Position numbers and translations under genes: made by a program. Of a stretch of DNA of 36,922 nucleotides, positions 1 through 36,922 are shown piece by piece. Below the pieces are notes generated by a model. It was not told the origin of the DNA. It saw only the letters and a program-made list of their open reading frames with translations, and ran no database searches. Position 1 is the first letter of the stretch. Each line of letters starts with the position of its first letter. The stretch is from Chloroflexota bacterium (GTDB taxonomy: Bacteria > Chloroflexota > Anaerolineae > Anaerolineales > Anaerolineaceae), in assembly GCA_012522475.1 (NCBI GenBank), contig JAAYKH010000003.1:1-36922 (forward strand), given 5' to 3'.

Positions 1-480
1 GGGGATCAGGCGTGTTTCAATGTGCTCTTGTACAGATTGAAGTGCCTTTTCAAAGTTGGCATTCTCCCGTTCCATCTTATTGATCAGAACCATTCTGGGA
101 ATGTTGAACTCTTCGCTGTACTGCAGCGCCATTTCCGTTCCCACCTCAAGGCCAGCAACAGAATCCGCGAGGATTAGCGTACCATCAGCCACCCGCATGG
201 CAGAGATAACCTCACCGATAAAATCGGTATAACCCGGGGTATCGAGTAAATTGAGTTTGACGCCATTGTATTCAACGGGCACAACAGCGGCAAAGAGCGA
301 GATTCCACGTCGAACTTCTTCCTCGTCAAAGTCGGAGATTGTTGAACCATCCTCAACCTGACCCATGCGCGTGGTCCCGCCGGTGAAATTCACCAGGGCT
401 TCGACCAGCATGGTTTTTCCCGAGCTGCTATGAGAAGCCAGGGCAATATTACGGATTGATTCGGTTTTATATTCTTTCAT
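1..480 (-). CDS. EF-G-like translation GTPase, N-terminal part (cut by window edge)
   Basis: The first 160 residues read open to the window edge, so the C-terminus is missing. The GTPase motifs are visible: a P-loop ending SSGKT at residues 19-23, switch II DTPG at 80-83 and NKME at 134-137. The P-loop and switch I (DFDEEEVRRGIS, about residues 50-61) differ from canonical EF-G, which has AHIDAGKT and an ERGIT motif. They resemble the EF-G-like paralogue group often annotated as FusA2 or EF-G-like protein. The role of that group in translation is less certain than that of EF-G itself. The start ATG at 480 begins MKEYKTESIRN, which matches the usual short N-terminus before the G domain. Confidence 0.9.
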   Translation of the reverse strand, partial: MKEYKTESIRNIALASHSSSGKTMLVEALVNFTGGTTRMGQVEDGSTISDFDEEEVRRGISLFAAVVPVEYNGVKLNLLDTPGYTDFIGEVISAMRVADGTLILADSVAGLEVGTEMALQYSEEFNIPRMVLINKMERENANFEKALQSVQEHIETRLIP

Positions 481-924
481 TTAAGAGACCTTCCTTGCGT
501 ATAAAAATTTCTGATGATAATGTCATGATGCAAAGCTTCATTTTAAGCCAAGAGCTCATAAAAGTCAAAAATTTAAAGGGGAGTGTTACTGCCAAGATGT
601 TGCGTATTCATGGACAAATGGGACATTCCATACAGAGGAATAATATCCGCCAAAGCCCTGGACCAAGGGTGATTTGGATGATAAAGACAAAACAAAAGAG
701 ATTCTTCCTAAAGCTAATTACTATCCTTTTTGCAAATATTTTTTGATCCTCCTTGTACTTGGCTTGTTTAACGTATGAAAAGGCTTGAAAGTCGATTGCC
801 TCAAAAATGTCTTATGACGACATAAGCCCAATATCACCTAAATGCCTTTGAATAAGTTCAAACGCACCTGAGACAAAGATACCTACCACGCATGCTATGT
901 GAACAAGCAGGGTATCGTCCAGAA
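481..924. other. Intergenic stretch without a supported gene
   Basis: This AT-rich region lies between the EF-G-like gene and the transposase remnant. Open frames are present on both strands, including one of 96 codons on the plus strand. They have no ribosome-binding site, no recognisable motif and low-complexity composition. I see no gene, repeat array or convincing RNA here. Confidence 0.6.
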
Positions 925-1136
925 ATGATGACAACATGGCAAGCCATAAGACAACAACGACTTTCTGGAAGACAAGCAGCCAAGGTATTAAGGCTTTCAC
1001 GAGTTATTCTGTACCGCTAACAGGCTGGTTAGAAAGCGAAGAATTCAAGGAATTAGAACAATACAAGCGTAAGCCCAAGTATGTGTGGCAACGCCAGTGG
1101 GGGCTGAAAGTATTTGTGTTATCTCATATGCATTGA
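925..1136 (+). pseudogene. Degraded N-terminus of an integrase-type (DDE) transposase
   Basis: From ATG 925 the frame reads MMTTWQAIRQQRLSGRQAAK and continues to LRLSRVILYR, then hits a stop at 1018. This is the helix-turn-helix start typical of IS481/IS3-like or integrase-core transposases (pattern SGxQAAKxLxxSRxTLYR). Another frame then carries GWLESEEFKELEQYKRKP and KYVWQRQWG, which resembles the linker that follows (RRPKRVxxxQWSPEL). It ends at 1136. The match is therefore split by a frameshift, and the DDE catalytic domain is absent. No inverted repeats or target-site duplication could be identified. The family assignment is by pattern recognition only. Confidence 0.5.
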
Positions 1137-1149
1137 ACCCATACAAAAC

Positions 1150-1178
1150 TTGACACAACCCCCCTCTTACAATACAAT
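1150..1178 (+). promoter_or_regulatory. Sigma-70 type promoter of the deoR gene
   Basis: A perfect -35 box TTGACA at 1150-1155 is followed by a 17-bp spacer and a -10 box TACAAT at 1173-1178. It predicts a 5' leader of about 57 bases before the regulator's ATG at 1242. This is the best consensus promoter in the window and probably drives the regulator and possibly the downstream PTS genes. Confidence 0.7.
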
Positions 1179-1241
1179 ATCGACAATAGAAGCTTGCGAT
1201 ATTATATTAAACCATAACCTGTTCCGAAACCTGTTAATGTA

Positions 1242-2006
1242 ATGCTTACAGAAGAGCGCAGAGCACTAATTCTCAGAAAAATCAATGAAAACCAGTTCGT
1301 TCAGGTAACCGACCTGGCAGACAAATTTGGTGTCACTCAGGTCACAATCCGCCGAGACCTAGACACTTTACATGAAGATGGCCTTTGCATCAGAAAACAT
1401 GGGGGGGCAATCTCGAATAAACCTGGCGTGATGCTTGAAATGCCCTATAATATTAAACGACATGAAATGGTGGCGGAAAAACATAGAATCGCTAAATATG
1501 CTATCGACCTGATTAACGATGGTGAAACTTTTATCCTTGATTCCGGTTCTACTATATACGCTTTAGCACTTTTACTCAAAACAAAAGTTCGTATTACTGT
1601 AACAACCAATGATTTAATGATCGCTATAAAATTGGCAGAAAACCCCAAAATAAATCTAATCTGTACTGGCGGCATGGTCCGTGCATCTGTTTATTCTTTA
1701 GAAGGCAGCCTTACAGAAACCGTCATTCATAATATGCGCGTTGATAAAACATTTTTGGGCGCCGATGCCATCTTTCAAGATGGCACTGTTTCAAACGTTA
1801 ACATGCAGGAAGTTAACATCAAAAGAGCGATGATCAAAGCGAGTGACCAAACGATACTCTTAGCAGATTCATCTAAATTTTCAAAGAAGGGTTTTTATAA
1901 AATTTGTGATCTGAAAGATATCGATATCCTTATCACCGATAAGGGCATTTCGGAGGAAGTCTTAGAAATGATTCAATCCTATCCTTTGGAATGTGTCATT
2001 ATCTAA
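1242..2006 (+). CDS. DeoR/GlpR-family transcriptional regulator of the PTS locus
   Basis: The 254-residue protein has the full length of the family. An N-terminal winged helix-turn-helix spans about residues 3-57 (DLADKFGVTQVTIRRDLDTL, then HGGA), the classic DeoR signature. The C-terminal sugar-phosphate sensor domain (DeoRC) contains LDSGSTIYALA, TTNDL, CTGG and FLGADAI motifs. DeoR proteins repress carbohydrate operons and are released by a phosphorylated sugar intermediate. The gene sits directly upstream of the EIIC gene on the same strand, as sgcR or gatR regulators accompany their PTS loci. There is no clear Shine-Dalgarno before ATG 1242. Its inducer is inferred to be the polyol or sugar phosphate made by the neighbouring PTS. 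Confidence 0.93.
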   Translation: MLTEERRALILRKINENQFVQVTDLADKFGVTQVTIRRDLDTLHEDGLCIRKHGGAISNKPGVMLEMPYNIKRHEMVAEKHRIAKYAIDLINDGETFILDSGSTIYALALLLKTKVRITVTTNDLMIAIKLAENPKINLICTGGMVRASVYSLEGSLTETVIHNMRVDKTFLGADAIFQDGTVSNVNMQEVNIKRAMIKASDQTILLADSSKFSKKGFYKICDLKDIDILITDKGISEEVLEMIQSYPLECVII

Positions 2007-2033
2007 AACCAGGAAAGGACGGCCTTATTGGAT

Positions 2034-2051
2034 AAATAAAAGCGTTTATTT
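2034..2051. promoter_or_regulatory. Short palindrome upstream of EIIC, possible operator
   Basis: AAATAAA and TTTATTT arms flank AGCG, making a perfect 7-4-7 inverted repeat between the deoR stop and the EIIC start. Position and symmetry would suit a DeoR operator or an mRNA hairpin. The AT-rich composition makes chance a real possibility. Confidence 0.3.
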
Positions 2052-2094
2052 CTAAAATTACCGTTTTTTATTTGATTTTATTTAGGAGGTTAAT

Positions 2095-3375
2095 GTGAAT
2101 TTTGTTGAGATTTTAGGCAGCATTTCTGACTTTTTGATGGGTTTAGGTATTCCCGTTCTGCTGCCCCTGATCATTATTGTTTTGGGCTTAATTTTCGGCC
2201 AGAAGTTTGCCACCGCTCTGCGCGCTGGTTTGACCTTTGGTGCTGGTTTTATTGCCCTGAACCTGGTTATCGCCCTGTTGATTGATAACATGGTGCCCGT
2301 CGTTAATAACCTGGTTGCTGATACTGGCACAAAACTGACCATCCTCGATGTGGGTTGGGGTGTTGCTGGTGCTATTTCCTGGGCAACCAAAGCAAGCGCC
2401 GTTGTCCTTCCCGTTGGTCTGCTGGTTAACTTCATTATGTTGGCATTCAAATGGACCAAGACTCTGGACGTGGATATCTGGAATTACTGGAACCAGGCTT
2501 TTACAGCTTCTGTGCTCTATCTCGTGACCGGTAGCTTTTTATGGGCCATCATCGGTGTTGTCGTCCACACTGTTTACGCTTTGAAAGTTGCGGATCACAC
2601 TGCTGAGCGAGTGCAGGAATTCTACGAACTGCCCGGTATCAGCATTCCCCATGGTTGGGCTGTTACCAGCTATCCCATTATCTTTGTGGTCAACTGGGTC
2701 CTTGATCGGATCCCCGGCATCAAAGATATTAAATGGGATCAAGGCGCCATTCAGGAGAAATTGGGCGTCTTCGGTGAACCGCTGATCCTGGGTACCATTC
2801 TTGGTATCGTTGTCGGCGCAGTTGGTGGTCTCTGGCGCGATCCTGTTGCTCTGATCACCCTGGGTGTCACCATTGGTACCGCAATGATCCTCATCCCGAA
2901 GATCATTGGCTTCTTCATGGAAGCTCTGACACCACTTTCACAGTCAGCTCGCGAATTCATGAGCAAGCGCTTCGCAGACCGAGAAATCTACATCGGTTTG
3001 GACTCCGCTGTTCTGGTCGGCCATCCCGTCACCGTTTCAGCCGCGATCATCTTGATCCCGCTTGTCCTTGGCCTGGCTTTCATCCTGCCTGGCAACAAGG
3101 TGCTGCCTTTCGGTGACCTGGCTTCCCTGTTCTATTTCGTAGCCTTTGTTCCTTTCATGACCAAAGGAAACCTGTTCCGCTCGATCATCTCCGGTCTGTT
3201 CATCATGAGCGTTGTGATGTACGTGCTGACCTCCTTCGGCCCTGCATTGACACAAATGGCTGTCGAAGTTGGTTACGAAATCCCGGCTGGTGCAGTTGAT
3301 ATCACCGGGTTATCTGCTGGTAACTGGGTTGCCTGGGTCGTTTACCAGGTCGCCCGCTTGTTCACCGGTGGCTAA
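2095..3375 (+). CDS. PTS galactitol-family permease, EIIC component
   Basis: This 426-residue integral membrane protein has about ten hydrophobic segments and is the transport channel of a phosphotransferase system. The IPHGWAVTSYPI segment (about residues 183-194), a 'DVGWG' region near residue 82 and the overall length match the GAT family EIIC (GatC/SgcC), which imports and phosphorylates galactitol, pentitols or related compounds. The start is GTG 2095, fixed by AGGAGG at 2084-2089 with a 5-base spacer; the overlapping ATG is out of frame and closed at once. It is the first structural gene after deoR. It is followed by a strong terminator, so it may be expressed more highly than the genes after it. 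The substrate cannot be read from sequence. Confidence 0.93.
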   Translation: MNFVEILGSISDFLMGLGIPVLLPLIIIVLGLIFGQKFATALRAGLTFGAGFIALNLVIALLIDNMVPVVNNLVADTGTKLTILDVGWGVAGAISWATKASAVVLPVGLLVNFIMLAFKWTKTLDVDIWNYWNQAFTASVLYLVTGSFLWAIIGVVVHTVYALKVADHTAERVQEFYELPGISIPHGWAVTSYPIIFVVNWVLDRIPGIKDIKWDQGAIQEKLGVFGEPLILGTILGIVVGAVGGLWRDPVALITLGVTIGTAMILIPKIIGFFMEALTPLSQSAREFMSKRFADREIYIGLDSAVLVGHPVTVSAAIILIPLVLGLAFILPGNKVLPFGDLASLFYFVAFVPFMTKGNLFRSIISGLFIMSVVMYVLTSFGPALTQMAVEVGYEIPAGAVDITGLSAGNWVAWVVYQVARLFTGG

Positions 3376-3389
3376 AATTTTATTAGATC

Positions 3390-3434
3390 GTCAAATGGAC
3401 ATGTCAGTTGGCATGTCCATTTGACCTTTTTTTT
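3390..3434 (+). terminator. Strong intrinsic terminator after EIIC
   Basis: A perfect 14-bp stem (GTCAAATGGACATG with CATGTCCATTTGAC) surrounds an 8-base loop and is followed by a run of T. It lies 15 bases after the EIIC stop, inside what otherwise looks like one operon, so it should reduce or end transcription before the dehydrogenase genes. Confidence 0.9.
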
Positions 3435-3520
3435 ATGATTGGTATTATTGTTTTTATTATGTCACTGTTTTAAATCAAGCTGTCCGAACAAAATCCCATA
3501 AGGAAAACAAGGCAAAGATA

Positions 3521-4570
3521 ATGAACTCAAAAAACACTATGAAGGTTGCGTATTATTATGACAACCACACTGTAAAAATTGAACATGAAGCTATCCCGGA
3601 ACCCGGAGCCGGTGAAATCCTGGTCCAAACCAAAGCCTGCGGTGTTTGTGTGGCCGATACAATGGAATGGTACCTTACAGGAAGAGCGCCGCTTACCTTA
3701 GGGCACGAGCCTACAGGTATTATCGCCAAACTAGGTGAAGGTGTGACCGGCTTTAAGGTTGGCGATCGGGTTGCTGTTCACCATCATGTACCCTGCTTAA
3801 TTTGTGAACATTGCCTCAAAGGCAATTTTACAATGTGTGACACCTTCAAAACCACGCATGTTAAGCCAGGCGGTTTCGCCGAATATTTTATTGCTTCAGC
3901 CTTACATGTTGAAAGGGAAACCCATTTATTACCAGACAGTCTCAGTTTTGAGGTGGGCACATTAATGGAACCCCTGGCATGTGTTATCCATGGCATCCGT
4001 AAAGCAAAGATTGAACCGGGCGATCGTGTAATCTTAATTGGAACAGGCGCCATGGGATTAATGTTTATCCAAGCGCTTCATTATTATGGTGTGCGTGATC
4101 TGATTGTTTATGAAATGCTTGATTGGCGCAAACAAAAGGCAGAAGAGTTTGGCGCACCGCATGTATTTACACCGTTTCAAAATGTCGGTGAAGAAATCGA
4201 ACGTGTAGCCAGCGTCTTTTCAAAGCCTGGTGCTGAAAAAGTGATTGTCGCAGCCAAAGATCTGAGCGCGATGCGGATGGGTATGCAATTAGCAGCCAAA
4301 GGCGGCACGATATTATTCTTCGCAACCCCTCACCCGGATGAATGGATTGAATTGTTCCCGTCAAAGGTATTCTTTGACGAGCTGACACTCACTGGAAGTT
4401 ACTCTGCCGACCACCTAGATACGCGTATTGCGATCAACTTATTATCCAATGGCGCTGTTGATGGTGAAGCTCTGATCACCCATCGTCACCCACTAGAGAA
4501 TCTTTCAGATGCAATTTTAAGGACCGCAGGAAGAGAACAGGGCCTTAAAAATGTGATCGTGTTTGATTAA
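3521..4570 (+). CDS. Zinc-dependent medium-chain dehydrogenase (polyol- or sugar-phosphate dehydrogenase type)
   Basis: The 349-residue MDR-family enzyme is expected to oxidise an alcohol group with NAD(P). Catalytic zinc ligands are visible at C43 (CGVCVADT) and H62-E63 (GHE). The structural zinc lobe has four cysteines at 92, 95, 98 and 106. A Rossmann segment (VILIGTGAMG, about residues 175-184) binds the cofactor. In GAT-family PTS operons an MDR enzyme such as GatD oxidises the incoming polyol phosphate to a ketose phosphate. The position after EIIC suggests the same job here (inference). ATG 3521 is taken as the start; an in-frame ATG at 3539 (MKVAYYYD) is possible. Confidence 0.88.
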   Translation: MNSKNTMKVAYYYDNHTVKIEHEAIPEPGAGEILVQTKACGVCVADTMEWYLTGRAPLTLGHEPTGIIAKLGEGVTGFKVGDRVAVHHHVPCLICEHCLKGNFTMCDTFKTTHVKPGGFAEYFIASALHVERETHLLPDSLSFEVGTLMEPLACVIHGIRKAKIEPGDRVILIGTGAMGLMFIQALHYYGVRDLIVYEMLDWRKQKAEEFGAPHVFTPFQNVGEEIERVASVFSKPGAEKVIVAAKDLSAMRMGMQLAAKGGTILFFATPHPDEWIELFPSKVFFDELTLTGSYSADHLDTRIAINLLSNGAVDGEALITHRHPLENLSDAILRTAGREQGLKNVIVFD

Positions 4571-4619
4571 TGCTGACCAATTCGAAATATTGTTTTAACA
4601 ATTAGTAAAGGAGCCAGAC

Positions 4620-5363
4620 TTGGCATATTCAATAGACCTCAGCGAAAAAGTCGCTATCGTTACCGGTGCCGCAAAAGGAATCGGTAAAGCAACTGCAAAA
4701 ATCCTTGCGCAAGCTGGGGCACAGGTTGTAATTGACGATATCCTCCCGGAAGAGAACATGCAAGATGTGTTGGATGAGATCGAAACGGTAGGACTACGTC
4801 CGTTTTACATCCAGGCAGACATTTCAGAAGAAAAAGGCGCAGAAGATTTGATTAAATCAACCACTGATCAATTTTCCCGCCTTGATATCCTCGTTAATAA
4901 TGCTGGCGTAGTTGCCGATTGGGACAAAAGCTACGCAGTTCACGTCAAAGGCTTATATAACTGTTCCAACTACGCTAAAGACGCCATGCAAGCAACGGGC
5001 AACGGGCGAATTGTCAATATCTCCTCCACGTGTGTTCATTCAGGCGGCACCGGGATCCCTCAATATGTGGCTACGAAAGCCGGTGCCTACTCACTCACGC
5101 GGTATTTAGCCCGAACATATGCCTCGTTGGGTATTTTAGTAAATGCGGTCATGCCGGCGGTAATAATGAGCGACATGATTATGACGCGCTACAGCAGTGA
5201 AGAAGAGATGATTAAACATTACGAGCAAATTATGCCCATAGGCCGAATTGGATATCCGGAAGATGTTGCTAACGTTGTCCTTTTTCTCTGCTCAGAACTA
5301 TCAAGCTTCCTAACCGGACAGGTGATCGTTGCCGACGGCGGAAGAATGCATATTGGAATTTAA
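4620..5363 (+). CDS. Short-chain dehydrogenase/reductase (SDR), classical type
   Basis: The 247-residue protein is a typical classical SDR. It has the cofactor motif TGAAKGIG (15-22), an aspartate at the end of strand 2 (VVIDD, about 39-40) that favours NAD over NADP, NNAG (93-96), and the catalytic serine region ISST with Y149-K153 (YVATK). The C-terminal GQVIVADGG motif is also standard. The start is TTG 4620, set by AAAGGAG six bases upstream. It lies 49 bases after the MDR gene and 12 bases before the M42 gene, so all three are probably cotranscribed. It probably carries out a second oxidation or reduction in the catabolism of the PTS substrate. The exact substrate is unknown. Confidence 0.9.
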   Translation: MAYSIDLSEKVAIVTGAAKGIGKATAKILAQAGAQVVIDDILPEENMQDVLDEIETVGLRPFYIQADISEEKGAEDLIKSTTDQFSRLDILVNNAGVVADWDKSYAVHVKGLYNCSNYAKDAMQATGNGRIVNISSTCVHSGGTGIPQYVATKAGAYSLTRYLARTYASLGILVNAVMPAVIMSDMIMTRYSSEEEMIKHYEQIMPIGRIGYPEDVANVVLFLCSELSSFLTGQVIVADGGRMHIGI

Positions 5364-5375
5364 AGGATGGTAATT

Positions 5376-6482
5376 ATGTTAAATAAAAATTGGGTTGAGG
5401 AACTTAAACACCTAACTTCTATCCCCGCGTTATGCGGAATGGAGGACCGTTTGGTTACAGAAATGGTCAAACGGTTTAAAAAAATGACAGATGATGTCGT
5501 CGTAGACTACCTTGGAAATGTAACTGCTACATTCAAGGGCAAAGACGAGAGCGAGCCGACCCTGTTGGTGTTTGCTCACATGGACGAACTCGGGTTGATG
5601 GTCACTAAGATTGAAGACGACGGTTTCCTGCGTTTTGATCGGATCGGCGGCGTGCCAGAGAAGACCCTGCGCGGCCAGTTTGTGGAAGTGCATCCCACAG
5701 ATGGTGGTGATCCTATCACCGGCTTTATTGGCACACATGCCCACCACCTGACGCCCAGTGATGTCAAAATGGTCGTTCCGACCACCGATAAGATGTATAT
5801 TAATATCGGCATGGAAAGCAAGCAAGAGGTGCTGGATGCAGGTATTAATATTGGCAGTGGTGTTACTTACCTCCCAGACTTTAAAGAAATCGGGGCGCAC
5901 CAGGTCACCTGTAAAGCCATGGATAACCGCGTGGGATTACTGTTATTGCTGGCACTGGGTGAACACCTGACGAAAAACCAGCCTAAGGGTACCGTGTACC
6001 TGGTTGCGTCAGTACAAGAGGAATTCAGTATCCGCGGCATCATGCCGGTGTTTACCCGCTTGCAACCGACCGCATCCATCTGCCTTGAAATTACCAGTGC
6101 GTGCGACACGCCGGACTTGAACCTGCGTTACGATATCCGCCTGGGCGGCGGCCCTGCCGTACTTCAAATGAACTTCCACGGACGCGGCACTTTAGCTGGC
6201 CTGATCCCTCATCCGAACTTCCGTCGGTTTATGGAAAAAACCATTCTCGATCTGGGGTTCCCGCTGCAAAGGCAGGTTATCATTGGCGAGATCACAGAAG
6301 ACGCGTTCATGGTTACCACTGGCAATTACGGCGTTGCTTTTGGACATCTTTCCATTCCCATGCGCCACTCTCATTCACCCGTGGAAACTTGCGACAAAAG
6401 AGATATCGAGCAAGGCATGCGCTCTCTGATTGAGATGGTCGATCGTTTTGATAGCTCTTTGAATTTAGAGCGCGGTGTGTAA
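5376..6482 (+). CDS. M42-family metallopeptidase, SgcX-like
   Basis: The 368-residue protein has the M42 (glutamyl aminopeptidase / deblocking aminopeptidase) fold. Metal and catalytic residues are visible: H68 and D70 in AHMDELG, D183 in AMDNRVG, the glutamate pair E215-E216 in VQEEFS, E238 in ICLEIT (usually Asp), and H333 in the HSPVE motif. Members usually form cytosolic oligomers that trim peptides. In the E. coli sgc operon a member of this family (SgcX) also sits among PTS genes, so the link is conserved but unexplained. A role on a glycopeptide or an acylated sugar is conceivable but unproven. ATG 5376 is preferred because AAAGG lies nine bases before it. ATG 5367 touches that site directly. 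Confidence 0.88.
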   Translation: MLNKNWVEELKHLTSIPALCGMEDRLVTEMVKRFKKMTDDVVVDYLGNVTATFKGKDESEPTLLVFAHMDELGLMVTKIEDDGFLRFDRIGGVPEKTLRGQFVEVHPTDGGDPITGFIGTHAHHLTPSDVKMVVPTTDKMYINIGMESKQEVLDAGINIGSGVTYLPDFKEIGAHQVTCKAMDNRVGLLLLLALGEHLTKNQPKGTVYLVASVQEEFSIRGIMPVFTRLQPTASICLEITSACDTPDLNLRYDIRLGGGPAVLQMNFHGRGTLAGLIPHPNFRRFMEKTILDLGFPLQRQVIIGEITEDAFMVTTGNYGVAFGHLSIPMRHSHSPVETCDKRDIEQGMRSLIEMVDRFDSSLNLERGV

Positions 6483-6804
6483 CCAGAAGTCTTTTTCGGC
6501 TAAGAATGGTTTTCGTTAACCTGTGAACTAAGCTGACATTGACAAAATAAACAGATATAGGACATTTCATCGACCGATCTCTCTAATGACTATAGGATCC
6601 CTTGGGCTGCCTGGTAAAGCGATGCTCAAACCTCATCGGGCTCAGGGTTAAAATTATCAACCCACGCAAGTGAGATCGGTCTTTGAAGACCAAATACAGG
6701 GCTGGCCTTGATTGCTCAACGCATAAGTCCGTAATCGACAAGTGGTTTTAATAACGACAAATCTTGGTGAACACAGCCAATAAGAAAGATTGTGATCATT
6801 AAAA
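6483..6804 (+). promoter_or_regulatory. Leader region between M42 and epimerase genes, with a long-range inverted repeat
   Basis: This 322-base gap carries no gene. It holds a perfect 9-base inverted repeat, ACCGATCTC at 6573-6581 and GAGATCGGT at 6672-6680, which would close a 108-base structure. Inside it a small hairpin GGGTT/AACCC can form. This is the arrangement of a structured RNA leader, but I could not match it to a known riboswitch class. Confidence 0.35.
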
Positions 6805-7452
6805 ATGATAAAAATTGCCCCATCGATCGTTTCTGCACCTCTGTTAACCATTGGGTCGGTAATTAAAGAGCTTGAAATTGCCGGCGCAGATTTTATTCAT
6901 TTCGATATTGAAGATGGTTACTTTGTACCGGTCATGAATTTAGGTGCCAAAATGATCAAAGACTTGCGCCACCTCACCAATTTACCCTTTGATGTGCACC
7001 TGATGATGGCTCAACCGGAATGGATTATCCCAGTTATGGCTGACTACGGCGTGGATCGCTTGTCAGTCCATTACGAAGCCTGTCCCTACCCCCGGCGTAC
7101 GCTTAAGAAAATATGCGATCATGGTATGCAAGCGGGCTTGGCATTCAACCCGGCAACCCCTATCCCAGATTTGCATTTTTGTTTGCCCTACCTCTCGTTT
7201 GTTGTCTTGCTAACCACAGAACCTGAAGATTGGTCTGGTGATTATTTGCCGTCGGTATTGGAAAAAATGCGGGAAAACAAAAGTAAATACAAACATTTAG
7301 AATGGGTTGTTGATGGTGGTGTGAGCAGTGAAAACATTCATCAAGTGTGGTCAGCAGGTGCAAACACTGTTGTCTCGGGTCGAGCGGTGTTTGAAAACAA
7401 CGCCATCAAAGAAAATATCATCGCGATGAAGGAAAAATGTCACAACAATTAA
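6805..7452 (+). CDS. Ribulose-phosphate 3-epimerase-like protein (SgcE/Rpe family)
   Basis: The 215-residue TIM-barrel protein belongs to the Rpe family, which interconverts ribulose 5-phosphate and xylulose 5-phosphate. It has APSIVSA at the N-terminus, HFDIEDGYFVP with metal ligands H32 and D34, H65 in FDVHLMM, and D170 in VVDGGVSSEN. The usual NPGFGGQ loop of true Rpe is replaced by EPEDWSGDYLP around residues 139-149, so the substrate may differ, as in the Rpe-like enzymes AlsE and SgcE. No Shine-Dalgarno is obvious before ATG 6805. The next gene (EIIA) starts eight bases after the stop, showing cotranscription. The context implies a step in using the PTS product. Confidence 0.85.
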   Translation: MIKIAPSIVSAPLLTIGSVIKELEIAGADFIHFDIEDGYFVPVMNLGAKMIKDLRHLTNLPFDVHLMMAQPEWIIPVMADYGVDRLSVHYEACPYPRRTLKKICDHGMQAGLAFNPATPIPDLHFCLPYLSFVVLLTTEPEDWSGDYLPSVLEKMRENKSKYKHLEWVVDGGVSSENIHQVWSAGANTVVSGRAVFENNAIKENIIAMKEKCHNN

Positions 7453-7460
7453 GGAAAAAC

Positions 7461-7952
7461 ATGAGCACAAACACAGAAGATAATTTTTTAGATATCATGC
7501 TGATTGAAGAAGAAAATTTCTTCATCAAAAGCGAGGCGAAAACTTATCAGGAAATCATCAAGGAATTAGGAGAGCATTTATTTTCAAAAGGTTATGTGAA
7601 AGATACATTCACACAGGCCGTATTAGACCGGGAAGAAGCTTACCCGACCGGGCTGCAAGCACCTGGCGGTGGGGTTGCTATCCCACATACGGATTCTGAA
7701 CATGTGATCACCTCGGCGTTGAGCATTGCCACGCTTGACGAGCCGGTTGATTTTCATGTGATGGCGGAACCGGACAAAATTGTCCCGGTCTCGGCCGTTA
7801 TGATGCTTGCCGTTGCTGACCCCGAAAAAGTGATCCCGGTTCTCCGCAAGGTGATTTCCATCGTTCAGGACGCTGAGGCGATTAAAAATTTAATTAATTC
7901 GGTAAGCAAGGAAGAAGCCAAACAAATTGTAATCGACCATATCACAGCATAA
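7461..7952 (+). CDS. PTS EIIA component (fructose/mannitol EIIA fold, used in GAT systems)
   Basis: The 163-residue cytosolic phosphocarrier takes phosphate from HPr and hands it to EIIB. The phosphorylated histidine is H76, in the hallmark GGGVAIPHTDSEH. The upstream motif LDREEAYPTGLQ is typical of PTS EIIA type-2 domains. ATG 7461 was chosen because AAGGA precedes it by seven bases; an earlier in-frame ATG at 7437 lies inside the epimerase gene. Galactitol-family systems use this EIIA type together with EIIB and EIIC subunits like those in this locus. Confidence 0.92.
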   Translation: MSTNTEDNFLDIMLIEEENFFIKSEAKTYQEIIKELGEHLFSKGYVKDTFTQAVLDREEAYPTGLQAPGGGVAIPHTDSEHVITSALSIATLDEPVDFHVMAEPDKIVPVSAVMMLAVADPEKVIPVLRKVISIVQDAEAIKNLINSVSKEEAKQIVIDHITA

Positions 7953-7990
7953 ACCATTTTGTTTTAAAAGAGCTTGTTCCTGTTAAATGT

Positions 7991-8019
7991 TTGAATGACA
8001 GGCAAAAATACATTATAAT
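7991..8019 (+). promoter_or_regulatory. Promoter ahead of the EIIB gene
   Basis: TTGAAT at 7991-7996, a 17-bp spacer and a perfect TATAAT at 8014-8019 lie in the 131-base gap between EIIA and EIIB. EIIB could therefore be transcribed on its own, ending at the terminator at 8437. Confidence 0.6.
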
Positions 8020-8083
8020 TAACAGACTATACCAACAGCACAATTCTTAAACAAAAATCTTAATAAACCAAAGAGAGGAAAAT

Positions 8084-8398
8084 ATGGCAAGAAGTGTAAG
8101 GATTTGAGTTATTTGCGGTTCAGGTGTTGCTATGGCAATGCACGCTGCATACAAACTCCGTGAATATTTCGCAAAAGAAAAAGTGCCGGTCATCATTGAT
8201 GGCGGAGGCAATAATGAACTGGCCGGACGGATTGGTGGTTACGACATGGTTGTGAGTAACGCCCAGGTGACCGTTAAGACTGATAAGCCTGTTTTCACCG
8301 CTGTCCCCCTTATCACCGGTATTGGAGAAGAAGAGCTGGTTGAAAAAATTATTGCTAAAGCAAAAGAGATTCAAAAAGAATTAGAAGATGCCAGCTAA
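8084..8398 (+). CDS. PTS galactitol-type EIIB component with an in-frame TGA at codon 8
   Basis: From ATG 8084, with AGAGAGG just upstream, the frame reads MARSVRI, then TGA (8105-8107), then VICGSGVAMAMHAAYKL and on to a normal stop at 8398, for 104 codons. The length and the CGSG phosphocysteine loop (C11) match GAT-family EIIB proteins (GatB/SgcB), which pass phosphate to the substrate on EIIC. The TGA takes the place of a hydrophobic strand-1 residue three codons before the cysteine. Everything after it is intact. The reading frame that opens at ATG 8132 would lack the active cysteine. Possibilities are a recent nonsense mutation, readthrough, selenocysteine (giving UxxC), or a sequence error. 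I see no convincing bacterial SECIS hairpin just after the TGA. Confidence 0.8.
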
Positions 8399-8436
8399 TT
8401 CCTATTAATGGCATTCTGATCTTTCCGCCTAAAATT

Positions 8437-8478
8437 ATTTTCAAGTTATTAAATTAAGTAACTTGAAAATTTTTTTTC
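8437..8478 (+). terminator. Strong intrinsic terminator after EIIB
   Basis: A perfect 12-bp stem (ATTTTCAAGTTA with TAACTTGAAAAT), a 10-base loop and a run of eight T follow the EIIB stop by about 40 bases. It separates the transport genes from the small-protein, HPr and enzyme I genes. Confidence 0.88.
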
Positions 8479-8618
8479 ACAAGGTGGCGTTCAACCATCC
8501 TCAAATTGACAAGTATTTATCGCTATCGCGATTGAGTTCACAAATTTTTAATAGAAATTACACTTTGAGATGAATACAAATTTAATATCACTCAAAAAGA
8601 ATGAGGAAGCAGACAGTC

Positions 8619-8918
8619 ATGGAAAATATGACAAAAATTACAATTGAAGAGAAAATTCCTGGAAAGTCAGCCGATGACGTTTATGAGACTTTCAACAGCG
8701 TCTTTGAAGAAGTTGGTTTTGAGATCTGGAAGAAACGCCCAATTGCCTGGCTGTGTATGGCGAAAACAAGCATCGATAGTAAACCCGTTGATGCCAATTT
8801 GGTCGTTCGCCCAACCTCGCCGGTGAGTCTTACGTTGATTATGTCCTCACCAACAGCTACCGAAGAGGAAATGTCGGCACTGGCTGAGAAACTGTTCGAG
8901 CGTTTTAATGCGAAGTAG
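8619..8918 (+). CDS. Small protein of unknown function in the PTS locus
   Basis: This encodes 99 residues of a mixed acidic and basic soluble protein with no signal peptide or membrane segment. ATG 8619 is chosen because GAGGAAG ends nine bases before it; an ATG at 8601 overlaps that site. The sequence (ITIEEKIPGKSADDVYETFN near the N-terminus, and a C-terminal helix EEMSALAEKLFERF) suggests a small alpha/beta domain. I do not recognise the family. It stands between the EIIB terminator and HPr, so it might modulate the phosphorelay or act on the substrate, but that is only guilt by association. Codon use and the good ribosome site support a real gene. Confidence 0.65.
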   Translation: MENMTKITIEEKIPGKSADDVYETFNSVFEEVGFEIWKKRPIAWLCMAKTSIDSKPVDANLVVRPTSPVSLTLIMSSPTATEEEMSALAEKLFERFNAK

Positions 8919-9098
8919 GTGACCGCATCCTAAATAATCGAATTATGGTGATAATGACTGCCCCGAAGGTAAAACCATAGTAAAATAGTTTGGGTTATCG
9001 AACACCGTGAAAAATTCAAAGGAAACATCTTAACCTGACAAACTAATTTTTTAACATATTTTTGTTTCATCACGAAAGTTAATTGCTGAGGAGGAACC

Positions 9099-9362
9099 AT
9101 GAAGAATATCGATATTGAAATTGCAAACGAAGTAGGCCTGCACGCCAGGCCAGCAGCCCTTTTTGTTCAAACTGCATCAAAATACGAGGCGGATATAACA
9201 GTTTCGTATGATGGGAAAACAATCAACGCAAAAAGTATCCTGGGTATTTTAAGCCTGGGTGTCGGGAAAGATTCATTAATTACAATTAGCGCAGACGGTG
9301 CGGATGAAGAAGCGGCAGTTGAAGCTCTGGTAGATCTTATAGATACGAATTTCGGGGAATAA
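9099..9362 (+). CDS. ptsH: Phosphocarrier protein HPr
   Basis: The 87-residue protein has the family's normal length. The phosphorylated histidine is H15 in GLHARPAA. Serine 46 (AKSILGILSLG) is the regulatory site phosphorylated by HPr kinase in Firmicutes, so this HPr has the Gram-positive style motif; no HPr kinase gene is present in the window. HPr takes phosphate from enzyme I and passes it to EIIA. A strong GAGGAGG precedes ATG 9099. The gene lies 68 bases upstream of ptsI, the usual ptsHI order, and both are probably cotranscribed. Confidence 0.96.
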   Translation: MKNIDIEIANEVGLHARPAALFVQTASKYEADITVSYDGKTINAKSILGILSLGVGKDSLITISADGADEEAAVEALVDLIDTNFGE

Positions 9363-9430
9363 GTAATTTTTTCGGACGGATTATTTTGTGAACGATCAAA
9401 TCACATGGTTACTCTTGGGAGGGAATAAGC

Positions 9431-11137
9431 ATGGAAATTATTGACGGTATCCCTGCTTCGAAAGGTTTGGCAATTGGGCCAGGTTTTATCTATTCAGTTG
9501 ACGATTCTAGACCTGAAAGAAAAATGATTGCGGATTCGCAAAAAGAGGTCGAACGCTACCACGCTGCTATGGAAAAAGCCGATGACGCTTTAAAAGCCCT
9601 GTATGACAAAGCCATTGAAAGCATGGGAGAGGAGACCGCAGAGATATTCAATGCACATCGATTGATTCTAAAAGACCCCGAACTCATTAAAGATGTTGAA
9701 AGAACCATCGTAAGTGATCATATTTGTGCCGAGTTTTCAGTGTTTCGAGCGTCCGAAGCGGCAGCCAAAATGATGGAGAGTCTTGACGATGAGTATTTCC
9801 GTGCCCGGGCAGCCGATATCAGGGATGTCGCCAATCGGGTTATCCAAACATTAAAGGGTAATATCATTGACGTCGTCAACCTTAAGGAGCCCGTCATCAT
9901 CCTGGCACAAGATTTAGCACCCTCCGATACAGTCAAATTTGATCGCTCTCTAATTCTTGGGTTTTGTACGGCGATGGGTGGCTCTACCTCACACACTGCT
10001 ATCATTTCCAAAGCCCTGGGGATTCCAGCCCTCGTTGGCACAAAAATACTTCCGAAAGACCTTGATCGCCAGACAATGCTGATCCTCGATGGGAACGAGG
10101 GTCAATTAATTATCGACCCGGATGAAGATACGCTCGCGTCTTATTATCGCAAACAGGAACAATTCAACCAACAAAGCCAGTTGGAATTATCGCTCGCCCA
10201 TCAGCCGGCGACAACTAAAGATGGCGTCAATGTCGAAGTTGTAGCCAATATTGGGAACCTGGCGGATGCAAAAGACGCCTTGGCGAAAGGTGCGGAAGGC
10301 GTTGGCCTTTTGAGAACTGAGTTTTCTTTCATGGAACACATGGTCATTCCCGATGAGGAAACTCTTGTAAAAACCTACCATGAGATCTTTGACATCTTTG
10401 ACGATGAGCCGATTATCGTCCGAACCCTCGACATCGGTGGTGACAAAGACGTGCCGCACCTGTCTCTAACTGTAGAAAGCAACCCGTTTTTAGGCAACAG
10501 GGGTATCCGCCTGTGCTTTGAACGCCCCGACCTCTTCAGGCCGCAATTGCGAGCCATCCTGCGTGCCAGCCTCAATACCAATTTGCATATTATGTTCCCA
10601 ATGATCTCTTCCCTTGGTGAGGTCAGACAGGCTAAGATTCAACTCCAGGAATGTATGGATTCACTGGAAGTAGATCAACTGGAATTCAATCGGAATCCAA
10701 AAATTGGAATTATGGTCGAAGTCCCCTCAGCAGCTATATGCGCCGATCAGCTCGCCAAAGAGGTCGACTTCTTCTCAATTGGCACCAACGACCTGACTCA
10801 ATACAGTTTGGCTGTCGACCGCACCAATGCTGCTGTAGCCCATCTTGGCTCGGAGCTCCATCCAGCCGTGCTGCGATTAATTCACCGGGTGATTGAAGAA
10901 GGGCATGAAGCGGGTATCTGGATTGGTATGTGCGGGGAAATGGCTGGAAATGAAACTGCGATCCCAATCTTACTGGGTTTCGGCCTTGATGAATTCAGCG
11001 TTACGCCCAGCCTGCTCCCTTCTACCAAAGCAACCATCAGAAAGTGGGACAGGCAAACCGCGAAGAAACTTGCGGAGCAAGCGTTAAATTGCCAGTCGCC
11101 CGAAGACGTAAAACGCCTTGTTGAAAAATATCAATAG
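9431..11137 (+). CDS. ptsI: PTS enzyme I (phosphoenolpyruvate-protein phosphotransferase)
   Basis: The 568-residue protein is a complete enzyme I. It autophosphorylates from PEP and donates phosphate to HPr. The phosphorylated histidine is H188 in GGSTSHTAI. The PEP-binding barrel carries LLRTEF, the segment around GNRGIRLC, and C501 in GMCGEMAG. The N-terminal helical HPr-binding domain surrounds the phosphohistidine domain. GGGAGGG sits seven bases before ATG 9431. The gene completes the phosphorelay and is followed by a bidirectional terminator at 11262. Confidence 0.96.
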   Translation: MEIIDGIPASKGLAIGPGFIYSVDDSRPERKMIADSQKEVERYHAAMEKADDALKALYDKAIESMGEETAEIFNAHRLILKDPELIKDVERTIVSDHICAEFSVFRASEAAAKMMESLDDEYFRARAADIRDVANRVIQTLKGNIIDVVNLKEPVIILAQDLAPSDTVKFDRSLILGFCTAMGGSTSHTAIISKALGIPALVGTKILPKDLDRQTMLILDGNEGQLIIDPDEDTLASYYRKQEQFNQQSQLELSLAHQPATTKDGVNVEVVANIGNLADAKDALAKGAEGVGLLRTEFSFMEHMVIPDEETLVKTYHEIFDIFDDEPIIVRTLDIGGDKDVPHLSLTVESNPFLGNRGIRLCFERPDLFRPQLRAILRASLNTNLHIMFPMISSLGEVRQAKIQLQECMDSLEVDQLEFNRNPKIGIMVEVPSAAICADQLAKEVDFFSIGTNDLTQYSLAVDRTNAAVAHLGSELHPAVLRLIHRVIEEGHEAGIWIGMCGEMAGNETAIPILLGFGLDEFSVTPSLLPSTKATIRKWDRQTAKKLAEQALNCQSPEDVKRLVEKYQ

Positions 11138-11261
11138 CCCGCTCTGAACAAATCGTTTCGAGCGTACTTTCTTTGGATAAAATTGTTTCTTGAATTTAAA
11201 GTTCTGGCATGCTCCAAAAATGGTTGAATACAATATCAATCCATAAGGTTTTACAAACGAG

Positions 11262-11295
11262 AAAAGCCTGCACAAAATTCTGTGAAGGTTTTTTT
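11262..11295. terminator. Bidirectional intrinsic terminator between ptsI and the YtxH-like gene
   Basis: Arms AAAAGCCTGCACA and TGTGAAGGTTTTT pair over about 13 positions with one mismatch and one G-U pair around a 6-base loop. A T run follows on the plus strand and a shorter one on the minus strand. It fits between the two convergent genes. Confidence 0.75.
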
Positions 11296-11339
11296 AATGC
11301 TGTTATTATCTTAATGCCGGGTTTTTAGTAAAATTCCCA

Positions 11340-11552
11340 TCACTTACCTGCGCGCAGCGCATCCAGCTGAGCAATCAGTTCTGCCCGTTTTTCATCCGCA
11401 GCATGGTTGATTTCGTCGACAAGATGTTTAAAATATCCTTGAATTTCACCCCGAGCATGTTCACCGGTTGTGGGTGCAAACAGTAAGGCCACCATACTGC
11501 CGACCAATCCCCCAATAAAAGCGCCGAAAATAAAATTACCAAATTTTCGCAT
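11340..11552 (-). CDS. YtxH-like small membrane-anchored protein
   Basis: The 70-residue protein starts MRKFGNFIFGAFIGGLVGSM, a glycine-rich hydrophobic segment at about residues 5-26. LFAPTTGEHARGEI and a charged helical tail follow. This is the pattern of the YtxH / general-stress protein family (Pfam YtxH), single-span proteins of unclear function. GGAGGAG lies just upstream of ATG 11552, which favours this start over the in-frame TTG at 11591. It is monocistronic, with a promoter at 11591-11619. Confidence 0.8.
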   Translation of the reverse strand: MRKFGNFIFGAFIGGLVGSMVALLFAPTTGEHARGEIQGYFKHLVDEINHAADEKRAELIAQLDALRAGK

Positions 11553-11590
11553 GAGCTCCTCCATGATCATTCCAATAAGTTGACAACTCA

Positions 11591-11619
11591 ATTATAGCGC
11601 AATCGATGGGGAATGAAAA
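11591..11619 (-). promoter_or_regulatory. Promoter of the YtxH-like gene
   Basis: On the minus strand TTTTCA (11614-11619) is followed by a 17-bp spacer and a perfect TATAAT (11591-11596). It implies a short leader before ATG 11552. Confidence 0.55.
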
Positions 11620-11722
11620 TATCAACATCGCGTAAACATAAAAATGTTCAGAAACCATCACGCTGCGCTGCTGCTTATCACATTAAAACGGTACAATAAC
11701 ATAAAACAATCAGGCGCCATAC

Positions 11723-12145
11723 ATGAAATTCTACAAAACCGATCTGACCATCCATACCCGGGGACGCGGCTTGTTTGAAATCACCCCGGAAATCAACGCC
11801 TGCATCCAGGATTGGGATGTGCATGAAGGCATGGCTTATGTGTTTGTTCCACACACCAGCGCGTCGCTGGTCATCAACGAGTGTTACGATTCAACTGCAC
11901 AACGTGATCTGGAAGCCTATTTAAACCGCATCGCACCGGAGGGTGAAAGCTGGCATGCACACACCCTCGAAGGTCGGGATGATTCTCCCGCGCACCAGCG
12001 CACTATGCTCACCACAACCAGCCTGTCCATCCCGATTGATATCGGCCGGCTCAACCTCGGCACCTGGCAAGGCATCTATCTGGCAGAACACCGACAACAT
12101 CCTCACTGGCGAAAAATCCTGCTGCGTGTTTTGGCAGTGGACTAA
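11723..12145 (+). CDS. YjbQ family protein (UPF0047)
   Basis: The 140-residue protein matches the YjbQ/UPF0047 family in length and motifs: FVPHTSASLVINE (about residues 41-53), the H-rich HAHTLEGRDDSPAHQR region (about 78-93), and LGTWQGIYLAEHR near the C-terminus, with conserved histidines that bind metal in solved structures. Members are often annotated as secondary thiamine-phosphate synthase enzymes, from weak activity in E. coli mutants; the physiological role is unsettled. It is a single gene divergent from the YtxH-like gene. Nothing in the context adds to its function. Confidence 0.92.
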   Translation: MKFYKTDLTIHTRGRGLFEITPEINACIQDWDVHEGMAYVFVPHTSASLVINECYDSTAQRDLEAYLNRIAPEGESWHAHTLEGRDDSPAHQRTMLTTTSLSIPIDIGRLNLGTWQGIYLAEHRQHPHWRKILLRVLAVD

Positions 12146-12264
12146 GGCTATAAAAATAAATCATCAAGGTATCTGACAGTCTTTACGCCATTGCGCGCTC
12201 AAACGCCATCATCCTTTTTCCATAATTCATCAGGGGCTGCCCGAAGTTTTCAAAGGTGAGGCGC

Positions 12265-12293
12265 TTTATTAGGCATAAAAACCCTGCTATAAT
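12265..12293 (+). promoter_or_regulatory. Probable promoter of the beta-propeller lipoprotein gene
   Basis: A perfect TATAAT at 12288-12293 stands 17 bp after a weak -35, TTTATT. Transcription would start just before the candidate ATGs at 12339 and 12349. Confidence 0.45.
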
Positions 12294-12393
12294 CGGAGCC
12301 AATCATAGCAACTTTCACAAAACAGTGTCTCCAACCAGATGAACACTTATGATAAAACCTTAGCGTTCAAAAGTTCTTTTAACCTTCGCCGGC

Positions 12394-13521
12394 TTGCCGA
12401 CGATTTTCCTGGCTGCCTGCGTTTTCACCTCAAAATTAACACGAGAAGAAAGTGAACCCACTCCTGAAATGAACACACCCTCACCAACGTCAGAATTTTT
12501 TAAATTACCCGCGCCGCTGTATTACCTGCAGAACGGCCAAATTTGGCGGCTTGATCCAGACATACAAACCACCCGACAAATCACTCATGAAAGCGCCCCT
12601 GTCATTTCTTTTGACCTTTCTTCAAATAGCACACTAGCATATGTCAGCGACAACAGCCTGATCACATGCCAGGCAGAGGGCCACGACCGGCAGGTGCTGA
12701 GAGCAGGGCCGACACTGCCATTTGTCAACAATGAGGTAGGCAGCCTGAACAATCCTGATCATATCAACAACGCCTTGTATACGCCCTGCTGGTCACCCGA
12801 CGGGCAAAAAATCGCCTTCATTGAGAACGGTTTACAAATTTACAATTTGGAAACCGGCCAGGCCGAGATGGTCTGGCAGCAGTTAACTACGGTGAGTGAG
12901 CCTGTCCTGTTTGATGGCGTGCTTTCGTGGTCGCCGAATGGCCGGTTCCTCATCGTCAGTCAATATCAGTATCCCCTCGAAGGTGAACACCAACGTTGGC
13001 AGAGTTTGCTGGAGTTGGGCGAATACTTGTATCCAAATATGAGTTCCCGGAAGGGCAGTACCTTTGCATGGAACCCCGATGCGAGCGACCTGTTCATAGC
13101 CAAAGCACTTTTTGGCTCAGATCGTTCTTTGCTGCGCTGTAAGCCAGAGACCGCCCAATGCCGGATGATCGCTGAATTCGAACCTGCCCGCAGGTATTTT
13201 TTCTATGCACATCCTTTCGTGAACGCAGAAGGGCGCCTGTTGGTGTTTATGGGCTCATCGAACGAACCCGTTGAACCGCCTGTAGGTTTCAGCCTGATCA
13301 GCCTGCGGCCTGATGGCTATGAGCGCAAAAAGCTGCGTAACGATAGCTACCAGATTGAATCCGCGCTGTGGTCACCCGATGGGAGCGGGGTGTTGATTGT
13401 CACCGCACGGGAAACAGATGCAGCCCCAAAAGGACAACTTCTTTGGTTAAGTGTAGAAGATGTCCCCGCAGTCCCACTATCATTGCACGAGGTGACAAAC
13501 CTGCGCTGGGGCATTGATTGA
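12394..13521 (+). CDS. TolB/WD40-like beta-propeller protein, probable lipoprotein with a damaged start
   Basis: The protein has repeated PD40/TolB motifs: CWSPDGQKIAF, LSWSPNGRFLIV and ALWSPDGSGVLIV. They indicate a beta-propeller, usually an extracytoplasmic binding or scaffold protein. The N-terminus carries a lipobox FLAAC, so the mature protein should be lipid-anchored outside the membrane. The open frame offers only a TTG start at 12394, which would leave a signal peptide of eight residues. The hydrophobic stretch continues upstream in the same frame (RSKVLLTFAGLPTIFLAAC), but a TAG at 12361-12363 separates it from ATG 12349 (MIKP). The real start is therefore uncertain: either a nonsense change or an indel near the 5' end. 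Confidence 0.75.
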   Translation: MPTIFLAACVFTSKLTREESEPTPEMNTPSPTSEFFKLPAPLYYLQNGQIWRLDPDIQTTRQITHESAPVISFDLSSNSTLAYVSDNSLITCQAEGHDRQVLRAGPTLPFVNNEVGSLNNPDHINNALYTPCWSPDGQKIAFIENGLQIYNLETGQAEMVWQQLTTVSEPVLFDGVLSWSPNGRFLIVSQYQYPLEGEHQRWQSLLELGEYLYPNMSSRKGSTFAWNPDASDLFIAKALFGSDRSLLRCKPETAQCRMIAEFEPARRYFFYAHPFVNAEGRLLVFMGSSNEPVEPPVGFSLISLRPDGYERKKLRNDSYQIESALWSPDGSGVLIVTARETDAAPKGQLLWLSVEDVPAVPLSLHEVTNLRWGID

Positions 13522-13597
13522 GCGTTCTTTCTACAATAAAAACGCAACTCAATCCAATAATTGGTTGCCAATTAATGAGATTAATGGGGGGTATTCC

Positions 13598-14008
13598 CTA
13601 CGGGGTGACTTTTCCTTTTAAGATCAGTTTGCTGAGCAGGTAAGTAAGCGGCGTGACGATAATCAAAACAGCGAGCGGCGCCCAAGTCTCGCTCATTTTT
13701 AAAAACTGCACAAAAGCGGCCAGCAAACCAAGGCTCAATAAATACTGCACCAGATACACCAGGGGAAACAGGGCAAACTTTTTATAAGACAGGGGGCTAT
13801 TGAACACCACCAATGAATTGTAAAAATACGCCAGGACAATCCCAATGAGAGAAGATGCGGGGTAAGCAATCGAATAGGCCAAAACCAGGTTGAAGGCCAG
13901 GTACAACCCGTAAGTTAGCACGGTGTTGACCCCGCCGCCCAATGCCCATAAGAGCACATCTTTGTGCTTTTGCCATACGTTTTGAATTAATTGCCTGACT
14001 ACAGCCAT
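13598..14008 (-). CDS. GtrA-family membrane protein
   Basis: The 136-residue protein has four predicted membrane helices and the GtrA fold (WALGGGVNTVLTYGLYLAF near the start, then YFYNSLVVF). GtrA-like proteins are thought to flip polyprenyl-phosphate-linked sugars across the membrane. It is the last gene of a minus-strand unit that also holds a GtrB-like glycosyltransferase and two nucleotide-sugar enzymes. It probably translocates the modified sugar made there. It starts 13 bases after the aminotransferase stop. Confidence 0.88.
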   Translation of the reverse strand: MAVVRQLIQNVWQKHKDVLLWALGGGVNTVLTYGLYLAFNLVLAYSIAYPASSLIGIVLAYFYNSLVVFNSPLSYKKFALFPLVYLVQYLLSLGLLAAFVQFLKMSETWAPLAVLIIVTPLTYLLSKLILKGKVTP

Positions 14009-14021
14009 TCTTTACGCCGTC

Positions 14022-15143
14022 TTATTTCCCGGCACCATCACCAAAAAAAGCGGTCACAGCCTGCGTCACCCGTTCAGCCTCAGCTAGGCTCAGCACCGGG
14101 CTGATGGGCAGACTCAACTCGGTTTGGGAAATTTCCTCGGCCAGGGGGAAGGCGCCGCGAGTAAAGTTCAAATCTGCATAGGCTTTGGAAAGGTGAGGTG
14201 GAATCGGGTAGTGGATCAGGGTTTCAACCCCTTCACCCGCCAGATAGGCCTGCAGTGCATCCCGATGGGCACAGCGCAGCGGGTAGATATGCCACACATG
14301 GGTAGACGAGTCAGGAACATAGGGCACAGTCAACTCGGGTATCCGTGAAAAAGCTCGGGTGTACACGTCAGCAATCACCTGGCGGCGGCGATTCCAGTCT
14401 TCAAGGTAAGGTAGTTTGACGCTCAGCAAAGCTGCCAAGACTTCATCCAGGCGAGAGTTAAACCCTTTCCTTTCGTTTTCATATTTTCTTTTTGAACCAT
14501 AATTGCGTAAAGAGCGGACAGCCTCTGCCAGATGGTCATCATTGGTGGTTACCGCACCCGCATCACCCAGAGCGCCCAAGTTTTTCCCCGGATAAAAGCT
14601 GAATCCGGCAGCGTGCCCTAAAGCGCCGCACATACGACCCCGATAGCGCGATCCATGCGCCTGGGCGGCATCTTCAACCACAACCAGGTTATATTGTTCC
14701 GCAATTGCCATGATGGCATCCATCTCCGCAGGTTGTCCGTACAGATGCACCGGTAGGATCGCACGGGTCTGCTCCGTGATGGCCGCGGCAATTCGGGTCG
14801 GGTCAAGGTTATACGTACGTGGGTCTGGTTCAACGGGAATGGGCTGCGCACCGGCATAGGTAACAGCCAACCAGGTGGCAATATAGGTATTGGAAGGTAC
14901 GATCACTTCATCACCTGGCCCGATCTCATAAGCCCGCAAAATCAGGTGCAGAGCCTCGAGTCCATTACCCACACCCACACAATGCTTCACACCCACATAA
15001 TCCGCAAATTCCGCTTCAAAGGTTTTTAACGCCTCACCCAAAATATACCAGCCAGATGCGAGCACCTGCGAAAATGCCAGTTCAAGTTCGCTCTGAATCT
15101 CGGCGTTGATCTTTCGCAAATCGAGGTAAGGAACGTGTTTCAT
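14022..15143 (-). CDS. DegT/DnrJ/EryC1/StrS sugar aminotransferase, FdtB/QdtB-like
   Basis: The 373-residue PLP enzyme transfers an amino group to a nucleotide-linked keto sugar. The PLP lysine is K187 in [15 protein letters not shown]158 and Q161 ([11 protein letters not shown]) hold the cofactor ring, and GNGLEAL (about 59-65) binds its phosphate. The gene overlaps the ketoisomerase gene upstream by four bases (ATGA), a sign of translational coupling. FdtA-FdtB pairs make dTDP-3-amino-3,6-dideoxy-hexoses such as dTDP-Fuc3N or Qui3N. The specific sugar cannot be told from the sequence. Confidence 0.9.
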
Positions 15144-15562
15144 GCTGATCCTTCCCGTACTGCGGATAGAAAATCCTCATAATCGTTAAAATAATCATTT
15201 TCAGCAAAAGGCTCAGAGGCCAGTACCAGGCACACCGAACCACTTGAAAAGTTCCTCAGTTCGCGCCAAAATACCGGCGGAATGAGCAAGCCCTGGTAAG
15301 CCCGGTTCAGCGTGTATTCACAGCGGTTGGTTCCATCATCAACGCTTACTTCAAAACTGCCCGAAATCGCGATCAGGAATTGCTGACAGGTCTTAAGTGC
15401 ATGCCCCGCCCGGGTCGCCCCTCCTGGAACATCGTAGAGATAAAAAACCCGTTTAATTTCAAAGGGAATATGTTCTAAATTTTCGACAAAGGATAGCGAG
15501 CCGCGCTCATCGGAAAATTTTGGGAGGTCTATTATTTTACAAAGATTGTCATCAGCGTTCAT
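15140..15562 (-). CDS. FdtA/QdtA-like dTDP-sugar 3,4-ketoisomerase (cupin)
   Basis: The 140-residue cupin is of the FdtA/QdtA/WxcM type, which isomerises dTDP-4-keto-6-deoxyglucose to the 3-keto sugar used by the next enzyme. Family motifs are present: ERGSLSFVE (19-27), [20 protein letters not shown] (36-55) and [17 protein letters not shown] (61-77). The second histidine of the usual H-x-H pair is Leu56 here (GHALK), although that histidine is considered catalytic in studied members. The enzyme may be altered or divergent. ATG 15562 was chosen because GAAGGAA precedes it. Its end overlaps the aminotransferase start. Confidence 0.85.
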
Positions 15563-15671
15563 TTTTAATTCCTTCAACGCAACCAAAAGCAAAAGAATGT
15601 ACCGGTCATAACCATGCAATTATAATCGTTTTAGAAAATCGCTCCTGATTTTCTGAACTGTGAATTTCTCA

Positions 15672-16601
15672 TCAATCCAGCAGTTCAATTTCCACCACAG
15701 ATTCCGGTGCGCCATTAACCTCGTCAAAGATGCGCCAGATATACTGCCCGATAATACCCAACATGGTCAGAGTCAGCCCGGAAAGAAAAGCAGTCAGAGC
15801 GAATAAAGACGCGAAACCCGGTACCTCTCTGCCCTGAATGAGTACATGCAGCACCACGTACAGTCCATAAAGAAAGCTAACAACCGCCAGGAAAATCCCA
15901 ACCCAGGAGATGAAATGCAGCGGGATGACAGAAAAACCTAAAATTGAATCGATAAAATAGTTGAATTTCTTAGCGAAAGTCCAGCGCGATTTCCCATGCT
16001 TGCGTTTCTGGCGTTTGTAACTGATCTTCACGGGTTCAAATCCTAAGGAATAGGCAAACAGTGCGGTATTGATGTTCTTCCCACTGGCCAGCATATAGGG
16101 CAGCATTGTCTTATCCATCAAGGCTAAGTCGAAGCCCCCTTTGGGGTAATCTTTGATTACTAAACTTCGCACCAATTTATAAAACAAATTGGCAAAGAGG
16201 GTCGTCAAGGGCGGGTCTACGCGGGCTTCACGTGTGCAGATTACAAATTTATTGCCCGCCAACCAGTAATCGACCATCGTTTCGATTAATTCAGGGGGGT
16301 CTTGCAAATCAGCCGAGAGCGCGCAAAAACAATCACCCGTCACATACCGATAGCCGGTCTTCTCAGCGCGGATATTGCCAAAATTCCGAGACAATTTGAT
16401 CAGTTTGGTGGCCGGCCGAGCGTGTTTGATTTTCAAGAGTTCAACAAAAGAATCATCACCCGAACCGTCATCGACAAAGATCAGTTCCAGCGCCACCTCT
16501 CTTTTTAGCAAGTTACGTTCTAATGTTTGCAACGCTTCAAATAAAAAGGGCAGCGATCCCTCATTGTAATAAACTGGCACAATAATCGAAAGTGTTTTCA
16601 T
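15672..16601 (-). CDS. GT2 glycosyltransferase, polyprenyl-phosphate sugar transferase (GtrB/DPM1-like)
   Basis: The 309-residue protein starts MKTLSIIVPVYYNEGSL, the GT2 nucleotide-binding strand. It has VDDGSGDDS and the SADLQDPPEL variant of the DxD motif, and the KRKHGKSRW segment typical of polyprenyl-phosphate glucosyl- and mannosyltransferases. Two C-terminal membrane helices follow, as in GtrB. It should charge undecaprenyl phosphate with a sugar at the inner membrane face. ATG 16601 is preferred over the TTG at 16619. It is the first gene of the minus-strand sugar operon, and pairing with GtrA at its end supports the function. Confidence 0.9.
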   Translation of the reverse strand: MKTLSIIVPVYYNEGSLPFLFEALQTLERNLLKREVALELIFVDDGSGDDSFVELLKIKHARPATKLIKLSRNFGNIRAEKTGYRYVTGDCFCALSADLQDPPELIETMVDYWLAGNKFVICTREARVDPPLTTLFANLFYKLVRSLVIKDYPKGGFDLALMDKTMLPYMLASGKNINTALFAYSLGFEPVKISYKRQKRKHGKSRWTFAKKFNYFIDSILGFSVIPLHFISWVGIFLAVVSFLYGLYVVLHVLIQGREVPGFASLFALTAFLSGLTLTMLGIIGQYIWRIFDEVNGAPESVVEIELLD

Positions 16602-16756
16602 GATTTCAATAACCTGCAAATTCTAGATCCGTCAGCAAAACTAAATCTACAACTATGCTTTACTTTACTATGCTTAATTTTATCACGAGCTTAAAAGCCT
16701 GCACACTCAAAATTCCGTAGGTTCATTATTGATCGTTTCCTGCTAGTACAGCCACC

Positions 16757-16786
16757 TTGACAGGGTTCACGCCTGAAAGGTATGCT
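16757..16786 (+). promoter_or_regulatory. Probable promoter of the methyltransferase gene
   Basis: A perfect TTGACA at 16757-16762 is followed by an 18-bp spacer and TATGCT at 16781-16786, about 54 bases before the ATG at 16840. Confidence 0.5.
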
Positions 16787-16839
16787 TATCTCCACCAGAT
16801 CACACCCCTGTCAACAGCAGAACGAATAGGAACAGCCAG

Positions 16840-17622
16840 ATGCCCAAACCAGCTCAAAAACCTAACTATACCGGAAAATTTTCTGAGATTTATGACCTGT
16901 TTTATGCCCATAAAACCTATACCCAGGAAGCAGATTTTGTGCAGGCTCAACTTTTGAACTTTAGCAAAAAAACCGCCCACAAGATCCTCGAGCTGGGATG
17001 CGGCACCGGAACACACAGCTTTCACCTGGAAAAAAAGGGGCACCAGATCGTCGCCATCGATCTTTCACCGGACATGATCAATAAAGCCAAAATCAAGGCG
17101 GCATCCATCGGTTCAAGGGTTAGCTTTTTCGCCCAGGACATGCTCTTGCTAGATCAACCAGCGCGTCCATTCGACGCGGTCATCTGCCTGTTTGATTCAA
17201 TTTGCTACATAACTGAAAATGCCGATTTTGAATCCCTCCTGGCCCGTATCCACGCCCACCTTACACCCAGTGGATTGTTCATTTTCGAGTTCTGGAACGC
17301 ACCTGCTATGATTAAACACCTCGACCCGATTCGGCTCTCCCGCTTACAAAATGGTGCAGAGACATACCTGAAATTATCCGAGGCAGAACTGGATTACCAA
17401 CGCCAGCTGTATAAGGTGAATTACACGCTGTATGAAGTCAGGGCAAATGGCACCTGCCAAACTTATACCGAGCAGCACATCAACCGCTATTATCAAATTC
17501 AGGAGATAGCGTATTTTCTATCCAAAACGGGTTTCACACCCCTCAAATGGTTTGCAGGTTACTCTGAAGACGAAATCATCACCGGCGACACCTGGAACAT
17601 TCTCTGTGTGGCACATTCCTGA
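16840..17622 (+). CDS. Class I SAM-dependent methyltransferase
   Basis: The 260-residue Rossmann-fold methyltransferase has motif I ILELGCGTGTHSFHL (about residues 50-64), an acidic loop VAIDLSPDMINKA (70-82), and FDAVICLFDSICYI (about 110-123), resembling the motif IV region. The closest pattern is the Methyltransf_11/25 type, which acts on small molecules or sugars. No further substrate clue is present. It is divergent from the surface-sugar operon and may act on the same product, but no shared transcript supports that. There is only a weak ribosome-binding site. Confidence 0.88.
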   Translation: MPKPAQKPNYTGKFSEIYDLFYAHKTYTQEADFVQAQLLNFSKKTAHKILELGCGTGTHSFHLEKKGHQIVAIDLSPDMINKAKIKAASIGSRVSFFAQDMLLLDQPARPFDAVICLFDSICYITENADFESLLARIHAHLTPSGLFIFEFWNAPAMIKHLDPIRLSRLQNGAETYLKLSEAELDYQRQLYKVNYTLYEVRANGTCQTYTEQHINRYYQIQEIAYFLSKTGFTPLKWFAGYSEDEIITGDTWNILCVAHS

Positions 17623-17756
17623 CACATGCAATAACCTCCAATGCTCACGAGAATGCTGCATCACCACGCGTAACATAATTATCACCCAGTTCAAATCTTT
17701 TCACACGAAAAGCATGACCTCTGCCGACTTTCGGCCTTCAAACAATCAATTTTATA

Positions 17757-17790
17757 AGAAAAAAGACACCCCCGCTTTCCGGGGGTGTCT
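17757..17790 (-). terminator. Intrinsic terminator of the catalase gene
   Basis: AGACACCCCCG and CGGGGGTGTCT form a perfect 11-bp GC-rich stem around CTTTC. On the minus strand a T run follows. It lies 29 bases after the catalase stop. Confidence 0.92.
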
Positions 17791-17818
17791 CAATCTCCTT
17801 AAACGCTGTGTAAATGCC

Positions 17819-19279
17819 CTATTTCACTTTGTCCATAGTTATTCCCAGGGCAGCAGCAACGCCCTCGGCGTAGGCCGGGTCGGCTTTCAGGCAGTTCTGA
17901 ATATGCCTGATCTTGATAAATTCAGGCGCATCACCCATGTTGCGGGCAGTGTTCTCAAATAGCACCTGTTGCTGTTCTTTGCTCATCAGGTGGAACAGTT
18001 TACCGGGCTGTGTATAATAATCCGAGTCGTCTTCGCGGAAATCCCAATTATAGGCTGCGCCAGAAAGTGCTAAAGGCGGTTCCCTGAATTCAGGTTGTGC
18101 TTCCCATTCACCATAACTGTTGGGCGTATAGCCCAGGGTGGCACCAGCATTGCCGTCTACGCGCAGCTGTCCATCGCGATGTGAGGGGTGCGCATCGGCA
18201 CGTTTGGGGCTGTTGACCGGGATTTGGTGATGATTGACGCCCAGGCGATAGCGTTGAGCATCCCCGTAGGAAAACAGGCGTCCTTGCAGCATCTTGTCAG
18301 GCGAGAAGCCAATACCGCGTACGATCGCAGCCGGGTTAAAGGCGGCTTGCTCAACATCCTGGAAGTAATTCTCAGGATTACGGTTTAATTCCAGCACACC
18401 TACCTCGATCAACGGAAATTCATCCTTGTACCAGACCTTGGTCAGATCAAAGGGGTTGTAGGGCATCTGCCGGGCCTGCTCCTCAGTCATCACCTGGATT
18501 TGCATCGTCCAACGAGGGTAGTCGCCCCTGGCGATGCTGTCAAACAGGTCGCGCTGATGGCTCTCACGGTCGCTGGCGATAAGGGTTTCAGCTTCTGCAT
18601 CGGTCATGTTTTTGATGCCCTGCTGAGTTTTCAGGTGAAACTTCACCCACACGCGCTCATTTTCGGCATTGATCATGCTGTAGGTATGACTGCCATAACC
18701 GTTCATGTGGCGGTAAGAGTAGGGGATGCCGCGATCGCTCATGGTGATCGTCACCTGGTGCAGCGCTTCTGGCAGGCTGGTCCAAAAATCCCAGTTATTT
18801 TTCGCTGAACGCAAATTGGTCTGTGGGTCGCGCTTGACAGCTCGATTGAGGTCCGGAAATTTGTGCGGGTCGCGCAGGAAGAAGACCGGTGTGTTGTTGC
18901 CTACCAGGTCCCAATTACCCTCTTCAGTATAAAATTTCGTGGCAAAACCACGGATATCACGCTCAGCATCAGCCGCGCCGCGCTCGCCAGCAACGGTAGA
19001 AAAGCGCACAAACACCTCGGTTTGCTTGCCAATTTCAGAAAAAAGCTTCGCCTGGGTATATTTGGTGATGTCATGAGTGACCGTAAATGTGCCAAAGGCA
19101 CCAGAACCTTTAGCATGCATCCGCCGTTCCGGAATCACCTCTCGGTCAAAGTGGGCCAGCTTTTCCAGGTACCATACATCCTGTAACAACATGGGCCCAC
19201 GCGGGCCAGCTGTCATGGCATTGTCGTTTTCAGGGACCGGGGCCCCTGCAGCGGTGGTTAATTTCTTTTTGTCGCTCAT
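17819..19279 (-). CDS. katA: Heme catalase (small-subunit, clade 3 type)
   Basis: The 486-residue monofunctional catalase destroys hydrogen peroxide. The distal histidine is H55 ([11 protein letters not shown]), the distal asparagine N128 ([14 protein letters not shown]), and the proximal heme ligand Y338 ([14 protein letters not shown]). The length fits small-subunit KatA enzymes. AAGGAG stands five bases before ATG 19279, which favours this start over the ORF's earlier upstream starts. It is 21 bases downstream of the PerR-type regulator gene on the same strand, so both are likely one peroxide-stress transcript. A strong hairpin terminator follows. Confidence 0.97.
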
Positions 19280-19300
19280 TACTACTCCTTTTCTCAACTT

Positions 19301-19723
19301 TTAATTGTTTTTTTGACACTCAGGGCACAACCCTGAGAAGTACACATCTTTTTTTTCAATCTGAAAGCCCTGCAAACCAGCAGTATTAATCTGACCCATA
19401 TCGATATCAAAATTGAAAATTTGTCCGCAGCGTTCACAGCGAAAATGTCCATGGTTTTCCAGGATTGGATCATAACGTTGCGCGTCGTGTTCAATGTTCA
19501 AAACTCGCACCAAACCGGCCTCAATCAATGTATGCAGGGTGTTGTAAACGGTCGCTTTTGAAAGAGAGGGGATTTCAAGCGAGAGGGCGGCAAAGATATC
19601 CTCCACCGTGGGGTGCCTTTCAGACTGGTTGAGGTAAGCCATAATTCTAATGCGTTGGTAGGAAGGGCGAATCCCTTTCCGGGTCAGCAAATTGGCAGTG
19701 GTGGATAATTCTTTTGAAAGCAT
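19301..19723 (-). CDS. perR: Fur-family peroxide regulator, PerR-like
   Basis: The 140-residue protein has the Fur-family winged helix (about residues 10-78, SKATVYNTLHTLIEAG) and a C-terminal metal domain. Structural zinc cysteines are C96, C99, C133 and C136. Regulatory-site residues matching B. subtilis PerR are H37, D85, H91 and H93. The fifth ligand position (Asp104 in B. subtilis) is Asn104 here, with Asp106 nearby. PerR represses peroxide defence until its metal-bound histidines are oxidised. Cotranscription with catalase and three PerR-like boxes directly upstream support this role, including autoregulation. No Shine-Dalgarno is visible before ATG 19723. Confidence 0.9.
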   Translation of the reverse strand: MLSKELSTTANLLTRKGIRPSYQRIRIMAYLNQSERHPTVEDIFAALSLEIPSLSKATVYNTLHTLIEAGLVRVLNIEHDAQRYDPILENHGHFRCERCGQIFNFDIDMGQINTAGLQGFQIEKKDVYFSGLCPECQKNN

Positions 19724-19726
19724 TTT

Positions 19727-19775
19727 TTAGAATCATTCTTATTTTAGAATCGTTATTATTTTAGAATCATTATTA
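19727..19775. promoter_or_regulatory. Three tandem PerR-like boxes with exact 17-bp spacing
   Basis: TTAGAATCATTCTTA (19727-19741), TTAGAATCGTTATTA (19744-19758) and TTAGAATCATTATTA (19761-19775) each resemble the PerR/Fur 7-1-7 box TTATAATNATTATAA. Starts are exactly 17 bases apart. The first box begins four bases upstream of the perR start codon, and the promoter of perR-katA must overlap or adjoin them. Confidence 0.85.
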
Positions 19776-19785
19776 TTTTACTCAT

Positions 19786-20318
19786 TGTGGCTAACTTGTC
19801 AAGTGAAATAAAAATTCTGGTTGTTTAACTTTCAGCCAGGTTCCGGTGATTGGCGCCCGATGACATTTTTACTCAATCGGCTCAACCACATCTTCCCACC
19901 AGGCGGGCTTAGTACAAGTTTTCAAGTAAAAGTATGCCTCTCATTGACAATGAGAATCGGGGCTTCATTGTTTTTTTAACCATCAAATCCAAATTTTAGT
20001 GGGGGAGTTACTTCGATAAGTTAATCCTTTAGAAACGATGGTGGAGGTAAATCAAACCTGAAAATGAAATAGTTTTTCCTGGCACACACTGTGTACACAG
20101 AAGTTTGGTAAACTTTTAAATAGCCATATCTGGTTAACAATGTCGTATGATGCGCCCTGACGTCAATGGCTCAGGAGCTGATGCGTTTTGCTATCGATGA
20201 TCACACACAGTTTTTTAAAAACAGGATAAATTGAAGTTTGAAGTTTGTTATCCGCCATTTGAATTGTCACAATAAACACGATTGATCATAACTATTTGCC
20301 AAATCAAGGAGTCCGAAA
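19786..20318. other. Long intergenic region between perR and addB
   Basis: No gene is visible in these 533 bases. There is a perfect 8-1-8 inverted repeat TCTCATTGACAATGAGA at 19939-19955. It overlaps a terminator-like hairpin in which CAATGA (19948-19953) pairs with TCATTG (19965-19970), followed by seven T. A 12-base palindrome CTGTGTACACAG lies at 20089-20100. The far end carries the AAGGAG ribosome site of addB. Promoters could not be placed with confidence. Confidence 0.6.
19939..19977 (+). promoter_or_regulatory. Overlapping palindrome and terminator-like hairpin
   Basis: The hexamer CAATGA can pair with an identical TCATTG on either side of it: upstream (19941-19946) or downstream (19965-19970). 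Only the downstream pairing is followed by seven T residues. The layout is that of an attenuator, or of a small-RNA terminator overlapping a protein-binding palindrome. No transcript is known. Confidence 0.35.
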
Positions 20319-23300
20319 TTGTCCATTAAATTGATCCTGGCACCTGCCGCAGCCGGCAAAACCCAGGCCTGCCTGCAGCGCATTCAATCTCTCCATGAAA
20401 CCGAACCCCTGGCGCCTGTTTGGGTACTCGTACCGGACGCGCAAAACGCGGCCTATTTTCGTCAGCGTTTAAGCCGCATCGGCGGTGGGGTGAGCGTTAA
20501 CGTGGGCACCTTCCGGGCGCTATACGTTGACCTGTTGGAACGGCAGGGCTTGTTCACCCCAGTGATCACTGCCGCCTTGGAGCACCGCCTGGTCAATCAG
20601 ATCGTGGAGGGCGCCTACGCCGCTGATGAATTAGATCATTACACTGCCATCAGAAATAAGCCAGGTTTCATTGGTGCCTTGCAAGATGTTTTCTCCGAGT
20701 TGCGCAGCGCTTACATCTCCCCGGAGCGATTCCTTGCTTACACCCATATTTCACCGCCTGCCAAGCAGGAACTCGCCCGCTTGTATGCGCGTTTCATTGC
20801 CCAGCTGGAGGCCATCGGCTGGATCGATCGTGACGGGCAAATTTGGGAAACCATCGCTGCCCTGGAAGGCGATCCACAAGGAGCAAGCCATATCCGTTTG
20901 CTGATCGTGGATGGGTTCACCGCCTTTGCTGGCGCTCGGCTGGCGTTTCTCAAACAGCTCGCATCCCAGGTGGGCGAGGTGCTGATCACACTACCTGGCG
21001 TGCAGGGCTCATCTCGCGCAGTCGACCGCCGAACCCGGGCGGTAATCCAAACCCTGCTCAACGAACTCTCACCCATGGTGAGTGAGCTGTCCGCCACACC
21101 CCACCTTCCGCCTGAAAGCAAACATCTTGAACAGCACATCTTGGAACCCGGTGAATACCCCAAAATACAGGCCTCCAGCCCATTCTTTCTGGAAACTCAA
21201 AACCAGGGCGAGGAAGCTCGTGAAGCGCTGCGCTGGGTCAAGCGCCTGCACAAGCGCCATGGGGTTCCGCTCTCAGACTGTGCCCTGTTCGTCAGCCACC
21301 TGGAAACCTACCGACCCCACCTGCGAGCCGCCGCTGATGAGTTCGGGGTCAAAATATACTTCTCTCACCCGGACAGCCTTATGAAATCACCAGCGGTGCA
21401 ATCGTTGCTTAATTTGCTGGAAATGCCCCCTGAGGACTTCACGACCCGGGCTGTGATCAACACCCTGCGCTCGCCCTATTTTGATTTTGGACTGGACGAG
21501 AAGGATATTGACCATTTGGAATTAGTCAGCCAGATGGCGCGCATCGTTGCCGGGCAGGGGCAATGGACGGAGGCCTGGGAGATGCTTTCAGCAACTCGCC
21601 GTGATGCCGGGGAACCCCTGGATGATGAACGCCAGGTAAGCAACCCGCTGCGCGACGTCGATCTTACGGCTTTGCGCCAGCAGTTTGTTCGCTTTTGGCA
21701 GGTTTTTGATGAAATCGAAACGCCCCGCACCCAAACTGAATGGGTCGCCTGGCTGGAATCCACCCTGGCGCACCTACAATTTTACAATCTACTCTCTGGT
21801 GAGCGTGACCTGGAAGCCTGGCAAACCCTGGGCGAAACCATGAGATCCCTCATCCTGAGTGAACAGGTGCTCGGTGGGTACCCGGTTAATTACGAATACT
21901 TTTTATCCGTCCTGGTGGGCGCAGTTCAGGGAGCACGCCTGGATGAACCCCGCGAAGCGCGTCGAAATGCCGTATTTATCAGCGGAATCCAACATGCCGC
22001 AGCCTCTCGCTTTAAGGCGGTAGCGCTGCTGGGCTTCTCCGAAGGGTTGTTCCCAGTCGTAGAGCACCCCGATCCCTTCCTGGATGAGCACACCCGGGTT
22101 GATCTGGGTTTGGACCCGCAGTTGGGGCGCGAGCAGGTCAATATTTTCTACCAGGCTTTTGCCCGCGCCGACCGTTACTTATTGTTCACCCGTCCGTACC
22201 TAACTGAACATGGTGAGCGTTGGGAAGCCTCTCCTTACTGGCTCTCTGCAGTCAGTTTATTCGAAAAAGAGGCCGTGCAGAAGATCAGTCCGAACAGGGT
22301 CCGCCCTCAAGCAGAAGCTGCCTCGCCCCAGGAGCTGCTGTTTTGGGCGGTACAGCAACAGAACCTGCATTACAAGGACGATGACGAGCTGGTTTCCAGT
22401 TGGAAGGAACTCGCCCTTGCCAGAACAATCCTCAATGCCCGACGGATGAAAGTACCACAAAGTCAATACGAAGGTGATCTCAGCGCTCTGGCAACAACCT
22501 TTAAAGCAACCTATTCACCTGATCACACCTGGAGCGCCTCGCGTTTTGAGACCTACGCCACCTGTCCGCATCAATTTTTTATTCAAAATCTGCTGAAGCT
22601 TGAACCGAAAGAACCGCCCGAGTTGGGTTTGGACGCGGCCCAGGTCGGCAGTATCCTGCACGAGGTTTTAGAAAAGGTGTATCGGGCAGCAGAAGACATC
22701 ACCGACCTTGACGCCCTGTTGGCCATCCTGGAGGACCATGCCGCCAGCGTCTTTGCACAAGCCCCGCATAAAGAAGGCTTTCGCCCGTCGCCGCTGTGGG
22801 AGGTTGAAAAAGACCAGTTTATCGGCATGCTGCGCAAGACAATTGAAGCTCTCTATACAGAAAGCCTGGGCTGGACACCGATCCGCTTTGAAGAGAAGTT
22901 TGGTATCAGCAATACTCCCGACCTGGTCCTCGACCTTGAAACCGAAGAAGTTCGTCTGCGCGGGTTGATCGACCGGGTGGACAGGAATGAGCTTGGGGGT
23001 CTCCGGATCATTGATTACAAAACAGGCGGATCAAACCTGTCCAACAAAGACCTGATCAGCGGGCAACGCCTGCAAATGCCGATCTATGCCCTGGCAGCCC
23101 AGCAAGCCCTGCGTTTGGGCACGGTTGAAGAAGGTTTTTACTGGCAAATCCGCGCTGCAAAGCCAAGTTACTTTAAGTTATCGAAATTTAAAAACGATGA
23201 GCTAAAAGGGCCACAAGGTGCCTACATGACCACCCTCAACCATATCAGGCGCATCCTGGAGGGTGTTCGTTCAGGACAATTCCCTCCCATCGCACCCAGG

Positions 23301-23363
23301 GATGGCTGCCCAAGCTATTGCCCGGCTGTCCAATGGTGCTGGCGTTACCAGCCTCGCTTTTAG
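20319..23363 (+). CDS. addB: AddB subunit of the AddAB helicase-nuclease
   Basis: The 1014-residue protein processes double-strand DNA ends for recombination together with AddA. The N-terminus has a P-loop, APAAAGKT (8-15). The C-terminus has a PD-(D/E)XK nuclease (GLIDRVDRNE then RIIDYKTG). An iron-sulfur cluster typical of AddB is indicated by a cysteine in YATCPHQFF before the nuclease and the C-x3-C-x5-C group at the very end (CPSYCPAVQWC). The start is TTG 20319 with AAGGAG seven bases upstream. It lies 13 bases before addA, the usual addBA order. Confidence 0.93.
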   Translation: MSIKLILAPAAAGKTQACLQRIQSLHETEPLAPVWVLVPDAQNAAYFRQRLSRIGGGVSVNVGTFRALYVDLLERQGLFTPVITAALEHRLVNQIVEGAYAADELDHYTAIRNKPGFIGALQDVFSELRSAYISPERFLAYTHISPPAKQELARLYARFIAQLEAIGWIDRDGQIWETIAALEGDPQGASHIRLLIVDGFTAFAGARLAFLKQLASQVGEVLITLPGVQGSSRAVDRRTRAVIQTLLNELSPMVSELSATPHLPPESKHLEQHILEPGEYPKIQASSPFFLETQNQGEEAREALRWVKRLHKRHGVPLSDCALFVSHLETYRPHLRAAADEFGVKIYFSHPDSLMKSPAVQSLLNLLEMPPEDFTTRAVINTLRSPYFDFGLDEKDIDHLELVSQMARIVAGQGQWTEAWEMLSATRRDAGEPLDDERQVSNPLRDVDLTALRQQFVRFWQVFDEIETPRTQTEWVAWLESTLAHLQFYNLLSGERDLEAWQTLGETMRSLILSEQVLGGYPVNYEYFLSVLVGAVQGARLDEPREARRNAVFISGIQHAAASRFKAVALLGFSEGLFPVVEHPDPFLDEHTRVDLGLDPQLGREQVNIFYQAFARADRYLLFTRPYLTEHGERWEASPYWLSAVSLFEKEAVQKISPNRVRPQAEAASPQELLFWAVQQQNLHYKDDDELVSSWKELALARTILNARRMKVPQSQYEGDLSALATTFKATYSPDHTWSASRFETYATCPHQFFIQNLLKLEPKEPPELGLDAAQVGSILHEVLEKVYRAAEDITDLDALLAILEDHAASVFAQAPHKEGFRPSPLWEVEKDQFIGMLRKTIEALYTESLGWTPIRFEEKFGISNTPDLVLDLETEEVRLRGLIDRVDRNELGGLRIIDYKTGGSNLSNKDLISGQRLQMPIYALAAQQALRLGTVEEGFYWQIRAAKPSYFKLSKFKNDELKGPQGAYMTTLNHIRRILEGVRSGQFPPIAPRDGCPSYCPAVQWCWRYQPRF

Positions 23364-23376
23364 AGAAAGAGGTATG

Positions 23377-26300
23377 ATGACCGATCCTCACATTAAAAAA
23401 ATACTGGATACCCTCAACCCACAGCAATACCTGGCTGCTACCGATCGTGGGCGGGATGTGGTCGTTACAGCCGGCGCGGGCAGCGGTAAAACAAAGACTC
23501 TGGTCGCGCGTTATACCTCGCTTTTAGCTGAAGGAATTCCGCCTCGTCGGATTGCAGCGATTACCTTCAGCATCAAAGCGGCACGCGAGATGCGTTCCCG
23601 GGTGCGTGAGACTCTGTACGAGCTGCAGCAAGATGCTACGACTGAAGAAGAACGCCAGAAATGGCTGGCGCTCTCTGCACAAATGGACGCTGCACGCATC
23701 AGCACCATCCACAGCCTGTGCACCGAGATCCTGCGCGCCCATCCCGCCGAAGCAGGCATTGATCCCCGCTTTGAGACCGTCGATGAAAGCCTGGCAGCCG
23801 CCTTACGCCTTCAAGCGGTAGAGGATACTCTCAAAGCACTGGTGGATGAAAAATCCTATGCACCCTTATTAAATAATATTTTCCTGTTTGATTTACGGGC
23901 AATGCTGAAAGACCTCCTTAACCGCCGTTTGGAAGCCAATGAAGCCTTTAATCAGCAGGTGGATCACCTTGCACTGATCACCGAAATGCTGCATGGAGGC
24001 ATGCACAATCCGATCATCAAAGATGCTATTTCCGCCCTGCGGGGGATGTCTCTGGATGAGTTAATCAGCGACGCAAATGAAAAATTGGCGGGTATGGTTC
24101 AGAATCTGCTGAACTTGTGGGGTGAAGCAGAACGCGCCATGGACCGCAGCGACCTGTTTGGCTGTGCGGCAGCACTTTACCAGGCCCGGCGTTCATACAT
24201 GAAATTGAACATTGGAAAAAACGGTTATACGAAGGAGATAATCCGGAATTTACAGACCAACTTCGACCTGCTAATAAACCCAATCACAGGTGGAAAAGAG
24301 GCTGGCGATCAGGTTCCAGACCCAGAAATAGAAACCTTATTTAGCGAATTACGGCTGCTGCTGCGGGACGCCTATGTAACTTTGTGTCAGAACTACCAAA
24401 ACCTGTTGCAAGTCCGCCAGGCTCTCGATTTCGACGACCTGGAGCAGGGCGCACTACAGCTTTTACACAATCATGCTGCTATCCGTCAACACTGGCAGGA
24501 CGAACTGGACGCCATCCTGGTGGATGAATTCCAGGATACCAACCGCCGCCAGCAAGGTATCATCGAAGCCCTGGCTGGCCCCCTGGGGCGCTTGTTCATC
24601 GTCGGCGATATGCGCCAGTCGATTTACCGCTTCCGCCAGGCAGATGTGACCGTTTTTAAACACGTGCAGGATCGCATCAGAGCAGAGAACGGTCAGGTCA
24701 TCGATCTGCCGCTGACTTACCGGACACATCAACCGCTGCTGCAGGCCATCGACGACCTGCTCTCCCCGGTGATCGGTACCCAGCCCGACCCGGCGCGGGA
24801 TTATTTCGTCCCCTATTCAAAAATGGAAGCCTTCCGCAAGGAACCACCCGGGCACACTCAGCCGCCCCACATCGAGCTGGTAATCGGCACAGCAGAAAAC
24901 GCTGAAACCGCCCGACCAAAGGCCGCCCAGGCGCTGGCGTTACGGTTGCTGCAGCTTAAAGAAGAAGGACAGGTTCAAACCTGGGATGAGGTCGCACTGC
25001 TATTTCGCGCCTCAACGGGTTACGCAGATTATGAAACGGCACTGGAAGAGGCGGGTATCCCCTTCGTGACGGTAGCAGGTCGGGGGTTTTATGATCGCCC
25101 GGAAATTCGCGACCTGATCAACATCCTGAGGGCGCTGGCAGACCCGCTGGACGATCTTGCTTTTGCCGGTTTGCTGCGTTCTCCGGCCTTCGGATTGAGC
25201 GACAGCGCGTTGTTCCTGCTGCGTCAATCCGGACTGCCCTACTGGGAAGCTTTGCAGGCGGATCTCTCTGTTTTGAATACCCAGGATTGTAAACGAGCCC
25301 ACAGGGCCTATGAAATTGTTTCTCAGCTCCTGCCCCTGGTCGCCCGCATCCCCGTGGCAGAACTGCTTCCCAAAATCGTCAACGCAACCCAATACCGCGC
25401 CATCCTGGCTGCAACGGATGTGAAGGACAATCAACATGGCGCCAGTACAACCGGGGGTCGCCTGTGGCGCAACCTGGATAAACTTCTAGCCGACGCTCTG
25501 GCCAGCGAAGAACTGCGTGTGCGCAATTACCTGGACATGATCGAAACTCTCAATGACGCGGGTGCCCGCGAAGGTGAGGCCTCTGCTGAAGCCCAGGGGG
25601 CTGTACAATTGATGACCATCCACAAAGCCAAAGGCCTGGAGTTCAAAGTGGTCATACTGGCAGCCGCCAGCCGGGAGACCAGATCGCCCGGCGAACTAGC
25701 GTACCTGTTCAAGGAACTGGGCGTGGCGTTCAAACTTGATCCTCCGCCCATGCTTTACAACCTGTCTAAGCATATTGATAAAGACCAGAATGCAATGGAG
25801 CAGTTGCGGTTATTGTACGTTGCCCTGACACGCGCTGAGGACAAATTGATCATCAGCGCTCATGCCACCCAAAACGAGGAAGGAAAGCTAAGCTTTCGCG
25901 CGTGGGGAAATATGCTTGTCGAGGGTCTCGAGTTGATGAGCGAGGACTTGCATCTTGCCGATGTTGAGCCCTCTGAATTCCGCACATCATCCAACCAACC
26001 CCTGCGAGTGTGGTGCTTGAGTGATGCCCACCCGACGCCTGAAATCTTTCTCCCCGTTGAGGTCGGTGAAAAGTTGGAGGTCAGCAAACTCTGGCCGTTG
26101 TATCATCCCATCCAGGTTAGTGATCTGGAATCAGCAAGCGATGAAGGTGAGGAGCAGATCGATCCATCAAGTTGGTGGAGTATCAACCAAGATAGCGCAC
26201 ATATCGGGAAAATCCTGGGGATAATGGTACATAAAGCGCTTGAACGCTGGCGCTTTCCGGGGGAAACAGGTTTCGAGCAGATGTTGGACACAGCAGCGTT

Positions 26301-26688
26301 GCGTGCCGGGCTCGTTCAGGAAGATCAACGATCCGAACTCATCCAACAGGCGATCGTTCTGCTTGAACGCCTGCAGACACATCCTATCTGGGGTCAAATC
26401 AACGCCAGCACTGAGCGCCTGCACGAGGTTCCTTACACCTTGCAGGTGGGCAGGAAAGCTGAGAATGGAATAATTGACCTGGTTTACCAGGATGATGAGG
26501 GCTGGAAAATCGTCGAGTTTAAGACCGATACCATCCTGAAACCGGGTGACAAAGCAGAATTACTGTCCAGGTACGCGCCCCAGGTGCAGCGCTATCGGCA
26601 TGCCGTCAAACAACTGTTGGGCATAGACGCCCAGGCAAGCCTGTGCTTTTTAGATGATCATGGCAGGGTGGTTCTGGAAAGCATGTAG
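23377..26688 (+). CDS. addA: AddA subunit of the AddAB helicase-nuclease (UvrD-like)
   Basis: The 1103-residue SF1 helicase carries a C-terminal nuclease. Helicase motifs run in order: the Q motif LNPQQYLAA, Walker A AGAGSGKT (32-39), the DEFQDTN motif II, GDMRQSIYRFRQAD (motif III), TIHKAKGLEF (motif V) and YVALTRAEDKL (motif VI). The C-terminal nuclease shows GIIDLVYQD and IVEFKTD. With AddB it unwinds and degrades DNA ends until a Chi-like site. ATG 23377 is preferred for spacing from GAGG; ATG 23374 is adjacent. The frame opens further upstream inside addB, but those starts lack ribosome sites. Confidence 0.95.
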   Translation: MTDPHIKKILDTLNPQQYLAATDRGRDVVVTAGAGSGKTKTLVARYTSLLAEGIPPRRIAAITFSIKAAREMRSRVRETLYELQQDATTEEERQKWLALSAQMDAARISTIHSLCTEILRAHPAEAGIDPRFETVDESLAAALRLQAVEDTLKALVDEKSYAPLLNNIFLFDLRAMLKDLLNRRLEANEAFNQQVDHLALITEMLHGGMHNPIIKDAISALRGMSLDELISDANEKLAGMVQNLLNLWGEAERAMDRSDLFGCAAALYQARRSYMKLNIGKNGYTKEIIRNLQTNFDLLINPITGGKEAGDQVPDPEIETLFSELRLLLRDAYVTLCQNYQNLLQVRQALDFDDLEQGALQLLHNHAAIRQHWQDELDAILVDEFQDTNRRQQGIIEALAGPLGRLFIVGDMRQSIYRFRQADVTVFKHVQDRIRAENGQVIDLPLTYRTHQPLLQAIDDLLSPVIGTQPDPARDYFVPYSKMEAFRKEPPGHTQPPHIELVIGTAENAETARPKAAQALALRLLQLKEEGQVQTWDEVALLFRASTGYADYETALEEAGIPFVTVAGRGFYDRPEIRDLINILRALADPLDDLAFAGLLRSPAFGLSDSALFLLRQSGLPYWEALQADLSVLNTQDCKRAHRAYEIVSQLLPLVARIPVAELLPKIVNATQYRAILAATDVKDNQHGASTTGGRLWRNLDKLLADALASEELRVRNYLDMIETLNDAGAREGEASAEAQGAVQLMTIHKAKGLEFKVVILAAASRETRSPGELAYLFKELGVAFKLDPPPMLYNLSKHIDKDQNAMEQLRLLYVALTRAEDKLIISAHATQNEEGKLSFRAWGNMLVEGLELMSEDLHLADVEPSEFRTSSNQPLRVWCLSDAHPTPEIFLPVEVGEKLEVSKLWPLYHPIQVSDLESASDEGEEQIDPSSWWSINQDSAHIGKILGIMVHKALERWRFPGETGFEQMLDTAALRAGLVQEDQRSELIQQAIVLLERLQTHPIWGQINASTERLHEVPYTLQVGRKAENGIIDLVYQDDEGWKIVEFKTDTILKPGDKAELLSRYAPQVQRYRHAVKQLLGIDAQASLCFLDDHGRVVLESM

Positions 26689-26883
26689 TGAGGGTGGGTT
26701 TCTAAAACCATCTCTTTTTCGAGCGGTAGTATCTTTAACAAGCATTCTCTTTGAGCGTGTTTACACCGTCTTTTCTAAACCGGCCAGGCTTTGCCATAAC
26801 AAGGCACTTTTAATTTCACGGAAAGCTTTTTAGTTAATCATCGCTAATAGAAAGCTTGGTTTTTATACCGTATGGTACAAAAA

Positions 26884-26912
26884 ATGCTTCCGTTTTTATG
26901 CAACAGAAGCAT
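26884..26912 (-). terminator. Terminator of the tRNA-Gly transcript
   Basis: ATGCTTC at 26884-26890 and GAAGCAT at 26906-26912 form a 7-bp stem. On the minus strand a T run follows directly (26878-26883). It lies just past the tRNA 3' end. Confidence 0.75.
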
Positions 26913-26922
26913 CTTTGATTAA

Positions 26923-26993
26923 GCGGGCGATGGGACTCGAACCCACGAATGTCAGCTTGGAAGGCTGATGCCTTACCACTTGGCGACGCCCGC
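26923..26993 (-). tRNA. tRNA-Gly (anticodon TCC)
   Basis: The 71-base cloverleaf reads GCGGGCG at the 5' end and CGCCCGC at the 3' end, a perfect 7-bp acceptor stem. The anticodon loop is CTTCCAA within the stem CAGC/GCTG, giving anticodon TCC, which reads GGA and GGG. The T loop GGTTCGAGTCC is standard. The 3' CCA is not encoded. Confidence 0.97.
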
Positions 26994-27047
26994 AAGGCCT
27001 TAGTATTTTACGTTAATCATCCTGTTTGGTCAATAAGCCGGTGCGCG

Positions 27048-28529
27048 TTACTCGCCTTTTAATGCCTGCTCTAGCAATGCACGTGTTTTAACAGGGTCCG
27101 CCTGGCCGCGCGTCTGACGCATCACCTGGCCCATAAACCAGCCAAACAAGCTTTCTTTGCCGTCTCGATAATTCGCCACTTCTTCGGAATGAACGTCCAT
27201 TAAATCCGCTATCACCGCCCACAAAGCACTGTCATCACTCACCTGGGCCAACCCTTCAGCTGCAACGATAGCCTCGGGCGTTTTGCCACTTTCCTGCACC
27301 TTTATCAGCAGTCCTTTACCTGTCGCTGCGTTGACGGTGCCCGCATCGACCAGTTTAATCACTTCGGCTAAATGCTCGGGTGTCAGCGTCAACGCGTCTG
27401 CGCTGAGACCCAAATCATTTTGCATCCGCAAGACTTCGTTCATGATCCAATTGGAAACAACCTTAGGGTCACCATCATAAGCCGTCAGGGTAGATTCAAA
27501 ATATTCCGAGATGGGTCGGTCTGCTGTAAGGATATCGGCATCATATTCCGGAAGTTGAAAATCAGCCATAAAACGAGCACGTCGCTCCAGGGGCAGTTCT
27601 GGTAAGTCTTGAATCACGGCATCCCGCCAGGCTTCGGTGAGTAGCAGGGGCGGTAAATCAGGCTCTCTGAAGTACCGATAGTCCGCTTCCGTCTCTTTAA
27701 AACGCATTTTGTTCAAGCGCTGCCGATCGTCATCCCAATCCAAAGTCCACGATTCCACCCGGTCGCCTGCCTGTACCAACACGCACTGACGTTCAATCTC
27801 CATATTGACCGCCGCCCGCACCGCCTCAATAGAGTTGACATTCTTAATTTCTGTCTTGGTATTCAGATGCGAGCTGCCAACCGGCCTGATCGAAACATTC
27901 GCATCACAGCGCAAATGTCCCTTTTCCATATCAGCCTCTGAAACACCCAGCCAGCGCAAGAGCTGCCGCAACCGTATCAAATATTGTGCCGCTTCGTCAG
28001 CCGAACGCAGATCAGGTTCGGTAACCATTTCCACCAGGGGAACGCCGCAACGGTTAAAGTCCACATACCGCCGACCACCATCGTACTTAGTCTTACCTGC
28101 ATCTTCTTCAAGGTGCAATTTGGTGATATTCACTCGGCGGACGTAGCCCTCGGGCATTGGCACGTCCAGGTAACCGCCATCCCCCAGGGCTTGGTCGAAC
28201 TGTGAGATCTGAAATCCTTTAGGCAGGTCGGGGTAGAAATAATTCTTGCGGTCAAAATAAGAGATCAGCCTGATCTCGGCGTGCATGGCTGCCGCTAAAC
28301 GGGCGCCTTTACTCACCGCGGCTTCATTCAGCACAGGCAAAACGCCCGGCAAACCTGCACACACCGGGCAGATGTTCATATTCGGAGGGTCTTCCCAGGA
28401 ATCCGCCTTACAGCTGCAAAAGATCTTGGTGACCGTGTTCAATTGAATATGGGTTTCAAGCCCAATAACGGCTTCAAATTCAGCCATAAGACCATCCTCA
28501 TTGCTCTGCCGAGTGTTTATCTTGGTCAT
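27048..28529 (-). CDS. gatB: Aspartyl/glutamyl-tRNA amidotransferase subunit B
   Basis: This subunit binds misacylated Glu-tRNA(Gln) or Asp-tRNA(Asn) and converts it to the amide with ammonia from GatA. Motifs include AVIGLETHIQL, the zinc site CSCKADSWEDPPNMNICPVC, and the GGRRYVDFNRCGVPLVE segment. A YqeY-like C-terminal domain follows. ATG 28529 shares one base with the gatA stop (TGATG) and has GGAGG seven bases upstream. An alternative ATG at 28487 starts MAEFEAVIGLETH, closer to typical GatB N-termini. It is the last gene of the gatCAB operon. Confidence 0.95.
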   Translation of the reverse strand: MTKINTRQSNEDGLMAEFEAVIGLETHIQLNTVTKIFCSCKADSWEDPPNMNICPVCAGLPGVLPVLNEAAVSKGARLAAAMHAEIRLISYFDRKNYFYPDLPKGFQISQFDQALGDGGYLDVPMPEGYVRRVNITKLHLEEDAGKTKYDGGRRYVDFNRCGVPLVEMVTEPDLRSADEAAQYLIRLRQLLRWLGVSEADMEKGHLRCDANVSIRPVGSSHLNTKTEIKNVNSIEAVRAAVNMEIERQCVLVQAGDRVESWTLDWDDDRQRLNKMRFKETEADYRYFREPDLPPLLLTEAWRDAVIQDLPELPLERRARFMADFQLPEYDADILTADRPISEYFESTLTAYDGDPKVVSNWIMNEVLRMQNDLGLSADALTLTPEHLAEVIKLVDAGTVNAATGKGLLIKVQESGKTPEAIVAAEGLAQVSDDSALWAVIADLMDVHSEEVANYRDGKESLFGWFMGQVMRQTRGQADPVKTRALLEQALKGE

Positions 28530-30124
28530 CAGTCTGCCTCCCCCAGGATTTGCGGTTTTACGCGCCGCCAATCGTCGTGAGCAGTAGCCTGTTCATAGGC
28601 ATAGCCCACCCGGAACAAGGTTGCCTCGGCATAATCTGGCCCAATCAATTGCACGCCCATTGGCAAGCCCTGCGCTGAAAGGCCGCTCGGGATTGAAATC
28701 GCCGGCACGCCGGCATGGTTGGCGGAAACAGTCAGCTGATCAGCATATTGCATCAGGGTCGAATCGCCGAAGATATCCCCCATTTTAAAGGCCGGGGTGG
28801 GTGTTGTTGGCGTCAACAGGGCATCCAGGCGATAGGCGCCAGCAGGGTCAAAAACTGCTTGAAAATCTGCCCGTATCATTCTGCGTATACCAAGCGCGCG
28901 CTGGTAATACTGCTTATTGAGCTGCCCAGCACTCATATACATCCCCATTAAAATGCGTAGCTTGGGTTCCAACCCGAATCCTTCTGCCCGTGTCTTTCGG
29001 TACATCTCATGCAGGCCCTGATAATCAGACCGGGAGCGATAGCCGTATTTAACCCCATCAAAGCGATGCAGGTTGGAAGAGGCCTCAACCCGGCTGATCA
29101 CAAAATAAGCCGGGATGCCGAAGACGCTGTTGGGCAAAGGGATATTTTCAACGATCTCGGCACCTGCAGCCGCCAACACATCAGCGGCGCGCAGGGCAGC
29201 GTCCCGAATCTCGCCTGCCAGATCTTCCGTAATAATCTCCCCGGTCGCAAAGTCAGGAAAGGCAATATGCATATAATCGGGTGAAAGTCCGATGCGCATG
29301 CCCTTCACACCCCTGTCAATACCTTCCAGGTAGTCCGGTACAGGTCGTGCAGCAGCGGTGCTATCCCGAGGGTCTGGGCCTGCCATCACCGAGAGCATCA
29401 GGGCAGCATCGCTCACGTTACGCGCCAGGGGTCCTGGGCAATCCAGCGAAGAGGCAAAGGCAATCGTCCCGTAACGAGAGACCCGCCCATAAGTCGGTTT
29501 AACGCCAACCACGCCACAAAAAGCTGCCGGTTGGCGAATCGAACCGCCTGTATCCGTCCCCAGTGAAAGACACCCCTGCCCCGAAGCAACCGCAGCAGCA
29601 GAACCGCCAGAAGAACCGCCGGGTACCCGTTCCAGATCCCAGGGGTTACGAGTCGTGGGCCCAAACGCCGAGGATTCAGTCGAAGAGCCATAAGCAAATT
29701 CATCCAGGTTTACTTTTCCAAGGATCACCGCACCGGCATCTTCCAAGCGTTCAACGATGGTGGCGCTATAAGGCGCAGTGAAACCAGATAAAATGCGTGA
29801 AGCCGCAGTGGTGCGAACACCCTTCACACAGAACAGGTCTTTAATTGTGATCGGCACACCTGCCAGCGGGCCAGTATCTTCACCTGCGTCGATCATGGCG
29901 TCCACTCGTTCAGCTTGCTGCCGCGCCCGCTCAGCGGTGAGAGTGATAAAGGCGTGCACTTTGGTTTCATCATCTTTTGTAATCTCATCATAATCCAGCG
30001 TGCCCGGTCGCCCATCCACCTCAGCAACCCGTGTCAGGGTAGCATCCAGCACATCCATCGCAGATAGGTCGCCCTGTCTTATTTTTTTAGCAATTTCAAT
30101 CGCAGGTAGATCAATTAGCGCCAT
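28529..30124 (-). CDS. gatA: Aspartyl/glutamyl-tRNA amidotransferase subunit A
   Basis: This is an amidase-signature enzyme that releases ammonia from glutamine for GatB. The Ser-cisSer-Lys triad is visible: the lysine in PITIKDLF, the cis-serine in DTGGSIRQPA, and the nucleophile region GGSSGGSAAAVASG. The length of 531 residues is slightly larger than the usual ~485, with a short insertion near residues 40-55 (EVDGRPGTLDYDEITKDD). ATG 30124 begins MALIDLPAIEI, four bases after the gatC stop. Its 3' end overlaps gatB by one base. Confidence 0.95.
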   Translation of the reverse strand: MALIDLPAIEIAKKIRQGDLSAMDVLDATLTRVAEVDGRPGTLDYDEITKDDETKVHAFITLTAERARQQAERVDAMIDAGEDTGPLAGVPITIKDLFCVKGVRTTAASRILSGFTAPYSATIVERLEDAGAVILGKVNLDEFAYGSSTESSAFGPTTRNPWDLERVPGGSSGGSAAAVASGQGCLSLGTDTGGSIRQPAAFCGVVGVKPTYGRVSRYGTIAFASSLDCPGPLARNVSDAALMLSVMAGPDPRDSTAAARPVPDYLEGIDRGVKGMRIGLSPDYMHIAFPDFATGEIITEDLAGEIRDAALRAADVLAAAGAEIVENIPLPNSVFGIPAYFVISRVEASSNLHRFDGVKYGYRSRSDYQGLHEMYRKTRAEGFGLEPKLRILMGMYMSAGQLNKQYYQRALGIRRMIRADFQAVFDPAGAYRLDALLTPTTPTPAFKMGDIFGDSTLMQYADQLTVSANHAGVPAISIPSGLSAQGLPMGVQLIGPDYAEATLFRVGYAYEQATAHDDWRRVKPQILGEAD

Positions 30125-30128
30125 GGTT

Positions 30129-30458
30129 TTAGTCCAATTCCGTATGTGTGATATCAGGCACAATTAAATATCCGTCTTCTACCTGAGGTGCCTGATCCAG
30201 GATCTCCTCCGGATTTTCAAAGGGTTCCCAAACATCCGCTCTGCAGGGCAGGCGGGTTTCAATTAACTGTGTCACCTCAGGTTCTGCATGGACCACGTCT
30301 ATATCAACGGATTCTAATATCCGGATTGCCTGTAATTGTTTATTGAGCTCCAAGCGCAAGTATGCCGCTTCATTAGGGTCAACGCCAAGTGCTGCCAGGT
30401 CGACCAGTTTTTCAAACAACTCAGGGGAAATTTCATCGGTCATGGTGTTTTCATCCAT
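30129..30458 (-). CDS. gatC: Aspartyl/glutamyl-tRNA amidotransferase subunit C
   Basis: The 109-residue stabilising subunit belongs to the GatCAB complex. The N-terminal helix (SPELFEKLVDLAALGVDPNEA) and C-terminal EDGYLIVPDI match GatC. Start ATG 30458 is taken; ATG 30443 (MTDEIS) with GGATGA upstream is equally plausible. It is the first gene of a compact gatC-gatA-gatB unit. Confidence 0.9.
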   Translation of the reverse strand: MDENTMTDEISPELFEKLVDLAALGVDPNEAAYLRLELNKQLQAIRILESVDIDVVHAEPEVTQLIETRLPCRADVWEPFENPEEILDQAPQVEDGYLIVPDITHTELD

Positions 30459-30624
30459 TATTCATAGTGTTATATTGCTGCTTTATAATACCTTAATTAA
30501 AAAGTTTCGTGGATTTAAAACAAGGAGCCGGCTATTCGATTTTTTAAAATTATTTGGTAATTGTCACATCATCGTCCAGTTCCAAATTCCTGTTTTCCAA
30601 ACCTTAATCATCAAATAGCTATTG

Positions 30625-30630
30625 TATAAT
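30625..30630 (+). promoter_or_regulatory. Probable -10 box of kbl
   Basis: A perfect TATAAT lies 37 bases before the start codon. The -35 region is poor, so the promoter may depend on other contacts. Confidence 0.4.
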
Positions 30631-30666
30631 TAATTTAGAACACTCAACAAAAACCACGAGGAAATT

Positions 30667-31851
30667 ATGTCCAAAAAACTTAATTGGATCGATGAAGAAT
30701 TACAGAACCTACAGGAAGTTGGTTTGTACAATAAAATTCGTACGCTCAGCTCACCGCAGGGTGCCTGGCTGGTTGTCGATGGAAAACGCGTATTAAATTT
30801 TTGCTCAAATAACTACCTGGGTTTGGCCAATCACCCGAGGGCGATTGCCGCAGCACAAGAAGCGATGCAGCAGTATGGTCTGGGCCCGGGCGCCGTACGC
30901 ACAATTGCCGGCACCATGGATCTGCACCTGCAATTAGAACAACGCATCGCAGCCTTCAAACGCGTGGAAGACGCCATCACCTTCCAATCGGGCTTTACAG
31001 CAAACACTGCTGCTATTCCTGCCCTGGTCGGTAAGGGCGACATAGTCTTTTCCGACGAGCTCAACCATGCCTCCATTATTGATGGCTGCCGTCTATCCGG
31101 CGCCACCATCCCTCGTTACAAACATGCCGATCCACAGGCTCTTGGAAAGACCGTCCGAGAAGAAGAAGGCCATTACCGACGCGGATTAATTATCACCGAT
31201 GGCGTCTTCTCAATGGACGGCGACTATCCACCCCTGGATAAAATTACCGAGATCGCTGAAACCTACGATCTGATGCTAATGGTTGATGATGCCCACGGTG
31301 AGGGTGTTCTGGGTGAAGGCGGCCGCGGGATTGTGGACCATTTTAAACTGCACGGTCGGGTGGATGTAGAGGAGGGCACTTTTTCTAAAGCCTTTGGTGT
31401 CGTCGGTGGGGTGGTGGCGGGTAATGCTCGCATTATTGAGTGGCTCAGGCAGCGAGGTCGCCCGTTCCTATTCTCCTCCGCAGTGACCGTCCCCGATGTC
31501 GCTGCCACCCTGGCAGCAATTGACATTCTCGAAGAATCCACCGAACTGGTGGACAAACTATGGGCAAACGCAGCCTTCTTCAAAGCCGAAATGTTATCCC
31601 TCGGTTTTGACACAGGTTTGACCATGACGCCTATCACTCCGGTGATGCTGGGCGAGGTCACCCTGGCGCGAGAATTCAGCCGCCGCCTATACACAGAAAA
31701 CGTCTTCGCAATGGCGCTTGGGTTTCCAACCGTGCCTGTCGGATTGGCACGCATCCGGGTGATGATTTCTGCCACGCACTCTAAAGGTGACCTTGAACAG
31801 GCGCTGGAAGCTTTTGCCAAGGTCGGCCGGGAATTGGGGGTAATCGGCTAG
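30667..31851 (+). CDS. kbl: Glycine C-acetyltransferase (2-amino-3-ketobutyrate CoA ligase)
   Basis: The 394-residue PLP enzyme is of the alpha-oxoamine synthase family. It joins acetyl-CoA and glycine to 2-amino-3-ketobutyrate, or runs in reverse in threonine breakdown. The PLP lysine is K241 (GTFSKAFG). D207 (VDDAHG) and H134 (NHAS) contact the cofactor, and NNYLGL near residue 48 is the family hallmark. Length and motifs fit Kbl better than BioF, but the two cannot be fully separated from sequence alone. No threonine dehydrogenase gene is adjacent. AGGA precedes ATG 30667. Confidence 0.88.
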
Positions 31852-31889
31852 CAATTGCGCATATTTATTTGCCGTGGTTTAACTCAATC

Positions 31890-31914
31890 AAAAAACGCCC
31901 TGATGGGCGTTTTT
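31890..31914. terminator. Bidirectional terminator after kbl
   Basis: AAAAACGCCC and GGGCGTTTTT pair perfectly over ten bases around TGAT, with T runs on both strands. It serves kbl and the convergent small gene. Confidence 0.92.
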
Positions 31915-31952
31915 GCATACAGAGCCGAAATTTAATCGGGTGGATTGGTGAA

Positions 31953-32180
31953 TTAAGGTTCTTTAAAGGGATCGTAATTGGGATTAGTACCCGACCAGCA
32001 ACAACCCGGCTTGGAAAAACTGTTACAGATCAAGCCGCGCGAACAACGATGCGCCAAGATGCGCGGTGCTTGCTCCGGTAAAAAGGTCGCAGGATAAACA
32101 ATCTCAGCTTCAAGAAAAACTTCTTCCCCGGCGCGTTCACAATAGGCAGCTTTCAGTACTTTCCATTCTCGAGAAGACAT
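31953..32180 (-). CDS. Small cysteine-rich protein, function unknown
   Basis: The 75-residue protein has five cysteines, four of them clustered in the C-terminal half (CSRGLIC followed by GCCW). ATG 32180 has a strong GGAGG seven bases upstream, supporting a real gene. The N-terminus (MSSREWKVLKAAYCERAGEE) is helical. No signal peptide is seen. The cysteine pattern suggests a small metal or disulfide site, but I do not recognise a characterised family. Confidence 0.7.
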   Translation of the reverse strand: MSSREWKVLKAAYCERAGEEVFLEAEIVYPATFLPEQAPRILAHRCSRGLICNSFSKPGCCWSGTNPNYDPFKEP

Positions 32181-32332
32181 GGTTTAACCTCCAAACGCGG
32201 TAAAAAAGATACCACAATCTATAAGCAAATTATAGCACATCCTTAGCAAACCTTAAAGCTGCTTCTATGTCCAGTTTGTAACCACTCCACAAGACATCAA
32301 TCATTTTAATAGGCTTTTCAAGCAGCCAGCAT

Positions 32333-32677
32333 TTATTGTATATCTTTATAATCCCCATCAATTATCGAACGGGGCGTCTCTTCGCCTTCGACATCACCTT
32401 GCAGTACTCTTCGGTGTTCTGCCACCACATCATCCGGACACAATTCTAAAAATAGCGCCAAACCCGCCCAAATTACCAGTGCATCATCCAACGGGTTGAT
32501 CGGCATCAGATCAAACGGAACCACTAAATAAATTAAAGCCCCAACGGGCAAGGCTTTCAAAAGAAAATTCACCCGAGAATCGCCCATTAACCGGATGATC
32601 AGGTGGATATTTTGATACAAATCTTTAAAAAAACCTTCTTTGGCCTGGTTTAACAATTGATTATCTTTCATGTTCAT
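32333..32677 (-). CDS. DUF1232 (YkvA-like) membrane protein
   Basis: The 114-residue protein contains LLKALPVGALIYLVVPFDLM and PINPLDDALVIWAGLALFLE, two hydrophobic helices with the PxDLxPxxxLDD pattern of DUF1232. The function of the family is unknown. ATG 32677 is preferred because GGAGG lies nine bases upstream; ATG 32683 is only three bases from it. Confidence 0.82.
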   Translation of the reverse strand: MNMKDNQLLNQAKEGFFKDLYQNIHLIIRLMGDSRVNFLLKALPVGALIYLVVPFDLMPINPLDDALVIWAGLALFLELCPDDVVAEHRRVLQGDVEGEETPRSIIDGDYKDIQ

Positions 32678-32742
32678 TAACATATACCTCCAACAGTTGT
32701 TTTTAGAAACTCAATCATTTAACGCATAGAGGAAAACAATGA

Positions 32743-33537
32743 TTATTCATCCGAGTCGTTTGCTCGCTGGCTAAACATACGTTGCCTGCGCCAGTTGATC
32801 AGCGGCGCGGCTATTTTGCGCAACTGATACTTGAGGACAATCGGCGCCAGGGCGTGCCCGCCCTCACGATAATGCACGCGCAGCATCTCTGGCCAGCAAC
32901 GGTCATCAGCAGCAATGGTCTTGGCCTCGCCATGCAGTCGAAAACTGGCCCAAAGTCGCCCAGGCAAGTAAGTCAACGGCGCTTCCCTGGCCAGGCGCAC
33001 CCACAAATCATAATCCATGGCAAAATAAAAACTCGGATCCAGCGGACCAACCTTACGCCACAGGTCGGCTCTGAAAAACGAAGCCTGTTGCGGGATATGG
33101 ACATAACCCCGCCGCAAACGGTGGTAATCCGTCTGCGCAGCTGGAAACCGTCCGATTTTTCGGTCATCGGCATCAATAAACGAACACTCGCCATAGACCA
33201 TGCCTACACTTGGATGACTTTCCAGAAATTCCACAGCCTCTTTAATCGCGCCCGGTTGATAAACATCATCGGAATTCAGCCAGGCCAGGTATTTCCCGGC
33301 GGCACGATCAAAGCCCTTGTTAATCGCATCGGTCTGACCCCGATCAGGGTTTGATTCCCAATAAGCCACGCGGTCTGAATAATCTTGGATAATCGCCAGG
33401 CTATCATCAGTTGAACCGCCATCCATCAAAATGTACTCCATTTTGGGATAATTCTGATTCAGGACGGATTCTATCGTCCGTCGCAGAAACGGAGCCTGGT
33501 TAAACGAGGGTGTGATAATACTGACAAGAGGTTTCAT
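32743..33537 (-). CDS. GT2 family glycosyltransferase
   Basis: The 264-residue soluble enzyme starts with [20 protein letters not shown] and contains MDGGSTDDS, WLNSDDVY (the DxD-like motif) and FAMDYDLWVRLA, all GT-A fold features. It has no membrane helices. It is close in pattern to the GT2 gene at 35808-36821 and probably adds a sugar to a surface polysaccharide. Confidence 0.9.
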   Translation of the reverse strand: MKPLVSIITPSFNQAPFLRRTIESVLNQNYPKMEYILMDGGSTDDSLAIIQDYSDRVAYWESNPDRGQTDAINKGFDRAAGKYLAWLNSDDVYQPGAIKEAVEFLESHPSVGMVYGECSFIDADDRKIGRFPAAQTDYHRLRRGYVHIPQQASFFRADLWRKVGPLDPSFYFAMDYDLWVRLAREAPLTYLPGRLWASFRLHGEAKTIAADDRCWPEMLRVHYREGGHALAPIVLKYQLRKIAAPLINWRRQRMFSQRANDSDE

Positions 33538-34040
33538 AAGCGCATGATCCGTTATTGCATTTAAGTCAGGTTATCTGACCGGTGAGGCAAAACCTTTTTT
33601 ATTATACTTTGGGAAAATAAATTCAATCAATCGGGTTGCCCAATGAAGAATACCAGACTTCGCCCTGAAGCGCTTCAACCGATAATTGCTCTCTATTACC
33701 CTGTTGACCCAATAATTCTTGCAAATAGCAATCTCCTTCTGATTGCCAGTACGAGGTTTGTTTCCATCCCCAGTAGGACAGTAAGCGAATAAACCCATGG
33801 CAATCGCTGGCGCCAGTAGAAGCTGATAGTAATCATTTGTACTTTCCAGGATTTGATTACAAATTCAAGCTACTACATTTTCCTAACACAATTTATTCAT
33901 TCTTTTTATTATTTTTAAATTGATTATATTTTTGCATCCGCGTTAGGAAGTTTTTGTCATTATACTCATTCAGTAAACCAAGTAAATTGCAATCCGAATT
34001 TAGCCGGATAAAATCCGACATCTTACCTGCTTTTTTTGTT
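33538..34040. other. Intergenic region with a possible degraded reading frame
   Basis: There is no intact gene in these 503 bases between two glycosyltransferase genes. On the minus strand an open frame of about 95 codons ends at 33571; it includes NQILESTNDYYQLLLAPAIA and, after a short gap, NYWVNRVIESNYRLKRFR. A different frame there also reads protein-like (YWGWKQTSYWQSEGD), which suggests a frameshifted remnant. No family is recognised. The remainder is AT-rich. Confidence 0.4.
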
Positions 34041-35792
34041 TCAATCCAGGTTCACATCGACAAAGTAAACTTGGATTTCTCCATCGGACGAAGAAAACAC
34101 TGGCGACAACCCAGAGCTGTCTAAATCTTTCACAAGTGGGAAAAAAGCGCTGGGGAATTGTTCATCCACATAGATTGCTTTGATGTGTTGTACTTGTACC
34201 CAGTCTAAAAAATGTTCCGAGTCGATAAATTCGGGGATATCATAAGAATTAATTCCAGAATAAGACATTCGGGCCGCCCAGATATTAGCGGGTGCACCTG
34301 CCAGAACTTTACTATTTAAAGGTAAATGTTCCTGCAAAAAATAAACTGACTGCTCTAAATCCGTTTCCCCGTACCTTGGTAATGCTGGAGGTTGATACCC
34401 TCCACGAATGATTAATATTATTGCTAATAAAAACCACAAAGCGACCCCACGCCATTGATCTTTTTGGGGAATGCGGAGCCTGAGTTTGTAGATCAGCACT
34501 AAACCAAATATAAATAATATACCCCGGTAAAGCATAGAAGTATTCCTTACCGCAAGGCTAACAATTATTAAGAAAATACTGCCGGCAACCAAGCCTATTC
34601 TTTCATCTTTTGAATCGAAATTTTCGAGAATAGCTTGCAATCCGATGCTCATCAAGGCAAAAAGCACGAAAAAGGGCATTAAGAAATATCCTTCGCGGAA
34701 GAACGTATTCAACCAACCCACCCCCAACGGAACAAACCACAAGATTCCCATCAAAGCTAAAGGATAATGCTTGTCATGAATTAACTTAATCAAGCCACGC
34801 AACGAAAGCCAAATAAAAATCAAAAGGAATTTATTCCCGTAAGCCTTGATGCTATTACGGAAGAAACTTGGCCCCGCTGCTTTAAGGCGCTTTAGATACA
34901 TGTTTGGGTTTCTAAGGATTGCCCGAAAAACGGAGTTATTATTCTCTTCTGGAGTGCCAAAATATTTACGAGATTCAAGCCGCGCGCTAATTGTCGGTAT
35001 AAAAGGCGTGCTTTTTGAATATATAACTTCATGACCGCTTTCAAAATTATTGAAGGTCCGGCCAGATAGCCCTGTCTCAAAGTTCCCAGTAACCAAGCCA
35101 AAAACAAGGATATACCCACCCACCAAAACCGTAAAAGGTACCAGCACCGAGATGATATGCTTATACCAGTCTTTATTGCGCAGGTTGATCAGCAACACCA
35201 CAATCAACATCACGCCAATTAGTAATAAGCCTTCAGCACGTGCTAACATACCAAGGCCCATCAACCCTGAAGCCCACCACAAATGGTTGCGTTTCCGATG
35301 ATTGTAATAAGCTAGCATTTGCCAGAAAGCTAATCCCGAGAGCCCGGCAAACAGAATGTCACTGGGAAATAGGAACATAGTCGTGGCAACTGGGATAATC
35401 ACAACCATGGCAAGCATTACCCAGGGATTTGCATAGGGTTTTAGCTCACGAGCAAGGAAGTAAACACAAAAATATATCAATGTAAATAAGAATATCCGCC
35501 CAATTGCTATACTTTGAACAAAATAGTCCGGTGAATTTTTTACCGGAAGAGCAGTTAGTGCGTATAACAAACTCATTAAAGGTGAGGCAACCAAAGCAGG
35601 CCAGATACCTTCAGTTAGCAACTGCCAGCCCGCGCGTACATAAGAAGCCTCATCCCAGACATTAATCGAACCCAAGGTCGGAAAGAAATGTGCCAGTTCC
35701 AGCAGCAAACTGAAAAAATAAACTGGAATGGCAATGTCCAGTGAATAATTAGCTAGTTTTTTGTGTAATTTCGCAATCCTGCCAGAGGCCAT
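34041..35792 (-). CDS. GT-C fold membrane glycosyltransferase (ArnT/PMT-like)
   Basis: The 583-residue protein has about twelve membrane helices and a soluble C-terminal domain. The first extracytoplasmic loop has the acidic pair D47-E48 (NVWDEASYVRAGW), the catalytic signature of GT-C enzymes that use polyprenyl-phosphate sugars (GT39/GT83-like). It would act on the outer face of the membrane, transferring a sugar from a lipid carrier. It sits next to two GT2 genes, indicating a cell-surface glycan cluster. The acceptor is unknown. Confidence 0.85.
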   Translation of the reverse strand: MASGRIAKLHKKLANYSLDIAIPVYFFSLLLELAHFFPTLGSINVWDEASYVRAGWQLLTEGIWPALVASPLMSLLYALTALPVKNSPDYFVQSIAIGRIFLFTLIYFCVYFLARELKPYANPWVMLAMVVIIPVATTMFLFPSDILFAGLSGLAFWQMLAYYNHRKRNHLWWASGLMGLGMLARAEGLLLIGVMLIVVLLINLRNKDWYKHIISVLVPFTVLVGGYILVFGLVTGNFETGLSGRTFNNFESGHEVIYSKSTPFIPTISARLESRKYFGTPEENNNSVFRAILRNPNMYLKRLKAAGPSFFRNSIKAYGNKFLLIFIWLSLRGLIKLIHDKHYPLALMGILWFVPLGVGWLNTFFREGYFLMPFFVLFALMSIGLQAILENFDSKDERIGLVAGSIFLIIVSLAVRNTSMLYRGILFIFGLVLIYKLRLRIPQKDQWRGVALWFLLAIILIIRGGYQPPALPRYGETDLEQSVYFLQEHLPLNSKVLAGAPANIWAARMSYSGINSYDIPEFIDSEHFLDWVQVQHIKAIYVDEQFPSAFFPLVKDLDSSGLSPVFSSSDGEIQVYFVDVNLD

Positions 35793-35807
35793 AAATTTTA
35801 ATCTCTT

Positions 35808-36821
35808 TCAGTTATTCCAGGCAATATCGCCATCACTAACGATCAACCGTTTGCGTTGATGCAAAAGTTTTCGGCGAATTTCACGATACAGAAGAAATAG
35901 TTTGCCTAAGCCGATGGCTCCACCCAGAGCTTGGATCCATTTATACCAGACTTTTAAAACAACCTTTGTATTGATTTTCCAGGCTTGGTTAAAATGTGCT
36001 AATGCCTTTTTGAACATCCCTGCGTCAATCAACCGGCGCGCAGCAAAGACGTGCAGTCCAGCTTGGATTTTTTTATCTTGCGTTTGCAACACATTCTCAA
36101 ATTGCGGTTCTGCCCTTAGTCCATCCACAAAGTTAAACGCTTCGTCAACAAACTGGGCGGAAAGGGCGATCGTCTTGGCATCTACGTGGGTGCGTTCAAC
36201 AGCCCAGTAAGCATCCACATGCCGAACAGGATAATTCACAGCAATCCGTACCCATAGCTCGTGGTCTAAAATCAGATGCGATTCAGGTCGCAAGTAGCCT
36301 GCCTGTTGCAACGCAGCTCGGCGCATGAACACGGCCGGCTGCAGAAGGACGTTAAAGGCCAGCAGGTCGTCCACGGTATATTGACGGTAAGGGTGCCAAT
36401 CCAATAAACGACCCTCGGCATCCACCATCACACCATTTCCATACACCATACCTAATTGCGGCTCTGATTGTAAAACCGCCACTGCCTGGCTGACCACATC
36501 GCAACGGTAATAAAAATCATCCGAATTGATCCAGGCCACGATCTCACCTTTAGCCCGCCCAAAGCCCTTATTGATGGCATCAGCCTGGCCCTGATCTTTC
36601 TCAGAAACCCAGTAAGTCAACCGGTGTGCATAACGCTGAATAATCGCCTGGCTGCCATCGGTCGATCCGCCATCAATCACCAGGTATTCAATGTGGGGAT
36701 AATCCTGGCATAAAACGGACCGCAAGGTATCCTCCAGATAACGCGCTTGGTTATAAGAAGGGGTAATAATAGAGACAAGGGGTTTTGTCATAGCCTGCTC
36801 TTGGAAAACAATTTCTTTCAT
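35808..36821 (-). CDS. GT2 family glycosyltransferase
   Basis: The 337-residue protein has a GT-A domain at residues 12-230: [39 protein letters not shown] and [12 protein letters not shown]. The C-terminal part is helical and basic ([16 protein letters not shown]). It is paralogous in pattern to the gene at 32743-33537. The start ATG 36821 overlaps the stop of the upstream gene (ATGA), which supports it over the internal ATG at 36791. Confidence 0.9.
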
Positions 36822-36922
36822 GTTTCAAAGCCATCCACCGGTTGCATTTGACGTTCATCTCCCCATAAAAACAAACGCACATGAAACCATAATAAATAAC
36901 GTTTTACATAACCCGGATCAAA
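36818..36922 (-). CDS. C-terminal end of an unidentified gene (cut by window edge)
   Basis: The last 34 codons read [20 protein letters not shown], then [14 protein letters not shown] and a stop. They overlap the following glycosyltransferase start by four bases (ATGA). That coupling indicates a real coding tail in the same surface-glycan operon. Too little is present to name the product. Confidence 0.65.

Follow-up and report, generated by a model that had tools for sequence, protein, structure and literature searches.

An in-frame TGA three codons before the predicted phosphocysteine of a GatB-like EIIB is probably a single-base change in an aliphatic codon

A GatB-like phosphotransferase system (PTS) EIIB frame in the window, by which we mean the whole 36,922-nucleotide stretch of DNA analyzed, is interrupted by a TGA at codon 8 (8105-8107, in the sequence as given), and we consider it very probable that this TGA represents a single-base change in an aliphatic codon of an ordinary EIIB, either as a recent mutation or as an error of assembly. 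The initial annotation had correctly placed the stop three codons ahead of the active-site cysteine codon, and had raised the possibility that the resulting order forms a redox-style UxxC motif read with selenocysteine (Sec). The order TGA-x-x-Cys is indeed there, but its redox meaning found no support. By contrast, the mutation or sequence error that the annotation had also put forward is supported by the residues of homologues at this position and by a failed SECIS test.

The EIIB frame (8084-8398, forward strand) reads in translation MARSVRI, a stop, then VICGSGVAMAMHAAYKLREYF and onward to EDAS and its terminal stop, so that coding sequence lies on either side of the TGA, with an upstream part of 7 codons only. 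With X placed at the stop, EIIB residues 6-76 matched Pfam PTS_IIB at 32.2 bits against a cut-off of 23.6, while residues 6-91 scored 34.3 with the NCBIfam PTS galactitol IIB profile, below its cut-off of 95. Judged by these profiles, EIIB is a relative of GatB that falls below the NCBIfam GatB equivalog cut-off. The predicted phosphocysteine, Cys 11, is encoded by TGC at 8114-8116 and is conserved in orthologues. The structure was modelled with the TGA taken as a residue, from aligned sequences of the window and five related loci, at a mean pLDDT of 89.4. Strand beta-1 of this model spans residues 5-10 and contains codon 8, with Cys 11 coming directly after it. Taken with the profile matches, the model thus has a GatB-type fold with a phosphocysteine loop when the TGA is read as a residue. 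In redox UxxC motifs, the cysteine pair is placed where a helix begins.

Expression signals claimed around EIIB fared unevenly. The ribosome site, GAGAGGA at 8073-8079 upstream of EIIB, is in place. A sigma-70-like promoter match upstream of EIIB (7991-8019, TTGAAT-17-TATAAT) agrees with the consensus in 10 of 12 positions, but is weak, as 3 such matches occurred in the scanned stretch versus 1.9 expected. For the terminator, an A+T-rich 11-base inverted repeat, TTTTCAAGTTA/TAACTTGAAAA at 8438-8448 and 8459-8469, is followed by eight T (8438-8477) and was recognized by eye as a possible terminator, but a scanner requiring at least 3 G-C pairs returned none.

The claim that the rest of the phosphorelay is intact holds, with galactitol-type EIIC (2095-3375), EIIA (7437-7952), HPr (9099-9362) and Enzyme I (EI, 9431-11137) all being open forward-strand frames with family matches, among which EIIC and EIIA score below their NCBIfam cut-offs as EIIB does. 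EIIC-GAT and EIIA are thus associated with EIIB in one cluster, and the other genes of the window, a DeoR-type regulator, two dehydrogenases, an M42 peptidase and a ribulose-phosphate-type epimerase, are open as well. Gene content was compared with five related loci, taking in at most 10 kb to either side: all five matched EIIC, the two dehydrogenases, the peptidase and the epimerase, and also EIIA (more weakly in L059 and L061), four matched the DeoR-type regulator, and one (L061) matched HPr and EI within the compared DNA. This single sugar operon is adjoined by HPr and EI (9099-11137), and the genome has no other full-length Enzyme I match. A second EIIB match of the genome, on contig C35, is adjoined by a mannitol-type EIIC and an EIIA, as judged from frames read by eye.

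Several other features of the window were seen in passing. As listed, EIIA begins with an ATG and shares its first 16 bases with the end of the epimerase frame (7437-7461); its true start may instead be the in-frame ATG at 7461, which follows TAAGGAAAAAC. Between EIIB and HPr lies an open frame of 105 codons (8601-8918), for which no Pfam or NCBIfam match was found at E 0.001; because a relative of it (30% identical over 91 residues) comes after EIIB in L059 (10303-10575), its sequence may represent a PTS-linked family. Further downstream, an AddB-like frame (20319-23363) and a UvrD-helicase/nuclease frame (23263-26688) overlap by 101 bases and, judged by domain content, form an AddAB-type repair pair.

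The TGA was next set against the residues that homologues carry at its position. A scan of genome contigs and whole-genome searches over overlapping sets of 41, 396, 147 and 400 genomes, with the window's own loci and other loci of the same genome excluded, gave 80 homologue loci and 83 matching rows that reduce to 67 distinct sequences, representing part of the matches listed rather than every homologue. In these 67 the position is occupied by Leu in 54, Val in 5, Ile in 4, Tyr in 3 and Trp in 1, and Cys was found in none; the Cys or Sec homologue by which a bacterial selenoprotein is recognized was thus absent among them. That the position is normally hydrophobic, as claimed from the window alone, is borne out, and the expectation of Leu, Ile and Val only, offered as part of the grounds for dismissing Sec, holds in 63 of 67, the other four having Tyr or Trp. 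These four (L013, L057, L058 and L059) belong to a paralogous EIIB group. The scan of genome contigs gave five loci 58-76% identical to EIIB, and the six distinct orthologues obtained together with the whole-genome searches (59-76% identical) carry Ile, Val, Val, Leu, Leu and Leu, encoded by ATA, GTT, GTA, CTC, CTC and TTG. Search rows flagged with stops proved to have a sense codon at position 8 in the loci checked. ATA, GTT and CTC are two or more base steps from TGA; TTA is absent from the six orthologues at codon 8 and present in more distant homologues.

Sec decoding as such is possible in this organism (genome of 2,255,161 bases in 89 contigs, completeness 98.58), because selA (535.9 bits), selB (356.6 bits) and selD (334.1 bits; C33:14900-15832, with one in-frame TGA taken as a residue) all score above their cut-offs and a tRNA-Sec (selC) with a TCA anticodon was found. 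A lack of sel genes, which the initial annotation had named as evidence against Sec, is thus not what the genome presents. Genome-wide reassignment of TGA was ruled out: among 301 sampled ORFs of at least 150 codons, 103 end in TGA, which is therefore a normal stop in this genome. The one formate dehydrogenase found in the genome has no in-frame TGA.

SECIS rules published in PMC13188914 demand an apical loop of 3-9 nt, a stem of 4-16 bp, a distance of 16-37 nt from the UGA, an energy of at most -7.5 and a G in the first two loop positions. The best fold is an imperfect hairpin over and 3' of the TGA (8106-8158) with a 7-bp upper stem and an apical loop UAUG (8131-8134) beginning 23 nt on. It lies within the limits for loop size, stem, spacing and energy but fails the G rule. 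At 40, 46 and 56 nt this holds for the best fold and for suboptimal ones up to 2 kcal/mol away, whereas selD of the same genome passes the SECIS rules at all three lengths. The absence of an obvious bacterial SECIS noted from the sequence is thus confirmed by a published rule. This failure is not absolute against a SECIS, because some accepted elements fall outside the model, as PMC13188914 itself states. On the other hand, the rules are loose: of 600 coding positions, 74 have a best fold that passes at 40 nt and 130 at 56 nt, as do 6 (40 nt) and 10 (56 nt) of 102 terminal TGAs. Passing would therefore prove little, and the window hairpin fails anyway. An Rfam search gave no SECIS family at the window, and likewise none at the selD region serving as positive control, so that this negative carries no weight.

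Nor does the stability of the hairpin stand out. Its z values were -1.10, -2.38 (56 nt), +0.59, -0.63 and -1.09 by stretch and -1.53 at 60 nt, and the value of -2.38 was rejected as a signal, being one of six lengths and within the range of synonymous recodings, of which 236 to 483 of 1000 folded at least as well across four lengths. Coding positions folded at least as well in 195 of 600 cases at 40 nt and 140 of 600 at 56 nt, and the whole fold was shared by none of five orthologous stretches.

We then considered how the gene has fared beyond its stop. The six orthologues share 44 invariant columns, and the window departs from one of these, with V changed to I next to the Cys; the orthologues, each treated likewise, depart from 0 to 4. 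The two computable window pairs gave dN/dS of 0.14 and 0.16 versus 0.08 to 0.26 for seven intact pairs, with synonymous sites near saturation and the ratios hence poorly defined. No further sign of decay was seen in the EIIB gene. This pattern indicates that selection acted on the EIIB gene until very recently, or still does, and conservation past the stop therefore means that the stop is too recent for decay, or is an error, or is read through. The two alternatives of the initial annotation, recent inactivation or error on one side and readthrough on the other, accordingly both stand, and ongoing selection on the frame would speak for readthrough.

Other stop-interrupted genes were sought in 419,893 bases, or 18.6% of the genome, made up of the window and 20 further stretches. 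A first pass over 1711 segment pairs left 30 candidates; 27 of them (one in L102) were rejected for having a start codon at most 9 codons past the stop, as in adjacent genes, and the other three for lying antisense to long frames. A second pass gave 87 sites, six of which matched a ribosome site and overlapped little: the window's one, two in L090, two in L096 and one in L102. The window's site and the two L090 sites were examined, the latter reading as adjacent ordinary genes. No other convincing stop-interrupted gene thus emerged from this partial scan, which performs poorly for stops very close to gene starts, and such defects are therefore uncommon in the assembly. A second copy of the window DNA was sought in viral contigs, and none was found there.

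These data bear differently on three ways in which the interrupted frame could still yield a working product. If SelB and tRNA-Sec decoded the TGA, EIIB would carry a U-V-I-C motif, and a Sec-phosphocysteine selenenylsulfide might switch the transporter by redox state. In favor of such decoding are the complete Sec machinery, purifying selection on the frame and a stable downstream hairpin (z of -2.38 at 56 nt) whose loop size, stem and 23-nt spacing fall inside the published limits. However, selenoproteins nearly always have Cys homologues (PMC9312934; PMC1794560 names GrdA as an exception) and EIIB has none among 67, the UAUG loop breaks the published G rule, the z value depends on length and carries no signal against synonymous recodings, codon 8 is predicted to lie inside a strand, and the sole formate dehydrogenase found does without an in-frame TGA. 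Homologue, SECIS, synonymous-recoding and model tests together ruled out Sec as the leading reading, leaving the UxxC selenoprotein unsupported and Sec insertion at this codon highly improbable. We give an equally slim chance to a Sec-containing EIIB with redox-switchable sugar uptake whose SECIS lies outside the canonical loop rule; if true, a phosphotransfer protein would form a selenoprotein family, and selenium would be tied directly to sugar uptake. A literature search combining selenoprotein, phosphotransferase system and EIIB returned nothing on the subject as judged by title, and the word phosphotransferase is absent from the main text of PMC13188914, PMC1794560, PMC2398784 and PMC9312934.

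A true but leaky TGA, at which a near-cognate tRNA such as tRNA-Trp inserts a residue and yields enough EIIB for residual transport, would fit the conservation that continues downstream, and Trp (TGG) in the homologue L013 suggests that this residue may be tolerated. But that Trp is the only one in 67 and comes from another EIIB group, and no tested feature indicates programmed readthrough, so that we regard leakiness as improbable. Translation restart is the least credible of the three: an 88-codon frame begins with the ATG at 8132, but its product, as the annotation had recognized, would lose the phosphocysteine, whose codon lies upstream, together with strand beta-1. By itself that frame matched no Pfam family at E 0.001, and there is no in-frame ATG, GTG or TTG between the TGA and the Cys codon. 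A functional short product is accordingly extremely unlikely.

No special mechanism has to be invoked for a single-base change, whether it is real or an artefact. Leu TTA to TGA would be the simplest such change, TTA being the only aliphatic codon one step away, and would have arisen either as an inactivating mutation of very recent date in the strain or as an assembly error. PMC2398784 likewise cautions that an in-frame TGA seen in a single sequence may stem from faulty sequencing. If the stop is real, ribosomes would halt after seven residues, little or no phosphorylatable EIIB would be made, and the galactitol-type PTS would then be off. Standing against a single-base change are the full Sec machinery, the lack of other decay (which readthrough would also give), the finding of the partial scan that such defects are not common in the assembly, and the absence of TTA from the six orthologues. 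Taken together, these results caution that an in-frame TGA near a Cys codon in a Sec-decoding genome is insufficient for calling a selenoprotein; homologue residues and SECIS tests decide.

Comparison with known systems places EIIB accordingly. Like SelD of the same genome, it has an in-frame TGA near the start of a conserved gene, but SelD belongs to a known selenoprotein family and has a downstream hairpin that passes the SECIS rules. With the UxxC thiol-redox selenoproteins (Trx-like, Prx-like and PrdB, as tabulated in PMC2398784) it shares the codon order and a Sec-decoding genome, yet it differs from them in having no Cys homologues found, a failed SECIS rule, a strand position and membership of a phosphotransfer family. 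A further known system close to it is GatB. EIIB is 25% and 27% identical to GatB structures 5gqs and 1tvm, lies below the NCBIfam GatB cut-off and has a TGA at codon 8 rather than an aliphatic residue; however, these structures are its best Foldseek matches (probability 1.00, TM on query 0.72 and 0.68), and it further resembles GatB in its profile match, its active-site Cys-Gly loop and the EIIC-GAT and EIIA genes of the same cluster. Apart from its stray stop, this EIIB looks ordinary.
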